From NCBI RefSeq assembly GCF_014334135.1, contig NZ_CP060497.1, forward strand, positions 2,480,001-2,544,000: a stretch of 64,000 nt of DNA, read 5' to 3'. Positions 1 through 64,000 of this stretch are shown here, piece by piece. The stretch comes from Olivibacter sp. SDN3 (GTDB lineage: Bacteria > Bacteroidota > Bacteroidia > Sphingobacteriales > Sphingobacteriaceae). Each line of letters opens with the position of its first letter. Position 1 is the stretch's first letter. Below the pieces are notes generated by a model that did not search any database, had not been told where the DNA came from, and saw nothing but the letters and a program-made list of their open reading frames with translations. A program made the position numbers and the translations under genes.

Positions 1-195
1 CTGCAAGAGCGAAGCTGGGAATTTTGTTTCGAGTCCAAACGATTCTTCGATTTAATCCGTACGGAAACGCTGATTCCTATTATGCAGGCAGCGGGTAAAA
101 ATCCAGGGCCAGAAAATCTCTTATATCCCATTCCGCAGCGTGAAATAGACGTTAATGATCAAATAAACGCAGCAGACCAAAACCCTGGCTATTGA
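1..195 (+). CDS. SusD/RagB family protein, C-terminal end (partial)
   Basis: The frame is open from the first base, so the start lies outside the window. The 64 visible residues hold ERSWEFCFESKRFFDLIR, then YPIPQREIDVN, and end in QNPGY. This is the usual C-terminal signature of SusD/RagB outer-membrane lipoproteins, which bind glycans on the cell surface and hand them to a SusC partner. The next gene, a xylan-type glycosidase, starts a few tens of bases downstream on the same strand, so this is probably the SusD of a polysaccharide utilisation locus. Identification is firm for the family; the substrate is inferred only from the neighbour. Confidence 0.93.
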   Translation: MQERSWEFCFESKRFFDLIRTETLIPIMQAAGKNPGPENLLYPIPQREIDVNDQINAADQNPGY

Positions 196-228
196 TAACA
201 TATGTTCCATATTTTATTACAGTTGACC

Positions 229-3027
229 ATGCAATTGAAAATCCAAGAAAAACAATTCCAACACCTTTTAGCTTTAGTGACCTTCCTATTTGTGTTGGCA
301 TGTGGTTGTCCCCTTTCAACTTATGCCACAAATGATGCGCTCCTTATCCGAGGTGGGGTGCCCGTCTACGTCCATCCTGAAGAGCCAGCGCCCGTTCGGC
401 GAGCTGTCCAAGATCTACTAAGGGATCTGGAAGGCGTTTTTGGGCGTTCATCTGCCTTGATAGACACGCTCCCGAAGGATGGTGCAGCTATTGTCGTTGC
501 CACAGGAGATCGGCACCGGGGCCGTCTATCAGGCGCTACCGGATGGGAAGCACACCAAGTGTATACTGACGGTCATTATATCGTGCTCAATGGCGCTGAT
601 ACGCGCGGTACCGTTTACGCCATTTACACCTTTAGCGAATCGTGTTTGGGCATCAAACCGTTATGGCGTTGGACATCGGAAAAACCAGTTCCAAAAAAAC
701 AGATAAGCATCCCCGGACAGTTCCACCAAGCTATTCCATCCCCAAGAATCAAATACCGGGCGTGGTTTCCTAATGACCGGGACCTGCTTGACCCATGGCA
801 AAGAAATTCGGAGGAAAATTATGAAGCGCTTTATGAGACGATGCTCAGGCTCAAAGTCAACACCTTGGAGGGAGGTATCACAGACGCCCGTAGTTTCAGT
901 CCCCCTTATCCTTTGGGTCGGGAAGCTGCCATGGCACAAGAACGCGGATTGCTCGTCACGGGGCACCACATGCGTATTTTTGGTTCCAGTTACAACCATT
1001 GGGATGCCTATTGGAAAAATGTGCGGCAGCAACAGCCACCGGCCTTGGAGATCGCCAATGTCGAGGCCCTTGAAGAATGGTGGCGGTACCATGCGGAGCT
1101 AGCCGTCCGTCATAAACTAGATATGATTTGGCTGGTCGGTTTCCGTGGCAACCGCGATATCCCTTTCTGGGAATTTTTCCCCGATTCGCCGAAGGATCCT
1201 CAAGATCGTGCCGATGTGATAGCGGCTATGGTCAGGTCACAGATTGGAATCGTCAAAGAAGCAACCGGGGATCCCCATCCTTTAATGCGGTTGACACTCT
1301 ACAATGAAATGTCAACTCTGGTAGCCAATGGGCATTTTAAATTGCCGAACGAGCCGTCTCTCATACGCAACTTCGTTGCCGCCCGGCGCGATCATTTCCC
1401 GGCGCCGGATATCATGGGGCATTCTTTTTCGGGCGAGCCAACCGGTTATTACCTGAATTTCCAATTCACCTCCTCCGGTTCCCATCTGGCGCAGGCAGAA
1501 GGCCCACGTAAGATGGAGCAGAATTTCCGTATGGTTGACAGTTTGAGTGGAGGGAATCTCGTTTTCTCGGTGGTCAATGCCGGGAACATCCGGGAACATG
1601 TTTTGGAATTATCTGCCAATGCGAAAATGATGTGGGATTTTGACCGGTTTGATTGCCCGTCCTTTTATACCCAATTCTGCAATAAATACTTTGGTCAAGA
1701 ACACGGCCCCGGCATCGCAAAGCTATACCCGGAATTCTTCAATAGCTACTGGCAACAAAAGGAAAGCGATATTCCTGGTTTCGAACGGCAATATCTCTTT
1801 CAAGACATGCGCTATGCGCGAGCCGCTGAGACCTTGATGGGTTATATGGAAAAAGACAGCTATCCAAGCAATCCGCTGGACAACCACGCTCTGGACGATC
1901 CTGACAAAGGTAGCGCGGGTTATTTTCGTGTCCGTTCCGCTGATCAGTTAAATGCCCTTTTAGAGGGCACGGCTGCTAGTATCATCAAGCTGGAAAAAGT
2001 GACAGCAGCGGCCGATCGTATTCATAGTCAATTAACTGAGGGCAAACGTTTTTTTGATGACAATTTGCGCGGACAGGCACACTTTATGCTCCACCTTAAT
2101 CGCATGTTGCATCAGTTGACCAAGGCCTATCAATCACATGAGCAAGAAAATGCGCAATTGGGTTTCCTTCAGGAGAGCTTACAGGAGCTCAGGGCAGCCG
2201 AAGAATGGTTGCGGCGGGCAGAACATGATATTTTTGATGAATGGTATAGCAATGATAACAAATTCGGGTTGGAAAAAATCAAGCAAAGGCTGACAAAGCT
2301 CACTGAACCATCAGCAATCGATACCAACTTCCATGTGTATTTATTGGTGGGCCAATCGAATATGGCGGGAAGGGGAAAACTGGATTCGGCCAGCAAAATC
2401 ATAGACTCGGCCATTTTAACGTTGGACAGCAATGGAATGTGGGTGCATGCGATGGATCCCATCCATTTTGATAAGTCAGCTGCAGGTGTTGGCCCCGGCA
2501 TCAGCTTTGCCCGTGAGATGTTAGCCAAGGAATCAGATTCCGGCATTCGTATCGGACTTATCCCGTGTGCGGTAGGGGGCACCTCCATTGATCGGTGGTT
2601 TGCCGGCGAGCAGGATCCGGTGACGAAAGCATTTCCCTATGACGATGCTATCAGACGCGCAAATGTTGCGATGCGAAAGGGGGTTTTGAAAGGGATTCTA
2701 TGGCATCAGGGAGAAGCCAACAACTCGAAGGAACGAGCAGCCGAATATCCGAATAAATTGGTTAAGCTTGTCCATAATTTCCGTCGAGACCTCAATGGAG
2801 ATTTCCCATTTGTGGTGGGTGAAATAGGTTATTTTAAATCGCAACGGCCAATTAACGATGTCCTTAACCAAAGTCCTACTTATATACCTCATTCGGCTGT
2901 GGTAAGCGCCGAAGGATTAAAGGATGTGGGAGATCGAACACATTTTGATACGCCGTCGGCAAGATTGCTGGGAAAAAGGTATGCCGAAGCCATGTACAAA
3001 TTGATCGGCAAAAGCGTGCAAGAATAG
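229..3027 (+). CDS. GH115-like alpha-glucuronidase fused to SGNH/CE6-like acetylesterase
   Basis: Two-domain secreted carbohydrate enzyme. I chose the ATG at 229, not the one at 202, because a signal peptide (hydrophobic LLALVTFLFVLACG) then lies at the N-terminus; LACG could also be a lipobox. Numbered from 202, residues of about 50-660 match glycoside hydrolase family 115: GTVYAIYTFSE, then GFRGNRDIPFW at 313-323 followed by FPDSPKDPQDRA. GH115 enzymes remove glucuronic acid side chains from xylan. Residues of about 710-941 form a sialate-O-acetylesterase/CE6-like SGNH domain with the nucleophile block GQSNMAG at 717-723, HQGEANN, and a late DRTHFD that would supply the catalytic Asp/His. 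It follows a SusD tail closely on the same strand. Removing glucuronic acid and acetyl groups from the same xylan would fit, but the substrate is inferred. Confidence 0.85.
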   Translation: MQLKIQEKQFQHLLALVTFLFVLACGCPLSTYATNDALLIRGGVPVYVHPEEPAPVRRAVQDLLRDLEGVFGRSSALIDTLPKDGAAIVVATGDRHRGRLSGATGWEAHQVYTDGHYIVLNGADTRGTVYAIYTFSESCLGIKPLWRWTSEKPVPKKQISIPGQFHQAIPSPRIKYRAWFPNDRDLLDPWQRNSEENYEALYETMLRLKVNTLEGGITDARSFSPPYPLGREAAMAQERGLLVTGHHMRIFGSSYNHWDAYWKNVRQQQPPALEIANVEALEEWWRYHAELAVRHKLDMIWLVGFRGNRDIPFWEFFPDSPKDPQDRADVIAAMVRSQIGIVKEATGDPHPLMRLTLYNEMSTLVANGHFKLPNEPSLIRNFVAARRDHFPAPDIMGHSFSGEPTGYYLNFQFTSSGSHLAQAEGPRKMEQNFRMVDSLSGGNLVFSVVNAGNIREHVLELSANAKMMWDFDRFDCPSFYTQFCNKYFGQEHGPGIAKLYPEFFNSYWQQKESDIPGFERQYLFQDMRYARAAETLMGYMEKDSYPSNPLDNHALDDPDKGSAGYFRVRSADQLNALLEGTAASIIKLEKVTAAADRIHSQLTEGKRFFDDNLRGQAHFMLHLNRMLHQLTKAYQSHEQENAQLGFLQESLQELRAAEEWLRRAEHDIFDEWYSNDNKFGLEKIKQRLTKLTEPSAIDTNFHVYLLVGQSNMAGRGKLDSASKIIDSAILTLDSNGMWVHAMDPIHFDKSAAGVGPGISFAREMLAKESDSGIRIGLIPCAVGGTSIDRWFAGEQDPVTKAFPYDDAIRRANVAMRKGVLKGILWHQGEANNSKERAAEYPNKLVKLVHNFRRDLNGDFPFVVGEIGYFKSQRPINDVLNQSPTYIPHSAVVSAEGLKDVGDRTHFDTPSARLLGKRYAEAMYKLIGKSVQE

Positions 3028-3202
3028 CTGTCGTCCGTTTATACGACCATAATCAGATATCAAGACACCCTAATAGTGTATATAATTTAGTATGAAACCT
3101 GAAGGTGTCAGTGCTTCTGTGATAAATAACGATTAGGTAAAGCATATGTAATATAATATAATAAACGTGCTTGTAGCGGTTGATCGAATGTTAGTTACAT
3201 GC

Positions 3203-3997
3203 TCATTTTGTAGGATGCTTTAATGATAAAAAATAATTGTCGTACAATTCCCTGATGTTTTCTATATCGGTAAAGTCTGGTTTGATAATCCCCGCTGACG
3301 GGTTGTCAAGATCTTGTATTGTATATAGAATAATATAGCTCATCACCGAAAAAATAATTGCCGAAATATGCATTTTGGTATGTAGCATTCCACGCAGGAA
3401 GCCCAATAAAAAGCCAATAAGTAGAGAAAATAGTATTAAAATAAAAAGAATTAGAGTAGGAGTGCTTCGATGATATGAATAGAGTAACCTGTAATAGAGG
3501 TGTTCCATGTCTTCGAGTGCATTTATCAATTCGGAAACATTTTGTTTTTTTTCCGGATGCCTTGCTATATAGTCTACTAAGAAGCGATCAAAGCTGTGGT
3601 CTAATGTTTCTATTTCCCTTACGGTTTCCCTCACTTCGGCTTTTGATCGCTGTACAGTGTTTAGCTGCATATCAAAAATACAGGACATGTAGTCGTAAAG
3701 TTCCACTTGTAATTCGTGATCGTATAACTTACTTTTCCGTAATATTAAGGCTAATTTGTCCGCGGTATCATGGATATATCCGGTACGTTCTTTGGCGTTG
3801 TTTCCAGCCTGTATCAGGGAGAATGAAATCAATAATGAGTAGAATCCCACAAGGCCATTTTCAACCCCAAGTGGCGTCCATTTAGGCCTTGTCGGAAAAA
3901 CATAATCAGCTGCTTTCTTGCCGATACCTAAACTGGCGATTAATAATACCGGATAAACAATTATGTGAAAAATAAGGCCAAACATGGAATTGATCAA
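3203..3997 (-). CDS. DUF4239-like (bestrophin-like) membrane protein
   Basis: A 264-residue membrane protein. The N-terminus holds a hydrophobic segment (IIVYPVLLIASLGI), followed by GVENGLVGFYSLLISFSLIQAG and a charged helical stretch. Two further membrane segments follow near 182-225 (LILFILILFSLLIGFLLGFL and a second one). The pattern of a short glycine/phenylalanine membrane segment, a long helical linker and a C-terminal DLDNPSAGIIKP is that of DUF4239, a family related to bestrophin channels. The function is unknown. It stands alone between the GH115 gene (convergent) and an outer-membrane barrel gene on the same strand. Confidence 0.6.
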   Translation of the reverse strand: MINSMFGLIFHIIVYPVLLIASLGIGKKAADYVFPTRPKWTPLGVENGLVGFYSLLISFSLIQAGNNAKERTGYIHDTADKLALILRKSKLYDHELQVELYDYMSCIFDMQLNTVQRSKAEVRETVREIETLDHSFDRFLVDYIARHPEKKQNVSELINALEDMEHLYYRLLYSYHRSTPTLILFILILFSLLIGFLLGFLRGMLHTKMHISAIIFSVMSYIILYTIQDLDNPSAGIIKPDFTDIENIRELYDNYFLSLKHPTK

Positions 3998-4064
3998 TTT
4001 ACATCGACATCGATGGAATGTGCAGGCTACTCATCCCGCTTATACAGTAACGATCAATAACGAC

Positions 4065-4658
4065 TTAAAGCTTATATGCCAGCACGAGATTAGCAATGCC
4101 TTTATAGCCGTAACCAACGTTTAGGGAGATACTGAACGGATTTCCATAACTAATGCCTATGGCATCTACCTGATATGCAAAATCGGTGGCTTTATCCTTT
4201 TCAATGATGACATCGTCTTTGGTGGAACTCCGGGCGTGCGCCACACCGGCACCAATACCCGAATGCAATCTGAAATGTCTATGATTAATGTAATTATATT
4301 TAAGTTCAGCTAATACCGCATACGTATTGGTCGATATATCGCCCGCCTTAGTGGATCCCGACAACAGATCTTTGCTGGAATTTTCATAAACAAAGGTTCC
4401 GCCAAACTCCAGCCTTTCAGTTATGTAAGCTCGATATCCTCCGAAAATTGCGCCTGTATATCTAGAATCGGCCACATTATAGGAGCCTCCGGTAGCGGTT
4501 GTTACGATAATATCTGCAATGACGTCTTCTATTGAATTGGCAGTCGCCACGCCATATCCTAAATAGAAACTACCGCCATCTTGAGCAAAACCATTTCGTG
4601 TAATGCTGGCAAATAAAAATAATGTAGCTACAACTAATTTGATGGTAAAATTTTTCAT
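4065..4658 (-). CDS. Outer-membrane beta-barrel protein
   Basis: A 197-residue protein with a clear signal peptide (VVATLFLFASITRNGFAQ). It then shows alternating strands: FYLGYGVATA, YTGAIFGGYRAYITERLEFGGTFVYE, NTYAVLAELKYNYI, FRLHSGIGAGVAHA, FSISLNVGYGYKGIANLVLAYKL. These amphipathic segments ending in an aromatic/hydrophobic last strand are typical of small eight-stranded outer-membrane barrels (OmpA/OmpW/outer membrane protein beta-barrel domain). No enzymatic motif is seen. The role is probably structural or transport and cannot be fixed from sequence. Confidence 0.75.
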   Translation of the reverse strand: MKNFTIKLVVATLFLFASITRNGFAQDGGSFYLGYGVATANSIEDVIADIIVTTATGGSYNVADSRYTGAIFGGYRAYITERLEFGGTFVYENSSKDLLSGSTKAGDISTNTYAVLAELKYNYINHRHFRLHSGIGAGVAHARSSTKDDVIIEKDKATDFAYQVDAIGISYGNPFSISLNVGYGYKGIANLVLAYKL

Positions 4659-4901
4659 AATAATAGTTTAATAAATGTTGTTTGAATTTAAAGATGAATA
4701 ACCCGGGCTTGCCGCCGAAAATAACAGAAGATTTTTTAAAGAATCAACTTTTTACACGAATGGCCTCCTTTCTTACACAGAAATATTTAGTCCTATTGAC
4801 AGATTATGACTACTCAGCACCTTGGCAGCGGGCAAACCCAACTTGTCATACCGTATGCGAAGATACTCCGGAGCCCGAGCCACCCCAACCTATTGCTTAC
4901 C

Positions 4902-5087
4902 TTACGGTTTGATGCCACGGGAAGTATTACCCTCAGCGACTTGGCGTACAGTCCTGATCATTTTTTCAAAATCACCATCTTTCAGAATATAACCATGGGC
5001 GCCGGCTTCGAAAGCCTCCCTAATAAACATTTCCTTATTGTGCATAGTCAGTATAACTATTTTTACGGTAGGGAATTTGGAGGCCAT
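4902..5087 (-). pseudogene. Response-regulator receiver domain fragment
   Basis: The 61 residues contain VKIVILTMHNKEMFIREAFE and then AGAHGYILKD, the second half of a NarL-type receiver domain including the conserved Lys near the end of beta-5. The first half with the phosphorylated Asp is missing, and after VAEGN the frame leaves the family (TSRGIKP, stop), so the HTH output domain is also missing. It overlaps the end of the PAS-GAF remnant in another frame. It is most simply a deletion scar of an adjacent kinase/regulator pair. Confidence 0.75.
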
Positions 5088-5998
5088 TCTTCAGATTTTG
5101 CTCTTGTTACGGCGGCCCAGGCACGTTCTGCCAATTCCTCGGCAATAGATATTTCAAAATGTGTCCATTCCCTGGGTTTACGCTGTACCACACAGAGCAG
5201 ACCCACTGCATTCCCATTTTTGATAACCGGTACGTCTATAAACGAAATGACTTGTAACTGTAAGCATAACGCATATAAATTCTCATCTATGATAGCTGCT
5301 TTTTCAATATCGTTAACGATGAGGGGGCGTCCTGCGCGTATCACCGTATCAAAAAGAGGCATCGCGTATAACGGGTAGATACCAGCTACACTTGGTAGAT
5401 ATTGAACGAAGGCATCTCGCCGAATAATCGCATTACCATTTTCGATCTCACAATAATAGCACCTATCTGCCTGGAAAAAATCCATCGCCTGCATAGTTAC
5501 GAGTTCCTGGATAGTTGTCGGATCTTCAATTGGCCGTAATGCATCTGTTAGCCGCAGAAAGAAATCCTTACGCTGTTCATTCTCACGCAATATATGCTCC
5601 GCACGTTTACGCTCTGTAATATTGGTGAAAAGAACAATAATACGCTCAGAAACCTCCGTCGGGAAAACATCCGCCGCCATCCATATGTCCATTGATTTAA
5701 TGTGATCTTCAAAAGCTATTTGCCGTCCTCCAGTCACCACACTATCATAATAATTTAGAATCCTTTCCTCCACTTCCGGCACCAGCTCTAAAATCGTTTT
5801 TCCTTCCGCGTCTCTTAAACCGGTGTGCTTTTCAAAAGCCGCATTGACAGCCAGGTAACGATAATTACTTTGAGCACCTAATGGCGTTGGGATTTTTTCT
5901 ATCAGTGCAAAACCCTGATCGATACGTGCGAATAACGTACGATATTGTTCATCGGTTAATGGCCTTTTACTGTCATCGACATGCTTACTTTTTCCCAT
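5063..5998 (-). pseudogene. PAS-GAF sensor kinase remnant (kinase core deleted)
   Basis: The start is placed at the ATG at 5998 (MGKSKHVDDSKRP), because the upstream 30 residues look random. A PAS domain (about 15-135) runs from LFARIDQGFALIE to VLFTNITERKRAE, followed by a GAF domain (about 150-300) ending in ERAWAAVTRAKSEE. In phytochrome-like and hybrid kinases this end is followed by more PAS domains or by HisKA/HATPase. Here the frame stops six codons later, exactly where the response-regulator piece begins in the next frame. The kinase core is therefore absent and the gene probably cannot signal. It is a remnant, not a compact sensor, although a free PAS-GAF protein cannot be excluded. 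Confidence 0.7.
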
Positions 5999-6224
5999 GA
6001 TACAATACCAACCTGTTGGAACCCTTATCAACGATTTGGGCATCCTAATAATAACCCAAACCGCGCTGATTTGTTTAGCTGGATACATCTCTTATGAGAT
6101 GAATGTCCTATGAAATACCATTGCCAACCCACTCCACCTGCTGATCCCTTTCCAATACACCTATCAACTTCGCGATAAGCGCGTTTTGTTCCGTGCGCAC
6201 ATCGAGTGATCGGTTTACCCAACA

Positions 6225-8012
6225 TTAGCTCCCGTTTAACATATCCTGAATACGGTCTATGGTTTCTGACGGATTATCCAATAGATTTCTCGCATTGAAT
6301 TCCACTTTTCCAAATTGGTCTATGAACAGATAGCTTGGGTAACCATTAAGCTGAAAACGCTCAGATAAATCCTGGTGCTGTTTATCCGTCAACAGAATGT
6401 GCAAGCCTTCCACGCGTTTTTCCCTTATGCGTTTAATCCACTGCTCTTGATCCGAATCCCCGCAAAAGTATATAAACAGTAATTGAGAACGGTCAATTTG
6501 CTCTTTTATCAATTTTGCTTTTGCGAAATCCTCGAAGCAGGGCGCGCACCAAGTAGCCCAAAAATCAATCAGCATCAATTGCCCTTCATGCTGTTTTATC
6601 AACAGATCAAATACCTCATTTCCGCTTAGTGTATCGTTGTGATACAGCGTGGCATAGGAATCAAATTCTACTTTTGTAAACAGATCATCAAGGTTTGCAT
6701 AAGCATCTGGTAGCTTCTCCACCTTTTTATTGGTGTCTAATGTGGCCATCCGCATTACTTTATTCACATAGCTATCTACAAAGTAGGAAATGGTAGGGGC
6801 GTTTATATAGGCTGAAATCTCCCGATAAATCCGATCAAAATCTTCCACACTAACTTGATCTTTTCGCGGTCCACTTTTTGCCAGCAGCATTTCTCCTATC
6901 TCGCCGGGAAAGCTATCTAAAATAAAATACTGCCGAGTTCTTTTATTGGCTTTCATCCAAAGGCGAACCTGGGCGTCGAGGAGATCCCCATATCGCTCGT
7001 TAAGCATATTCATATTGCTGGTTAGCTCAGCTACAAAAACAGTATCCGATTGAAGTGATTCATCACTATGGTACTGCAGATACTGCAACTTGGTTAGTTT
7101 CAGCTGTTCTATCTCATTATTAGCTAGCGAATCAGTGGTTAGGATTTTATCAATAAATTGTTCGACAGAAAAGTCACTCATGTCTGGGGCCCACAGCTCT
7201 CTCATATAGTTACTTAGGTGAGATAGCAAATTATTCGTATCGTAATTTAAAAAGCTCAATGTAGTGCTAAATTCTTTTATTTCCCGAAACAGTTCATCAG
7301 ATATTGTTTTCTCAGTACGCCGATAATATTCCGGGAAATAGGCTAAATATTTTGCTTTTTCAGTAGTTAGTATCCACTGGCTGATTTCCGCTGACGGAGG
7401 GTGTTTTTCCAGATATTTCTTTATAAAATTTGCTCGCAGTGTTTTCCATTCTGCCAATTCCCGATGAAAGGAAATGCTATCGACCATCTCATAAACGTCA
7501 AATGATTGCTTAATTTGGTGCGTTCTTAAGCTCTTGTCCAGATTGTCCAGATAACGGCTCCATTCCGCTGTTTTCCCGGAAAAGGTGATGTCGAAATAAC
7601 CAGTCTGTTCAGCCGTTTTAAAGTCAAAAAGAGCTTCTACTGAATCGTGCACCGTTATCCTATGGTGATAATCGCCAATTTCTAATACAAACTGCTGAAA
7701 AGGCATGCAATAATCCAGGGTAATTTCAAAGGTGCTGTCAGGCTTTATCTTATAGGATCTGGTATACTGGTTTTCAATATCAAGCGATTGTATGTCTACG
7801 TGAATCTTATCCAGTCCTTCTGCGATTGCACCGGGCACATTGATAAGCTTGCCGTTGAGAATGGTACTGGGGGTATTTAAATCTATCTGAAATGGATTTT
7901 TATCATCAACGTTTTGCTCTCGGGCAACAAGACAATGATTGCAGACGGCATTAATAGCTATGGTTATTAACAGTATCAATACAGGGTTAAAGGAAATTCT
8001 TAATATAATCAT
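6225..8012 (-). CDS. TlpA-like thioredoxin-domain protein
   Basis: A 595-residue exported protein. The N-terminus has a signal segment (VLILLITIAINAVCNHC). The next 400 residues are a mostly helical region of the kind that precedes TlpA domains in Bacteroidota. The C-terminal 140 residues are a thioredoxin fold: GQLMLIDFWATWCAPC with active-site cysteines C489 and C492, then LNGYPSYLFIDQFGKV holding the cis-proline. Such proteins act in the periplasm or on the cell surface, probably reducing or isomerising disulfides. The specific substrate is unknown. The stop codon overlaps an ATG (TAATG), but the ORF that begins there shows no protein-like character. Confidence 0.87.
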   Translation of the reverse strand: MIILRISFNPVLILLITIAINAVCNHCLVAREQNVDDKNPFQIDLNTPSTILNGKLINVPGAIAEGLDKIHVDIQSLDIENQYTRSYKIKPDSTFEITLDYCMPFQQFVLEIGDYHHRITVHDSVEALFDFKTAEQTGYFDITFSGKTAEWSRYLDNLDKSLRTHQIKQSFDVYEMVDSISFHRELAEWKTLRANFIKKYLEKHPPSAEISQWILTTEKAKYLAYFPEYYRRTEKTISDELFREIKEFSTTLSFLNYDTNNLLSHLSNYMRELWAPDMSDFSVEQFIDKILTTDSLANNEIEQLKLTKLQYLQYHSDESLQSDTVFVAELTSNMNMLNERYGDLLDAQVRLWMKANKRTRQYFILDSFPGEIGEMLLAKSGPRKDQVSVEDFDRIYREISAYINAPTISYFVDSYVNKVMRMATLDTNKKVEKLPDAYANLDDLFTKVEFDSYATLYHNDTLSGNEVFDLLIKQHEGQLMLIDFWATWCAPCFEDFAKAKLIKEQIDRSQLLFIYFCGDSDQEQWIKRIREKRVEGLHILLTDKQHQDLSERFQLNGYPSYLFIDQFGKVEFNARNLLDNPSETIDRIQDMLNGS

Positions 8013-8447
8013 ACAAGGTCAACAGATGGTGTTAACAATAATCGCTAATTAAAATGTAAAACGCAAATTGGCCAAGTGCTACTCCAGCGGGTCGCATGTC
8101 CATGTTTTGCCATAATTAACATAGTCTCTATCCAGGTTAATTGTGTTTTCTGCCATCCAATAATTATATGCTTTTTATATATACTTGTGTAGTATTTCTC
8201 CCATTTATTTCAACCACAGTAACAGGATATATTGACTATATCAGTAAAGATATACGGCGTAGTATACCAATAATAGATTTCAAATTCACAGTAACGGGTG
8301 TCTACAAAGTTGTTGATGTTTTTCTGATTAAAAATTATACACAAGACCTCTCATTGATTGTCACAATCATATAAAGGCCGCTCGTCCGCACCCAGCTCGA
8401 ATATAAGCTCAACCATGTGAATCCGAAAGTGTATAGCGTAAAATCTA
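8013..8447. other. Intergenic stretch, no supported gene
   Basis: AT-rich sequence between two reverse-strand genes. A 77-codon forward ORF at 8141-8374 is hydrophobic and low in complexity and shows no family resemblance, so I do not call it. No hairpin, repeat or RNA gene was recognised. Confidence 0.5.
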
Positions 8448-8927
8448 CTATTTTAATAACCAAGGCTTCAATTGAGGGGATAAGGCCAGCCTTAATACAA
8501 CAACTTCAATGTCATTATAGCTACCGTTAAATTCTTCGGCAGTATCAAATCCGAACCTATTATATAAGCTTATTGCAGCGAGATTTGTCTTTAATACGAG
8601 CAACCATGCTTGGTTTCCTATCATTGGAAGAATGTGTTGCAGTAATTTCGTTGCTACGCCTCGCCTGCAATATTCCGGATTAACGAATAAAAACGAAATT
8701 AAATATTTACTGTAACCTGCGAAGGCTATAACATTGTTATACATTTCAGCGACATATATATCACTATTTTGAAACAATTTTAAGATTTCAGCGTCCTTTT
8801 GCAAAGGCAAAATGTTTTCTCCAGCGATAACGCCTCGAAATTCCTCGGGCTTTGCTTTTGTAAAAATATCACAAACATTTTCCCAATCCTTGTTTTCATA
8901 CCCTCTGATTATTATGTCACTATCCAT
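8448..8927 (-). CDS. GNAT family N-acetyltransferase
   Basis: A 159-residue single-domain acyltransferase. IIIRGYENKDWENVCDIF is the usual N-terminal strand and helix. IAFAGYSKYLISFLFVNPEYCRRGVATKLLQHIL contains the V-x(3)-RRGVA pyrophosphate loop that binds acetyl-CoA, and LVLKTNLAAISLYNRFGF is the classic C-terminal NxxAxxLYxxxGF motif. The acceptor substrate (small amine, amino acid or protein N-terminus) cannot be read from the sequence. It stands alone, with gaps of over 300 bp on both sides. Confidence 0.9.
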   Translation of the reverse strand: MDSDIIIRGYENKDWENVCDIFTKAKPEEFRGVIAGENILPLQKDAEILKLFQNSDIYVAEMYNNVIAFAGYSKYLISFLFVNPEYCRRGVATKLLQHILPMIGNQAWLLVLKTNLAAISLYNRFGFDTAEEFNGSYNDIEVVVLRLALSPQLKPWLLK

Positions 8928-9248
8928 TAACGCTTCTATTTTTAGGATTTCTGATTAAACCTTAAAGTTAATTTATTCTTACAAAAGTACATAACACTTT
9001 ACGTCAGGAGCTGACATCGAAGCGTTGCTAAAGAGGTAGACTAGGCAAACAGTTAAAAGAATCGCTATATACGGGCATTCTGCTGTATCATGGTGTCCGC
9101 ATGCGAACACCCACCGTTCGCTAGTGAACAATGGGTTCCTATCATATTATCGCTCATACGAAATATACCGCGTTTTCTAAAACGGTTGGATTATTGCGCA
9201 TATAGGAACTACTATTGAAGAATTACAAAGTAAATCAAAAGCCTGGAT
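8928..9248. other. Divergent intergenic region
   Basis: It separates the reverse-strand GNAT gene from the forward Ntn-hydrolase gene and so must hold both promoters. I see no perfect promoter match, no long palindrome and no ORF worth calling. Confidence 0.5.
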
Positions 9249-10649
9249 ATGATTAGATGCTTAAAAATCAGTTTATTTTGCTCCCTGCTGTTACTGGTCA
9301 ATCAGTATAAGGCCAAGGCATGCACCATATTTATTTCCTGTGATAAAAATGCTGTACTTGTGGGAAACAATGAGGACTATAGACCCGGCACGCCAACCTA
9401 TTTATGGTCAAGGGCAAAGGCAGGAGGGAAGTTCGGATACGTTTTCTGGGGTTTTGAAGAGCAGTATCCCGAAGGCGGGATGAACGAGCATGGGCTGTTT
9501 TTTGATGCAGCGGCTTTACCAGAACCAATTCCTATCAGCAGAGACCCGGCGAAGCCGGACTTTGAAGCCTATCTGGTCGAACCCGTACTTTCAAAGTGCC
9601 GCACTGTCAGTGAAGCCATTGCGTTTATACAGCAATATAACTTAACCTGGCAGGAGAAAGCACAGATAATGATAGCCGATAAAAGTGGTGATTATGCCAT
9701 TATTCATGCCAATTACATCATCCGCAGCGAAGCCCCGGTTTTTGCACTTACCAATTATGCGTTGAAAGCGGAACAACCTTCGACGTTCAACTGCTGGAGA
9801 CAGCAAACTGCCTATCAGCTGCTGAACCACCAGGCACCTACTGTGGATCTGATGAAAGAAACTTTATGCCAAACGGCACAAAGATCGTCGGACAATGCTA
9901 CGTTATATTCCCAGATCTGTGATCTGAAGCAAGGTGTTATCCACCTTTTCCAACAGCATGACTTTTCAAAACAGGTAAAGATCAAGTTGGAGGATTACCT
10001 GTCAAAAGGCAGTAGAGATGTTCCTATCGCTTCTCTATTTTCCAAGAGTATAGCTGACACCATGAGCGCCTACATGCTCTCGCACAACAAGGAAGAAGCT
10101 ATAGGGTATTATAAGCACCTCAAGCAGAACGATAGTATATCCTTTAATTTTTCAGAAAAGGAGTTGGATCTGCTTGGATACCGCCTGATAGATAGTGGAA
10201 AACTTTCAGACGCGATAAGTATCTTTCATCTCAATCTGAAGAATTTCCCGGACTCGGATCGGGCAAAATCTTCCCTGGCAAACGCTTACCTATTAAATCA
10301 TTCTTTTGAGAAAGCCGATAGCCTGTATCGTGAAGCTGCAAAAATCAATCCCCGCAATATTTACGTGGGGCTTTTCGGAACTGAGGGGGGAGAAGTAACG
10401 TTTCGCGTCAACGGTATGCCGGGTGCGGGGAGAATAGCATTAATAGGCTCTTTTACCGATGAGGAAGAATCGGCTGAGTACTTTATCAAACAGGAGAACG
10501 GGTGGATCCTTAAGAAACATTTGGCACCGGGTGAGTATACCTATAAGTTTTTAGTGGACGATACCTATTGGATGGAAGATCCGGATAATAAGATGCATAT
10601 CAAGGTACGGGACTGGTACAATTCCAGGTTGATTGTTAGGAAAGACTAG
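9249..10649 (+). CDS. Ntn (choloylglycine-like) hydrolase with TPR and glycogen-binding-like C-terminus
   Basis: A 466-residue exported protein. Signal cleavage after KAKA would expose C25 (CTIFISCDKNAVLVGNNEDY), the N-terminal nucleophile of Ntn hydrolases of the linear amide/choloylglycine type. NNEDY and FDAAALP with EGGMNEHGLFF fit the same family. The hydrolase covers about residues 25-240. Residues of about 300-370 are helical TPR-like repeats (DLLGYRLIDSGKLSDAISIF, SSLANAYLLNHSFEKADSLY). The last 90 residues (VTFRVNGMPGAGRIALIGSF, then HLAPGEYTYKFLVDDTYWMEDPDN) resemble the AMPK/CBM48 glycogen-binding domain. The likely reaction is hydrolysis of an amide or acyl-amino acid in the periplasm or on the cell surface; the substrate is unknown. 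The domain combination is unusual. Confidence 0.8.
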   Translation: MIRCLKISLFCSLLLLVNQYKAKACTIFISCDKNAVLVGNNEDYRPGTPTYLWSRAKAGGKFGYVFWGFEEQYPEGGMNEHGLFFDAAALPEPIPISRDPAKPDFEAYLVEPVLSKCRTVSEAIAFIQQYNLTWQEKAQIMIADKSGDYAIIHANYIIRSEAPVFALTNYALKAEQPSTFNCWRQQTAYQLLNHQAPTVDLMKETLCQTAQRSSDNATLYSQICDLKQGVIHLFQQHDFSKQVKIKLEDYLSKGSRDVPIASLFSKSIADTMSAYMLSHNKEEAIGYYKHLKQNDSISFNFSEKELDLLGYRLIDSGKLSDAISIFHLNLKNFPDSDRAKSSLANAYLLNHSFEKADSLYREAAKINPRNIYVGLFGTEGGEVTFRVNGMPGAGRIALIGSFTDEEESAEYFIKQENGWILKKHLAPGEYTYKFLVDDTYWMEDPDNKMHIKVRDWYNSRLIVRKD

Positions 10650-10762
10650 TATTCGCTCTGTTGTTTGGCCCTGAAAACACCTCACACGGTCTCATACGTC
10701 TATAACCTTACAGTTTTGGTAAAAACCAAGAACCATGATGAAAGAACAGGCAACCAGCGTAT

Positions 10763-13700
10763 TTACTTACTCTTTTTACCTAGACTTACGGAATAGTCAT
10801 CGGCATTGCCCTCAACTTTTACATGCACATAGCGAATCTTCTTATCAGGGTCTGGGGTTTGTATTTCATCCTCCTGATCTAAATCCACCTCCTCTTGCTT
10901 GCGTTTGAAAAGTTTTTGAAACACAGCCTGCGAAACCAATTTGAGTGGTACCTTGAAATAGTATTGCATATTCATATCAAGGTCTTGCTGTCCGGACAGT
11001 TCAATAAAGCCCAAGCTGGAATTGACAGACATCCATGGGATATCGAGGACCCCGTTCTTTATATCCAGCGCATTAGTCAGCGTATCAAATTGTACTTTGT
11101 TGAGGTTCCGATTTTTAAAATAGCTGGAAAGGGCTTGAAGTGGTGCATAGTTTTCCAATCGCCCCTGGATAACCTGAATGTTCATATGTAACTGCGACTG
11201 ATCAATAATTGGTGTCAGGTCTGTGTGCATACGTATATTTCCTGTTAGACTGCCCGAAAGTTTACCGTGTAAATTTTCCGATACCAGATGATCTTGCCCG
11301 AAATTTTCAAATTTAAACAGCAACTGATCAAGGTCTATTTGTTCGACGGTCATATCTGGTTTGAAATAAATATTTTTTGCATCGGAACCGTCAAGGAATC
11401 CTTTGAAAGATATGCCTCCTCCTGCCGCCAAGAACTGACACTCATCAAAATGGATAAAGTGATTTTCTTTAATCCGCATGGCGGCGTGAAGTTTTTTTAA
11501 CAGATATCGATGATAATTTAATTGCTCAATATCTGCGTAGATCTGCATCTCTGTAAAGGGTAAATCGAAAATATTGAAAACATCATCATGATCCTTGGCT
11601 TCAACTGCTCCATTTCCTGAGGGCAGTTCATAAGCCATAAGTTCATCCAGATCCAGCCTTTTAGATTGGATATGGAAAGTATTTTCCTTTTTTCTAAGCG
11701 CCTGATCCCTACCCAAATAATAATTCAAGTTAACCGCTAAGTCACTTTTACCAATCTGTCCGCTCAGCTCTTCTACGCTGAGTTGCTGATTTTCATAGTG
11801 TATCCGGCCCCTAAAACCCTCAAAACGTGCTTGGTGTATTTTCATATTACCGCTAAGCTCATCAAGATACATATCGGTAGAATAAAGACCTTGATTGTTG
11901 AAATGTAGATCAATATGTCCCATTAGTCGCACCTGTCGAAAATCTTCCTGCCTGTAATCTGCCGGAACGTAGTTTTCACCTTTATAAGAGAAAAGGTCTT
12001 CCAAGCGAAAATGGTCTGAGCTGAAGTTAAACGTCAGCTTTGCGTCACCCAGCAATTCCGGCTTCAGCCAAATATCATAGTTACTGGCTTTACCGCTTAA
12101 ACGAAAGTCGCTACCATCTATTTCACCGTGAAAGTCTGCGATCCGAATGTCGGTGTCGCCGATATGAAACGCTGCGCGCAGATCATGCAAACGGTGTGGA
12201 TAATGCTTAAGTTGTGCATCAAAATCACGTATCAAAAATTGACCGAGAGGAAGGTTGGGCGACTCTGTAAAAGCTCTTCCTTCAGCTAAAAAGGATAGGT
12301 CAAGACGAAGATTGCTAATTTCTTCAGCTACAGCACTCGTTTTTGTGGAGTCGTGAAAACTAAGTTCGCCCAAATCCAGTAGGTTAGATTCGATAAGCAG
12401 ATTCGTTTGTACTTCCGTATTGCTGTGATGCATAATGGCCGGCAGATCACTTATATTCCCTTTTATCGAAATGTCTGAATTCCCTACTCTAGCCGTAAAA
12501 TGCTCGATAACAGCTTCGTGACCCTCCATTTTCGCTTTGACATTAACATCTTGAACAGGTAGGTGAAAATTGGTCGACCGAAATTGAAGGTCCTTTATTA
12601 AGAGTTCAGTATAATAGGATTCATTTAGTTTTTCGATACTGCGTTCAGGGTGTGTGAAGTCTATAATATCCTTGAAATTCATTGTCAGCGACACATAGCC
12701 ATCCATATCCTCCAGGTTTTTTATATTGAAAAAGCCGGAAAGAAAATCCAGATTGAACTCCGAGTTGAGCTTGAGATCAATCTCGGGCGAATCAAAGTTA
12801 AACACCCTCAAGTTGCCACTAAAAATCCCTGCACCCGGTTTGGCCGAGAAGTTCGCCAGTTGAAATTCCATTGTGGAAGCATTATTTGCCTCACCGTTAG
12901 TGAATGATCCATTAAAGGCCATCCCTTCAATTTTTTCCTGATTAGCGGTATTGGTGATACTCCCTTGTTTGCAGCCAAACTCCGCTTCAATGTGAGGCAT
13001 CTTACCGTTGGCGGTAGGTCCATTTATCGTTGCACCAAAGAATACCTGTCCTTTATTACCATAGCTTTTGAGTGTCGGAATCAGTTCCTCCGGAGCGAAG
13101 GCAATGAAAAGATCGAAATTTGGTTTAGCACCTTTTACTTTAAGGTCGACCGGCATTTCTCCCTTTAGATCAAAAGTTCCCTCTAAATTAAAAACGGCCT
13201 CTTCTAACTTAACCACCGAAGGGGAAATTTCAAGCCATTGCGTCTTGCCCTGATAATCAACCTTTGTCTGCAATTCCATGTGTTTGTGCCGGATGAAACT
13301 CGTGTCGCCATCCAGTATGACATTGAGGTCAAAGCGACTATCAATTTGCGCAAGCATATGTTCGTCCTTCGTACTGAATTTAGCGATCGCGTTCTTCACA
13401 AACAACTCAATTTCAAGTTGCGTATCTTCATTGATTTTATGTAAATCAATGTCCTTCAGGCGAACATTATCGAGTTTTAAATTGAGGTCAGCAGACTCCT
13501 CACTAGTAGGGTCTCCGTTCAGAGGGGTTAAAGCATTCACCAAATTAAAGTTTCCATCTTTATGCTGTATTAAATTCAGGTCTCCCTTGTTAATGTATAA
13601 CCTATTTACTTGGTATTGTCCTCGAAGCACCGACCACAGGTTAAAGCCTATGTAAGCGTCCTCCACGCTAAGAATAGCGGTCTGATCCTGCTGACTTTTA

Positions 13701-13948
13701 CTTTCGTTTATACGGAGATTTTCCAGGTCGATCGTTATGTGCGGAAAATCCGCAAAGGGGGACACATGACTTCCACCTATTTGAATTTCACCCGCGAATT
13801 GCGTATTAACTTCAACCAGAACACGCTGTACAATGTCGTCCTGTTTCCAATAAATTATACCTGTGAGCGTAAGAAACAGCAGGGCAGGTACAAGAATAAA
13901 TCCTATCAGCAGGCGACTCCAACGATTGACAAACAGGGCTTTTCGCAT
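10763..13948 (-). CDS. AsmA-like inner-membrane-anchored protein
   Basis: A 1061-residue protein with one N-terminal membrane anchor (LLIGFILVPALLFLTLTGIIYW) followed by a long periplasmic part of repeated beta-strands. The first domain (VLVEVNTQFAGEIQIGG, FPHITIDLENLRI) is the N-terminal AsmA signature. The C-terminal part (about 830-1040) with LTGNIRMHTDLTPII and GVLDIPWMSVNSSLGFIELSG matches the AsmA C-terminal domain. AsmA-like proteins are thought to form beta-groove bridges that carry lipids between inner and outer membranes. Length and layout are normal for Bacteroidota members. It is monocistronic as far as can be seen. Confidence 0.88.
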   Translation of the reverse strand: MRKALFVNRWSRLLIGFILVPALLFLTLTGIIYWKQDDIVQRVLVEVNTQFAGEIQIGGSHVSPFADFPHITIDLENLRINESKSQQDQTAILSVEDAYIGFNLWSVLRGQYQVNRLYINKGDLNLIQHKDGNFNLVNALTPLNGDPTSEESADLNLKLDNVRLKDIDLHKINEDTQLEIELFVKNAIAKFSTKDEHMLAQIDSRFDLNVILDGDTSFIRHKHMELQTKVDYQGKTQWLEISPSVVKLEEAVFNLEGTFDLKGEMPVDLKVKGAKPNFDLFIAFAPEELIPTLKSYGNKGQVFFGATINGPTANGKMPHIEAEFGCKQGSITNTANQEKIEGMAFNGSFTNGEANNASTMEFQLANFSAKPGAGIFSGNLRVFNFDSPEIDLKLNSEFNLDFLSGFFNIKNLEDMDGYVSLTMNFKDIIDFTHPERSIEKLNESYYTELLIKDLQFRSTNFHLPVQDVNVKAKMEGHEAVIEHFTARVGNSDISIKGNISDLPAIMHHSNTEVQTNLLIESNLLDLGELSFHDSTKTSAVAEEISNLRLDLSFLAEGRAFTESPNLPLGQFLIRDFDAQLKHYPHRLHDLRAAFHIGDTDIRIADFHGEIDGSDFRLSGKASNYDIWLKPELLGDAKLTFNFSSDHFRLEDLFSYKGENYVPADYRQEDFRQVRLMGHIDLHFNNQGLYSTDMYLDELSGNMKIHQARFEGFRGRIHYENQQLSVEELSGQIGKSDLAVNLNYYLGRDQALRKKENTFHIQSKRLDLDELMAYELPSGNGAVEAKDHDDVFNIFDLPFTEMQIYADIEQLNYHRYLLKKLHAAMRIKENHFIHFDECQFLAAGGGISFKGFLDGSDAKNIYFKPDMTVEQIDLDQLLFKFENFGQDHLVSENLHGKLSGSLTGNIRMHTDLTPIIDQSQLHMNIQVIQGRLENYAPLQALSSYFKNRNLNKVQFDTLTNALDIKNGVLDIPWMSVNSSLGFIELSGQQDLDMNMQYYFKVPLKLVSQAVFQKLFKRKQEEVDLDQEDEIQTPDPDKKIRYVHVKVEGNADDYSVSLGKKSK

Positions 13949-14131
13949 AAGTATTCTTTATTTGGACCAAAAGTAAGAAAAAAGCTGGGCTGACTAGGTC
14001 TTAGGCAGGTCATAACATGAGCTTTTTAAACCGCATAAGGACGATACGCTCCATCTCATATTTTCGGGTTGAGTTAATCCGCAACGGCTACTGTGGGGTA
14101 TGCTTAAGTTACTGTTCAACATGTTGAAAGG

Positions 14132-14842
14132 TCAGCGTTTAACACCGTGTTTTTTTGCTAACTGTTCTTTCTCTTCATCTGGCAAGTCCACTTGACTTAA
14201 GTGTATTCTACATTCTTCCTCACGGGGAAAATCATTCAGGACGTTAGCTAAATCCATCCGTATCAACAGAGCTTCGGCAATGTCCCGTAACGTTTCGTTT
14301 TCGACCTTTTGCAAAGCAATATCTAACGTTTCGGCTGCCGCTTTTTCATCTTCTTTAAAGTCTCGGAACCTTATTCCAGTAGCAATGGATTTCTGTAAAG
14401 GAGTCTGGTTAATATCATCTGCCTTCTCATATACTTCATTGTCTTTCTCATCATCTAAAATAAAGATGACACAGTTTCCCGAAACATCCATTAATGTAAA
14501 ACGTGTAGCTTCCGGCTTCATTCTCGAAATCCTCGGTATTCCCGAATGCGGAACTCTTCCCAGGTTCTCCTTTAACTTTTGAGCGAATTCCTTGTAAGTT
14601 TTTCTTGCATCGGACACCATAACAAGGCAGCCATCGTCATTATTCGTAACATCCATTCCCTTTACACGGGCAAAATGTAGCTCATAACCATTTCGTTCCA
14701 CGACACCGTATTGATAAGGATGAGTCATTTTGTAAGTAATTTTATACCCTAACATTTCCCAAAATGACAAGGTCTCTTCAATGGCAATACAAGATAAAGT
14801 CGGGATTGGCATCCAGTCTCTTTGACGTTTCAAATTTTCCAT
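14132..14842 (-). CDS. VOC (glyoxalase/bleomycin-resistance fold) family protein
   Basis: The start is set at MENLKRQRDW, because the nine residues before it are basic and non-conserved. Residues of about 8-130 show the paired beta-alpha-beta modules of the vicinal oxygen chelate fold: IPTLSCIAIEETLSFWEMLGYKI, YELHFARVKG, and FTLMDVSGNCVIFI. The C-terminal 100 residues are helical and charged (AAAETLDIALQKVENETLRDIAEALLI). Members bind metals or small hydrophobic antibiotics, or act as glyoxalase-like enzymes. I cannot tell which applies here. Confidence 0.75.
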   Translation of the reverse strand: MENLKRQRDWMPIPTLSCIAIEETLSFWEMLGYKITYKMTHPYQYGVVERNGYELHFARVKGMDVTNNDDGCLVMVSDARKTYKEFAQKLKENLGRVPHSGIPRISRMKPEATRFTLMDVSGNCVIFILDDEKDNEVYEKADDINQTPLQKSIATGIRFRDFKEDEKAAAETLDIALQKVENETLRDIAEALLIRMDLANVLNDFPREEECRIHLSQVDLPDEEKEQLAKKHGVKR

Positions 14843-15033
14843 TTTTTTTACTGTTTTTGTTCGGTGCAAACCTAAACACTTTGGCAGGAACGACCATGTT
14901 TATATACTTTTTTGTATATAACAAAGAATGTGGGAAAATGAAATACGTTAGGTAATTCTTTCAGATTCTAGCAAACGGAATCTGAATACATAAGTTGTGC
15001 ATGTTTTCGAGCTTAAAAAGACGCTGTACCTTA

Positions 15034-15132
15034 TCAAACATTTGCTTCCTTGCGGATATACAGTTTGTTTTTAGCATTGACATACAGGCTTACATGTCCA
15101 TGATTTGTCTGCAGTTTAATTTTCTTTGACGC
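15034..15132 (-). pseudogene. Duplicated 3' tail of the 34080-34472 gene
   Basis: These 99 bases, read on the reverse strand, encode ASKKIKLQTNHGHVSLYVNA, then KNKLYIRKEANV and a TGA. They differ at 5 of 99 bases and 2 of 32 residues from the last 33 codons of the gene at 34080-34472. Similarity stops exactly at the stop codon on one side and abruptly within the coding region on the other, so only the gene tail was copied or kept. It is not expected to be expressed as a protein. Confidence 0.85.
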
Positions 15133-15171
15133 CTGTCCGCCTGATTACTCACAGAAATGACATGGGAGCTG

Positions 15172-15741
15172 TCACCGAAATCTCCATCCCGCAGTGTTAT
15201 GCCATTTTACAGAAAATGCCAAAATCAATTTCACGATAAATAATACCAACATAAAATGAACGACTTTGGACTCAGGTGACATGAAAAATACAATGGATAA
15301 GCCCATCGTTGCAAAAAAACCTGCCAAAACACGTTGTTTCCCTTCCTCTTTCAAGCTGCTGGTTACTATCGTTGCGAGAATGGTATATGAGGCCGTTAAA
15401 TAAATAGATGCCAAGTCTTTCGGAAAAATCCATGCCATCACTATAGGCTGTATGAAATGTAAACCAATGAAAACGTACCGTCTCTTACGGCTTTCTGCAT
15501 AATAATCGGTTGTCCCCTGTGTAAAATTGGCAATGACTCCACCCGATAAATCAAAGGCTAGCAGACCCAATATCATAAATTTAAAGACACTCATATTTAT
15601 ATCACACGCTGAGTAAATTATTAATCCAGTAGCCACCAAAGCTGTGAGATACGTAAAAATCAAGTCGGCTACCGTTGCTTCTTTTCCGTGCAATTCCTGA
15701 AGAAATAAAGGTGTTTTTATTTTCCTATTTAATGTTTCCAT
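15172..15741 (-). CDS. Multi-pass membrane protein of unknown function
   Basis: A 189-residue protein with about five hydrophobic segments: FTYLTALVATGLIIYSA, FKFMILGLLAFDLSGGVIA, FIGLHFIQPIVMAWIFP, FFATMGLSIVFFM and MLVLFIVKLILAFSV. A conserved-looking motif FTQGTTDYYAESRKRRYVFI sits in a cytoplasmic or periplasmic loop. I do not recognise the family. It lies just downstream of a Crp-type regulator on the same strand, so the two may be transcribed together. Confidence 0.7.
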   Translation of the reverse strand: METLNRKIKTPLFLQELHGKEATVADLIFTYLTALVATGLIIYSACDINMSVFKFMILGLLAFDLSGGVIANFTQGTTDYYAESRKRRYVFIGLHFIQPIVMAWIFPKDLASIYLTASYTILATIVTSSLKEEGKQRVLAGFFATMGLSIVFFMSPESKVVHFMLVLFIVKLILAFSVKWHNTAGWRFR

Positions 15742-15824
15742 TGTTTGCGCTATGTTAATAGTGCAAAGGTATGCAATAATTGAATGGCTGTTTTTTACAT
15801 ATGTTAAAAAGGCGGGTCAGTCAA

Positions 15825-16391
15825 CTACTGCTTTTGCACACCCGCTCGAATACGGCTTAGGCTTACTTGGCTAATACCCAAATAAGAAGCAATATGGCTT
15901 AGGGGCACGCGCTGCAAAATATCAGGATAGGCGGCGATCAGTTTAAAATAACGCTCACTTGCATCTTTGGTGCGCAGCGCTTCATAATAACTCGCAATGC
16001 GTTGCAATTCGTGTTGGTAAAACCTTACACCCCATAAAGCCCATTGATGGGATTCGCTAAACAGGTGTTGCAAATCGTTGAAATTGATGGAAATCAAGTG
16101 AGTATTGTTCTCAGCTACTTTAAAATAGTGGTTACTGGGTTTTTGGTCATAAAAACTTTCCAAATCGGTAAAGCTACTGCCTTCACGCTCATACCATAAG
16201 ATCTGTTCTTGTTCAGTGTGCGCATATACCAGTCCGCGTACCATAAAATATAATTTGCCGCAAATCTGTCCGTTTTTGAGTAAAAAACTTCCTTTGGAAT
16301 GAATCGTGTTTTGAATTACATTGTTTCCCAATGAAATGGTTTCTTCATTAAAGTGTTTGGTGAAAGGTATATGTTGTATCCATTCTGACAT
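15825..16391 (-). CDS. Crp/Fnr-type transcriptional regulator
   Basis: A 188-residue two-domain protein. The cyclic-nucleotide-binding-like beta roll covers about 25-115 (GSFLLKNGQICGKLYFMVRGLVYAH). A winged helix covers about 140-188, with VPLSHIASYLGISQVSLSRI as the helix-turn-helix. There is no four-cysteine Fnr cluster, and the phosphate-binding cassette is degenerate, as is usual for small Bacteroidota members. The target is unknown. The next gene downstream, 83 bp away on the same strand, encodes a membrane protein and is a plausible target. Confidence 0.9.
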   Translation of the reverse strand: MSEWIQHIPFTKHFNEETISLGNNVIQNTIHSKGSFLLKNGQICGKLYFMVRGLVYAHTEQEQILWYEREGSSFTDLESFYDQKPSNHYFKVAENNTHLISINFNDLQHLFSESHQWALWGVRFYQHELQRIASYYEALRTKDASERYFKLIAAYPDILQRVPLSHIASYLGISQVSLSRIRAGVQKQ

Positions 16392-16866
16392 CGTACTTTT
16401 TTTTCACTTTATACTCTTTATATCTTGTATCCATCGCATCCACAGAGCTTGTTTACTACGCCATTAACCATTACTCTCAAATATATGCAAATTTGGTAAT
16501 TTATCAGCGGTCGTGGAAAATTCCAATCTTAATTAGTCTCAGAAATGGAGCAATACGCTATTCAAGAAATACAAGGTCGGTTCCACGCCTATCACCAAAA
16601 AAAGAAACAATGGAGATCACTGCTCAATCCGCTGATTCGAATTGCATTTGGTTAGTTCCTTGTGCAATTCTGTGAAAAAGATTTTAAATATGTAAATTTG
16701 AATCGATTATGAACCGTCATGATCTGCAAAAATCACACAGCGGGATGATTGGATCATGACAGCTTCATCGCCAATGAAAAAAAATTAAACAGATGAAAAA
16801 TGTAATTTTGTTTTTTATTACCCCGGCGAAGGAACGTTTGGAAGCGCTCAGAAATACACACAGACA
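16392..16866. other. Intergenic stretch with one doubtful 36-codon ORF
   Basis: Divergent region between the Crp-type regulator and the TPR gene. A short forward ORF at 16545-16655 (MEQYAIQEIQGRFHAYHQKK and on, ending LIRIAFG) has a protein-like composition, but no family match or ribosome-binding context that I can support. Nothing else was recognised. Confidence 0.35.
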
Positions 16867-19401
16867 ATGATATTAAAAGAAAGGATCGGCTATAATTACC
16901 TGAAATACCTGCTTACCGTGGCCTTTTCCGTCTTGCTGATCGCAGGATATGCGCAAGAGGAGGAAGAACAGCAGGAAGAGAAGCAACAGCCCAGTGAGAA
17001 ACGGGACGAAGGGCAATCTGGGCTTATGGAGTCTATCGATGTCATACGTGATTACCGGCCGATGCTGGCCGATGCCGTAAAGATCCGCCGGAGCCCGGAT
17101 ATGGACATCGATCGGGAAGCGCTCGCGGTCGAGCTGCGCCAGATCGCCGCGGCCACGTATTTTGCACAGAACAGATTCAAACAAACTTCCTACGGTAAAT
17201 TGCATGAGCGGTATCCCGACGCTTCACGCAACAATATCGATAACTTCCGGATCGGCTTCGTGGCCTACCTCGCAGGCGAATACGAAAGAGCGACCTCTAT
17301 TCTGGAGAAGGTGACGGATCCGGATGCCTTTTATCAGGGCTCGTTAATTGCTTTGGGCTATATTGCCGTGGAAACCGGCGATAAGCAACGTGCACGGGAT
17401 GCGTTTGCCAAAGCGTCCAAACTGGAGTTCGATCAGGCATCGAAATCGGATGGGCTGTTTAACTATGGTAAAATCTTATATGAACTGGACTCCGTCCAAG
17501 CTGCCCGGGAGGTCGTCCAGGAATATATCGCTCAGAAATTTGCGGATCGTAAACCGGATGCCGAAAAAACAGAGAATCCGGAAATGCTATTGGCCGCGGT
17601 CTTGTCGGGCACGAGCAATTTCCATGCAGGGGTATCCATGTTGGAATCGTTCAGCAATAGGGAGCGGGAAGCCGATGCAACCTACCAAAAGGTAACGTAT
17701 TACCGTGGATTGGAGTTTTATAATGAGCGCGCTTTCGAAAACAGCATATCCATGTTCATGCGATCGGAAAAATTCCCGATCAATGCGGAAATGGCAGCGT
17801 TGGCAAAGTATTGGAAAGCGGAGGCAATGTATGAAGTGCGCAAGTACGGGGAGGCAGTGGAAAACTTTTCTCAGTTCCTCCGCTTGCCCGCTGCGCGAAA
17901 CACCAAGGTATACAGGTATGCAAACTATGCCCTGGCCTATGCGGCGTTCCGCAACAACAACTTTAGCATTGCTGCCAATTATTTTGAACGCTTTTTGGCC
18001 ACCGCGGGAAGCTCGCTGGATGAAAGTGTACGTCATGACGTGATCGCACGTTTGGGCGATTCGTATTTGTCCATACGCAATTACGACCGAGCCAACGAAT
18101 ACTACGACCAGCTGATCAACAGTAAAGCTCCCAATCAGGACTATGCGTTGTTCCAGCGCGGTGTTATTCAGGGGTTGCAGGGCGACAATGAAACCAAGAT
18201 CAGCACCCTGCAGTCTGTTATTGAACAATTTCCGGCTTCGAACTATGCGGATGACGTGGCTTTCGAAGTCCCATACACATATTTCACTGCCGGAGATTAC
18301 GATGCCGCCATCGAAGGGCTGCAGCAGATGATCGAACAATACCCCCGCAGCAGCTATGTCCCCAGAGCATTAATGACCATCGGCCTTGTCCAGTACAATA
18401 ATGATAACACCGAAGCGGCGAAGGCTACCTTCCAGAGGGTGGTGGAGAAATATGCAAAAACCGAAGAGGCAAGGCAGGCGCTGCGTTCCATTGAAAACAT
18501 CTACCTAGATCAGGGAGATGCTTCAAGTTATATCCATTACGCAACCAGTGCCGATATCGGTGATCTGACTGCCGCGGAGCAGGATAACCTGGCTTTCCAG
18601 GCAGCCAGTTCCTTGTTTAACAGGGAGGAATACGAATCGGCTGTGGAGGCGATCAATGCGTATTTTGATAAATTTCCGAGACCCATACAGGAAAAACATG
18701 CCCGCTATATCCGCGGGGTGAGTTTGTACCATACCGACCACCCGAAAGAAGCGTTGCACGACCTGAACATTATTCTGAACGACTGGACGAGCAAGTATAC
18801 GGAGAATACCCTGCTCACTGTGGCCGCGTTATACCTGCGCCTGGAGGAATACAACGAGGCCATCGTGCACCTCAAAAAACTGGAGCTCACTGCTGAATAC
18901 AGAAAAAACTATGGCTACGCAGTAACCAACCTGATGATCTGTTATTTCGAAATCGGCGACATGGAGCAGGTGGCCAAGTATGCGAAATTGATTAAGAATT
19001 ACGATCGGTCATCAGAAGAAGAGCTTGCCAAGGCACACTTATACGGTGCGCGGGCCATGCTGCGGGAGGAGCAAGTGGAGCCCGCCATGGAGGAACTGAA
19101 TCTGGCGGCGCAGAAGAGCAAAACGGCAGTCGGCGCAGAGGCACGGTACCGCATCGGGCAGCTGCAGTATGAAGACAAGGAATATGACAAAGCCCAGGAA
19201 ACGGCCTTTGATGTGATCAACAACATGGGGTCATATGACTATTGGGTGGCCAAGAGCTTCATCCTGCTTGCGGATGCCTATGCGGGCAAAGGCGATAAGC
19301 TCCAGGCGAAGAGTACGTTGGAAAGTGTAATTAAAAATTATGAAGAAGAAGATGACGTCATCCCTTCAGCAAAAGAACGTTTGCAGAAATTGAACAATTG
19401 A
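16867..19401 (+). CDS. Large exported TPR-repeat protein (YbgF/tol-pal-associated type)
   Basis: An 844-residue protein with a signal peptide (LKYLLTVAFSVLLIAGYAQ), a short acidic, Gln-rich stretch and then about 20 TPR-like helical pairs to the C-terminus. Examples are GFVAYLAGEYERATSILEKV, YWKAEAMYEVRKYGEAVENF and SLFNREEYESAVEAINAYFD. TPR proteins of this size in Bacteroidota act as periplasmic scaffolds for envelope complexes. Residues 56-75 (MESIDVIRDYRPMLADAVKI) resemble the N-terminus of the beta-barrel partner usually encoded beside such TPR genes. No such partner gene follows here. Either the stretch is native to this TPR protein, or a deletion has fused the two genes. Confidence 0.8.
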   Translation: MILKERIGYNYLKYLLTVAFSVLLIAGYAQEEEEQQEEKQQPSEKRDEGQSGLMESIDVIRDYRPMLADAVKIRRSPDMDIDREALAVELRQIAAATYFAQNRFKQTSYGKLHERYPDASRNNIDNFRIGFVAYLAGEYERATSILEKVTDPDAFYQGSLIALGYIAVETGDKQRARDAFAKASKLEFDQASKSDGLFNYGKILYELDSVQAAREVVQEYIAQKFADRKPDAEKTENPEMLLAAVLSGTSNFHAGVSMLESFSNREREADATYQKVTYYRGLEFYNERAFENSISMFMRSEKFPINAEMAALAKYWKAEAMYEVRKYGEAVENFSQFLRLPAARNTKVYRYANYALAYAAFRNNNFSIAANYFERFLATAGSSLDESVRHDVIARLGDSYLSIRNYDRANEYYDQLINSKAPNQDYALFQRGVIQGLQGDNETKISTLQSVIEQFPASNYADDVAFEVPYTYFTAGDYDAAIEGLQQMIEQYPRSSYVPRALMTIGLVQYNNDNTEAAKATFQRVVEKYAKTEEARQALRSIENIYLDQGDASSYIHYATSADIGDLTAAEQDNLAFQAASSLFNREEYESAVEAINAYFDKFPRPIQEKHARYIRGVSLYHTDHPKEALHDLNIILNDWTSKYTENTLLTVAALYLRLEEYNEAIVHLKKLELTAEYRKNYGYAVTNLMICYFEIGDMEQVAKYAKLIKNYDRSSEEELAKAHLYGARAMLREEQVEPAMEELNLAAQKSKTAVGAEARYRIGQLQYEDKEYDKAQETAFDVINNMGSYDYWVAKSFILLADAYAGKGDKLQAKSTLESVIKNYEEEDDVIPSAKERLQKLNN

Positions 19402-19474
19402 TTCCATCGCTCATTAAAGTTTTCAATATGAATGCTGATTGTTATTAAATAAAGCTATATCCGAAGAGTTTGAA

Positions 19475-19594
19475 ATGGGTGAATTTAATGAGGACACCAA
19501 AAATTTATACGAGAAATTTTCGGATTTATTAATAAATAAAACACGATTTAAAGACGAGAGTGAAAGTCTTTATAAAACTGCAATTTTCATTTAA
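19475..19594 (+). CDS. Possible 39-codon small ORF or gene remnant
   Basis: From the ATG at 19475 the frame reads MGEFNEDTKNLYEKFSDLLI and ends YKTAIFI. The frame is also open for some 12 codons upstream of that ATG (NKAISEEFE), so this may be the C-terminal scrap of a longer gene. The composition is protein-like (amphipathic, charged), but I cannot assign a family. Low confidence. Confidence 0.2.
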   Translation: MGEFNEDTKNLYEKFSDLLINKTRFKDESESLYKTAIFI

Positions 19595-19632
19595 AATACT
19601 ATTTTTTAGAATGTTACTCATAAATGAGCTTA

Positions 19633-20325
19633 TTACAGGCCTTTTTCTGCAACAAAGTCTCTTATGGAGTCCAGTATAAAGTATTGTCGTTCCTGCTCTG
19701 AGTATTCAAGGTGCACACTAATCCATTCATCAATATATTTGTTGTTTAATAAGTCTCGAAATGAATTTGCTATATAGCCTTTTAATTCTGTTTCTGCGTT
19801 CCTGAGTTCTTCCCAGATGCTTGATCTGTTATTCAAAAAATAAACAATATCTTCGAAATCGGTACTCGTACGGCCATCGCGATGTCCCCTGTTTTTAAAG
19901 GCCTCAAGCTTAGTGGCGAGAAAATACGAAGGCGCAAATATTTTGATAATGTATTCTTCATCCAATGTGTAGGCAATAGCATTGGAGAAGCCGGGTATAT
20001 ACCATTTATTGGAGAATCCGAGAATTTGGTCTGAGGTTGGCATTACGTCGACGACTATGCCCTGCACTTTATAACGACAGATAACACCGGACTCCCAATC
20101 GTTCACGAATCCTTTTTGCCTTAGCTTTTCTTCGATATCCGCATAACCTTGATAGCTTATTAGTTCAACCAATATATCTATATCGTCAGTTGGACGAACT
20201 TCTTCGGCTATTCTATCTGTATACAACGATACGGTGGCTCCACCGACGAAAACTACTTCTTCTGCCAATTCTTCAAGTGCGTTGTATACAGCTTTTATTC
20301 GCAATAAATTCTCTCTATGGCTCAT
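19633..20325 (-). CDS. Nucleotidyltransferase toxin-like protein (AbiEii/MNT type)
   Basis: A 230-residue protein with the minimal nucleotidyltransferase signature: VVFVGGATVSLYTDR (GG motif) followed by RPTDDIDILVEL, where the two Asp would bind metal. ATKLEAFKNRGHRDGRTSTDFEDIVYFL is the conserved helix and late Asp of AbiEii/AbiGii-like enzymes. Such toxins transfer nucleotides, often onto tRNA 3' ends, and are kept in check by a winged-helix partner. Its start overlaps the end of the upstream winged-helix-like gene by 4 bases (ATGA), the standard coupling for such pairs. The toxin role is inferred from family and layout. Confidence 0.8.
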   Translation of the reverse strand: MSHRENLLRIKAVYNALEELAEEVVFVGGATVSLYTDRIAEEVRPTDDIDILVELISYQGYADIEEKLRQKGFVNDWESGVICRYKVQGIVVDVMPTSDQILGFSNKWYIPGFSNAIAYTLDEEYIIKIFAPSYFLATKLEAFKNRGHRDGRTSTDFEDIVYFLNNRSSIWEELRNAETELKGYIANSFRDLLNNKYIDEWISVHLEYSEQERQYFILDSIRDFVAEKGL

Positions 20326-20834
20326 AATAAATGCTTTTTAAGTTGTTCTAAGGCCAAATTTTTCTCCCGAACTTTTCCAACCCGTAAAATATCAATGCTC
20401 GCCAGCAATTTATATAAGACCGCATCCTGTTGGGAAGCCTTTACAACTCCGTTATGCAAAGGTTCAATAGATTGGCCTCGTATATTTCCATCCACTGTAG
20501 GCCAAACGTAGGGCATATCGCTCGAAAAGTGCTTTTTATAAAATGGATGTGAGTGTGCTGTCTCAATTCCATTGACGATGGAACCTGGAACCTGTGGGAA
20601 TACATAATGCAATCCATATTGTACAAACTCCATCAGTGCATTTCTCCTCACTTTTTTCTTTTCCTTATCCACTAATCCCGCAACCATACTTCTGTTAAGA
20701 GATGCAGAGATCTCTGAAATACTAATAAATAAAGTTGATGATAAATCTCGATATTGCCAAGTTTCATCATTTAGTGCTATGATTTTCATCATTACCACTA
20801 TGTCTAAGGGGCGCATTCCATTGTGGCTCTTCAT
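20322..20834 (-). CDS. Winged-helix antitoxin-like regulator
   Basis: The start is placed at the ATG at 20834 (MKSHNGMRPLDIVVMMKIIA) because a promoter -7 box lies 5 bases upstream. An N-terminal winged helix is suggested by LDIVVMMKIIALNDETWQYR, DLSSTLFISISEISASLNRS and AGLVDKEKKKVRRNALMEF. The C-terminal half contains ETAHSHPFYKKHFS and PLHNGVVKASQQDAVLYKLL and looks like a ligand- or protein-binding domain. It is translationally coupled to the nucleotidyltransferase. It is therefore likely the antitoxin and autorepressor, and a fitting operator covers its promoter. Confidence 0.72.
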   Translation of the reverse strand: MKSHNGMRPLDIVVMMKIIALNDETWQYRDLSSTLFISISEISASLNRSMVAGLVDKEKKKVRRNALMEFVQYGLHYVFPQVPGSIVNGIETAHSHPFYKKHFSSDMPYVWPTVDGNIRGQSIEPLHNGVVKASQQDAVLYKLLASIDILRVGKVREKNLALEQLKKHLL

Positions 20835-20838
20835 ATAG

Positions 20839-20870
20839 CAAAGATAATAAACTTGTTTCTTGTTTGCAAA
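20839..20870 (-). promoter_or_regulatory. Bacteroidota-type promoter of the wHTH/nucleotidyltransferase pair
   Basis: Read on the reverse strand: TTTG (20870-20867), exactly 20 bases, then TATCTTTG (20846-20839). This is a full match to the Bacteroidota consensus TTTG-N19-21-TAnnTTTG. The ATG follows after 4 bases, so the transcript should begin at or next to the start codon (leaderless or nearly so). Confidence 0.7.
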
Positions 20871-20891
20871 TCGCGAACAGCGAACAAGAAA
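20856..20891. promoter_or_regulatory. Inverted-repeat operator candidate
   Basis: Arms TTTCTTGTTTGC (20856-20867) and GCGAACAAGAAA (20880-20891) are complementary at 11 of 12 positions, with a 12-base spacer. The spacer contains another GCGAACA-like copy. The structure spans the -33 element of the promoter, which suits autorepression by the adjacent winged-helix protein. Confidence 0.6.
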
Positions 20892-21162
20892 TATTACTAT
20901 GAACAATTGGAAAATACAAAATCGAACAGCATTTACTAAATTTGCACGGCAGCAAATACTAAGATTAGCATGTCATTATTTACTAATTTTACAGACACCA
21001 GTAATAAACCCATATTAAAAACTGTAACAGATAGGTAACGAAGCGAAATTTTGCAGTTCCAAAGATTGTATATATTAAAAGAGTTCGCCATGCTTGTTCC
21101 TACCATTGTTTATATCATTTTTCAGCAAGTATTGTAACCCGAGGTAAAAGTCATTTATGTGC

Positions 21163-21522
21163 TCAGCAAGGCACGCTGCTTGCAGTAATTACTTTCCAGT
21201 CCCCGTTAAATAATTTCCAGACTCTGGTAAATTTGACACGGCTTTCAAATGGCTGGTTCAGATAAATGCCCCTGATCTCCTTGGCGACCACGACCGCGCA
21301 GGTATCTCCGAATATGTGCAACTGCTGGTCTGAGGCAACCAGTTCGGTGATTTTTAAATCCCCGCTGATATGAGGGGCCAGATCCTCCTTTTTGGAAAGC
21401 ACCATTCCCAGGTGATTAACAAATATCAGCTCATCGTGAAGCAACTGATCCAGTACCTTTAAATCGCTGTTTAAGATGGCTGCAATAAGTTGTGCTTCTA
21501 ACTTTAAAATTTCGCTCTCCAT
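21163..21522 (-). CDS. SnoaL/DUF4440-like NTF2-fold protein
   Basis: The start is set at MESEILKLEAQLIAAI. The 119 residues fit a small NTF2-like cone fold: N-terminal helices (LEAQLIAAILNSDLKVLDQLLHDELIFV), then strands HIFGDTCAVVVAKEIRGIYL, ESRVKFTRVWKLFNG and DWKVITASSVPC. DUF4440/SnoaL-like proteins bind small molecules or act as simple isomerases and cyclases. The function here is unknown. Confidence 0.78.
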   Translation of the reverse strand: MESEILKLEAQLIAAILNSDLKVLDQLLHDELIFVNHLGMVLSKKEDLAPHISGDLKITELVASDQQLHIFGDTCAVVVAKEIRGIYLNQPFESRVKFTRVWKLFNGDWKVITASSVPC

Positions 21523-21740
21523 AGCTGTTTCTTTTACATTTGATGCCGCTAAAAGTATAAAATTAATCTTTAACTGCCACACGAAACGTCAGTTGGATAT
21601 TCTGGGAAAAACACCAAGATTATTTGATGAGCGTTTTAAGCGGATGGCAATAGAGTTATCCTATGCGAAATACCCGATTCTTACTTTATCACCATTCAGT
21701 TCAGCGGTGGGATCCGGGTGCCAACTAACGCTTGGTAACA

Positions 21741-22246
21741 CTATTGATTTTTCTCTATATACCGTTCGATGGTATTGGTCAGTTCATCCGCAGGGATATT
21801 TTTTGCGATTATTTTCCCCTCCGGATCAATTAAATAACTTGCAGGAATACTGGATATATAATAATCGTACCTAACCGGATTATCCCAGCCTCTTAAATCG
21901 GAAACATTGAACCACGTGAGTTTATCTTTTTTGATGGCATTCACCCAACTTTCCCGCTCGCTATCTAATGAAACACCCAAAATAGTAAATCCTTGACCTT
22001 TTAATTTGACAAAGGCTCCGGCCCTGAAGCCGGTATATCAAATCTAAACTGGTTGTCCTTAATAACTGTACTGTCTTTAGTTAATGTACTTTTTAGCCTA
22101 TCCGGAACAACCTGTTGAATCATTATTTTTGTACCGTCCTCTGCAAACGGAACACTACCGATGAGCTGTGTCTTTTGCTGTGCCAAGGTCAACATGGGCA
22201 TTGACACTAAAAATATAAAGTTAATTCTTAATATTTGATGATACAT
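21741..22246 (-). pseudogene. TlpA-like thioredoxin gene with internal deletion
   Basis: The 5' part (from ATG at 22246) encodes a signal peptide and the start of a DUF4369-type domain (LAQQKTQLIGSVPFAEDGTK). It stops in ASGPEPLSN at 22001. In another frame the last third of a TlpA domain continues: AFVKLKGQGFTILGVSLDSE, then SSIPASYLIDPEGKIIAKNI. The middle, including the catalytic CxxC, is missing. This is a deletion plus frameshift relic of a periplasmic disulfide reductase. Confidence 0.82.
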
Positions 22247-22373
22247 GCTTACTTGAAATAAGGTATTACGATTACAACATACAGCCAAAACAATAGTTTA
22301 CCTTAAAAAACCATCTCGCTTTGACTTTGTTGCAGCAAAAACGGAGGAAACATTTGTTCTCGATGCTGTTTTC

Positions 22374-23264
22374 CTAATGGTCGCGTCGGAAATAATCCTG
22401 ATAATCCGCTAAAAAGTCCTTAAAACTACGGGCCTTCTTACCGGTTACATGTTGCACGTCATTTGTTATATCTTCGGCTTCTCCCCGGGCATAATGTGCA
22501 TAGTCCTCCACGAGTCCCTGTGCCTGCCAATGCGGAAATCCTACCGCTGAGAGTGTTTTCAGCATTTCTTCATCGGAAATCTGTATGTAATCGATAGTGT
22601 TGCCAAGGGCCATGGAAAAACTGTCTGCTATTTCAGGATGGGTCATGGCCGCGGGTCCGGTAAGGTTATAGATTTTGTTGTAATGAGCATTGCCCTGCAG
22701 GGTTTCCACTGCCACAGCGGCGATATCCCTGATGTCGATCAGGCTTATGCGTGCATCGCCGATCGTTGCAAAAAACTTTCCTTGTTGCGCAATAGGTGTT
22801 TTAAAGCCCAGCAATCCCTGCATGAATAGATTCGGACGTAAAAAGGTATAGACCATTCCCGAGTTTTCAATGGCCTCTTCCACCTGGGCGTGATAGCGCA
22901 GAAACCGTACCGGTGAATCTTTGGCGGCATGCAGTTGGGAAAGCTTGACAAGGTGCTCCAATCCCGCTTTTTTTGCCATGGTTACAAAATTAAGTTGAAG
23001 CTGTTCTGTGTGTTCCGAGGAATCGGTCAGTAAAAAGGCATGTTTAATTCCTTCCAGAGCTTTTTCAAGACTTGCACTGTCATTAAAATCCGCAAGGACT
23101 ATTTCTGCCCCCTGCAACTTTTCAATTTCTTTCATTGTTTCCCGCTTACGTGACATTGCCCTGAAAGGGATTCCTTTCTTCGACAATTGTCTGCAGATTT
23201 CAGAACCGATGGTTCCGGTTGCCCCGGTGATCAGGATTTCTGTTTTCTCTGAACTTTTCATCAT
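22374..23264 (-). CDS. NmrA-like NAD(P)-binding protein (QOR2-type)
   Basis: A 296-residue atypical short-chain dehydrogenase. It has the N-terminal nucleotide-binding motif ITGATGTIGSEICRQL (GxxGxxG), then VKLSQLHAAKDSPVRFLRYH, where the usual catalytic Tyr-x3-Lys is replaced, as in NmrA-like proteins. FLRPNLFMQGLLGF and the C-terminal GKKARSFKDFLADY are typical of the family. Members reduce quinones or sense NADP(H). The length is complete. It stands alone. Confidence 0.88.
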   Translation of the reverse strand: MMKSSEKTEILITGATGTIGSEICRQLSKKGIPFRAMSRKRETMKEIEKLQGAEIVLADFNDSASLEKALEGIKHAFLLTDSSEHTEQLQLNFVTMAKKAGLEHLVKLSQLHAAKDSPVRFLRYHAQVEEAIENSGMVYTFLRPNLFMQGLLGFKTPIAQQGKFFATIGDARISLIDIRDIAAVAVETLQGNAHYNKIYNLTGPAAMTHPEIADSFSMALGNTIDYIQISDEEMLKTLSAVGFPHWQAQGLVEDYAHYARGEAEDITNDVQHVTGKKARSFKDFLADYQDYFRRDH

Positions 23265-23637
23265 ATTTTATTTTAAGATTATAAGACAAATCTCGCGAGA
23301 ATATTATTGGAAAAATTGTAGGAAAACGAAGCGCTATTTGGTTTTGATGATGCAGATGTCTTTCTGGAATGATATGTACTTGCCCGGTTACAGTGCAGGT
23401 AATGATTGAATTCGTGTATTAACTGGCTCTGATCGTAATACCATTTTTTATCTTCTGGGATTGATGTCCGGACTGTACCTCGAGGTTGCCTTCGCCTAGA
23501 TTGAAAATCAAAAGGGTCAGAAACGAAGGTGACAGAATTTTTTCAACAGCTAATTCCGAATGGTTGATAGCATTTTTCAGTACCAATTATTTACCATCGT
23601 TTTTTGGCACAAAATTATTTGTTCCTAAAAATCTAGT
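23265..23637. other. Intergenic stretch, possible kinase remnant on the reverse strand
   Basis: No intact gene. On the reverse strand, about 23443-23600, an open stretch reads LVLKNAINHSELAVEKIL and then LGEGNLEVQSGHQSQKIKNG before a stop. It faintly resembles the N-box region of LytS-type histidine kinases, but it is too short to assign. Confidence 0.25.
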
Positions 23638-25041
23638 CTATTCTTCAATCTTCACCCAATCAGCATCCTTTCCTTTGCTGTTATATGTTGTCATCATCAA
23701 TGTATCATTATCACTTGTCTGGGTGAATTCAAATCTTAAGGGCGCTTCCTTTATGTAAAATTTATTGACATCATTGGCATGCAATTTAACTTTGGGTAAA
23801 CGGGCTTCAGGGTTCAAGGCTTCAACATACAATTGTTTGTTATCCAAGGTGATCTTCATTTTATGGCTAACCCCTTTGAAAATGACCTCGTACAAGCCGG
23901 CATATTTTTCCAATTGATTTTCATTCAACGCTACTTCGGTTTCATTTTTTTCCAGATATAATTTGGCCAGGTCATTGGTTAGAATCTGCCAGTCCATATC
24001 CGCTTCATAGCAATTAAAAAGTGTTATAAAAAGCAGGTCCCGCTCCGGTAGGTACACCATATCACTTTGATAACCATCTGTCGAACCGCTATGCTCAACC
24101 GTTGATTCGCCCGCCAGATCCTTTATGTAAAAACCGTAACCATAGTCGATCCGTTCTCCGTTTGTGAGTGTTGATGGCTCGGTAGCCATCTTTAAAGTCG
24201 ACTTTTTAATAAGCCTGCCCGAATACAGTGCTCTGTGCCATTTCAAAAGATCATCAGCATTGGATACTATGTCCCCCGCACCGTACAGTAAATTTGTGGG
24301 TTCCAGTTCTGCCAGTTCGTATCCTTTATCAAACTTTGAATACGCTTTGGCAGATTTAAATTTGAGTGAATCAGTCTTGGCATTCGCATAGAAGGTTGAA
24401 GATAGCTTCGCTCTTTCCACGATGTTTTTTTCCAGGTATGCTCTATAAGGGACATCGGTGATTTTTTCAATTAGATAGGCCAGTAAGAAATAGTTGGAAT
24501 TGCTGTAGTCGAATGCCGTTCCGGGGGCAAACTTCAATGGTTCTTTCTTGAATATATTGACTACCTGTTCCGGTTGTAGACGTGTGACATCAACGCTCTC
24601 ACCGGCATCCAGTTCAAGATAATTACGGATACCGGATGTGTGATTCAGCAGCTGCCTGATCGTGATATCACTTCCTGGACTGGGATAATCGGGCAAGAAC
24701 TTTTTAATATGGTCTTCCAGTCCGATTTTTCTATCCTCCAATAATTGTAAAACACCCACTGCGGTAAATTGCTTGGAGATGGATCCGATTCTGAAGATAT
24801 ATTCGGGCTTCATGGTGCCACCTGATTCCATGTCAGATAAACCAAAAGCCTTACGATAAACAATCTTACCCTTTTCTGCAATGAGAACAACTGCGCCAGG
24901 TGCAATTGAGGGCAATCTAGCGCTAATCAGGGAATCCAGATCAGCTTCTTTTGAACTGCTAATTTCAGGTTGGCAGAAAACAATAGTGCTTTGCAGAAGA
25001 AATATTAATATCAATGCTGATTTGAATAGCTTTATCATCAT
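23638..25041 (-). CDS. Class C beta-lactamase-like serine hydrolase
   Basis: A 467-residue exported protein. Signal peptide FKSALILIFLLQSTIVFCQ; catalytic SISK at 87-90 (IFRIGSISKQFTAVGVLQLL); DYSNSNYFLLAYLIEKI as the Tyr-x-Asn motif; EHSGSTDGYQSDMVYLP in place of KTG. A C-terminal lipocalin-like extension follows (LEKYAGLYEVIFKGVSHKMK). Such enzymes act on D-Ala peptides, esters or beta-lactams in the periplasm. The exact substrate is unknown and antibiotic resistance should not be assumed. The family assignment is firm. Confidence 0.92.
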   Translation of the reverse strand: MMIKLFKSALILIFLLQSTIVFCQPEISSSKEADLDSLISARLPSIAPGAVVLIAEKGKIVYRKAFGLSDMESGGTMKPEYIFRIGSISKQFTAVGVLQLLEDRKIGLEDHIKKFLPDYPSPGSDITIRQLLNHTSGIRNYLELDAGESVDVTRLQPEQVVNIFKKEPLKFAPGTAFDYSNSNYFLLAYLIEKITDVPYRAYLEKNIVERAKLSSTFYANAKTDSLKFKSAKAYSKFDKGYELAELEPTNLLYGAGDIVSNADDLLKWHRALYSGRLIKKSTLKMATEPSTLTNGERIDYGYGFYIKDLAGESTVEHSGSTDGYQSDMVYLPERDLLFITLFNCYEADMDWQILTNDLAKLYLEKNETEVALNENQLEKYAGLYEVIFKGVSHKMKITLDNKQLYVEALNPEARLPKVKLHANDVNKFYIKEAPLRFEFTQTSDNDTLMMTTYNSKGKDADWVKIEE

Positions 25042-25049
25042 GTAGGTTC

Positions 25050-25454
25050 TTATTTTGCTAGCGATTTAACAATCGCTTTGTTGAAATATTCATATATTCC
25101 TTTAGATATCTGTCCTACGGCACTTTGGAAGCTTCCATCTTTCTCCTTTCCGAATACCGCTGAATCGAAATCAGCTTTCATAGCATCAATCACCTGTTGA
25201 TAATCCACTTTTTCAGGATAAATGGCAGGACGTTTGGTCACACCTTTGGCGTCTAGCTGTTCATGGTCATAATCATCTAATAATTCCAGTCCTTTAGCAA
25301 ATTGATGCAACCATTCAAAATCAGTTTCCCCTATCTTGTCTTCGATGGCACGGCCCAAAATGCGAATTCCGTCTTTTAACGTCTGTACTTCTTGCTGCTT
25401 TTGTGCCAGTCGTTTTTCATTGATAGCATAACCTTGAACCAGGTTGTGTTTTAT
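25050..25454 (-). pseudogene. RhuM/Fic-type protein remnant
   Basis: The frame reads NLVQGYAINEKRLAQKQQEV, then LLDDYDHEQLDAKGVTKRPA and FGKEKDGSFQSAVGQISKG. This is the middle of RhuM-type virulence proteins, between the N-terminal DNA-binding part and the Fic domain. Both ends are lost: a stop precedes the 5' side, and after QISKG the sequence leaves the family and ends in KSLAK. The Fic catalytic motif is absent. It lies 8 bases before the serine-hydrolase start and is probably only a scar. Confidence 0.72.
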
Positions 25455-25475
25455 ACAGCAATCGCTTTTTATAAG

Positions 25476-26372
25476 CTACATCAACAACACTTTCCAGGCA
25501 TCCATTACACGGCCGTTATCTAACAAATACTTGGCTTTTAAATGCAGGTGTATGGTGCGGGTGTGGCTGTCGAGGGTAGCATCAAGCAGTTCTTTCATTT
25601 CATCGGTTTTGCTAAAGGCTTCCACCTCCTCGTCGGATGGTAGCGTTTTAACAAGCCCCAACAACCCCAAATTATTGCCGGTTAATACGTTGGAGTTTTT
25701 AACCTCTTTAGGAAAAGCATCTACGCCGATACCTATTCCAGCATTATCTATTGGTTTGGCAATTTTAAATAAATTATCGCTGGTTACCCTACAATACCAA
25801 TCACCGCCCAAACGAGCCACCAGATCTATTTTATGAGCGTCTATTTTGCCATTGGCATCTAAAATATCTTCATCGATATGAATCCGTTTCATCTCCGCAA
25901 TAACCAAATTACCTGCTCCTCCGTTTTTCCCTAACGATATCACATCATTCACTACACATTCCAATTGAACGGGCGATTCCGCTACCCTGGGTGGCTTTAC
26001 AGTCTCAGAAGCCAGCTGAGTAAACCCTGCTTTGGAAAACTCATTTACTCCTCTTGGATAATCTATACTAGTTAAATAGGTCTGTTGAACCATATCATAG
26101 TTCACCATATTAATCACGCATTCAGGTACTTCCAACACGTTTTCGAGCGTATGCTTAGTGGTGTTATCCCGTTCCCTGGTTGTCGGCGAAAAAACGCATA
26201 TCGGTGGATTGATACTAAACACATTAAAAAAACTGAACGGACTTAAATTAACCTCGCCGTTTTTATCAATAGTGGACGCAAAACATATCGGCCGGGGTGC
26301 GATGGCATGGTGCAAATAACCTTGCATTTCCGTCGGTGTCAATGATAACGCATCAATAGTTTTTAACCTCAT
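25476..26372 (-). CDS. Flavin reductase-like FMN-binding protein
   Basis: A 298-residue protein of the DIM6/NTAB flavin reductase family. The split-barrel FMN-binding core is visible in HHAIAPRPICFASTIDKNGE, NLSPFSFFNVFSINPPICVF and TTKHTLENVLEVPECVINMV. LARLGGDWYCRV is another family motif. The C-terminal 80 residues are helical. Such proteins reduce FMN or use it on small molecules in the cytoplasm. The partner is unknown. Confidence 0.9.
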   Translation of the reverse strand: MRLKTIDALSLTPTEMQGYLHHAIAPRPICFASTIDKNGEVNLSPFSFFNVFSINPPICVFSPTTRERDNTTKHTLENVLEVPECVINMVNYDMVQQTYLTSIDYPRGVNEFSKAGFTQLASETVKPPRVAESPVQLECVVNDVISLGKNGGAGNLVIAEMKRIHIDEDILDANGKIDAHKIDLVARLGGDWYCRVTSDNLFKIAKPIDNAGIGIGVDAFPKEVKNSNVLTGNNLGLLGLVKTLPSDEEVEAFSKTDEMKELLDATLDSHTRTIHLHLKAKYLLDNGRVMDAWKVLLM

Positions 26373-26726
26373 TCAAATTTTTATTAACGTGAGTTCGGGA
26401 TAAGAAAAGTATACAAAATGGCGCAAAGGGTATGGTTTCTGCTTGCAAAATGATTGGCAATAGTTAATTAACAAATACCAAAATCCTGTGCTGAGATAAA
26501 ATTACAGAAATTTTTGTAAACATTTTGACCTTTTATACGGTGCTGGCAAAACCACGGCCGTTTTTTGTCGACCTTTAAAGTTTGCGATACTTTTCTATCT
26601 GAGATGAATTTATCTTCAGTTTCTCTTAATAACTTCCGTATTTTGAACACAACATCGTCCATTTTGGAAACACAATCAGAATAGGCTTGGCCGAAATTTG
26701 CAGTATCAATTTTTAATAGATTAAAT
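26373..26726. other. Divergent intergenic region
   Basis: It lies between the flavin reductase and SDR genes. A reverse ORF at 26468-26785 overlaps the SDR start and shows no family trait, so it is not called. No strong palindrome or promoter match was found. Confidence 0.4.
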
Positions 26727-27530
26727 ATGCAAAAGACAATATTTATTACCGGGGCTTCTACCGGACTGGGAAAAGCTACTGCCAAATTATTTCAAAGCAC
26801 GGGCTGGAAGGTGATTGCAACAATGCGTAATCCTGAAAACGAAACAGAACTGAACCAGTTGGAAAACGTTACTGTACTGAAACTTGATGTTACCAATGCG
26901 CAGCAGATTAACGAAGTGGTCGGCGAAGTGACCCAATCACACCAAGTGAATGTGGTTTTCAACAATGCAGGTTATGGTCTGATGGGTTCACTTGAAAGCA
27001 TCACCGATGAAAAACTTATTCGCCAGATAGATACCAACCTACTGGGCGTTATCCGGGTAACCAAAGCCTTCATCCCTTATTTCAGGGAGCGTAAAAATGG
27101 GTTGTTTATTACTACAACCTCTATCGGAGGGTTGATCGGCTTTCCTTTAGGCTCATCGTATCACGCTACAAAATGGGCATTGGAAGGCTGGACAGAAAGT
27201 ATGGCTTTTGAACTGGCTCCCTTCAACATTGGCATAAAAACCGTGGCACCAGGCGGTATCTACACCGATTTTGCTGGCAGATCAATCGATATGAACTCGA
27301 ACCCAGCTTATGCCCCAGTCGAAGAAAAACTATGGGGCAGCTTTGAGGAAATGATGAAAACTGCTTCGACACCCGAACAAATTGCCGATGTGGTTTATGA
27401 AGCAGCAACAGATGGCAAATACCAATTGCGCTATGTTGCCGGAGAAGATGCAAAGGCATTGTTCAATCGAAGCCTAGCGCTTGGCCGCGAAGCTAACCAT
27501 AAAGAAGTTGGCGAAGTATTTTTAGGATAA
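26727..27530 (+). CDS. Short-chain dehydrogenase/reductase
   Basis: A 267-residue classical SDR. Cofactor motif FITGASTGLGKATAKLF (TGxxxGxG), then VVFNNAGYGLMGSLES (NNAG), catalytic Ser in TTTSIGGLIG and YHATK (Tyr-x3-Lys), followed by PGGIYTDFAG. It is a full-length NAD(P)-dependent oxidoreductase of unknown substrate. An AraC-type regulator follows 65 bp downstream on the same strand, a common pairing in which the regulator controls the SDR. Confidence 0.95.
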   Translation: MQKTIFITGASTGLGKATAKLFQSTGWKVIATMRNPENETELNQLENVTVLKLDVTNAQQINEVVGEVTQSHQVNVVFNNAGYGLMGSLESITDEKLIRQIDTNLLGVIRVTKAFIPYFRERKNGLFITTTSIGGLIGFPLGSSYHATKWALEGWTESMAFELAPFNIGIKTVAPGGIYTDFAGRSIDMNSNPAYAPVEEKLWGSFEEMMKTASTPEQIADVVYEAATDGKYQLRYVAGEDAKALFNRSLALGREANHKEVGEVFLG

Positions 27531-27595
27531 TAATAAGATAGTGGCAACATCCTGCCTGGGTTTTGCCATTTTTGTAAATTAGCATTTTGTAAATT

Positions 27596-28507
27596 ATGTA
27601 TATCATCCGATCTATATCCGAATTTCATCGCTTGCTAGGGCTCAAAGATCCGTTACACCCGCTGATCAGTATCCTAGATGTAACGGAAATGAAATTGCAG
27701 GAAAACAACATATGGGAGCAGTTTACGGTAGATTTTTACAGCATATCTATCAAAAAAAACATCCATGCAAAAGTGAAGTACGGACGCCAAAGCTATGATT
27801 TTGATAAAGGTGTGATGAATTATTTTTCGCCAAAGCAGATCCAGTCTTTCGATATGGAGGCAACCAGAAAGTTTGTAAAGGAATGTGGCGAGGGGTGGAT
27901 GCTCCTGTTGCATCCCGATTTTTTGGCCGGTCATCCGCTTGCGCAGGAAATCCGCAAATATGGATTTTTCTCTTATTCGGTTAACGAAGCTTTGCATCTT
28001 TCTGAGAAAGAAGAACAAGGCATACTCGAAATTTTCAAGAAAATTGAAGCGGAATACGAGCATATCGACCGCCATACGCAATCCATTATTTTATCAAAGA
28101 TTGAAGAACTTTTGCTCTACAGCAATCGATTTTATGAAAGGCAGTTCATAACACGTAAAACGAAAAACCACGATATTCTCAGTAATCTCGAAACCTTGTT
28201 GAACGATTATTTCGACCGGGAAGAACCACTTCAAAAGGGCCTGCCTACCGTAGAATTTATCGCCGGCGAACTTCACCTTTCCACCCATTATCTAAGCGAT
28301 TTGCTCCGTTTGTTAACCGGTTTAAACGCTCAGCAGCACATACACGAAAAAGTAATTGAAAAGGCCAAGGAATACCTTCTTTCGGGAGAATTTTCTGTTG
28401 CTGAAGTCGCCTATAAACTGGGTTTTGAATATCCCCAATCGTTCAATAAACTCTTCAGGAAGAAAACGGAGATGACGCCACTGGAATTTAAAAGTTCGTT
28501 GAATTGA
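27596..28507 (+). CDS. AraC family transcriptional regulator
   Basis: A 303-residue protein. The N-terminal 170 residues form a cupin-like sensing domain (KVKYGRQSYDFDKGVMNYFS). The C-terminal 100 residues carry two helix-turn-helix units: PTVEFIAGELHLSTHYLSDL, and FSVAEVAYKLGFEYPQSFNK followed by LFRKKTEMTPLEFK. It lies just downstream of an SDR gene and may control it in response to an unknown ligand. Confidence 0.95.
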   Translation: MYIIRSISEFHRLLGLKDPLHPLISILDVTEMKLQENNIWEQFTVDFYSISIKKNIHAKVKYGRQSYDFDKGVMNYFSPKQIQSFDMEATRKFVKECGEGWMLLLHPDFLAGHPLAQEIRKYGFFSYSVNEALHLSEKEEQGILEIFKKIEAEYEHIDRHTQSIILSKIEELLLYSNRFYERQFITRKTKNHDILSNLETLLNDYFDREEPLQKGLPTVEFIAGELHLSTHYLSDLLRLLTGLNAQQHIHEKVIEKAKEYLLSGEFSVAEVAYKLGFEYPQSFNKLFRKKTEMTPLEFKSSLN

Positions 28508-28682
28508 GGATAGCAGAATGGGATGATTAAACGGTGTCAGTATTTTATCTAGTTTATTGAAGAATAGCGATCTAGATAAGTTTGAGGAAATTATTGTAGC
28601 TCTCCATATTTTATCTTTTTGAGTTCTTTACTACTCACTCATCAAAATCACAAAATAAAGTATTACTAAAAATGCTAAACAC

Positions 28683-29042
28683 TTATATAACAGCTTTATT
28701 CTGCTGTCTCTTATAAAATTCACTCATAAAATCACTACCCCAATTTTCCATTAGTGTAACAATAGGTAAAAGTGATTCACCCATTTCGGTCAAAAAGTAT
28801 TCAACTTTTGGTGGGAGTACGGGATAGATGACTTTTCTAACAGCACCATGTTCTTCCAATTCTTTTAACTGCAAATTCAAAACGCGTTTACTTGCATCGG
28901 GGTGTTGCCTGGCTAACTCACTTGGTCTGTGTATCCCGCTATGAATTGAGTTAATTAAACAGGGTTTCCACTTTCCCCCGATAATCTCAAGGGTTATACT
29001 CATTCCACAGCTGAAATCCTTTGGTATTTTTTTTTCGTACAT
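28683..29042 (-). CDS. HxlR family winged-helix regulator
   Basis: The 119 residues are all one HxlR domain: CGMSITLEIIGGKWKPCLIN, SIHSGIHRPSELARQHPDAS, KRVLNLQLKELEEHGAVRKV, PPKVEYFLTEMGESLLPIV. A single Cys near the N-terminus (C12 in FSCGMS) is the position that senses electrophiles or disulfide stress in several HxlR proteins. It is divergent from a SnoaL-like gene, its likely target. Confidence 0.95.
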   Translation of the reverse strand: MYEKKIPKDFSCGMSITLEIIGGKWKPCLINSIHSGIHRPSELARQHPDASKRVLNLQLKELEEHGAVRKVIYPVLPPKVEYFLTEMGESLLPIVTLMENWGSDFMSEFYKRQQNKAVI

Positions 29043-29068
29043 CGTTAATTAATCTTCATTGTATAGTG

Positions 29069-29076
29069 CAAATTTA
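29069..29076 (-). promoter_or_regulatory. Promoter -7 box of the HxlR gene
   Basis: Reverse strand TAAATTTG, a perfect match to TAnnTTTG, 26 bases upstream of the HxlR start. I could not find a convincing -33 element at the expected distance. Confidence 0.4.
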
Positions 29077-29140
29077 TGTTATATTTAGATATAATGGGTA
29101 TAGGGGCAATATTATCACTATACCAATATTTTGACCTATA

Positions 29141-29171
29141 TTTTATTCCGTTTCCGATGTATATACTTTTG
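29141..29171 (+). promoter_or_regulatory. Promoter of the SnoaL-like gene
   Basis: TTTT at 29141-29144, 19 bases, then TACTTTTG at 29164-29171. The -7 box is a perfect TAnnTTTG and the -33 is one base off. The start codon at 29201 is 29 bases further. Confidence 0.45.
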
Positions 29172-29200
29172 CTTCGTAATAAATTTAAATGATTAAAGAC

Positions 29201-29968
29201 ATGGAATTAACAAATCGTGACAAAGCTGAAGCTATACAAAATAGTATCGAAACCGAAACGTTGGAAGAAATAGGATTAATCCATCCAGAAGCCTATAAGC
29301 AACATAATCCAAGTGTAGCGACAGGCCTTCAGGCAATTTTGGCATTACATGAGCAAATGCCTATGGATAAAGTTTACACAAATGTAGTTCGTAAATTTCA
29401 AGATGGTGATATTGGGTTCGTTCATGTTGATTATTTTCTTTTTGAACCTACAGTTGCTTTTGATATTCACCGTTTTGAAAATGGGGTGAGTGTAGAACAT
29501 TGGGACAATCTACAGAGTAATACCAGAAAGTTGAACAAAAGTGGAAGAACGATGACTGATGGAAAAACCAAAGCAATGGATCATCATAAAACGGATGACA
29601 ACAAGCGTCTTGCTAAAAGTTTTGTTCAAAACGTATTGATTGAGAACCAAACTAATCTTTTACCGGATTATTTTAGAGGGGATGAATTGATTCAACATAA
29701 TCCGCACATGGGCGATGGTGTCCAAGAGTTCCGAAAGGTGTTAGAACAATGGCGAATGGAGGGAAAACCTCAAACCTATGATAAAATCCATAAGGTGCTT
29801 GGAGAAGGTAATTTTGTTTTGGTATTAAGCGAAGGATCATTCTGGGGAGAACATGTAGCCTTCTATGATCTGTATCGAATAGAACAAGATAAAATAGTTG
29901 AACATTGGGATGTTATCGAAGCAATACCTGAGCCTAAAAAACGGAAGAATGATAACGGTAAATTTTAA
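29201..29968 (+). CDS. SnoaL-like protein with duplicated NTF2-like domain
   Basis: The start is set at MELTNRDKAEAIQNS. Two tandem NTF2/SnoaL-like halves are visible: the first has HPEAYKQHNPSVATGLQAIL and DIHRFENGVSVEHWDNLQ; the second has LLPDYFRGDELIQHNPHMGD and YDLYRIEQDKIVEHWDVIEA. The repeated QHNP and EHWD motifs mark predicted aldol-condensation-type SnoaL-like proteins. It is divergent from an HxlR regulator and followed 2 bases later by a DUF2798 gene, so these two probably form one stress-induced operon. The substrate is unknown. Confidence 0.85.
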   Translation: MELTNRDKAEAIQNSIETETLEEIGLIHPEAYKQHNPSVATGLQAILALHEQMPMDKVYTNVVRKFQDGDIGFVHVDYFLFEPTVAFDIHRFENGVSVEHWDNLQSNTRKLNKSGRTMTDGKTKAMDHHKTDDNKRLAKSFVQNVLIENQTNLLPDYFRGDELIQHNPHMGDGVQEFRKVLEQWRMEGKPQTYDKIHKVLGEGNFVLVLSEGSFWGEHVAFYDLYRIEQDKIVEHWDVIEAIPEPKKRKNDNGKF

Positions 29969-29970
29969 CA

Positions 29971-30198
29971 ATGAAGAGTCATCATAAGTATTATAAATTC
30001 ATTAGTACGCTTTTTGTTGTATTACCCACAACATTTGTTATATCGGTTTTCTCTTTCTTATCAAAAGGCATTTCAATTGAAAATAGAATGTGTGAATTTT
30101 TTAAATCATGGTTTTTTTCTATTCCAGTAGCCTACTTGTGTGTTTTATTACTGTTACCATTAGCAAATACGATAACCAACAGGATATTAAAGAAATGA
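29971..30198 (+). CDS. DUF2798 small membrane protein
   Basis: The 75 residues hold two membrane segments: FISTLFVVLPTTFVISVFSF and WFFSIPVAYLCVLLLLPLAN, the latter followed by TNRILKK. This is the DUF2798 layout (FFKSWFFSIPVAY). The function is unknown. It starts 2 bases after the SnoaL-like gene and is followed by a clear terminator, which fixes the end of the operon. Confidence 0.85.
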   Translation: MKSHHKYYKFISTLFVVLPTTFVISVFSFLSKGISIENRMCEFFKSWFFSIPVAYLCVLLLLPLANTITNRILKK

Positions 30199-30202
30199 AT
30201 AA

Positions 30203-30231
30203 AAAGGGCAACCCGATTTGGATTGCCCTTT
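30203..30231 (+). terminator. Hairpin terminator of the SnoaL/DUF2798 operon
   Basis: AAAGGGCAA (30203-30211) pairs with TTGCCCTTT (30223-30231) over 9 perfect base pairs with an 11-base loop, directly after the DUF2798 stop codon. The T-run is short. Confidence 0.8.
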
Positions 30232-30245
30232 ACTATGATAATATT

Positions 30246-30617
30246 TTAAATCAAGCCGTTATCCCCAACTTTTAGTTCGGCGTAGTACTTTAGCTCGAGG
30301 CGTTCTCTGGGGAGTTCACCCAATGTAGATTTTTCGGAACTTAAGAATCGCTCTTCCCGACAGTATGGCTTTTGCTGCATACGTGTCTGGTTGTGCTTTG
30401 CAATACATTCGCCGATCGCCTCGTTCAGCGAGGCCAGATCAAAGAACTTTCTTTTGCGCAGTCTGGCCGGAACGACCACGGTGCCGTAATGATTGGCGAA
30501 GTCTTCCATGCAACGGTTGATCTCCGGCTCGTAACGGTCATTTCTGGTCACGGCCCGACAGCACCCCGTAAACAACCAGCTCAACCAATTTCTCCTTGAA
30601 TGCTTCCGGATACGCAA
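30246..30617 (-). pseudogene. IS21-family istA transposase, C-terminal remnant
   Basis: From about 30554 down, the residues RYEPEINRCMEDFANHYGTV and FFDLASLNEAIGECIAKHNQ, then KPYCREERFLSS and LGELPRERLELKYYAELKV, match the C-terminal half of IS21 IstA. After VVVPAR the sequence jumps to LRKRKFFDL, which leaves out about 25 residues including the region around the catalytic Glu. The first 20 residues of the ORF are unrelated. The N-terminal piece of an istA gene in the same orientation lies at 33548-33829. Confidence 0.8.
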
Positions 30618-30625
30618 ACCTGGTA

Positions 30626-30665
30626 TATAGTGCTACATACAGCGTGATAAATGCATACGCCGTTT
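30626..30665. repeat. 40-bp repeat, copy 1
   Basis: Matches 34827-34866 at 36 of 40 bases in the same orientation (core GCGTGATAAATGCATACGCC against GCGTGATGAATGCACACGCC). It adjoins the istA C-terminal remnant. On the reverse strand both copies can encode AFITLYVALY, probably a scrap of a mobile-element gene. Confidence 0.7.
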
Positions 30666-30670
30666 TATTT

Positions 30671-31597
30671 TCACAAGAATGGATAATCTGTATAACCTTT
30701 TTCTCTTCCGCCGTACATTGTTTCTTTATCTACTGTATTGAATTCAGAATTTAACTCGAAACGTTTTGGTAAATCAGGATTAGCTAAAAATAAAGTTCCA
30801 TAAGAGATTAATTTAGCAATACCCTTTTCCAATTCCGCTTCTCCTGTTTCTCTTGTGTAACCTGAATTGGCAATAAGCGTAGTCTTAACTAAACTTCCCA
30901 ATAAGGTGATTTCGTCTGTGTCAGGATAATGTGATGGTCTTGGAAAAGCGGGGTTATTTCCTCTCATTAACTCTACAAAGGCAAAGGTTAATTTATTCAA
31001 TTCACTTATCAAATATGTATAAGTTTCAGTTGGGTTCTCGTGAACGATATCAGCATAAGAATGCAAAGGCGAAATTTTTATCCCGACACGTTCACCACCA
31101 ACGGCTTCAATGAGTTCTTCCATTATTTCAAGTATAAACTTACTTTTATTTTCAATACTTCCGCCATATTGATCTTTTCTTTGATTTGCACTTTCAGCTA
31201 AAAACTGCTCCGGTAAATAACCATTCCCAGCGTGTAATTCAACACCGTCAAATCCTGCTTCTATGGCATTTAGGGCCGCTTGCCGATAGTCTCTTATAGT
31301 TTGCTTGATTTCTTCTATTGTTAAAGTTCTTGGTGCTTCATAATCTTTCGTGCCTTGTGAAGTGAAATGTTGTTTGCCTTGAATTGCAACTGATGAAGCA
31401 GATACGGGCAAATTGCCTTTTCTATCTATCGAGTGCCCAACCCTTCCTGCATGCCAAAGTTGCGCAAAAATTATCCCGCCTTTATCATGTACAGCTTGAG
31501 TTATTTTTTTCCACGCTTCAATTTGTTCTTCGGTATACAAGCCTGGAGTTAGTGGACTTCCAATAGCATTGTAGCCTTCCCCGAAAATAGGACCGTT
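30671..31597 (-). pseudogene. Old Yellow Enzyme (NADH:flavin oxidoreductase), 5' end removed by IS3
   Basis: The frame holds most of an OYE TIM barrel: FAQLWHAGRVGHSIDRKG (FMN/substrate site), DGVELHAGNGYLPEQFLAES, NQRKDQYGGSIENKSKFILE, and LIANSGYTRETGE with LANPDLPKRFELN. It is in frame upstream as far as GPIFGEGYNAIGSPLTPGLY, then meets the edge of the IS3 element near 31600. About 60 N-terminal residues, including the first barrel strand, are missing, so the enzyme is probably inactive. An internal ATG at 31540 exists but would not restore the missing part. Confidence 0.85.
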
Positions 31598-31637
31598 ATT
31601 TATCCAAAAAATGTTATTTTAGAACTTAACTGTTATC

Positions 31638-31916
31638 ATGAGAAAACACACATTCAGCGAGAGCCAGATCGTCAAGGCACTAAAGGAGAACGAAGGAGGC
31701 CGAAGTGTCGGGGATATATCCCGGGAACTGGGCATAGACAAGAGCACGTTTTATTACTGGCGAAAAAAATACGGTGGCATGGAGAGCAGGGAACTGAAAC
31801 GCCTGAAGGAACTTGAACAGGAAAACCAGCGTCTAAAGCAGATGTATGCGGATGTGAGCCTGGACAATAAAATGCTGAAGGACTTACTTTCAAAACCGAG
31901 CGTAGCGAGCTCATGA
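31638..31916 (+). CDS. IS3-family transposase OrfA
   Basis: The 92 residues comprise a helix-turn-helix (FSESQIVKALKENEGGRSVG, DISRELGIDKSTFYYWRKKY) and a leucine-zipper-like tail (LKELEQENQRLKQMYADVSL). This binds the element ends and is fused to the integrase by programmed frameshift in active copies. It appears intact. Confidence 0.92.
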   Translation: MRKHTFSESQIVKALKENEGGRSVGDISRELGIDKSTFYYWRKKYGGMESRELKRLKELEQENQRLKQMYADVSLDNKMLKDLLSKPSVASS

Positions 31917-31990
31917 ATGCCTTACGAAATCAATGCTAATGAATAAAAGTTTTAAAGCCCTCCGGCAAACGGCAGTGCGCCACGTACCTG

Positions 31991-32794
31991 ATGAATGCGT
32001 ATAAAGTCGGGATAAGGCGAGCGTGTGCAGTTGCAGGACTTACCAGATCCATGTGGTATTACAAGAGTAAGCGGGATGATAGCGAGGTGATCGGAAAACT
32101 TTCCCGGCTTGCCATCGAGTATTCTACCCGGGGTTTCGATGAATATTACTACAGGATCCGCTGTGAGGGCTTGAAATGGAACAGGAAGCGGGTTTTGCGT
32201 GTATACCGTCAAATGAAGCTCAAGTTGAGAAGAAAACACAGGAAGCGCCTGCCCGGAAGGGAGAAATGTCCCTTGGAGGTCCCCTTGGAACTGAATGAAT
32301 GCCGGAGCATGAATTTCATGAGCGATTCGCTTACCGACGGCAGAACGGTACGGGTATTCAACGTGATCGATGACTGCAACCGGGAGGCGCTGGCTTCCGA
32401 TATTGGGTTGTCTTTTCCGGCACGCGCTGTTATTGAAACCATGGAGAACTTAAAGGCCGAGATCGGTATACCGAAATATATCAGATGCGATAATGGACCG
32501 GAATTCCTTTCGAAGCTTTTTATGAACTGGTGAAGGCACCACATAGAGATCAGGTATACCCAGCCTGGAAAGCCGATGCAGAACGGATATGTGGAGCGCT
32601 TCAACCGTTTTTTCAGAGAGGATATACTTGATGCCTATTATTTTAACGATATATACCAGATGAGAGAAAAGGTATGGGAATGGACCGAGGATTACAACAA
32701 TAACCATCCCCATAGTTCAATGGGCAACAAATCACCGCGGGATTTTAAGCCCCGATTCAGCAAAGAATTAAAATTCTTCGCCGAATCGGGTTAA
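31991..32794 (+). pseudogene. IS3-family transposase OrfB with in-frame stop
   Basis: The rve-type DDE integrase is readable throughout one frame: IRRACAVAGLTRSMWYYKSK, SDSLTDGRTVRVFNVIDDCN (first Asp region), IRCDNGPEFLSKLFMNW (second Asp), and after the stop RYTQPGKPMQNGYVERFNRF (Glu). A TGA at 32531-32533 replaces the usual Cys codon after NW. The frame is open again immediately afterwards, so one base change is the likely cause. The upstream reading in this frame extends to 31943 (KVLKPSGKRQCATYL), where frameshifting from OrfA would enter. Confidence 0.85.
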
Positions 32795-32832
32795 TTAATT
32801 ATTTTTTTCTGAATTTTACGCTGTCCTAAATT

Positions 32833-32888
32833 TGGTAAGGCTACAGTATGAGAGGATCGAGATATTATGGAGCTATGGTAAGGCTACA
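32833..32888. repeat. 13-bp direct repeat at the IS3 right edge
   Basis: TGGTAAGGCTACA occurs at 32833-32845 and again at 32876-32888, 43 bases apart. It may be a replication slip or part of the junction left by the IS-linked deletion. Confidence 0.5.
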
Positions 32889-33036
32889 AATTCACCGAAA
32901 AGATCTTTCAGATTCGACTTATAAAAAGGCTGAAATGCTTTTTAGTGACAGTTACATTTCGCAAATCATAATGACCATTATTACGATAAACGCATGGAAT
33001 AAGGTATCAATAAGCACGAGAAAAACGGCTAAATAG
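32848..33036 (+). pseudogene. Carboxymuconolactone decarboxylase/AhpD-like protein, C-terminal remnant
   Basis: IHRKDLSDSTYKKAEMLFSD followed by IIMTIITINAWNKVSISTRK is the C-terminal third of CMD/AhpD-like peroxidase-related proteins (the INAWN motif is characteristic). The catalytic CxxC part would lie upstream but is replaced by the IS3 edge. It precedes a GNAT gene by 28 bases on the same strand, a common pairing. Confidence 0.72.
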
Positions 33037-33064
33037 CTTATGGTGACCGGAAAAAATTTAAGGT

Positions 33065-33508
33065 ATGACAGAAATAAATATATACAAAAATGAATTTTGC
33101 ATTTCTACAGATAAAGCAAAATTGGATATGAATTCGATTCACGCTTTTTTGTCAAAAGCATATTGGAGCCTGAATATTCCTAAGGAAAAGGTACAAGCGG
33201 CTATAAAAAATTCTCTCTGCTTTGGTATATACAAGAACAAAAAGCAAATTGGCTTTGCGAGAGTTATTTCCGACTTTTCGACCATTGCTTATTTAGGTGA
33301 TGTTTATATTTTAGAAGATTACAGGGAGCTCGGGCTTTCTAAATGGTTGATGGAAACGATCATGAGCTATTCTCATTTACAAGGATTGAGAAGATGGATT
33401 TTACTTACCCGAGATGCGCACGAATTATATCGGAAGTTTGGATGGACGGATATCGCAGATCCTTCTATATGGATGGAATACCATAATAAAAATGTTTACT
33501 CTCAATAA
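33065..33508 (+). CDS. GNAT family N-acetyltransferase
   Basis: A 147-residue single-domain acetyltransferase: CFGIYKNKKQIGFARVISDF, then TIAYLGDVYILEDYRELGLS (acetyl-CoA loop Y-R-x-x-G-L-S), KWLMETIMSY, and ILLTRDAHELYRKFGWTDIA. This close subgroup usually has the P-x-x-WME ending seen here (DPSIWMEYHN). The substrate is unknown. It follows a truncated CMD-like gene and ends 39 bp before an istA remnant on the other strand. Confidence 0.93.
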   Translation: MTEINIYKNEFCISTDKAKLDMNSIHAFLSKAYWSLNIPKEKVQAAIKNSLCFGIYKNKKQIGFARVISDFSTIAYLGDVYILEDYRELGLSKWLMETIMSYSHLQGLRRWILLTRDAHELYRKFGWTDIADPSIWMEYHNKNVYSQ

Positions 33509-33547
33509 GTTTGAATAAAGGTTCGTTCTCCTTGCATGCTCTTTTGA

Positions 33548-33829
33548 AGGATGGCTCCGGGCCTTGTTGACCCCTTCGAAATACAGCATGAGCTCATTAT
33601 GCCGCTGGGTGTCAACGGTTGTATGGGAGGTAAACAGCTCGGCTAAGGCTGGCGTATCAAAGCGCAGGAGCTCTTCAAGCGAATATTCACTCGCTTCAAA
33701 CAACTGCATATAGGTGTTGACCGTGTTCCGGGAGATGCCCAGAAGGGAGCCTATCCTGCGGTTGCTGGTTCCGTCGAGATGTAGGGTGATTATCTGTTTT
33801 AAGTCCATCGGATCGAGTTTGTTGGCCAT
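33548..33829 (-). pseudogene. IS21-family istA transposase, N-terminal remnant
   Basis: From the ATG at 33829: MANKLDPMDLKQIITLHLDG, SNRRIGSLLGISRNTVNTYM (HTH), HNELMLYFEGVNKARSHP. This is the first 94 residues of IS21 IstA. The frame then runs into unrelated sequence. It is in the same orientation as the C-terminal fragment at 30246-30617, with the intervening 3 kb holding OYE, IS3, CMD and GNAT genes. Confidence 0.82.
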
Positions 33830-34079
33830 GTCGCTGTATTTATATGATGCGGCAAGGTAATCCCTGATCTCTTAAAGTGGCACAGAACGAACCGTAATGG
33901 CAATGGTCAATATCAATCTGAAATGGCATCATTTAAACCGTAATTACTGGCAATTGTCTCGTCCTGAAAAAACCCTTAGGCTTTTCCTTATTAAAAAGCC
34001 ATTCGCACTGGATGATCTGAAAATGAAGTTAGTAAAACTCTTGAATTCATGCTTTGCAACTAGAGCCTACCATTCTTTG

Positions 34080-34472
34080 TCAAACATTTTCTTCCTTGCG
34101 GATATAAAGTTTGTTTTTAGCATTGACATACAGGCTTACATGCCCATGATTTGTCTGCAGTCTAATTTTCTTTGATGCTGTTTTGGAAAGTATGTCAATA
34201 ATCGCCGATTCCAGATATTTAATATTCTCTTTTTCTTCCGTTTTAAGATCAGATTTAGCCAGACGAAAATCTTCGGATAATGTCATAAATGATCCGATCT
34301 GGTCAAAGGATAATTCCACCTCGAGAGAATCGCCACAATAGGTCAATGCACCCACATACTGCGAAAACTGCGCTTCCAAATCATCATTTTCTAGCTGCTG
34401 CAATCGCATATGTTCTATTAAATCGAAATAATCTTCAATTAACCTGTTGAGTTTATTTATATGCGCTTCCAT
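34080..34472 (-). CDS. Helical protein of unknown function (possible defence or regulatory partner)
   Basis: A 130-residue protein, mostly amphipathic helix: MEAHINKLNRLIEDYFDLIE, HMRLQQLENDDLEAQFSQYV, LTEEKENIKYLESAIID-type segments. It ends in a strand-rich tail RLQTNHGHVSLYVNAKNKLY. I do not recognise the family. Its last 33 codons are repeated at 15034-15132. The helix-rich head plus small beta tail suggests a protein-protein or nucleic-acid adaptor, but this is speculative. Confidence 0.65.
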   Translation of the reverse strand: MEAHINKLNRLIEDYFDLIEHMRLQQLENDDLEAQFSQYVGALTYCGDSLEVELSFDQIGSFMTLSEDFRLAKSDLKTEEKENIKYLESAIIDILSKTASKKIRLQTNHGHVSLYVNAKNKLYIRKEENV

Positions 34473-34826
34473 ACATTATATCTATATTTTGTTTTCCATT
34501 TATGGGGTCTTTGAAAATAGCAAACTAGATTGATTTTTCAAAATGTTTGGTGTACAATGCTGATCCAGCGACTAAAAGCCCGGTGTTTGAGAATTTTCTG
34601 CAGGCCTCATAGCAGGGGCTAACAGGCAGATCCTGCAAACCATCACATTACGGTTTCCCCTAAGAAAGCAGTCAAAAACCCGCTAATTTTGGGTGTGATG
34701 AATTGATCTTAAATGAAGAGAAAATTTGTATAAAAATGAGAAATGGTTTTTAACATGTTAATATGGAATAATCCACCAATGTGGATAATTATTTATGCCT
34801 GTTTTAATTGGTATAACCGATACTTG

Positions 34827-34866
34827 TATAGTGCCACATATAGCGTGATGAATGCACACGCCGTTT
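34827..34866. repeat. 40-bp repeat, copy 2
   Basis: Same orientation as, and 36 of 40 bases identical to, 30626-30665. With the istA pieces, the two copies mark the edges of a reworked mobile-element region of about 4.2 kb. Confidence 0.7.
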
Positions 34867-34916
34867 AATCAACCTATGTTAGAAACCTTGTTTTAAGTGA
34901 GTAGAGAAATTGTGTG

Positions 34917-34924
34917 TACCTTTG
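34917..34924 (+). promoter_or_regulatory. Promoter -7 box candidate
   Basis: TACCTTTG, a perfect TAnnTTTG, about 195 bases upstream of the MutS-like start. The -33 element is weak (TTTT 22 bases upstream). Confidence 0.3.
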
Positions 34925-35118
34925 TGTAGGTGATGATGGGTGATTTTACTACCAAATGCCTGAAATTTAACCCGATACAGTGATTTAATTTGTGTAAATA
35001 GTTAAAAATGCTTTAGTTTGAAATATTACTTCAATAAGAGAGTCTTATTTCGCTGTATCTTTTTTATGTCTCAGCCCTTCAGGGCAATGATAGATTTTTT
35101 TAAGCAAACATCAATCAA

Positions 35119-36453
35119 GTGGGCGATTTTTTAATAGATGATCAAACAAATGTCGACCTTCAGCTTTATGCTGAAAGTGCGCAAGAGTTTACTATATACG
35201 CATGTTTTGATCATACCACTACTACCGGTGGTAAACAGCGTTTAAAGGCGTGGTTCAGACATCCGACCACAGATTTAAGCATTTTGCAGAGAAGAAGCGA
35301 TGGGATCCGGTTTTTTACGGATGCTATCGGTAACCTGTGTTTTGAAAAAGAACCCATTGATTTTATTGAGTTTTATCTCAGTAGCCATGACCGTCCGAAG
35401 AGGTATTCTTTCTTTTACGCGGTAAAAAAAGTTGTTAAATATCAATATGCTAAGCAGCAGGAGCGATATAATAAGCAAAGGGGTATATCAGAAATTCTCA
35501 CCACGTTGGTCTTTTTGAAGAACTTTTGTTTAAAGATCAAGAAAGAGCATCAGCACGAATTTATTGACGAGCTTTATGAAGATATCGAATATATTTTTAA
35601 AGATCCCGTGATTCATAAATGCGTTCAGGCCGGGCAGTTTAAGCAAAAAGGTCTGAGGCTTGAACGGTGCGACTTTCTGATCAGGAAAACCTATATTCAA
35701 AAAATTCGTAAAATACTGAGCCTAGTTTACGACCTGGACGCTTTTTTTTCGGTCGCGCTCACAGCACAAAAGCTTAATTTATGTTTCCCTGAGTATACAA
35801 CATGTTCTGATCAGAAATTAGAGTTGGAAGGTGTTTTTCATCCTTTTTTGAACGAGGCAGTTCCCAACAATTTTTCTTTGGGCGGGAGCCAACACCTGTG
35901 CTTTCTCACGGGGGTTAATATGTCTGGCAAATCAACCCTGATGAAATCTGTTGCAATTGCCGTATATCTGGCACATGTGGGTTTCCCTGTTCCAGCGAAA
36001 AAGATGGTAACGGGAATGTTCAACGGTTTGTTGACAACCATCAATCTTGGCGACGATCTAAAATCTGGAAGCAGCCATTTTTATAATGAGGTATTGCGGC
36101 TAAAATATGTTGCTCAGCAGATCACTACGCACAGAAAGTTGTTAATTATCTTCGATGAACTCTTCCGTGGTACGAACGTTAAAGATGCCTATGAATCTTC
36201 ACTTCTGGTGATAGAAGCTTTTTCTAAAATCCCAACCAGCTTTTTTATCGTTTCGAGCCACCTTGTCGAAGTTGCCCAGGATTTGTCAAAAACCTTAGCG
36301 ATAAACTACCAATGTTTCGAAACAACATTCCGGCATGACCGTCCTATCTTTAACTATCAGCTGAAGAAAGGTGTGACAACAGCTAGAATAGGCGCTTGGA
36401 TCATAGCGAACGAAGGCATTGTGAAAGTGTTGAATCAAGCGGCGATAACCTGA
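35119..36453 (+). CDS. MutS-family ATPase lacking mismatch-recognition domains
   Basis: A 444-residue protein made of the MutS lever/clamp (DDQTNVDLQLYAESAQEFTI, CFDHTTTTGGKQRLKAWFRH) and ATPase. Walker A FLTGVNMSGKSTLMKS spans about 263-278; the signature GDDLKSGSSHFYNEVLRL follows; Walker B is LLIIFDELFRGT, about 341-352. The N-terminal mismatch-binding and connector domains of MutS are absent, as in the small MutS-like proteins common in Bacteroidota. It probably binds DNA or another substrate in an ATP-dependent clamp; its role is unproven. The start is uncertain: this frame has GTG at 35119 and a stop at 35101, with no ATG between. Confidence 0.85.
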   Translation: MGDFLIDDQTNVDLQLYAESAQEFTIYACFDHTTTTGGKQRLKAWFRHPTTDLSILQRRSDGIRFFTDAIGNLCFEKEPIDFIEFYLSSHDRPKRYSFFYAVKKVVKYQYAKQQERYNKQRGISEILTTLVFLKNFCLKIKKEHQHEFIDELYEDIEYIFKDPVIHKCVQAGQFKQKGLRLERCDFLIRKTYIQKIRKILSLVYDLDAFFSVALTAQKLNLCFPEYTTCSDQKLELEGVFHPFLNEAVPNNFSLGGSQHLCFLTGVNMSGKSTLMKSVAIAVYLAHVGFPVPAKKMVTGMFNGLLTTINLGDDLKSGSSHFYNEVLRLKYVAQQITTHRKLLIIFDELFRGTNVKDAYESSLLVIEAFSKIPTSFFIVSSHLVEVAQDLSKTLAINYQCFETTFRHDRPIFNYQLKKGVTTARIGAWIIANEGIVKVLNQAAIT

Positions 36454-36541
36454 TCATATTGATTGCTAAAGTATTTGTTGGCAATCGTGTGTAACAATTT
36501 TAGAAGAACATAACAAGATAAATTGATTGACCGAATATCTA

Positions 36542-37060
36542 ATGAAAGAATTATACTTGCCTGCTATCTTTTCAGTGCTGTTTGTCTCGATCTTGAATGC
36601 CCATGCACAGCAGATTCAGTCATTGGAACCGTATACAGAAGCTGATGTGGGCGATATTTATTATTTGCCTTTTGTAGATGATCCGGTGTATAAAATTTAT
36701 AATAAGGGATTTATTCCACAATATTATCAGGTAAAGGGGGGGTACATTGGAGGAAGAAAAAAGATACTTGCTGAATTCAAAGAAAAAGTAGGTGTTGATG
36801 TTTACAGTTCCATAGATGGTTTTGTCACCATTCGATTTATCGTTAACTGTGAGGGTAAGGCAGGTAGGTTCAGAATATTGATGTTAGACAAGGAATATAG
36901 GCAAAGGAATTTTGACCGGTTTTTCATTGATAAGTTATTGTGCTTTACAAACAGTTTAAGTAATTGGAAAGTAGCATCTATAAACGGGACTAAGACCGAC
37001 TATTATCAGTACATTACATTTGTTATTAATGGAACAAAAGTTAGCGATATTATGCCTTAG
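36542..37060 (+). CDS. Exported TonB-C-like domain protein
   Basis: The start is chosen at MKELYLPAIFSVLFVSILNA so that a signal peptide cut after AHA is N-terminal. The last 100 residues resemble a TonB C-terminal domain: GGYIGGRKKILAEFKEKV, IDGFVTIRFIVNCEGKAGRF, then TNSLSNWKVASINGTKTDYY and YITFVINGTKVSDIMP. It lacks the N-terminal anchor and Pro-rich arm of true TonB. In Bacteroidota such proteins are often soluble or surface proteins of unknown role. It overlaps the next gene by 32 bases, so they are co-transcribed. Confidence 0.75.
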   Translation: MKELYLPAIFSVLFVSILNAHAQQIQSLEPYTEADVGDIYYLPFVDDPVYKIYNKGFIPQYYQVKGGYIGGRKKILAEFKEKVGVDVYSSIDGFVTIRFIVNCEGKAGRFRILMLDKEYRQRNFDRFFIDKLLCFTNSLSNWKVASINGTKTDYYQYITFVINGTKVSDIMP

Positions 37061-37847
37061 TTTATCATTGTTAGCTTGTTTGTCTGACAGGACTACTACG
37101 CTAGATGAGCAAGAGAATAATTGTAATTTAGCTGAAGAGCTGTACGCGCACCATGGGAGACAGGGTAGTTATTTATCGCAGAAATTATTAGATAGTAGCA
37201 TTAATCTTTGCCCGTCCTATGCAGATGCTCATCACGAAATTAGTGTTCCCTATCTGAAAAGAGGAGATTACTCAAGCTGGTTAAAGTATCTGGGCAGAGC
37301 GGTTGAATTGGAGCCTGAGCAGTACTTGGGAATACAAGCCTGGTGCAAAGTAAAATTTTTGCATGATTACAGAGGTGCGTTAGACGATTTCTTAAGATTG
37401 GATTCGTTAAATCCGGTACGGAAAAGAATTATAGCAGATAATGACATGTATTCATGGATGGCGTTATGTGCTGCAGGTTTGGGAGATATGACAGGCGCGT
37501 TAGCTTATATAGATTCCAGCATCAATACAGCTATAAGGGATAATGGGGAAGAATGGGTTGGAATGTTTGATTTTTTCTATAGGGGGAATATCAAAATGGC
37601 ATTGGAAGACTATATTGGCGCGATTTCAGACTTTGACAAGCAGCTCAAGTTATCATCCAACTTGATCGATGCATATTATTATAAAGGTACTGCGTATTTA
37701 AAGTTAGGAAAATCGAAGGAAGCGAAAGAAAGCTTTAATCAGGCAAAATTACTCCATGCTGCTGACGGGTATCATATAGAAGATCCTTATGTAGAAATGC
37801 CGTGGCGAGTTTACACTGAGGAAATAGAATCAGTACTGGATTTTTAG
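37029..37847 (+). CDS. TPR-repeat lipoprotein
   Basis: The start is set at MEQKLAILCLSLSLLACLSD, which gives a lipobox (SLLAC). TPR units follow: SINLCPSYADAHHEISVPYL, DYSSWLKYLGRAVELEPEQY, YIGAISDFDKQLKLSSNLID and AYYYKGTAYLKLGKSKEAKE. It is probably a periplasm- or surface-facing scaffold. It overlaps the upstream TonB-C-like gene, so the two probably work together. Confidence 0.82.
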   Translation: MEQKLAILCLSLSLLACLSDRTTTLDEQENNCNLAEELYAHHGRQGSYLSQKLLDSSINLCPSYADAHHEISVPYLKRGDYSSWLKYLGRAVELEPEQYLGIQAWCKVKFLHDYRGALDDFLRLDSLNPVRKRIIADNDMYSWMALCAAGLGDMTGALAYIDSSINTAIRDNGEEWVGMFDFFYRGNIKMALEDYIGAISDFDKQLKLSSNLIDAYYYKGTAYLKLGKSKEAKESFNQAKLLHAADGYHIEDPYVEMPWRVYTEEIESVLDF

Positions 37848-38288
37848 TAAACATATTTTACCTCCGATTATTTGAATTATACTTCCCTTTTACTTTTTAA
37901 GAATGACATTCGATCGCGTGTCTCGTGACAGCACAAAGTACTGTAACAGTTAAGGGGATGCTGTTGAAGTATTAAAATAGACTCTTTAGATCTTTAACAT
38001 ATTTAGACTTAGTCAGCCCAATTTTCTACTTTTGAGATGTCCTGAAAATGGGGGGAGGTCACAAGAAGAGAATTTTGTAAAATTAGGCAGTCTTAACTTG
38101 GGGAAGCCGACAAGTGATCTTCTGTATTTTCTTGGTCAAGAATAGGTGAATACCACCCGTTTTTTATGATTTCCCCTATGGATTTGCAGTTTTAAAATTG
38201 CGTTTTTTAGTATACTTAAAGTATAGTTATTTATGGGTTTTTAAAGTAATGATTGTAGTTTCTTTATATTTTTTGTATTTTTGATACC
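37848..38288. other. Intergenic stretch before the AbiE pair
   Basis: AT-rich, without a supported gene. The promoter of the AbiE pair is at its 3' end (38252-38283). Confidence 0.5.
38252..38283 (+). promoter_or_regulatory. Promoter of the AbiEi/AbiEii pair, leaderless layout
   Basis: ATTG (38252-38255), exactly 20 bases, then TATTTTTG (38276-38283). The -7 box is perfect and the -33 is one base off. The ATG at 38289 follows after 5 bases, the same layout as at the winged-helix/nucleotidyltransferase pair near 20.8 kb. Confidence 0.6.
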
Positions 38289-39065
38289 ATGAGTATGAAA
38301 AATACGTCAAAAATAAATACGCTTCTGCATTCACAACCTTATGGGACTATCTTCACCAGTGTATGGCTCATACGTAACGGATATAGTTACGCACTGCAGC
38401 AACGTTATCGAGAAAACGGATGGTTGGAGTCGGTAGGTAGTGGAGCCGCCAAACGTATTGGCGATCAAGTGTCGGTAGAAGGCGGAGTCTATACGCTGCA
38501 AAGCCAGCTAGGGCTATCTGTACACATCGGGGGAAAGTCTGCAATCGCCCTTTTGGGAAGGTCGCACTACCTACAGATGGGTATCAGCGAATTGATGTTA
38601 TTCGGAACACAGGATGAGCAGCTTCCAAAGTGGTTCAGCGAGTTTGATTGGGGAGTAAAGATCGATTACCGCGCATCAGGCTTTTTGCCGAGGGATATGG
38701 GGGTGGAGGAATTTTCCAAAGGAAATTTCACGATAAAGATATCGGGACTTGCACGGGCGCTACTGGAATGTTTATATGTTTCAGACGGCCACGATCTTGT
38801 TGAATGTTATGAATTGCTGGAAGGCATGAGCGGACTTAGACCAAAACTTGTACAGTCGCTACTGGAAAACTGCAGTTCGGTAAAGGTGAAGCGCCTGTTC
38901 CTTTTTATGGCCGAAAAAGCTGGACATGCATGGCTAAAGTATCTAAACTTAGAGGTAATCGACCTTGGTTCGGGAACCAGGAGTTTGGTAAAAAAGGGAG
39001 CGTATGTACAAAAATACGATATCACGGTACCAAAAGAACTAATGGAAAATGGAGAAAATATATAA
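38289..39065 (+). CDS. abiEi: Type IV antitoxin AbiEi
   Basis: A 258-residue protein. The N-terminal winged helix is SKINTLLHSQPYGTIFTSVW, RNGYSYALQQRYRENGWLES with VGSGAAKRIGDQVSVEGGVY. It continues QSQLGLSVHIGGKSALALLG-type sequence (here AIALLGRSHYLQMG). A C-terminal domain (LARALLECLYVSDGHDLVEC, LFLFMAEKAGHAWLKYLNLE) is typical of AbiEi. AbiEi represses its own promoter and neutralises AbiEii. It overlaps abiEii by 17 bases. Confidence 0.9.
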   Translation: MSMKNTSKINTLLHSQPYGTIFTSVWLIRNGYSYALQQRYRENGWLESVGSGAAKRIGDQVSVEGGVYTLQSQLGLSVHIGGKSAIALLGRSHYLQMGISELMLFGTQDEQLPKWFSEFDWGVKIDYRASGFLPRDMGVEEFSKGNFTIKISGLARALLECLYVSDGHDLVECYELLEGMSGLRPKLVQSLLENCSSVKVKRLFLFMAEKAGHAWLKYLNLEVIDLGSGTRSLVKKGAYVQKYDITVPKELMENGENI

Positions 39066-39948
39066 AGGTCAGGTCAAGCTGTTATTGGATGTGCTTCCGC
39101 TGGTATCAAATGAACAGTGCTTTGCACTACATGGGGGAACTGCAATCAACCTGTTCATCAGGAATATGCCGCGACTGTCGGTGGATATTGATCTTACCTA
39201 TCTCCCTATAGAGGATTGGGATACCTCGCTTGGGAATATCAACGCGGCGTTGAAAAGGATTGGTGTAGATATCGAAAAAAATATGCCAGGAACCAAGGCT
39301 ACCTTAAGGGAAGAAGCCTCTAAACTGGACATCGCTACAGCATCGGCAAGCATCAAGCTAGAGGTGAGCAAAATGGGTCGGGGATCCTATGCTCCACCAG
39401 AGATTAGGGTACTTTGTGAAAAAGCCCAGGAAGAGTACAATGCCTTTTGCGAGATTGCCGTTGTTCCCTTGGGTCAGTTATATGGTGGAAAGATCTGTGC
39501 CGCATTAGACCGTCAGCATCCTAGAGACCTTTTTGACGTCAAGTATCTGCTGGCCAACGAGGGGTTTACCGAAGAGATCAAGACGGGATTTATATTCTGT
39601 CTGCTGGGGGCAAAAAGGCCGATATCGGAATTGCTTGCTCCCAATTTCATCGATCAAAGATCAGCATTAGAAAAGCAGTTTCTGGGGATGACAGAAGAAG
39701 AGTTCAGCTATGAGGAATATGAATTGGTAAAGGTGCAGCTTGTGAAAGAAATAGCCGCTGTATTTGATGACAGCGATAGGGATTTCCTTTTAGCGTTCAA
39801 GGATACATCTCCAATCTGGGATCGGTATCCATTTGGTGGATTTCCATCGATAAAAAGAAAGGTTCAGCTATTGTTAGATCTAAAGGAAAAAAAACCTGAA
39901 AAACATACAGCTCTCTTACAAAAGCTCACTGATGTATTGGGTAGGTAA
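39049..39948 (+). CDS. abiEii: Type IV toxin AbiEii nucleotidyltransferase
   Basis: A 299-residue protein of the AbiEii/AbiGii family. LHGGTAINLFIRNMPRLSVD followed by IDLTYLP is the GG and DxD nucleotidyltransferase signature. VPLGQLYGGKICAALDRQHP and RDLFDVKYLLANEGF give the Lys and the conserved RDLFD. In the AbiE system this enzyme stalls growth on phage infection by modifying tRNA or another target with nucleotides. The gene is complete and coupled to abiEi. Confidence 0.93.
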   Translation: MEKIYKGQVKLLLDVLPLVSNEQCFALHGGTAINLFIRNMPRLSVDIDLTYLPIEDWDTSLGNINAALKRIGVDIEKNMPGTKATLREEASKLDIATASASIKLEVSKMGRGSYAPPEIRVLCEKAQEEYNAFCEIAVVPLGQLYGGKICAALDRQHPRDLFDVKYLLANEGFTEEIKTGFIFCLLGAKRPISELLAPNFIDQRSALEKQFLGMTEEEFSYEEYELVKVQLVKEIAAVFDDSDRDFLLAFKDTSPIWDRYPFGGFPSIKRKVQLLLDLKEKKPEKHTALLQKLTDVLGR

Positions 39949-40136
39949 GACTGAAAACGAAGACCACAGCATCAAAGAACCTGCTGATTTCAATAAGTAA
40001 TTAATACCAAAATTAGAATGAAAGTTGCAAAAAATAGTATTAATCGCGTTGTTTTTTTCTCAAATAAGTGCCTTTGGAGTTTTTTTTGAAAAAACAAATT
40101 AGATTTTCGATATTACTAATTATTAAACTAAAAATT

Positions 40137-40382
40137 ATGATGGATATAACCGTATACTATAATGAAACGAGTATTTTTGGAGAAGTTACAGAAACTGAGT
40201 ATGATATAGTTGGTGAAAGATTATTTTTATTCAACGGTCAACAAGGAGATACCGATCTCACATTCCGAATGGCTAGGAGAGAGAATGGCTATTGGTACGT
40301 TCCCCCTGGGGATATTCCTATTTTGGATAAAAGAAGTTTTGCAGACGCGTGCGCCCAGGTGGACGTGAATCTTGGTCTTTAA
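40137..40382 (+). CDS. Small protein of unknown function
   Basis: From the ATG at 40137 (a second is at 40140) the 81 residues read MMDITVYYNETSIFGEVTET, RLFLFNGQQGDTDLTFRMAR, YWYVPPGDIPILDKRSFADA. The strand-rich composition is convincingly coding, but I recognise no family. It lies 3' of the AbiE pair on the same strand, 188 bp away. Confidence 0.5.
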   Translation: MMDITVYYNETSIFGEVTETEYDIVGERLFLFNGQQGDTDLTFRMARRENGYWYVPPGDIPILDKRSFADACAQVDVNLGL

Positions 40383-40463
40383 TAGTTTTCAATCAACAGT
40401 AAAGTTGAATATTTGGTATTAACTGAATATTCCGTTGATGTTGGTTCTTCCCACTTTTGGTGG

Positions 40464-41225
40464 TTACGAAGGTGGCAGTACCAGCCTTTTCTCCAGTAGG
40501 CGGAGCGAACAACGACCATACATCTGTCTTTTCAATGTCTTCAGCTTGTTTACGTTTTCTTCAACCGGCCCGTTGCTCCACGGTAGATCGAAGGCGTTTT
40601 TGATTTCAGCGAGATCCTGCCTAAGCCCTTTTGCAAATCCACATAATTCAGGAATCGAGGAATCGTTCACTCTCTCGATCCACTTCTGTAGACCAGCGCT
40701 GCATTGATCTTAACATCATCTGACGGAACTCTCTTATAAAAGATAAAGATCGCTTCATTACAACTGAGGCTCTGCAGAGCTGGTTTAATATGTCCGATTC
40801 ATCCTTGGAAAGCTTTTGGGGATCATTGAAAAAAGCATGGAGCTTCTCGATGGTCTCCAGAGGCTGAGATCCGAGGGCAACACTGTTTTTATTCCCTTTT
40901 TCTTACCCAATGCCAGACTATGCCTGGCCAGCCCATCGGATAAAGTAGAATATGCACCCTGATATCCGCGGCCTTTAAGTTCAGTATGTAACTGCCTTAT
41001 CTGGATGTCCGGGTTTTCTTCTTTCCTTTTCTTTATATAACCAAGATGTTCCTCCAGCCCTGTGGGCGAGATGTACGTTTTTCGCGGAAGTTCCTCGCAG
41101 AGTTTATATTTTCTGACCGTTATACGGCTCATTTTAAACCTTCTGGCTATTTCCCTGATCGGAATATCCTGTTGTAATAATCGCTTCACCTCGAATTTTT
41201 CCTGTTGACGTGGAGAAGGCTGCAA
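40464..41225 (-). pseudogene. ISL3-type transposase, frameshifted
   Basis: The 5' part (from 41225) has an HTH (PIREIARRFKMSRITVRKYK) and IQIRQLHTELKGRGYQGAYS. The frame then breaks near 40890. In another frame ETIEKLHAFFNDPQKLSKDE and LCRASVVMKRSLSFIREFRQ continue, and a third part (ORF 40464-40670) has IPELCGFAKGLRQDLAEIKN with the ISL3 ending SNGPVEENVNKLKTLKRQMY. At least two frameshifts make it inactive. The catalytic core between HTH and the late Glu region is incomplete. Confidence 0.82.
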
Positions 41226-41249
41226 CCTACCTCAAAAGCTCGAATAGAT

Positions 41250-42101
41250 TTAATCCAATGGCCAGAACTTTTCCTGAGCCTCAGAACTAATTTCACTCAG
41301 CTGTTCAACGCTGATGTTATATTGCTTTGCCACGGCTGCTTCATATTCACTCATTTTTTCTGCGGACTTATCATAAATCTTAGCATACTCAGCCTTTATC
41401 TTCTCACGATTAGCATCATTTATATTTCCATACTTATTAAGCACTTTTTGTTGCTCTTTGTGCTCATACTCACCAGCTTTATCCTGTGCTTTTACAAGGT
41501 CTTTAAAAATCTGTTTCCTCACTTCAACACTAAAGCCGAATTTATCCTCTGTTTCTGATCTTAAAGCAAGATATTCATTAAGATTACGAGTAATTTGATA
41601 GCTGATTTCGTAATTTTCTCGGGAGTTGTTTTTTGCAATGTTTGCGTCAACATTTCCCAATTTCCCATAGGGTGCCCAAGTAGCAGCCCCTATATCGTAT
41701 GTGCTGTTTGATAACTCGTTATCACTATACAGCCAAAGTGTAATTTCGTCAATATCTTTGTCAACGGATGTGAGTTCCTTTATAATTAACTCCACAGTAG
41801 GCTTTACCTGATTTTCTTTAATATCTTTCAAAACTACCCTGTACAAATGTTTTTTCTTAATTGGTAGTTTCTCCAGTTCGGATGTCTGATATTGAGATAA
41901 TGGTTTTTTCCCTAGTGCTTTACTGCTTTGATCTTCCATTTTGACTATTTTGTATTCGACTGCATCGTCAGGTTCAATCGTTTCTTTCGAAACGTCTTCG
42001 GCAATAGGCTTTTCGGAAGTTTTTTTATTGTTTACATTTTCACACGCAATTAGTGTCAATCCCATTACAATTATTGTTATGAGGCGTATTACGTTTTTCA
42101 T
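41250..42101 (-). CDS. DUF4875-type lipoprotein
   Basis: A 283-residue protein with lipobox LTLIAC (signal VIRLITIIVMGLTLIACENV). Residues of about 48-180 match DUF4875-like sequence: YKIVKMEDQSSKALGKKPLS, LYRVVLKDIKENQVKPTVEL, ITLWLYSDNELSN and ATWAPYGKLGNVDANIAKNN. The C-terminal 90 residues are charged helices. The function is unknown. It is divergent from the subtilisin-like gene, with a 607-bp gap that contains the repeat element. Confidence 0.7.
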   Translation of the reverse strand: MKNVIRLITIIVMGLTLIACENVNNKKTSEKPIAEDVSKETIEPDDAVEYKIVKMEDQSSKALGKKPLSQYQTSELEKLPIKKKHLYRVVLKDIKENQVKPTVELIIKELTSVDKDIDEITLWLYSDNELSNSTYDIGAATWAPYGKLGNVDANIAKNNSRENYEISYQITRNLNEYLALRSETEDKFGFSVEVRKQIFKDLVKAQDKAGEYEHKEQQKVLNKYGNINDANREKIKAEYAKIYDKSAEKMSEYEAAVAKQYNISVEQLSEISSEAQEKFWPLD

Positions 42102-42507
42102 AGTCGAAATGATTTGTTTGAATATACGTTTTTAATAAGAAAAGCAATTGAGTAAAGCCTCTGACCCTGAGTCAACTGACTAGCTCTAATGGGGTAGCTT
42201 TCTAAACTGGGGGCGGTGTTTGTTTTAAATTTATAAAAATGCATATTAATCAGAATGGTATTTTGAAAAATAACGGAGGTTTTCCTCACACTAGCAAAAC
42301 TAAATACTTGGCTGTTTAATTTATTACGGAAAACCGGAATTCGCTTCGTTCGAAATTGGCTTACAACAACGTTTGGGAGGCGATGAGTTTGAGAAAAAAA
42401 CTATTATGAAATAGCTCGATATTCCACACTTTCGCAACCGCCAAAATTGGGGAAAGAGGCACTTTCCTCGGGATTTTCAGAATAAAGTAATAAGGAAGCT
42501 TGGGAAT

Positions 42508-42630
42508 ATATTTCAAAATTTCACATATTTTGTGAAATGCCATTTAATTTATAAATTAGTAGCACTAAACTGAAATATTAACCAAACTAAAATCAAAGCA
42601 GTAAATAAGGGATTGTGATTGACGGCTAAC
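42508..42630 (+). repeat. Long direct repeat, copy 1 (before the S8 protease)
   Basis: It aligns with 46645-46788 in the same orientation. Shared blocks include CACATATTTTGTGAAAT, TTTAATTTATAAATTAGT, ACTAAACTG, AAAATCAAA and a final GCTAAC. Similarity is high in the first 60 bases and looser, with a small insertion, after that. The two copies flank the protease/ATPase gene pair. Confidence 0.85.
42518..42538. promoter_or_regulatory. Palindromic operator candidate in repeat copy 1
   Basis: ATTTCACA (42518-42525), spacer TATTT, then TGTGAAAT (42531-42538): 8 perfect base pairs. The half-site TGTGA recalls Crp/Fnr-type sites, but orientation and spacing differ, so the binding protein is unknown. 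Confidence 0.65.
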
Positions 42631-42708
42631 GCTCATACCAGTGCAGCTGGGCATAAGGAAATAGAAAAACCTAACCTTAAGCTATTGCTATAAAAACTAT
42701 ACCAATCA

Positions 42709-45414
42709 ATGAACCAACAATTACCTCATCTCTATCTCAAAAATCCTTCGGGTCATGCATATAAGTTTGATAAATCAAGGGGCATGGAAAAAAACGATAC
42801 TATAGATAAAGACCCAGCGGCATACAGACCACATAAACAACGATTGAGTACTTCGTTTAATCAACTCCTTCTAGATAAAGCGAATAGACTACGGGATAAG
42901 CGTTTAGTTCCAGAGCATATTGAAATTATAGAAATCAGGTTTTTGATACCATTTAGTGATGGATTAAGTTATAAGACTCGGACACGGTTTTTAAATGAAT
43001 TTGGTCTATCACCAGTGATCCAAAAAGATTTCAATCGTACCGTTTTGTTTGCAATAGTTGACGAACAACGGTTTAGGCACTTCGACGCATTATTGCACCA
43101 TTATATCGAGAGTAGTGATCGTATTTCTCCAAAAGGCAAGACATACGCAATTATGACCACACTATTTGATGTCAAATATCATACGGCATCGGATATACGA
43201 AACCAACGTTCTGGTGATTTAGTTTTTGAGCTGATTAATACAACCCCTCAGATTGATGAAGTTTACGAAACTCAACACAGGGCTTTGAAGAATTATTTAG
43301 AAGCGTTAGCGCTTGTAGGTGATATTGATGATTTTTCGTTTGACCCTTATGGTAAGATGCTTCAACTGAAAGGTGCTAATAGAAATATTGTAGATGAAAT
43401 GGCAAGGAATTTTGATATTCTTGCACAGGCACATACCTTGCGTAGCCTCATTGTCAAGCCAGATCAATTTAATATCACAAAGGTGACATGGGATTTTACA
43501 ATACGGAACCGAGACGATAATCATACGGTCATCGGTGTTATCGACAATGGTATAAGACCAATTGAACCTTTGCGTGAGATTGTAATGGCCGGCATAGATA
43601 TTACACGTACAAATGATCCCTTATGGGCTGCTCATAGACATGGCACTGTCGTAGCCAGTTTAGCAGCAGTTGGTGATCGGTTTTTTACCGGTGAAGAGGA
43701 ATTGGACGCAGATGCTAAAATATATTCTATCAAGATATTGGAAAGCATTGATGGTTATATTGACGTAATTAAAGTAGTAGAAGCTATTCAGGAAGCACAC
43801 ATAAGAGATGGTGTACGCCTCTTTAATTTATCCATTTGTGCGCAGAGTAAATCATATAACGAAAGCCCTTCATTTTTTTCGTATTTACTTGATAAATTGG
43901 CCTATGAGTTAGACATCCTTATATTTATCGCTGCGGGCAATATGAATTATGATGATCTCGTGGCGATGCAAGAAAATCCGCATGATCTACATAATTACCC
44001 AAATCATTTTTACAATCCTAATATAGAATCAGATATCCATTCGTGCATATATACCAATATTTGTATTCCTGCGGAGAGTATGAATCATGTTACGATCGGT
44101 GCTCTGGCAGATAATTATAGACCAGATACAGCTGTTGATCTAAGTTTGGATAAGAATTTGCCAGCATACTATTCTCGGAAAAATCATTATGACTTTAAAC
44201 AAAAAATTAATGGTGCTGTATTAAGTTCTAATCACGGAAATAAGAATTTTTTTAAACCTGATATCGTAATGCCAGGGGGAGATCTTTTACAAAATGATGC
44301 TGCCATGCAGGTTCCAGGTTTTGGTGATGGGGGAAATGATTATTATACCTTTGATTCTGGAACAAGTCTTTCAGCACCTTTGGCAGCGAATCTAGCTGCA
44401 CAAGTGCTAAATATATATCCCGACCTCTCACTACAATCTATCAAGGCCTTGCTGATTAATTCTACTGATACTTATCCTACTAGTTATTTAGAAGAGATGG
44501 TTATCGAAAGAAAAAATAGCTTAGCGATTGAAGCATATGGAGTGCCTTTTGATAAATTGTCAGCGACGAATAAAACCAAAATTACAAGGCAAGTTCTTTC
44601 GGAAGAAACTATTCATCGCAATCTGGTTGGCCACGGTAAACCAAACAAAGAACGATTGCTTTATTCAACAGCTAATAAAGTTTCGCTCATTGTAGAAGAA
44701 ACTATCCGAACAGATCATCATAAAGTAATTCTTTTGCATGTGCCTGAATATTTATTAGAAGGTAAGGGAAATAAAAGACTTGCTATTCAAGCAACGTTAT
44801 GCTATAAGTTCAATCCCGCTTGGGGTAATCATGTGGATTATAATCCATTGCATATTTCGTTTAACTTTGCTAATAGTGTAGTGAAACACTCGTTGGATAA
44901 TTTAGCTGATATTTTGGCAGACAGAAACCATGAATATTATAAGGACAATCACTGGACGGATGAAATTAGGAATCTAGAAGATCTGAAAGCTCAGAGAGAT
45001 ATTTCTGATGAAGACAATAAAAGATTATTAAATCTTAAAATGAAGGTAAAAAACAAAGCGTTAGGTATCAAAAACTCTTTAGGGCCTTGGTCAGAAGATT
45101 TCTTTCCTTTAGTAAATAAACCGTTATCTAATAGACAGCAGCTTTCTATTCAAATATCTAAATCCGAAATTGGAAAGATAGGTAATCAAATAGCAATTGT
45201 TATGCGCTGTGCCGTCAAAGACAATTTGGATCTAGACTTACAGGAATGGGCTAGGATTACCAAAGAGCACCCTTTTTCACTTGCTCTGTCTATAGAAGAT
45301 AAGTCAAAAATTGATGGGGTTCGATTGTACGATGAGATACAGGCTGTTAATATCCTTGAAGCAGTTCCAAACAATATTACGCAACTAGATCAAGATTTAG
45401 ATATTGAGCTATAA
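42709..45414 (+). CDS. ietS: S8 subtilisin-like protease of an IetAS-like system
   Basis: A 901-residue protein with no signal peptide, hence cytoplasmic. A 240-residue N-terminal region of unknown fold is followed by the subtilase core. The triad is complete: D279 in GVIDNGI, H311 in AHRHGTVVAS, S553 in SGTSLSAPLAA, with the oxyanion Asn N411 in AAGN. A 300-residue C-terminal part follows (YNPLHISFNFANSVVKHS and charged helices). A cytoplasmic S8 protease next to an AAA ATPase is the IetS/IetA pair, first described as a plasmid stability module and later as an anti-phage system. Here the pair is tail to tail, 27 bp apart, instead of in one operon. The system assignment rests on domain pairing. 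Confidence 0.88.
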   Translation: MNQQLPHLYLKNPSGHAYKFDKSRGMEKNDTIDKDPAAYRPHKQRLSTSFNQLLLDKANRLRDKRLVPEHIEIIEIRFLIPFSDGLSYKTRTRFLNEFGLSPVIQKDFNRTVLFAIVDEQRFRHFDALLHHYIESSDRISPKGKTYAIMTTLFDVKYHTASDIRNQRSGDLVFELINTTPQIDEVYETQHRALKNYLEALALVGDIDDFSFDPYGKMLQLKGANRNIVDEMARNFDILAQAHTLRSLIVKPDQFNITKVTWDFTIRNRDDNHTVIGVIDNGIRPIEPLREIVMAGIDITRTNDPLWAAHRHGTVVASLAAVGDRFFTGEEELDADAKIYSIKILESIDGYIDVIKVVEAIQEAHIRDGVRLFNLSICAQSKSYNESPSFFSYLLDKLAYELDILIFIAAGNMNYDDLVAMQENPHDLHNYPNHFYNPNIESDIHSCIYTNICIPAESMNHVTIGALADNYRPDTAVDLSLDKNLPAYYSRKNHYDFKQKINGAVLSSNHGNKNFFKPDIVMPGGDLLQNDAAMQVPGFGDGGNDYYTFDSGTSLSAPLAANLAAQVLNIYPDLSLQSIKALLINSTDTYPTSYLEEMVIERKNSLAIEAYGVPFDKLSATNKTKITRQVLSEETIHRNLVGHGKPNKERLLYSTANKVSLIVEETIRTDHHKVILLHVPEYLLEGKGNKRLAIQATLCYKFNPAWGNHVDYNPLHISFNFANSVVKHSLDNLADILADRNHEYYKDNHWTDEIRNLEDLKAQRDISDEDNKRLLNLKMKVKNKALGIKNSLGPWSEDFFPLVNKPLSNRQQLSIQISKSEIGKIGNQIAIVMRCAVKDNLDLDLQEWARITKEHPFSLALSIEDKSKIDGVRLYDEIQAVNILEAVPNNITQLDQDLDIEL

Positions 45415-45441
45415 CTAAGTTGCAGAGATAAAAATCATTTC

Positions 45442-46467
45442 TTATCCAATAGCCAATGCTTCCTTTTCTTCCGCTACCAGTTGCTTCCAGATAGCAGTAT
45501 CTATTTTAGGCTTTAAGGCTCTTGTATTTTTAGTTCCAAACAGGCTGCGCTTCATCGCGGTTACAAGTGTCTTTTGGATACTGTAGTAGGAAAGGCCTTC
45601 CGCCTCTTTTATGATGCTATTCGTTGCAGTCTTTTTATCGAAAGAGAATTCACCTTTCTTCAACGTGAGGTCAATCAATTGCTGAATCTCTTCTTTAGTG
45701 GGTAACTCAAAAGCTATGGATACATCAAAGCGACGGAGCAGCGCTTCGTCCAGCATATTCTTCTGATTGGTAGCGGCAATCACCATGCTGCTTTGCGGCA
45801 GGTAGTCAAACAACTGCAAAATTGTATTTACTACACGCTTCATTTCACCATGGTCCTGGCTATAATCGCGTACCTTACCTAATGAATCAAACTCATCAAT
45901 AAAGATAATGCAATCTTCCTGCGTAGCCCTTCTGAACAATTTGGCCAGGTTCTTACTCGTTTCGCCTAATTTGGCTGAGACGATAGCACCTAAGTTCACT
46001 ACAATCATGAGCTTTTTCAACTCGCCTGCTATCACGTATGAAGCCAACGTCTTGCCGCAGCCCGAAGGGCCATGCAGTAAAAGCTTATTTGATAAGGGTA
46101 AATTGTGCTTGTTTAATAGTTCAGCATGGCTGTGCTCATCTAAGAAGTTAACCAGCTTGTCCTTCACTTCGAGAGGGCTCACCAAATTTTCCAACGAATA
46201 GTCAGACGTGAGCTTTTCCAAGATCAGCTCATCCGTTTCCCTGTCATTTAGCTGTTGATAGTGTGATGGAGAACCCACCTTTAACATACCTCCAGTTTCC
46301 TGCTTGCGTACTGCGTCTTTCAAGATAGATTGCAGTTGCAGGGCAAAATTAATCTTCTTGGTACTTTTAGCGTGATCTATAAACTCGTTCAGCGTAGCCA
46401 ATAGCTTTTCACGATCGTTCTCCAACCCGAAACGCGCTATGTCTTTTATATAGTCTTGCTGGCTCAT
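45442..46467 (-). CDS. ietA: AAA ATPase of an IetAS-like system
   Basis: A 341-residue AAA+ protein. After a 125-residue helical N-terminus, Walker A GPSGCGKT lies at 133-140, Walker B IIFIDEFD at 187-194, sensor 1 is IAATNQ, and ALLRRFDVSIAFELPTKEEI holds the arginine-finger/sensor-2 region. The clade is that of classical AAA proteins (FtsH/spastin-like), which act as hexameric unfoldases. With the neighbouring S8 protease it could unfold or present substrates, in analogy to IetA. A -7 box lies 25 bases upstream and a palindrome about 110 bases upstream. Confidence 0.9.
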   Translation of the reverse strand: MSQQDYIKDIARFGLENDREKLLATLNEFIDHAKSTKKINFALQLQSILKDAVRKQETGGMLKVGSPSHYQQLNDRETDELILEKLTSDYSLENLVSPLEVKDKLVNFLDEHSHAELLNKHNLPLSNKLLLHGPSGCGKTLASYVIAGELKKLMIVVNLGAIVSAKLGETSKNLAKLFRRATQEDCIIFIDEFDSLGKVRDYSQDHGEMKRVVNTILQLFDYLPQSSMVIAATNQKNMLDEALLRRFDVSIAFELPTKEEIQQLIDLTLKKGEFSFDKKTATNSIIKEAEGLSYYSIQKTLVTAMKRSLFGTKNTRALKPKIDTAIWKQLVAEEKEALAIG

Positions 46468-46491
46468 TGTTTGAAGTTTAGATGCTGTTTA

Positions 46492-46499
46492 CAAATGTA
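46492..46499 (-). promoter_or_regulatory. Promoter -7 box of the AAA gene
   Basis: Reverse strand TACATTTG, a perfect TAnnTTTG, 25 bases upstream of the start codon. The -33 element is weak. Confidence 0.4.
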
Positions 46500-46576
46500 T
46501 AACAATTTTAGTGCCTTAAAAAGGGGAACCGTAAACATTCGCAAAAATAAGTTAATTAATGTCTGATATAATACCG

Positions 46577-46601
46577 TTTTCCGTAATCCGGTTACGGAAA
46601 A
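46577..46601. promoter_or_regulatory. Palindrome upstream of the AAA gene
   Basis: TTTTCCGTAA (46577-46586), 5-base spacer, TTACGGAAAA (46592-46601): 10 perfect base pairs. The half-site TTACGGAAAACCG also occurs singly at 42324-42336 in the protease upstream region, so one regulator might bind both. Confidence 0.6.
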
Positions 46602-46644
46602 CCGTAAAAACCAAAAGATAGAACCTCTTAAGTTTGTAGTGGTG

Positions 46645-46788
46645 TATTTCTCAAATTTTCACATATTTTGTGAAATACCTTTTAATTTATAAATTAGTGG
46701 AACTAAACTGGAACAATTCACCAAAATAAAATCAAAACAGCAAATAAGAGATAGCGCCTTATGAAGGGGGCTTGTAACTGGCAGCTAA
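46645..46788 (+). repeat. Long direct repeat, copy 2 (before the PIN gene)
   Basis: Partner of 42508-42630, about 4.14 kb away. The same block order is kept: palindrome, TTTAATTTATAAATTAGT, ACTAAACTGGAA, AAAATCAAAACAG, GCTAAC. It sits 110 bases before the PIN gene start, comparable to the 78 bases between copy 1 and the protease gene. Confidence 0.85.
46657..46675. promoter_or_regulatory. Palindromic operator candidate in repeat copy 2
   Basis: TTTCACA (46657-46663), spacer TATTT, TGTGAAA (46669-46675). Core and spacer are identical to copy 1. Confidence 0.65.
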
Positions 46789-46897
46789 CAAATAATAAAG
46801 ATCTAAACCAAAATGAACATAATTATTACCACTACTATCAATACGGTTGGTCATTAGATCATTGATCCTTAGTTCATTTCCCGAAACACTAATTTTA

Positions 46898-48334
46898 ATG
46901 ATACGTATATATCTTGATTGGAACGTAGTTAGTAACCTGAAAAAACCTGATTTTTTCGGAATAAAAGATTTTATAGAACTCAACAAGCATAGATTTATCT
47001 TTCCTTATAGCCAGGCGCACTTTTCAGATCTCATGAAGAGTAATAAACAAGATAATCCTTATTTTCAGGTAGATTTAAATACACTGACTTCGCTCGCTGG
47101 CAAACATTTGTTGTGTTACGAAAATGGGATGGTTACGCCAAAGTTTGGCACACCGGGAATGTATTACAAAGATTACGATGATGGTTTGGATAATGCCTCG
47201 CTTTTTGATATGGAAGCAAACTTTAATCTTTTTGATGAAATGGGTAGGGAAATGGGTGTAGAGGATATAGGGACGCACGTTAAAAAAATATTTGACGCAA
47301 TTCCTTCTCTCATAGAGATAACAGACAAGAATAAAGATACAATGAAGCTTTTCTTCCCTGGTTTGAAAGAAGGCGCTACTCAATGGGACGTATTTAAAGA
47401 GAGCGGGTTTTTGTTGGGTCGAATGCTGGAAGATAGGATTTATTACAAAAATCTACGCAAAACTATATCTGGAGAAGGATTTCATTTGGACAGAAACTCC
47501 GGAAACTGGAACGTAGAGGATGTAATTGATAACATTAATAAGTTTCTTAGAAATATTGGCCTGGATAAGGATTTCTTAGGTTTTATGGATTACATCTTTG
47601 AACTGAGAAATGAAAATCCAGATGACATGACCTATTTTTCCGGTTGTTATAGTATGCTGGATATGATGGGTTATAAATCGGACAAGTTACCGAAGACAAC
47701 TGATACGGCAATGAACATCTATACTGACGCTCATCACGCATACTATGCCGGACACTGTGATTACTTTATTGTAGGTGATGAAAACCTTGCTAAGAAAGCG
47801 AAGGTGTTATACAAGCTGTTTGATGTTAAGACTGTGGTACTCCACCCTAGCGAAATGGTGCAAAAAGTGGGTGAAGTAATGGTAGATTTTTCGGTTGAAA
47901 ATATTGGCTTTTTAAATGCCGCTTTCGAACTTATCAAACGAGGAATGGATTTTAAAGAGTATCCTGAATTGAGTGAGAATGGAAGCAGACACGTCTCATA
48001 TAGGTTGCCAGCATTCTATTTCGACTTTTTTAATTACGTATCATGGGAGGAATATCCCGATAAAAATGCTTTACTTATTACATTTAAAAAGCGAAAAAGG
48101 AATTTTTCGAAATTTTACTATTATACTGAAATAGAGTCTATCGTTCGTTTAGTTGTTAGCTTTTTTGATCGGAAGTGTGATTTCGATCTGGAAAATATTA
48201 CGCAAGATATTAAAAATGGAAAAGAAGTAAGTTTTAGCATAATGACTGATTTTGGTCTTGTAGCATTAAACTTCGAGGAGGTTGATGGATTGAAAAGACC
48301 GCAATTGGTTTATGTGGTATCAGTAAAATATTGA
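46898..48334 (+). CDS. PIN-like nuclease domain protein
   Basis: The start is set at MIRIYLDWNVVSNLKKPDFF, which begins with the PIN first strand and Asp (YLDWN). The second acidic patch is TDAHHAYYAGHCDYFIVGDE, followed by NLAKKAKVLYKLFDVKTVVL, the third and fourth conserved acidic positions of PIN RNases. Between them lies a roughly 230-residue helical insert; a 130-residue C-terminal extension follows (LPAFYFDFFNYVSWEEYPDK). PIN proteins of this size in defence islands probably cut RNA on a trigger. The upstream region shares the repeat and palindrome with the S8 gene. The helical unknown follows 54 bp downstream. Confidence 0.78.
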   Translation: MIRIYLDWNVVSNLKKPDFFGIKDFIELNKHRFIFPYSQAHFSDLMKSNKQDNPYFQVDLNTLTSLAGKHLLCYENGMVTPKFGTPGMYYKDYDDGLDNASLFDMEANFNLFDEMGREMGVEDIGTHVKKIFDAIPSLIEITDKNKDTMKLFFPGLKEGATQWDVFKESGFLLGRMLEDRIYYKNLRKTISGEGFHLDRNSGNWNVEDVIDNINKFLRNIGLDKDFLGFMDYIFELRNENPDDMTYFSGCYSMLDMMGYKSDKLPKTTDTAMNIYTDAHHAYYAGHCDYFIVGDENLAKKAKVLYKLFDVKTVVLHPSEMVQKVGEVMVDFSVENIGFLNAAFELIKRGMDFKEYPELSENGSRHVSYRLPAFYFDFFNYVSWEEYPDKNALLITFKKRKRNFSKFYYYTEIESIVRLVVSFFDRKCDFDLENITQDIKNGKEVSFSIMTDFGLVALNFEEVDGLKRPQLVYVVSVKY

Positions 48335-48388
48335 TTGAACAAGCGAATACAAGGTCGCTGTATCCAACTTAAATTAACAATTTTTATT

Positions 48389-49069
48389 ATGAAAAGCAGT
48401 TTAACGCTTGCTGGAGAGTCTTTAGAATCTTCAGTTGCAAAAGAAAACTTATTGGAAATCATTGGAGATTTATCAGATTCTGCGCTAGAAAAACTGCTTG
48501 ATCTTGGTGACGCTTTACCTATATTTTCTTATCTTACAAAAGGTCTGAAAACGACAATTGCTATTAGAGATGCCATTTTTTTGGAAAAGGTCGTTGCCTT
48601 CTTACAAAATGTGGGCAAGATACCGAACGATAGTAGAGTCAAAATGATCTCCAAAATTCAGAATGATGAGAAATATCGGAATAAATTTGGCAAATTTTCT
48701 CTCATCGCCTTGGATCGATTTAATGATGAATATAAGGCTAAATATTTAGGAATTGCAGTGCAGTATCTCGCAAGAGAAGAAATTCCATTTGATTTTTATA
48801 AGCGATTTAGCCATTTCTTAGATAGTTTGACGGTTGACGATTTACAACAATTCACAGAAGAGACATTTTTGAATTTTGGTCGAAATACATTTTATGCCTT
48901 TGAGTCTCTCGGCCTTATCTCAATCTCTCTAAAACTACCTACCGAAAATGACAGAAAATCAGCATGGAGAGAGGATCCTAATATTATTAAGGTAAGTCGA
49001 CGTTCTTTAACTGATTGGGGACATATGACTAAAAATATTTTATTGGAACTACCTATCTCTATAAAATAG
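48389..49069 (+). CDS. Helical protein of unknown function
   Basis: The start is set at MKSSLTLAGESLESSVAKEN, since the 18 residues before it look non-coding. It is a 226-residue, mostly helical protein: LLEIIGDLSDSALEKLLDLG, LPIFSYLTKGLKTTIAIRDA, FLEKVVAFLQNVGKIPNDSR. The central DAIFLEKVVAFL region is amphipathic and could bind a membrane or a partner. The end (FGRNTFYAFESLGLISISLK) looks like a small winged helix. I do not recognise the family. It lies in an operon-like arrangement behind the PIN gene. Confidence 0.68.
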   Translation: MKSSLTLAGESLESSVAKENLLEIIGDLSDSALEKLLDLGDALPIFSYLTKGLKTTIAIRDAIFLEKVVAFLQNVGKIPNDSRVKMISKIQNDEKYRNKFGKFSLIALDRFNDEYKAKYLGIAVQYLAREEIPFDFYKRFSHFLDSLTVDDLQQFTEETFLNFGRNTFYAFESLGLISISLKLPTENDRKSAWREDPNIIKVSRRSLTDWGHMTKNILLELPISIK

Positions 49070-49556
49070 AATCTAGCATCGTAGGATTTCTTAACACGGA
49101 ACGGTAATGTAACGTGAACCTTGTGCTGTATATGTTACACTAATTTGTTGTTCTATATGAGGAGAACGGTCGCTGAAACTGATAATATTTTTGTGTGCAT
49201 TATTCGATATGCGAGCAAATGCTCGACATGCCGATCCAATGACCTCCGTTTTATACACAAGTAAGGTAAAACGGAAATTATTCCAAAATCTTTACGATAT
49301 TTGCATCATATCATTCTCTTTCTTACTTTAGATGGGCTAAGCTAAATATTAAAATCAAAACCGAAAATCAGATATCAGATAAAAAGCATCGCAGATACAT
49401 TTTGATGAAATGGTCGCTTCTACAAAGTTTAAAATAGAATAAACTCAATTGTAAAATAAAATTCGCCCGAAGAAAGATGTAAAAGCATTGACGCAGGAAA
49501 ACGGTATTTGATTTGTTAAAGAATTACAAATACTCTAACTTATAATATCTTAGGCT
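49070..49556. other. Intergenic stretch with two inverted repeats
   Basis: No gene found. CGAGCA/TGCTCG near 49212-49225 and the longer pair at 49245-49275 are the only structures seen. Confidence 0.5.
49245..49275. promoter_or_regulatory. Inverted repeat between unknown gene and Abi-alpha
   Basis: TCCGTTTTA (49245-49253) and TAAAACGGA (49267-49275), 9 perfect base pairs with a 13-base loop. It lacks a following T-run, so it could be an operator or a weak terminator. Confidence 0.5.
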
Positions 49557-50339
49557 ATGGAAGTAGAAAAAAAGATTGCAGAAGAAGTAGTGGGTCTATC
49601 AAAAGATATCTATGCCGACGTTGCGAAACCAATTCTTTCTGAAGTTGGAAAAACAGGTGGTGGAATAACACGAATTTTGTTATCGCCACTTAATGGACTC
49701 GTTTGGGGATTCGATAAAATAGTAGAAAATTTAGATAATACTATTTCTGAAAAACTTAATAAAGTATCTGAAGCGAAACTTCAAACACCACCGCCTTTTG
49801 TTGCAGTACCTTCTTTAGAAGCTATGAGATACACTGGTGAGGTGGAAGAATTAAGAAATCTCTATGCAAACCTGTTAGCTAATTCAATGGATATGGATAC
49901 TATCGAAAATGTGCATCCAGGGTTTGTCGATATCATCAAAAATTTAACACCGGATGAAGCAAAATTACTTACAGTGTTTTTGAGGGTAGAATCTTTGCCA
50001 TTTATAGATGTCAAGCAAGTAGACGATAAGATACAAAGAAGTTTTGTTGTTACAATTAAGATGCACACACATGTTATTGACGAATTTGAGCTAGAACTTT
50101 TGTACCCTTGTAATCTTCCAGTTTATTTCTCTAACTTGATCAGGATCGGAATTTTGGAGAGTCCTAATAATTTAAGTCTTGATGATCAGAAATATAGCGA
50201 GTTAGAAACATGTGAATATATCTTGGAGGAAAAAGAAAAAATTGAAGCGGAGGGAAAAATATTTGAGGTAGATCGCCGATTTATCAGACCAACATCTTTT
50301 GGATATCAGTTTATTAACACGGTAGTTAAAGACAAATAG
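49557..50339 (+). CDS. Abi-alpha (DUF4393) abortive-infection-like protein
   Basis: A 260-residue protein. It starts with IAEEVVGLSKDIYADVAKPI, then GGGITRILLSPLNGLVWGFD (a glycine-rich membrane-seeking stretch), NTISEKLNKVSEAKLQTPPP, and EELRNLYANLLANSMDMDTI with VHPGFVDIIKNLTPDEAKLL. These are hallmarks of the Abi-alpha/DUF4393 family, linked to abortive infection in other bacteria. The glycine-rich segment suggests membrane association. The mechanism is unknown. It is monocistronic. Confidence 0.85.
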   Translation: MEVEKKIAEEVVGLSKDIYADVAKPILSEVGKTGGGITRILLSPLNGLVWGFDKIVENLDNTISEKLNKVSEAKLQTPPPFVAVPSLEAMRYTGEVEELRNLYANLLANSMDMDTIENVHPGFVDIIKNLTPDEAKLLTVFLRVESLPFIDVKQVDDKIQRSFVVTIKMHTHVIDEFELELLYPCNLPVYFSNLIRIGILESPNNLSLDDQKYSELETCEYILEEKEKIEAEGKIFEVDRRFIRPTSFGYQFINTVVKDK

Positions 50340-50784
50340 TTAAAATTGAGGAACAATCCAATAGGTCGTCTGTCTTATATGGGGCTGCTGATTTTATTAT
50401 TAGAATCGCAGTGAATAAGTGGCGAGAAATGATGTCTGTTCACATACATTTATTGGCTACAGCATGTGATATAAAAAATTTAATTCTATATTTTACTGTT
50501 TAGTCATACTTCTAGTCGTTTACAAACTCTCCGTAGAAATTTCGTTTTTTATGAAATGTTGTACAGGTGTATTTTCAACGGTAGAATTTTTCATTTGACC
50601 AATGCCAATAATTGAAATAGCCCCATTATTAATTTCGTTAATTAGTTCTTGGACAAAGTTTGTCAAGTATCCATTTTCTATTCTCTAACAGTCTTTTTTT
50701 CGGGGAAGCTTACATAATAGAAAAACAAAAAAAAACATACACTTTATTGCATAGGGTTAATGCGTTTTGAATACCGTGTGAATC
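50340..50784. other. Intergenic stretch between convergent genes
   Basis: It separates the Abi-alpha gene from the reverse GHKL/STAS/PIN operon. The only protein-like piece is the remnant at 50520-50684. Confidence 0.5.
50520..50684 (-). pseudogene. Possible 54-codon gene remnant downstream of the PIN gene
   Basis: The reverse-strand frame reads RIENGYLTNFVQELINEINN, GAISIIGIGQMKNSTVENTP and ends VQHFIKNEISTESL. It is bounded upstream by a stop and has no ATG, so it is probably the tail of a lost gene. The composition is clearly protein-like, but no family is recognised. Confidence 0.35.
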
Positions 50785-51348
50785 TTATAGAAAAGATACT
50801 ACTGGATACTTCCGTTTTGGAGAATTTACTATATCTTTATCCCGAGTGCAAATTATCCACTGCTTTCTGTTAGCAAGCTCTACGAAATATGAATCATTGT
50901 AATCTAGATGGTTGCACCCATTCAAAATGCTGTTGATGTCTATGCTATTAAAATCATCACTATATTTATCAGCAAGCTTCATTATTTGATTAATAGAGGC
51001 CTTAATCGAGGTGACGTCATCATTAAATTCTGGTGAAGGCCGATAAAGTTTTTTCAAGACCTGTGTTTTGTTTAAGTCTTTTTGCTTTTCTGCATTTTCA
51101 GGCTTTTCCTTCCACTCTTGAAAATAATCTTTAAATACAACATTATAGAACTCAGACAATACTAGTGACGTTGTCGCAAGACCTGCAGATACAGATTTGG
51201 CTTTTGTTAAAAAAGTAGTAATATTCAATTGAACGTTCGCTCCATAATTACCGATAGGAGCATAGGCAAATAGAAGAATACTGTTGTCTAACAAATACGT
51301 ATGACTAGATTTAGGACTAAAATCCTTAAATGGAATAATTTCGGCCAT
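50785..51348 (-). CDS. PIN-like nuclease of a GHKL/STAS/PIN operon
   Basis: A 187-residue protein with four acidic positions arranged as in PIN RNases: D21 in TYLLDNSILLFAYAP, E66 in LVLSEFYNVVF, D149/D152 in HLDYNDSYFVELANRKQWII, and D170 in CTRDKDI. The start overlaps the STAS-like stop codon (TAATG), so translation is coupled. It is the terminal gene of a three-gene reverse operon and the likely effector. The nuclease assignment is from motif spacing and has not been shown. Confidence 0.75.
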   Translation of the reverse strand: MAEIIPFKDFSPKSSHTYLLDNSILLFAYAPIGNYGANVQLNITTFLTKAKSVSAGLATTSLVLSEFYNVVFKDYFQEWKEKPENAEKQKDLNKTQVLKKLYRPSPEFNDDVTSIKASINQIMKLADKYSDDFNSIDINSILNGCNHLDYNDSYFVELANRKQWIICTRDKDIVNSPKRKYPVVSFL

Positions 51349-51686
51349 TATTGATCGTATCTATCTCCAATTTTTTTATCAAAAGAGTCCTTATCGGCAA
51401 AATACTCCTTTGCCCGTTTAATAACCTTTCTTAGTAGGTTTTTATCGTCATCAGCAAGATTTACAATTTTCAAATATTCATTCAACTCTTCTGAGCTAAA
51501 GTCAGAATAAAGTCGACCTATTGCAGAATTTAAAAATGCTGTAGAAAGTATTTGGACCTTACTGAAATCAATAATAGCAACATTCTTATTTCTAACAATG
51601 TTCCTTATTTCTTGGTATAACAGATGGGCTGGCTCTGGAGAAAGTGCCACATCAGATTTTATAACGTCAACAACTTTTAATTCCAT
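51348..51686 (-). CDS. STAS-like DUF4325 protein
   Basis: A 112-residue protein. The N-terminal and middle part LYQEIRNIVRNKNVAIIDFS and KVQILSTAFLNSAIGRLYSD matches the STAS-like DUF4325 fold: a strand, then the conserved FSKVQILSTAFLN where anti-anti-sigma STAS domains carry their phospho-acceptor Ser. Two Ser/Thr are available here (S68, T69 approximately). Such proteins are usually encoded beside a GHKL ATPase, as they are here: the GHKL gene ends 14 bases upstream. It may be the switch part of a partner-switch module. Confidence 0.82.
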   Translation of the reverse strand: MELKVVDVIKSDVALSPEPAHLLYQEIRNIVRNKNVAIIDFSKVQILSTAFLNSAIGRLYSDFSSEELNEYLKIVNLADDDKNLLRKVIKRAKEYFADKDSFDKKIGDRYDQ

Positions 51687-51700
51687 CTTTTGTCTATTGT

Positions 51701-52588
51701 TTAGAAAACAAGATCATCGTCATTTTGTTCGGAGTGTAAAACATAGAAATTGTTGTCATTTAGCTTAATCTCCATATTTACGATCGTTCCAGGAAAAGAG
51801 TTAGCAATATAAGAGATTTTTTTATCACCTCCTAATATTTCGACAAACCCATCAGACGAAACTATTTGAAGTTTACCGTTGTTCATTGCAATGAGCTGAT
51901 AAACCTCGTTTAGACCTAAACCACCTGGAGTATTGCCTTCTTTTGTAGTATTGCCTTCTTCTAGCGCCCACATTATACACTCTCCGCCAGATAAGCTCTT
52001 CTTTAGATAATCATTTACATTCTGTTTGATTGTTCTACCTGTGTCTACAAATGAAACAATCGCTTTACTCAAAGTACCGCGGTATATTTGACCACAGCAG
52101 TGGACAATTTCACAACCACTATGAGTTACAGCATTTACACAAATCTCAAAAATATTGCTTATGACTTTTTTCTTTGCCTTATCAGACATCATGGGCATTC
52201 GTGGTTTATTAAAAAGTTGCTTGTAAAAAAAATCTGTGGCAGCCTTTTCATCATCTCGACCAAATATTTTGTAGGGTATACATGTGTTTCTGTCATCAGA
52301 TTCTTGTATAGCGAATTGATAATGATACAAAAAGTCATTTCTTTTTAACAATCCCAGTATTTTATCCCTGACATTTATAATGGTGACGGTATTTCCATTA
52401 AAATGGAGGTCTCTGATTAATGCTCCTAAAACAGCACAAAGATTTCCTTGTATAAATAAACAATGATAAAAGTCTATAGTAATATTGTCAATAAAGCATT
52501 CACTTGTTTCGTTTGCTAGGCGAGATAAAAAATCAAATCCATCGGAATTTCCGTTGAGATGTATTGGTATATGAAATGTATAGTCCAT
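51701..52588 (-). CDS. GHKL (HATPase_c) ATPase-like protein
   Basis: A 295-residue protein. The C-terminal half is a Bergerat-fold ATPase: N-box NIFEICVNAVTHSG with E148/N152, G1 box SFVDTGR (D182-x-G184), G2 box TPGGLGLNEV at 221-230. There is no HisKA domain, so it is not a conventional histidine kinase but is closer to RsbW/SpoIIAB-type anti-sigma kinases or MORC/Hsp90-like switches. The N-terminal 130 residues (HLNGNSDGFDFLSRLANETS, CVLGALIRDLHFNGNTV-type) form a second, STAS-like or sensory domain. It is the first gene of the operon. Confidence 0.82.
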   Translation of the reverse strand: MDYTFHIPIHLNGNSDGFDFLSRLANETSECFIDNITIDFYHCLFIQGNLCAVLGALIRDLHFNGNTVTIINVRDKILGLLKRNDFLYHYQFAIQESDDRNTCIPYKIFGRDDEKAATDFFYKQLFNKPRMPMMSDKAKKKVISNIFEICVNAVTHSGCEIVHCCGQIYRGTLSKAIVSFVDTGRTIKQNVNDYLKKSLSGGECIMWALEEGNTTKEGNTPGGLGLNEVYQLIAMNNGKLQIVSSDGFVEILGGDKKISYIANSFPGTIVNMEIKLNDNNFYVLHSEQNDDDLVF

Positions 52589-52777
52589 AATTTTATGTGC
52601 CTGCCCGAAGACGCTAGTGTAATTATTTCGCTTATCTTAAAAATAGATGCTAACTAACTTCCGCAAACCCGCAAACGTCTTTCATAGATGCGGATTGGAT
52701 CCGATCCCTCGTCTAAATCATTTTCCATAATTTGTCAACCGTAATTCTATAAGACGGCTAGCAACTTTGATCTCTAA

Positions 52778-53299
52778 CTACTCTGCCTTCAACTCCACGT
52801 CTTTAAACAACTCATTAAACAATTCACCCGGTTCCTTATCGGCTGCCATTTCAATGAGTGCAAGTTCGTAGGTTTCAATTTTTTCAAAACCTAATTTGGT
52901 TAAGCGATATAATCGATCCCGTTTTATTCCGGTTCGGTAGGCTAGTATATCAAGGTTAAAGTCTTCGAGTGAAAAAATTAATATGCCCGTATCGGAAGTG
53001 TCTCCCTTGATGCTCTTGGAAAGTGGTTTGTCTGTATATTGAAGGTTTAAATTTGGATATACCTCCCTTAAGTATACGTCGATTGGGTCTCCAACAAAAA
53101 GTGCAATTTTCCAGGATTCTATTGCAGGTATTGATTTAGTGGTTCCATTGCGCATTTTCCGGAGAGTCTCGACGTGGATTCCGGTCAATGCCGAGATGTT
53201 AGTACTATCTTGGCCTTTATCTCTTAATTTTCTTGTTAAATAAGGGCCTAATGAGTTCTTTGGTGCTTCAACTTTCAAAATTCGATTCGTTTGAATCAT
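52778..53299 (-). CDS. XRE-like helix-turn-helix regulator
   Basis: The start may be 53299 (MIQTNRILKVEAP) or 53335. A helix-turn-helix is visible at the N-terminus: LTRKLRDKGQDSTNISALTG, HVETLRKMRNGTTKSIPAIE. A second similar segment follows: LDILAYRTGIKRDRLYRLTK, LGFEKIETYELALIEMAADK. Two HTH units in one 174-residue chain suggest a DNA-binding repressor. It lies 190 bp upstream of, and in the same direction as, the GHKL/STAS/PIN operon and might control it. A long palindrome lies just upstream. Confidence 0.72.
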   Translation of the reverse strand: MIQTNRILKVEAPKNSLGPYLTRKLRDKGQDSTNISALTGIHVETLRKMRNGTTKSIPAIESWKIALFVGDPIDVYLREVYPNLNLQYTDKPLSKSIKGDTSDTGILIFSLEDFNLDILAYRTGIKRDRLYRLTKLGFEKIETYELALIEMAADKEPGELFNELFKDVELKAE

Positions 53300-53340
53300 A
53301 AAAGTAACTGAGCAGAAAGGTAAAGGCAATTTCATTGAAA

Positions 53341-53384
53341 ATACAGTCGTTTTTTAATTTTTATTTTGAAATAAACGACTGTAT
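53341..53384. promoter_or_regulatory. Long palindrome upstream of the HTH regulator
   Basis: ATACAGTCGTTT (53341-53352) and AAACGACTGTAT (53373-53384), 12 perfect base pairs, 20-base AT-rich spacer. It sits just upstream of the HTH gene (either start), the place expected for an autoregulatory operator. Confidence 0.65.
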
Positions 53385-53580
53385 AAGTATATTTGAAATA
53401 TCAAAAAGTAGAAATTACAATATGGAAAAATAAAAGAATAGATTTGTAGCATCATAAAAAAAGCAAATTTATGATGCTCACTTCAAGAGCCTCGCTAACA
53501 AACGAACGTAGGAAATTCTAATGGAAGCAAGAGGGTAAGTGGGCGTCTGGTGATACCCCCGTGACACTGATTATGGGGTA

Positions 53581-53703
53581 CCAGGCCACTTGCGACTTAG
53601 CTTCCCAGTACTGCTCTTTTGAGTAGTGGCAATACCAGTAGCTCGCTACTATGAGCGCCGATCCTACGCGGTCTGTCGTTTGATGAGTCAAAAAGTGGCC
53701 TGG
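53581..53703. repeat. Nested palindromic intergenic element
   Basis: Outer arms CCAGGCCACTT (53581-53591) and AAGTGGCCTGG (53693-53703) are perfectly complementary. Inside are ACTGCTC/GAGTAGT near 53609-53627 and AGTAGC/GCTACT near 53637-53650. The fold is a long stem with at least two inner hairpins: either a structured RNA, a folded recombination site, or an old transposon end. Confidence 0.55.
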
Positions 53704-54111
53704 CTCCGTAAGGAGACGGTCATTTATGACATGCGAGGTTTTGATACATATGTGTTCAAAACCTTGTTTTATGAAAAACCAAGACAACCTAAACCAAAAA
53801 ACCAATCACTTTTCTCTAAGAAGAAAACCAATTTCCTATCTTATTTTCTTTCAATTTTTATTCTCCAAAAAACAACTTTTTAAGACCTTAATATCGGCCC
53901 CCGAATAGATTTTGTTAAAGCATTTAGATTTTAACAATTAAAAAATTCCTTTAACAACCTATTCAAAAAAATGAACGATATCATCGTAAAGGCCATGCTT
54001 CGGCCTGTATTTAAGTTAAATAGTAAGAGCAGGCTTAAAATTTCGGGAATGGCTGAATCTTCAGATAGCTTGCCGTTCTCTTGGCTAGAGAAGGTTCCGA
54101 GATTACCAAAT

Positions 54112-55548
54112 ATGACAGAAAATATACCATTCACGCTATATTTCATACCATTCACGTCAAACAGCTGCAACTGGGAAAAGAAAATTCTATCTTTCAGCTC
54201 TCATGTTTTGATTACGTTCTTGTTCTGTGTTTGTTTGGCTCACGCCGGGCAGCGGGAGAATTTTCCTGCTGCCGCAGGCGTGGCATTAACCACAGACTCC
54301 ATCAAACCTTTACAGATAGGCGATACCATTCCCGAAGCCTTATGGAACCTGCCGTTACAAATGGTACAAGCAGGGCAGGAGGGAAGCACTACCATAACCC
54401 TCAATGACTATAAAGGCAAACTCATCATCCTGGACTTCTGGGCAACTTGGTGCAGCCCTTGTGTGGCTGCCTTTCCAAAAATGGACTCGCTGCGCGAAGT
54501 TTTTGTAGATGATCTGGCTATAATACCGGTTACGAAGGAAAAGCGGGAAACGGTGGCTGCATTTTTTGCCCGCATGCATAGAGAAACTGGCCGAAAAGCT
54601 TTTTCCGTTATCGGTGATGACGTCCTCCACGGTTATTTTAGGCATCATGTCATTCCGCACTATGTATGGATAGGCCCTGAAAGAACCGTTAGTGCTATCA
54701 CAGAAGGGGAGGCCATTACTAAGAGGAGTATAACCGAGTTTTTGGAGCGAAATATTGTTCCCTTAGCCGTAAAGCACGAAGAGCTTTCGCATTATGATCC
54801 TAATGTACCCATGATGATGGGCATCAATCAGGTCGATCCCGGAGACCTATCATACCACTCCGTTTTTACAGGTTACCTAACGGGCATCAACCCTTCATTG
54901 GCCATCTCGCAGGATAAGAAAAGAATTACCGCGCTGAATGCCTCGCCTCTCTGGCTGTACCGCGTGGCCTACGGCGAGTTTAGAACTGAATTTCTCAACC
55001 CAAACCGCATCCGGCTCGAGCTGGCAGATAAGGACCGCGTGACTACCGATTTGGCAGGTGTCGCTTATACGGAATGGCTAAACAAATACGGTCACAGCTA
55101 CGAACTGGTCGTGCCACCCGAAGATTCTGTGCAGCTTTTCCGTTTTATGCGGCAGGATCTGGATCGTTTTCTTGGATACCGCTGCAACATCGAAAAAACA
55201 CTAACAACCTGCTTGGTGTTACGACGCACATCTGAAGAAGATATGCTGAAAACCAAAGGAGGCAAAGCGCAGATGAAAAGAGACCTGTTCTCCCTAAACA
55301 TCCGTAACATGTTATGGAAGAACTTCACAGGCCTGCTGGATATCTACTACCTGCAGAATATCGGCATGCCCTTTCTGGATGAAACGGGCTATAGCGGTAA
55401 AGTAGATTTGGATATAAATGCACGTATGACCAACCCTTCGGAACTCAATAAAGCGCTTAAAGCTTATCACCTCGAACTGGTGGAAGAAGAGCGCAATGTA
55501 GAGATGATCGTGTTGAGGGACAAACAACAGAATGAAAAACCGGAATAA
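54112..55548 (+). CDS. TlpA-like thioredoxin protein of the SusCD operon
   Basis: The frame opens at 53971, but I place the start at MTENIPFTLYF so that the signal segment (SHVLITFLFCVCLAHA) is near the N-terminus. A thioredoxin domain follows: KGKLIILDFWATWCSPCVAA, with active-site cysteines spaced CxxC (C161/C164 counted from 53971), and HHVIPHYVWIGPERTV with the cis-Pro loop. The C-terminal 300 residues include a DUF3738-like part (VAYGEFRTEFLNPNRIRLEL). It is probably a periplasmic or surface disulfide reductase. It is followed 20 bases later by a SusC-type gene, so one operon is likely. Confidence 0.85.
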   Translation: MTENIPFTLYFIPFTSNSCNWEKKILSFSSHVLITFLFCVCLAHAGQRENFPAAAGVALTTDSIKPLQIGDTIPEALWNLPLQMVQAGQEGSTTITLNDYKGKLIILDFWATWCSPCVAAFPKMDSLREVFVDDLAIIPVTKEKRETVAAFFARMHRETGRKAFSVIGDDVLHGYFRHHVIPHYVWIGPERTVSAITEGEAITKRSITEFLERNIVPLAVKHEELSHYDPNVPMMMGINQVDPGDLSYHSVFTGYLTGINPSLAISQDKKRITALNASPLWLYRVAYGEFRTEFLNPNRIRLELADKDRVTTDLAGVAYTEWLNKYGHSYELVVPPEDSVQLFRFMRQDLDRFLGYRCNIEKTLTTCLVLRRTSEEDMLKTKGGKAQMKRDLFSLNIRNMLWKNFTGLLDIYYLQNIGMPFLDETGYSGKVDLDINARMTNPSELNKALKAYHLELVEEERNVEMIVLRDKQQNEKPE

Positions 55549-55568
55549 CCATTAACCCAAACCTCATA

Positions 55569-58500
55569 ATGTATCGAATAATTAAATATTTTATCAGCCT
55601 GTTATGGCTAAGCATACTGGCCTGCACAGCATGGGCACAAGATAACGGTGTCACCATACGCGGCACGATTGAGGCTAGTGGTGGCAACGTTTTGGCGGGC
55701 GCATCCGTACGAATAAGTAATACAACGTTTACCGTAAAGTCCGATGAAAATGGCGCATTTGTTTTTAAACGCGTTGCATTGCCCGTGCAGTTGGAAATTA
55801 CTTATACTGGCTATCGCCCACAGACCTTAAGGGTTAGCGAAGCCAATGATAAGATATGGCGTATAGTGTTAGAAGCGAGTCAAGATCAGCTGGAGGAAGT
55901 GGAAGTATCTACCGGCTACCAATCGCTGCCGCACGAGCGTACCACCGGATCTTTTGAACAGATCGATAACAAGCTGCTGAACCGTAGGGTAAGCACTAAC
56001 GTACTCGATAGGCTGGAAGATGTGACTTCCGGGCTACTGGTAGATCGCCGTGGCAGTGAAGATAATTTTGATATCCGTGGGCGTAGTACTATCATGGGCA
56101 ACGACAGGCCGCTCATCGTAGTAGATAACTTTCCTTTCGAGGGTGACCTGGCTAGCATAAACCCGAACGATATCGAGAGTATTACGGTGCTAAAAGATGC
56201 GGCGGCAGCCTCCATCTGGGGAACCCGGGCAGGGAACGGAGTTATCGTGATCAACACGAAAAAGTCTGCCTACAGCCAGCCCTTGAAGATTGATTTCAAT
56301 AGCAACGTAACCGTTGCGGAGAAGCCATATTTTAAGGATTTACCGTGGGTAAGTTCCAGCGATTATATCGAACTGGAGAAAGAGCTCTTTGAATTAGGCT
56401 ACTACAGCGCTGCAGAAAACGCTGCAAACCGACCGCCTCTCACCCCCGTAGTGGAGCTGTTAATTAGCGGTCGCGATGGAGAGATGAGTAATGAAGAGAT
56501 GAATCGGCAGATCGATAGACTCAAACAGTATGATGTAAGGGATGATTTTGGCCGCTATATGTACCGGGAAAGTGTTAACCAGCAATATGCTATCTCGGTA
56601 AACGGCGGCTCGGAGAAAATGCGTTACCTCATCTCATCTGGCCTGGACAAAAATCTGGCAGATCGCATCAATAACGACTACCAACGATTTACCATTCGTT
56701 CTGAGGTCGCGTTAAAGCCGGTTAAGAATCTGGAACTCCGTTCCAGCATTAATTATGCGGGTTCGTCTAACCGTTTAAATAACAGGGGCTACACTGATGT
56801 AAATAGTGGCGGTTCGCGTAGTATTTATCCTTATGCGCGGTTGGCCGACGATGGTGGCAATCCGTTGCCCATTGTGCACGAGTACAGATCTTCATTTGTG
56901 CGGGATGCCTACGAGATGGGGCTGAAGAATTGGGAGTTTGTTCCGCTCAATAATATATACGATCGGGATTTTAATACCAGGATTGCCGATTTGCGCTTAA
57001 CGGCAGATGCGGCCTATACAGTTTCGGATTGGCTGGTTACTGAAGTGAAATACCAATATCAGCGCATGTCTAATATCTCGAATAATATTCAGCGGGAATC
57101 TTCTTTCATGATGCGTGATCTGCAGAATAGGTTCACGCAGTTTGAACCGGACGGTACGTTCTCCTCACCCGTCCCGGAGGGCCATATCCTGAATCATTCG
57201 TTAACGGAGATTGTTGCCCACGCTGTGCGTGGACAGGTCAATGTGGATAAGACCTGGGATAAATATCACGTCAGCGCTATTATGGGGGCAGAAGTACGGG
57301 AGGTATCTACGGATGGGTATAACAATCGTTTTTATGGATTTAACGATGACATTCTCACTATTGATACCCAAACCGACTACCAGGGTTTTTACAGGCAGTA
57401 CCCGTCTGGCTCACAGCAGCGTATCCCGTGGAGCGGAGGAGTGACAGGCCTATACGATGCGGCGGTATCTTATTATGGCAATGCTGCTTTTACTTATCTG
57501 GATCGGTATACACTAACGGCCAGCGGTCGTATCGACCAGAGTAACTTGTTTGGGGTAAGGGCAAACCAGCGGAGCGTGCCTCTGTGGTCGGTAGGCGGAA
57601 GCTGGACAGCTAGTGAAGAGACTTTTTTAGCGATGGAGTGGCTACCATACCTTAAACTGAGGGCCACCTATGGTTTCAATGGAAATATTGACCGTTCGGT
57701 CACCGCATTCACCACCGCTCGCTATCTTAACAATGCCTCGCTTACGGGATTGCCTTTCGCCCTCATTTCTAACCCTCCAAACCCCGACCTGCGCTGGGAG
57801 CGCGTAGGGGTAGCCAATATCGGGCTGGATTTTCGTTTGAAAAATAGCTTGCTCTCCGGTAGCATTGAATATTTTAATAAAAGGGGACTGGATCTCATGG
57901 GCTTTGCACCCATTGATGCCACGACCGGCATAAAGGAGTTTAAAGGCAACGTAGCCCATATTCGAGGGAGTGGATGGGACGTGACGCTGAATAGTAGGAA
58001 TATGGGCCGGGGTGCCTTTAGTTGGGTAAGCTCCCTATTGCTGAGCAGGGCGGTAGATGTAGTGAGCCAATATGGCGAAGCGCTAGGGAGTGTGTTTAAC
58101 TATCTGGGAGATGCCAGTGTTGAGCGGCTTAGTGTAAACCCCATTGAGGGGCGTCCGGTTTATGGGATACATAGTTTCAAATGGGGCGGCCTCAACCCGG
58201 AAATCGGTGCGCCGATGGGCTACCTGCCTGATGGTACATGGACCGATAATTACAGCGCTATAGCTTCAGCATCATCGGTTGAAGACTTGGTCTTCCACGG
58301 TTATGCCCGCCCACCCGTATTCGGTAGCTTACGGAATACTATTTCCTATCACAATCTGTCCTTTTCCTTCAATCTGGTCTATAAATTAGGGCATTGGTTT
58401 AGGGCTCCCTCTATAAATTATACGAATCTCTACAGCCAGTGGAATGGGCACAGCGATTTTGCCCAACGATGGCGGCAGCCCGGTGATGAGCAGTTTACAC

Positions 58501-58787
58501 ACGTGCCCGCTATGCATTACCCGGCTAACCAATCGCGTGATCAATTCTACACTTTTTCTGAAGTGCTGGCAGAAAGAGGAGATCTGTTGCGCTTGCAGGA
58601 TGTCACGCTGAATTACCAGTTGGATAAACAAAGCTGGCGAAGCAATCCCTTCGCCAATCTTGAAATCTATCTATATGCCAATAACCTGGGTCTGCTCTAT
58701 ACGGCTAATAAGAGAAGGATTGATCCTGATTTTCCGCTGATGAGAAATCCACGAAGTATTGCATTGGGCTTTAGGGCTTCATTTTAA
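55569..58787 (+). CDS. SusC/RagA TonB-linked outer-membrane transporter
   Basis: A 1072-residue protein. Signal peptide (YFISLLWLSILACTAWAQ); a carboxypeptidase-D-regulatory-like domain (TIRGTIEASGGNVLAGASVR); a plug domain with VEVSTGYQSLPHERTTGSFE, NFDIRGRSTIMGNDRPLIVV and IESITVLKDAAAASIWGTRA; then a 22-stranded barrel to the C-terminal aromatic end IALGFRASF. It imports substrate bound by the adjacent SusD-type protein. No long N-terminal FecR-interacting domain is present. The length is normal. Confidence 0.96.
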   Translation: MYRIIKYFISLLWLSILACTAWAQDNGVTIRGTIEASGGNVLAGASVRISNTTFTVKSDENGAFVFKRVALPVQLEITYTGYRPQTLRVSEANDKIWRIVLEASQDQLEEVEVSTGYQSLPHERTTGSFEQIDNKLLNRRVSTNVLDRLEDVTSGLLVDRRGSEDNFDIRGRSTIMGNDRPLIVVDNFPFEGDLASINPNDIESITVLKDAAAASIWGTRAGNGVIVINTKKSAYSQPLKIDFNSNVTVAEKPYFKDLPWVSSSDYIELEKELFELGYYSAAENAANRPPLTPVVELLISGRDGEMSNEEMNRQIDRLKQYDVRDDFGRYMYRESVNQQYAISVNGGSEKMRYLISSGLDKNLADRINNDYQRFTIRSEVALKPVKNLELRSSINYAGSSNRLNNRGYTDVNSGGSRSIYPYARLADDGGNPLPIVHEYRSSFVRDAYEMGLKNWEFVPLNNIYDRDFNTRIADLRLTADAAYTVSDWLVTEVKYQYQRMSNISNNIQRESSFMMRDLQNRFTQFEPDGTFSSPVPEGHILNHSLTEIVAHAVRGQVNVDKTWDKYHVSAIMGAEVREVSTDGYNNRFYGFNDDILTIDTQTDYQGFYRQYPSGSQQRIPWSGGVTGLYDAAVSYYGNAAFTYLDRYTLTASGRIDQSNLFGVRANQRSVPLWSVGGSWTASEETFLAMEWLPYLKLRATYGFNGNIDRSVTAFTTARYLNNASLTGLPFALISNPPNPDLRWERVGVANIGLDFRLKNSLLSGSIEYFNKRGLDLMGFAPIDATTGIKEFKGNVAHIRGSGWDVTLNSRNMGRGAFSWVSSLLLSRAVDVVSQYGEALGSVFNYLGDASVERLSVNPIEGRPVYGIHSFKWGGLNPEIGAPMGYLPDGTWTDNYSAIASASSVEDLVFHGYARPPVFGSLRNTISYHNLSFSFNLVYKLGHWFRAPSINYTNLYSQWNGHSDFAQRWRQPGDEQFTHVPAMHYPANQSRDQFYTFSEVLAERGDLLRLQDVTLNYQLDKQSWRSNPFANLEIYLYANNLGLLYTANKRRIDPDFPLMRNPRSIALGFRASF

Positions 58788-58798
58788 TATATATAAAC

Positions 58799-59959
58799 AT
58801 GAAAACAAACTACACACAGCTGTTATTTTTATCAATAATACTACTAACCGGTTGCACAAAGGAAATGTTGGAACGTAAACCTGATCAGAGTTTGGTGGTG
58901 CCGGCTACCTTAACTGACTTTAAAGCCTTGCTAGACAATGCATTCAGCAATCCCTTAACTGGGCTGGAAATCTCTGCAGGAGATTATGAAGTTACCTTTG
59001 AAGACTGGCAGGCGATGACAAGTGCCAGAAGTCGTAATATGTATATATGGAACGCCGATATAAACGAGGGTTCTCAATTGGTGACCGAATGGGACGATTC
59101 TTACGAACAGGTATTTTATGCCAATGTGGTGCTTGATGGATTGGCTGATATAAATAGAAATATATCTAACCAGGTAGAGTATGATAACGTTCATGGGACA
59201 GCTTTGTTCCAACGTTCTTATGCCTTCTACAATTTATTGCAGTATTTTGCCCCGGCTTATGGAGGCGAAGCTGAGGAGCAATTGGGAATCCCCCTGCGGC
59301 TCACGGCGGATATTAATGACCCCTCGGTAAGAGCTACGCTTAGTGATTGCTACCAGCAGGTAGCAAACGATCTAAAGAGCGCCCTTGAGCTGGTACCCTC
59401 GGCTCAGCCTTTTCGGACGCAACCTAATAGAGCAGCAGTAGCTACGTTGCTTGCAAAAGTGTTTCTTGCAAAGGGTGATTTTGAGCAAACGAATATTTAT
59501 GCAGCACGCGCCTTGGAAGAAAATCATAGCTTACTGGACCTGAACGAACTAGACATTAGTGATGACTTTCCATTTCCGCAGTTTAACGATGAAGTGCTTT
59601 TTCACCGGAACATTCCGCTGGATATCAGTTTTATTGCTCCTCGCTGTAAAATCGATGCAGACCTCTATCGCAGTTATGCACAGAACGACCTACGCAGATC
59701 GCTCTACTTTGTCGAAAATCCCGATGGTTCGGTATCTTTCAAGGGTAATTATACGGGTACTCGCATCCCTTTCGGAGGCCTTGCCTGGGATGAAACGTAT
59801 CTGATGAAGGCTGAAAGTGATGCGCGTTTGGGAAGGACAGATGAAGCGATGCTAACGCTAAATGCATTATTGGAAACTCGATATAGAACAGGGTCGTTTG
59901 TGCCTTTAAGTGTTTCCAATGCACATGACGCCCTTTCTGCTGTTTTGTTAGAAATGGAG
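58799..59959 (+). pseudogene. SusD/RagB lipoprotein, 5' part, interrupted by IS3
   Basis: It starts with a lipobox (FLSIILLTGCTKEMLERKPD), then shows typical SusD sequence (NVVLDGLADINRNI, FQRSYAFYNLLQYFAPAYGG, EEQLGIPLRLTADINDPSVR, NRAAVATLLAKVFLAKGDFE). The family frame is lost near 59959 (LLEMEL), where an IS3-family element begins; the ORF then runs a few codons into the element (LPLKRDRFRQ). The missing C-terminal 67 residues are found after the element at 61204-61404. The gene was probably functional before insertion. Confidence 0.92.
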
Positions 59960-60011
59960 TTGCTACCTTTAAAGCGAGACAGATTTAGACAGTAATTTTA
60001 AATTTGTAGAA

Positions 60012-60311
60012 ATGCATAGAAAATTTGATGATTCGTTTAAGATAATGGCGGTCGATTTGAGCGTTGTTAAGGGATCTGTAGCCGATGTAGCTAAGGAATT
60101 AGACATAGACCCCAGTTTACTGAGTAAATGGCGTAGAAATCCACGTTATAATGGGAATAAGGTTTTACCTGACAATCCCAAGATCAGTCCGGAGGAGCAG
60201 GAGTTAAGGATTTTACGCAAGAAATTAAGAGATACAGAATTAGAACGCGATATCTTAAAAAAGGCCATAGCCATCTTCTCCAGGGGAGACGGTCCATATA
60301 CCGGTTCATAA
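60012..60311 (+). CDS. IS3-family transposase OrfA
   Basis: A 99-residue HTH protein: FDDSFKIMAVDLSVVKGSVA, DVAKELDIDPSLLSKWRRNP, then a leucine-rich coiled coil EEQELRILRKKLRDTELERD and KAIAIFS. OrfB continues by a -1 frameshift near the end of this gene. It binds the element ends. Confidence 0.93.
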   Translation: MHRKFDDSFKIMAVDLSVVKGSVADVAKELDIDPSLLSKWRRNPRYNGNKVLPDNPKISPEEQELRILRKKLRDTELERDILKKAIAIFSRGDGPYTGS

Positions 60312-60343
60312 AGGAGAACCGAGAAGTATATTCCGTAGAGAAG

Positions 60344-61174
60344 ATGTGCGAAGTATTGAACGTTAGCAGCAGTTGTTTTTACCGTTGGCTGGTTTGGCCC
60401 GAATCCCCCAGGGAACAACGCAGTAAAGCACTTGTGGATAAAATACAGCAGGTACACAGTGACAGTAAGTATATCTATGGCAGCCCACGGATAACCGCAG
60501 AGCTGCACAAAAAAGGTGAAATGGTATCAAGAAGCTACGTAGCAAGATTGATGAAGAAACATGGGATACGAAGTAAGGTTAAGAAAAAATATAGGGTGAC
60601 CACAGATTCGAGCCATAGTTATAGGATAGCTGAAAATCTCCTCCAAAGAGATTTTTCAGCGGATTCCCTATCGCAAAAATGGGTTAGCGACATTACTTAC
60701 ATCCATACCGGCAAAGGGTGGCTTTATCTAACAACGGTTATCGATCTGGCGGACAGAAAAGTCATTGGATGGTCTTTAAGCACCGATATGACGACTAAAA
60801 ACACTTCTGTACAAGCCATCAAAATGGCTATTAGAAACCGAGGTATCAAAGATGGTCTTATCTTCCATTCGGATAGAGGGATCCAATATGCCTGCGATGA
60901 ATTCAGGAGGGTAATTGTAAAAAACAAGATACTTCAAAGCATGAGTAGGAAGGCCAATTGCTGGGACAATGCAGTAGCTGAGAGCTTTTTCAAGACACTA
61001 AAGGCTGAAATGATCTACCATAGAAAATTCATCGATCAGCAATCGGCTAAATTGGAGATCTTTGGATATATTGAAGGTTTTTATAATACCAAAAGAACAC
61101 ATTCTGCCCTGGGATATAAAACCCCTAAGCAGATCGAAGAGATGCTATTGGAAAAAGAGAAAATGGCAGCATAA
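60344..61174 (+). CDS. IS3-family transposase OrfB (DDE integrase)
   Basis: The ORF begins at MCEVLNVSSSCFYRWLVWPE, but in the active protein it is joined to OrfA by -1 frameshift, since the frame is open upstream (YRFIKENREVYSVEK). The rve core is complete: first Asp in WVSDITYIHTGKGWLYLTTV, second Asp in IFHSDRGIQYACDEF, Glu in NCWDNAVAESFFKTLKAEMI. The C-terminus is FYNTKRTHSALGYKTPKQIE. No stop or frameshift was seen, so it can be active. Confidence 0.95.
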   Translation: MCEVLNVSSSCFYRWLVWPESPREQRSKALVDKIQQVHSDSKYIYGSPRITAELHKKGEMVSRSYVARLMKKHGIRSKVKKKYRVTTDSSHSYRIAENLLQRDFSADSLSQKWVSDITYIHTGKGWLYLTTVIDLADRKVIGWSLSTDMTTKNTSVQAIKMAIRNRGIKDGLIFHSDRGIQYACDEFRRVIVKNKILQSMSRKANCWDNAVAESFFKTLKAEMIYHRKFIDQQSAKLEIFGYIEGFYNTKRTHSALGYKTPKQIEEMLLEKEKMAA

Positions 61175-61203
61175 AAAAGTCTCCTATTTTAAGTTGCAAT
61201 TCC

Positions 61204-61404
61204 AAAAGGAGAAAGCAATTAGTGTTTCGGGGCATACGCTGGTCAGATCTAAAGCGACTTAATCTGGAACCTGATCTTCAGATCACCCTTACACGTAGTT
61301 TGAACAATCAAACCTACACACTGTCTCCCAACAGCCCGAGGTATGTTTTTCCGATACCTGAATATGTGGTGGAGCTCACTGGTATGCCGCAGAACGCCCG
61401 ATAA
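61204..61404 (+). pseudogene. SusD/RagB C-terminal part after the IS3 element
   Basis: The frame reads KRRKQLVFRGIRWSDLKRLN, then SPNSPRYVFPIPEYVVELTG and ends MPQNAR. KRRKQLVFRGIRW is the conserved ERRKEL-F-RW helix of SusD, and YVFPIP is the usual near-terminal motif. Joining LLEME before the element to KRRKQ after it restores the family sequence with no frame change. Confidence 0.9.
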
Positions 61405-61417
61405 GTACAGCAGCTTT

Positions 61418-62470
61418 TCAGGGCAATAGCTCATAAGCAGTTACCTGTTGATTCTGTAGGATATAAATCGTTTGGTTATACACGATAAATGGGATAGATC
61501 CTGTAGTCTGTTTTGGAATACGGTATGAAGTAAGATAGGTTTCTTTTGCCACGTCATAAGCGTCTATAATGAGGTGGTTTTTGAACAGCGTATAAGTATC
61601 TTGCGAGCTAGGTACATTGCTTTGGACGTAAAGCACGCCATTGGCAAGGTAGCTGAGGAGCTGGATGGCACGTTTTGGAGAGCTGCTAGTATAGTGACCG
61701 GAGCGCTTGAACTGGCCTTTTATGGATTGTGCGTAGGAGGTCGGTACGATACTGGGGAAAGTATGGCGACTATTACTCATCGGATCTAATTTCGAAAGAT
61801 GCGTTTGGAAAAACGGAACATGCAACGTAATTCCTGAATTTTTGTACGGATGGAGCATCCCTTCATTTCCAAAAAGGTACGCGTTCGGAAGAGGATCCGA
61901 TAGCGGCAGCTCTTTCGTGAAAATACTATCTGTATTATCAGTAATTACCTGCAAAACTAAGGGGTGTGGCGAGTAACGGGAAAATCCCATAATATGAAAG
62001 TGGTTGCTGTCTAAAATGGCTTGCTTGATGTATACGCTTGGTGTACGGTAATACTGGCTTATGCTATTGGTGATATTGGTGCGCAATATAAGGGAGTGGT
62101 TCCCAAAAAAACGATAGAGATAGGGGTGTTCGAAATGACTGCTGAAGAGCTGATCGTTCTCGATCGTAATGGGCATAGGTACTTCGGATATATCTTGATG
62201 TGATAGTTGGTGCGTCATCCGAACCATCAACATGGTGTTTTCAGTTTGTAGATAAATAGAATCGACGGTAAATCCGGTAAACGATTTTACTGGCACATCG
62301 GCCTCGATGTTGAGTGTCGAAAGCTCTTTAATTGCGTTGTATGATCTGGAAAAGTCTTCTTGTGGATTGATCTTCCTTGAATGGAAATAGAGCGCCATTA
62401 CAACAAATGTTGCTGCAGCAATGAGCAGTACGATATTTAAGGTTACCGATAATAGTAGTTTAGACGACAT
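61418..62470 (-). CDS. Membrane-anchored protein of unknown function
   Basis: A 350-residue protein with one N-terminal membrane anchor (LLLSVTLNIVLLIAAATFVV) and a large outside domain rich in beta-strands: SIYLQTENTMLMVRMTHQLS, IDAYDVAKETYLTSYRIPKQ, IPFIVYNQTIYILQNQQVTA. The last half resembles a beta-propeller-like repeat (YNQTIYILQ), with no catalytic motif seen. It is the last gene of a reverse operon with DUF6520 and MauE genes, a set that recurs in sphingobacteria. The role is unknown. Confidence 0.72.
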   Translation of the reverse strand: MSSKLLLSVTLNIVLLIAAATFVVMALYFHSRKINPQEDFSRSYNAIKELSTLNIEADVPVKSFTGFTVDSIYLQTENTMLMVRMTHQLSHQDISEVPMPITIENDQLFSSHFEHPYLYRFFGNHSLILRTNITNSISQYYRTPSVYIKQAILDSNHFHIMGFSRYSPHPLVLQVITDNTDSIFTKELPLSDPLPNAYLFGNEGMLHPYKNSGITLHVPFFQTHLSKLDPMSNSRHTFPSIVPTSYAQSIKGQFKRSGHYTSSSPKRAIQLLSYLANGVLYVQSNVPSSQDTYTLFKNHLIIDAYDVAKETYLTSYRIPKQTTGSIPFIVYNQTIYILQNQQVTAYELLP

Positions 62471-62572
62471 CGTAAAGGGAATTAAAAGACATTGCCAGTT
62501 GATTAGGATACCGACAATGTCTGTTCTTATCCGGATAATTTTTAAGTCAGATAATCAGTGAACCTAGGAATA

Positions 62573-62854
62573 TTACAATAATACTCCTGGTTGTATCTGA
62601 ATAGGCGTGCCAATCGCTTCATTATCATCGTTAACTTCAAAACGAGCAGCACATGTAGACTCTGCAGGTGTGCAGTCTGCGGGTTCAAAAGAAGTAGGCA
62701 ATGGCTCGCTGTTGTAATTTTGATCAGAGCCATCTGCACTTTCAAACCATCTGGTTTCTTGACGTACCTCCACTTTCTTATCGAAAGCTTTGGCTCCAAC
62801 GTAGCCAGTTCCTAGAACGACCAACGTTAGAATTGTGATGTATACTTTTTTCAT
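62573..62854 (-). CDS. DUF6520 family protein
   Basis: The start is set at MKKVYITILTLVVLGTGYVG, giving a signal peptide. The mature 70 residues hold two cysteines (FEPADCTPAESTCAARFEVN) and the C-terminus IQIQPGVLL. This is the DUF6520 layout seen in sphingobacterial MauE operons. It is presumably a small exported protein whose Cys pair may be oxidised by a partner. It starts 28 bp after MauE. Confidence 0.75.
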   Translation of the reverse strand: MKKVYITILTLVVLGTGYVGAKAFDKKVEVRQETRWFESADGSDQNYNSEPLPTSFEPADCTPAESTCAARFEVNDDNEAIGTPIQIQPGVLL

Positions 62855-62882
62855 AACCTTATGAAAAAAATGACGGTCACTT

Positions 62883-63401
62883 TTACGGGGCAACCATACC
62901 CGATTGTACAATATCTGGAACGGTACTGGTGGCTCGCACCGGTATGCTCTTTATAAATACACCTGCGATAGCCATAACTAAGCAAACGCTGTTGAAAATG
63001 ATATGGCCTTCCCATGAAAGTCCTTCGGCAAATCCGCTACAGGCACAGGGCGCATCATAATAGCTGAACCAAAGCAGTGCGATGATATAAGCAATGAAAA
63101 GGGAGAGCAAAAAGACAGAGGAATATAGACCAAATAGCCGCGAGGTCGGAAAAATCAATACCACCGCTAATAGCAGCTCTCCCCAAGGAACAGCCCAACT
63201 GACAATCCCTTCAAATCCTTCCAGTAATGGTGACTTCCCGAGCTCGAAACGAAAATCTTCAAGATCCCGCAGCTTCCCGAAACCTGCTGTTGCCCACATC
63301 AAAGCCAGTAAAACACATACAGGCCATAGCGCCATATTGCACCAGTTAATTTTGATTTGCTGCTTCCATTTTTTAATCCTATGCTGCATACTCTTCATCA
63401 T
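62883..63401 (-). CDS. MauE/DoxX-like membrane protein
   Basis: A 172-residue protein with four membrane segments: MALWPVCVLLALMWATAGFG, SWAVPWGELLLAVVLIFPTS, FLLSLFIAYIIALLWF, and FNSVCLVMAIAGVFIKSIPV. GKLRDLEDFRFELGKSPLLE after the first segment is typical of MauE/DoxX proteins, as is YYDAPCACSGFAEGLSWEGH with its Cys pair. MauE-like proteins support disulfide or electron transfer in the envelope. It is the first gene of the reverse operon. Confidence 0.88.
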   Translation of the reverse strand: MMKSMQHRIKKWKQQIKINWCNMALWPVCVLLALMWATAGFGKLRDLEDFRFELGKSPLLEGFEGIVSWAVPWGELLLAVVLIFPTSRLFGLYSSVFLLSLFIAYIIALLWFSYYDAPCACSGFAEGLSWEGHIIFNSVCLVMAIAGVFIKSIPVRATSTVPDIVQSGMVAP

Positions 63402-63598
63402 TTACCTTCCTTTTTCAAAAGCGGGCTGCCGATCCTTACCAATCAAGCTTTTTACGATCGACAGCCGGCTGCCATGGAACTATCGCCTAGCTTTCGGCTC
63501 CGCTACTCCTCGTTTCCATAAAAGCAAAAGTAAACGCTAAAAGCCGCTTAGGCTATCTCTTTTTGGCCAAGCTGTATAGGCAATTTTGGCCAAAAAGG

Positions 63599-64000
63599 CT
63601 ATTTGCATCGATACTTTTTAATGTATTCGCCGGGTGTAAGTCTATGCCTGGCCTTGAAAAGCTTGCAAAAACGGGCGTGGCTCAGGTTGAAATGGTTGGC
63701 TGTCTGTAAGGAAGAGTAACCTGCATCTGTGAGCAGTTTTGGTGCGAGTAACATTTTTCGGTCGATAACATACTGCCAAAAGCTTTGCCCGGTTATTACT
63801 TTGAATAAACGCCGTAAGCTTCGCTCAGCGAGAGGGTAATTCTTGGCAATATGGTGTAGATCGAGGATATCACCGGCAGCAACGGCTGTTTCTGCATATG
63901 CACTTATCGATTCAATCATTTGCTTGCGGCTTTTTTCTTGTTTTTCCCGTTGCCGCAGGGCGGTGATGCTATTTAACAATAAGTCGATGCTCAGGTTTAA
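63599..64000 (-). CDS. AraC family regulator (partial, runs off the right edge)
   Basis: The frame is open to the last base, so the start is outside the window. The visible part holds the AraC helix-turn-helix: HHIAKNYPLAERSLRRLFKV, YVIDRKMLLAPKLLTDAGYS, LQTANHFNLSHARFCKLFKA, RHRLTPGEYIKKYRCK. A TTG at 63979 is not a plausible start, because NLSIDLLLNSITALRQREKQ continues upstream. It lies 200 bp before the MauE operon on the same strand and may regulate it. Confidence 0.9.
   Translation of the reverse strand, partial: LNLSIDLLLNSITALRQREKQEKSRKQMIESISAYAETAVAAGDILDLHHIAKNYPLAERSLRRLFKVITGQSFWQYVIDRKMLLAPKLLTDAGYSSLQTANHFNLSHARFCKLFKARHRLTPGEYIKKYRCK

Follow-up and report, generated by a model that had tools for sequence, protein, structure and literature searches.

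A distant, divergent copy of the VapKSC toxin system among defence genes of Olivibacter sp. SDN3

Three genes encoding a GHKL ATPase, a small STAS-like protein and a PIN-domain protein lie close together in the genome of Olivibacter sp. SDN3, and their arrangement raises the question which biological switch they form and whether it has been described before. The window analysed here is a stretch of 64,000 nucleotides, in which the trio spans positions 50785-52588 on the minus strand, the kinase gene first and the STAS and PIN genes following it, with all three reading frames open, 14 bases between the first two genes and a single base shared by the last two in the sequence TAATG (ORF list). 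A sequence-only reading had described this layout correctly and had taken the trio for an undescribed system, a claim to be given up, by its own account, if the genes matched an already named one. The trio is not undescribed because it matches such a system, VapKSC; it is a distant, divergent copy of it and in itself ordinary. Which protein is the antitoxin and which the kinase had been left open in that reading. The features are collected in Table 1.

Table 1. Genes and protein features of the locus (gene positions refer to the window)
Feature	Position	Strand	Description
vapK	51701..52588	-	295 aa ORF; STAS-like N-terminal part and GHKL kinase-like C-terminal part
STAS-like domain of vapK	about residues 10-95		from the family profile
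GHKL motifs of vapK	E148/N152/H156; D182-x-G184; 222-226		N-box; D-x-G; GGLGL
Candidate ssDNA-stacking aromatic of vapK	F45		putative
vapS	51348..51686	-	112 aa ORF; STAS-like protein (DUF4325), predicted antitoxin; T49 as putative phospho-acceptor; residues 93-112 form the C-terminal tail
vapC	50785..51348	-	187 aa ORF; predicted PIN-domain nuclease; acids D21, E66, D149, D152, D170, D172
HTH gene	52778-53335		upstream of vapK; 185 aa ORF; PF13443 1.4e-6

VapKSC is an anti-phage toxin system that Chambers et al. 2026 (EMBO J, June 2026, PMC13373217) described in Escherichia sp. E4736. The Escherichia VapC is toxic, its toxicity is abolished by D28A, and it is neutralised by the antitoxin VapS, with which it forms a 2:2 complex (PDB 9Z7O). 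The C-terminal region of VapS reaches the active site of VapC, and a Ser/Thr in its STAS domain, S48, is absolutely conserved; the substitution S48E leads to a loss of both neutralisation and binding. VapK is proposed as the kinase that inactivates VapS and carries F54, a ssDNA aromatic equivalent to W68 of CapK. The operon confers about 2-log protection against phage Bas42, which is gone in D28A, S48A and F54A. The Escherichia VapK was insoluble, and both the phosphorylation of VapS and the activation of VapK by ssDNA stand as proposals (PMC13373217).

The window VapS is a clear DUF4325 protein (PF14213, 6.8e-13) and on its own matches the VapS of 9Z7O at 8.1e-10, the family profile doing so at 3.1e-27. 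Its tail aligns to the structure as far as residue 107 of 112, and T49 falls opposite S66 of the VapS chain, which we infer from the lengths to correspond to S48, assuming a tag of 18 residues on the chain. This column is S or T in all 102 loci (S in 80, T in 22), a count for which the column lay outside the pattern of the genome scan and inside that of the viral scan. Of 14 named genomes searched with DUF4325 as a control, three gave matches, namely those of Escherichia coli, Bacteroides ihuae and Methanosarcina acetivorans. For VapC, the family profile matches 9Z7O at 5.1e-20 and places its first Asp, the D21 column, opposite D28 when counted on the printed alignment. A phmmer search of the PDB with the window VapC alone matched no VapC, the link to 9Z7O running through the family profile only, and in Pfam the window protein by itself reaches PIN at 0.016, under the cut-off. 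The PIN-like acidic positions noticed earlier are present, but they number six rather than four and are near-invariant, kept in 100-101 of 100-102 sequences.

In VapK all ATPase residues named in the sequence-only reading are present, and E148, N152, H156 and G184 each occur in 101/101 sequences with a residue in the column. HATPase_c was assigned to 29 of 38 VapK proteins and STAS_2 to 3, the window protein alone reaching HATPase_c at 0.047, under the Pfam cut-off. By family profile the N-terminal half of VapK resembles a STAS domain, positions 20-89 matching the anti-sigma antagonist TM1442 (5.6e-4); the sequence-only reading had not mentioned this half. The GHKL part of the family profile is by sequence nearer to histidine kinases (top match, 0.0042) than to anti-sigma kinases ('Anti-sigma F factor', weak, 0.3-0.4), a point against the VapKSC assignment. 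Within the STAS part, F45 sits in a column that is W or F in 94 of 97 sequences and might, as a guess, be the counterpart of Escherichia F54. In PADLOC, the DrmA model PDLC02567 matches 31/38 VapK proteins and, weakly, the window VapS; we suspect a fused or contaminated model.

The architecture of VapK, namely STAS plus GHKL without a CapK-type N-terminal HTH by Pfam and family profile, is that of VapKSC and bears on a transcription switch of the CapK-CapS type governing a neighbouring immune operon. An HTH stands at the N-terminus of CapK and a winged HTH at the C-terminus of CapS (PMC13373217). Such a switch would share the GHKL and STAS make-up and would suit the defence-gene neighbours, but no HTH appears in the 295 aa VapK or the 112 aa VapS in Pfam at E up to 1 and the neighbouring Abi_alpha gene lies on the opposite strand (ORF list); membership was rejected, and this explanation is highly improbable.

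A classical sigma-factor partner switch of the RsbW/RsbV type, with an unrelated PIN gene, would be suggested by the window N-box and STAS phospho-acceptor, which resemble those of SpoIIAB/SpoIIAA; that pair has the N-box ExxxNxxxH and a STAS phospho-acceptor. Against it, the PIN gene is next in 110 of 137 loci read, and the divergence of the three proteins is correlated: their identity matrices, compared over 91 of 102 loci after 11 with split or partial genes were dropped, give r = 0.92, 0.89 and 0.84, with 0/999 permutations as high. With a VapS-VapC crystal structure also at hand (9Z7O), a sigma switch can practically be set aside. Membership in the RsbW/RsbV class was rejected, as Pfam matched none of the four proteins to a sigma factor and a PIN gene stands in that place.

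Well outside the circle of close relatives the trio is found again, in 102 loci with the window included and in the same gene order, and 27 of the 137 loci read are without the full trio, some being cut at contig ends and others missing a gene. Profiles built from relatives with the window left out recover the window genes at 1.1e-85 (vapK), 1.8e-33 (vapS) and 3e-29 (vapC), the trio gene being in each case the single window ORF matched at E up to 0.01. Median pairwise identity is 30% for PIN and 39% for VapK, with the PIN acids and the GHKL N-box still near-invariant. Within the genus just 1 of 5 genomes has a vapK match, and within the family sample 5 of 151 do; a first scan of genome contigs with the window VapK gave no match. 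A VapS-profile match was found in 5 of 369 genomes from the class of a Nitrosomonas genome, 2 of them weak. The search of plasmids and phages for an Escherichia-like VapK on which F54 could be anchored, made with the VapK of locus L016, returned three already-known records and nothing further, and the Escherichia VapS fragment matched no viral contig and, among plasmids, a Deinococcus record only.

The divergence of the window copy could also mean that it is decayed or inactive. It departs from consensus at VapC N23S and W25L and at VapK G186T, and its end branch in a quick tree is long (1.24). Against this, the frames are open, the six PIN acids, the N-box and the phospho-acceptor are kept, and the same departures are found in other sequences (S23 in 2/100, L25 in 6/100, T186 in 4/101, window counted), and we regard decay as very unlikely.

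The window locus is thus very probably a vapKSC operon in which VapK frees the VapC RNase from VapS upon phage infection or DNA damage, each functional step being proposed for this copy from its sequence. In the resting state VapS would bind and block VapC. Single-stranded DNA arising from phage infection or other DNA damage would switch on the STAS-GHKL kinase VapK, which would phosphorylate VapS at the conserved Ser/Thr, T49 in the window copy; VapS would release VapC, which may then cut cellular RNA, and the resulting growth arrest would block phage spread. The partner switch with PIN nuclease output suggested earlier agrees with the model backed by experiment for the Escherichia operon (PMC13373217).

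The defence setting is also borne out, with neighbours that match AbiEi (1.6e-80), AbiEii (5.9e-106), IetS (6.5e-34), IetA (2e-70), PDC-S47 (2.4e-53) and Abi_alpha (3.4e-52). The HTH gene upstream, which had been counted to the unit, is real, but it does not seem to belong to it and was rejected as a component because relatives about 70% identical, L181 (71%) and L182 (70%, one internal stop), stand in two family genomes outside the 5 in which vapK was matched. They adjoin TonB/SusC-type and other genes (named by eye), and of the 102 trio loci no more than 4 have an HTH-like gene upstream that could be recognised by eye.

The same switch might serve mainly for general growth arrest under DNA damage or stress, with phage defence as a by-product, which overlaps with the preferred reading and is not exclusive of it. 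The boundary between immune and stress pathways is called blurred in PMC13373217, and 67/102 loci show none of six searched defence proteins in the flanking DNA covered, which is often short. Speaking against a chiefly stress-related role are the defence genes around the window copy, the presence of vapKSC on phage or prophage records (L004, L045, L046), the nesting of some relatives in other defence operons and the protection against phage that the Escherichia operon was measured to give (PMC13373217), and we consider this emphasis rather unlikely.

This nesting concerns 23 of 102 loci, where vapKSC is flanked by two core genes belonging to a type III R-M, Hma or BREX operon. Thirteen of the 23 abut core genes on both sides, stop-start overlaps are frequent, and the VapKSC tree has the nested loci in three distinct parts; no report of such nesting was found in the literature searched. 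By analogy with PrrC, which is embedded in the type IC R-M locus EcoprrI (review PMC12707154), the nesting suggests built-in fail-safe toxins. With the methylase on one side and the helicase or restriction subunit on the other, the cassette might act as a PrrC-like guard bringing its own sensor: should the front line fail or DNA break, the ssDNA-type kinase would free the RNase and the cell would shut down. We lean slightly towards the view that VapKSC lineages have been incorporated within other defence operons as embedded fail-safes, the free-standing window copy being the unattached form. The nesting survey may outweigh the window copy in importance, since one cassette stands at the seam of three DNA-modification defences in some relatives, and a restriction-suicide wiring via a DNA-damage sensor is therefore directly testable. 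The window copy for its part carries an experimentally described Escherichia system into a distant lineage with key residues kept and is therefore usable to probe the generality of the kinase-antitoxin-toxin mechanism.

Compared with known systems, the window operon shares with VapKSC of Escherichia sp. E4736 the K-S-C order, the domain make-up, the PIN acids, the Ser/Thr phospho-acceptor, the VapS C-terminal tail and the defence-gene surroundings, while being very divergent, with Thr for Ser, a few consensus departures and another host organism. As in VapBC, an antitoxin holds a PIN nuclease, but in VapKSC it is a STAS protein with proposed control by phosphorylation and not the DNA-binding VapB; VapBC membership was rejected, the antitoxin gene being DUF4325 with no HTH or AbrB-type match in Pfam at E up to 1. 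CapK-CapS likewise pairs a STAS-GHKL kinase with a STAS partner, whereas neither window protein shows an HTH or winged HTH and a nuclease gene replaces the controlled promoter. In SpoIIAB/SpoIIAA and RsbW/RsbV, as proposed for the window, a GHKL kinase acts on a STAS protein at Ser/Thr; the window unit differs in having no sigma factor and in a kinase that itself includes a STAS domain, and the separate STAS protein of VapKSC inhibits a PIN nuclease. PrrC/EcoprrI resembles some relatives, not the window copy, in that an RNase toxin gene is embedded in a DNA-modification defence locus (PMC12707154); PrrC answers inhibition of the R-M enzyme, whereas VapKSC carries its own sensor kinase and antitoxin.

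The three-gene locus of the window belongs to VapKSC, a system already known, of which it is a divergent new member. The sequence-only reading had taken the trio for a candidate undescribed system, and this no longer holds, since family profiles of the two smaller proteins match PDB structure 9Z7O, the DUF4325 profile its 'Escherichia VapS' (3.1e-27) and the PIN profile its 'Escherichia VapC' (5.1e-20). When window VapC alone was the query, 9Z7O was not found. The operon was named vapKSC in EMBO J on 9 June 2026, with VapK as a STAS-GHKL kinase, VapS as antitoxin and VapC as toxin; 289 instances are reported, 103 of them with a PADLOC-identified immune gene within 10 kb (PMC13373217). In that work D28A abolishes VapC toxicity, neutralisation by VapS is abolished by S48E or by loss of its C-terminus, and the operon gives about 2-log protection against phage Bas42 that is abolished in D28A, S48A and F54A, while activation of VapK by ssDNA is proposed by the authors without a direct assay (PMC13373217). 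The mechanism is backed by published experiments on one homologue and is predicted for the window copy. In the PIN family profile the window D21 column stands opposite VapC D28. Window T49 of the DUF4325 protein stands opposite 9Z7O chain residue 66, which would be S48 given an 18-residue tag, as judged from lengths, and window F45, in a column that is W or F in 94 of 97 sequences, is a candidate equivalent of VapK F54.

Within the window operon, 14 bases separate the first and second genes, and the second and third overlap by one base (TAATG). The 112-aa protein is a clear DUF4325 member (PF14213, 6.8e-13), while the Pfam matches to HATPase_c (0.047) and PIN (0.016) are hints only. Neither the kinase nor the PIN protein has a PADLOC or NCBIfam match at E up to 1, and at that threshold the 112-aa protein weakly matches DrmA (0.00027) and a lipoprotein (0.019). 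Profiles made without the window recover its genes at 1.1e-85, 1.8e-33 and 3e-29. The PADLOC DrmA model PDLC02567, which gives the weak VapS match, also matches 31 of 38 VapK proteins, so that vapK may receive a 'DrmA' label from annotation pipelines.

In its N-terminal half the kinase resembles a STAS domain: positions 20-89 of the family profile match the anti-sigma antagonist TM1442 (5.6e-4) and RsbS (0.021), and STAS_2 is matched by 3 of 38 kinase proteins (Pfam). HATPase_c is recognised in the C-terminal half of 29 of the 38; among PDB entries this half comes closest to histidine kinases (0.0042, 0.019), and 'Anti-sigma F factor' (SpoIIAB) follows at just 0.3-0.4. Its N-box, ExxxNxxxH, is of the SpoIIAB/RsbW form.

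A relative of the GHKL gene is present in one of five genus genomes and in five of 151 sampled family genomes, in all five of which the other two genes follow, and tblastn found relatives in one plasmid record (Deinococcus gobiensis P5) and two phage records, each with the full trio. A phylum survey with the DUF4325 profile against 296 genomes gave 29 places in 27 genomes: the full trio at 15 (13 by seed profiles, 2 more by a wider profile), kinase and DUF4325 but no PIN gene at 6, both fused as one protein at 2, and DUF4325 alone, cut or degenerate at 6. Altogether the trio was found in 110 of 137 loci examined, or 102 once 8 identical copies were dropped (71 from genome contigs, for which the best 80 of 326 DUF4325 relatives were used, 11 from viral contigs and 20 from other searches). 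The three genes recur together across genomes, at 102 loci including the window's own, in about twenty phyla as judged from the names of genome-contig records; one locus (L067, on a 4,225-base contig) comes from a Thermoplasmata archaeon bin and may be mis-binned.

Across these loci the PIN acidic residues are nearly invariant (D21 100/100, E66 100/100, D149 101/102, D152 101/102, D170 101/101, D172 100/101), as are GHKL E148, N152, H156, G184 and G223 (101/101 each), and the column at window T49, which lay outside the pattern of the genome scan and inside that of the viral scan, is serine at 80 of the 102 loci and threonine at the other 22. Pairs of sequences share a median identity of 42% in DUF4325, 39% in the kinase and 30% in PIN. 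With 11 loci set aside because their genes are split or partial, the remaining 91 give correlated identity matrices for the three proteins (r 0.92, 0.89 and 0.84; as high in 0 of 999 permutations), so that the three genes appear to move together as a cassette.

Other make-ups were observed. Six loci (L023, L024, L025, L030, L031, L037) have a GHKL kinase and a short DUF4325 gene with no PIN gene found, and, by eye, the neighbours of the L030 and L031 pairs are an integrase and a RadC-like gene. Two natural kinase-DUF4325 fusions fit direct contact between the two proteins. On viral contig L056 a 408-aa gene of unrecognised kind, possibly another output, separates the two genes. In Streptococcus phage Javan172 a whole vapKSC adjoins the integrase of the temperate phage, behind HTH and ImmA-like peptidase genes (by eye), its PIN ORF being without annotation. 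In Francisella phage vB_FhiM_KIRK a 293-aa hypothetical protein (Fhv_0046) is followed by a 112-aa DUF4325 protein (Fhv_0047) beside the CI repressor (PMC7924643), which probably makes this temperate phage a further carrier of a vapK-vapS pair.

Features of the window and of collected loci (L numbers)
Feature	Location or loci	Strand	Detail
Three-gene operon	50785-52588	-	295, 112, 187 aa; ORFs
AbiEi/AbiEii	38289-39948
IetS/IetA pair	42709-46467
Adjoining genes in island	46847-48334; 48335-49069		495 aa; 244 aa
Abi_alpha/PDC-S47	49557-50339
HTH gene	52778-53335
Transposase-like ORF pieces	30246-30617; 31991-32533; 33425-33829; 40785-41225		by eye
Kinase-DUF4325 fusions	L028 520-1806; L034 481-1728
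Kinase, 408-aa and DUF4325 genes	L056 1087-3632
Javan172 vapKSC	L004 3063-5685
BREX neighbours	L065		PglXI 1443 bits; BrxHI 1498 bits; PADLOC
Hma neighbours	L114		HmaA 1701 bits; HmaB 1.4e-228; PADLOC
Type III R-M neighbours	L091		methyltransferase 7.1e-110; restriction enzyme 5.5e-21; PADLOC
BREX-nested vapKSC	L061, L065, L066, L069, L072, L087
Hma-nested vapKSC	L080-L083, L085, L094, L095, L104, L114, L136
Type III R-M-nested vapKSC	L084, L091, L096, L106, L109, L110, L116
Close-nested loci	L061, L065, L069, L072, L080, L081, L084, L085, L091, L095, L096, L106, L114

The surrounding defence island holds AbiE, IetS/IetA and Abi_alpha/PDC-S47 genes; G+C is 0.33-0.37 at 42-54 kb and 0.43 in the AbiE genes, against 0.46-0.49 at 54-60 kb. 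The upstream two-HTH regulator, earlier counted with the unit, was rejected as a part of it: relatives 70-71% identical occur in two genomes of the family that have no vapK match, adjoining TonB/SusC-type and other genes (by eye), and an HTH-like upstream gene was seen in at most 4 of the 102 trio loci (by eye). The island edge therefore probably falls between vapK and this gene. Inside the island, the 495-aa and 244-aa products have no Pfam or PADLOC matches (E up to 0.01), and the former opens with a PIN-like stretch, IYLDWNVVSNLKK (by eye); the two are possibly an undescribed defence pair. Transposase-like pieces are scattered near the island. By path length in a quick tree, the window cassette is nearest to L046, L015, L052 and L045; the branch joining them has support 94, but the window row is a long branch and its position thus unsure. 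IMG/VR is the source of three of these four contigs; L046 adjoins a terminase-like gene and L045 is flanked by lysin-like and LexA-like genes (by eye).

The part of the result that deserves follow-up is the nesting of relatives in other defence operons; the window copy is not nested. Six neighbour proteins of L065, L114 and L091 were compared with the 102 loci by BLAST. At least one lies on the same strand in 35 loci, all within the 71 genome-contig loci, and none was found in the other 67, many of which have short flanks; a 4-base overlap joins vapK to such a gene just upstream in 20 of the 102. At 23 loci vapKSC stands between a matching pair (HmaA-HmaB 10, Mod-Res 7, PglX-BrxH 6), often with 4-base stop-start overlaps with the host genes; both neighbours lie at -60 to +250 bases in 13, and in the other ten as much as about 2 kb intervenes on at least one side, the downstream Res of L110 being a mere fragment. 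These counts give no prevalence, because the 71 loci were chosen by likeness to one Chlorobiaceae sequence. Pfam counts agree, with N6_N4_Mtase (12), Helicase_C (6) and SNF2 (5) among 36 close upstream genes (87 loci with room) and ResIII (9), DUF1156 (6) and SNF2 (5) among 50 close downstream genes (97 loci with room).

In a FastTree cassette tree of 93 loci (the 102 less 9 whose genes are split or partial), Mod/Res, Hma and BREX hosts occupy separate parts, needing 1, 2 and 1 changes against shuffled means of 10.4, 9.3 and 7.3, counted over 32 labelled rows only, some labelled from one side alone. These parts also contain unlabelled rows; with unlabelled rows scored as a fourth state, the tree takes 10 changes. 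Among 250 genomes from one order, 25 have a relative of the L091 Mod, and vapK was found at one of 11 Mod loci examined, the query's own (one of the 11 is almost without 3' flank); the cassette is optional in its host operons.

Literature searches for vapKSC and for three of BREX, VapC, PglX and GHKL together found no paper besides PMC13373217. The term 'type iii' is absent from its main text, nested cases may stand in its Dataset EV3, and the text available describes R-M sandwiching for capKS only. The closest precedent for vapKSC nested in defence operons is PrrC embedded in EcoprrI (PMC12707154).
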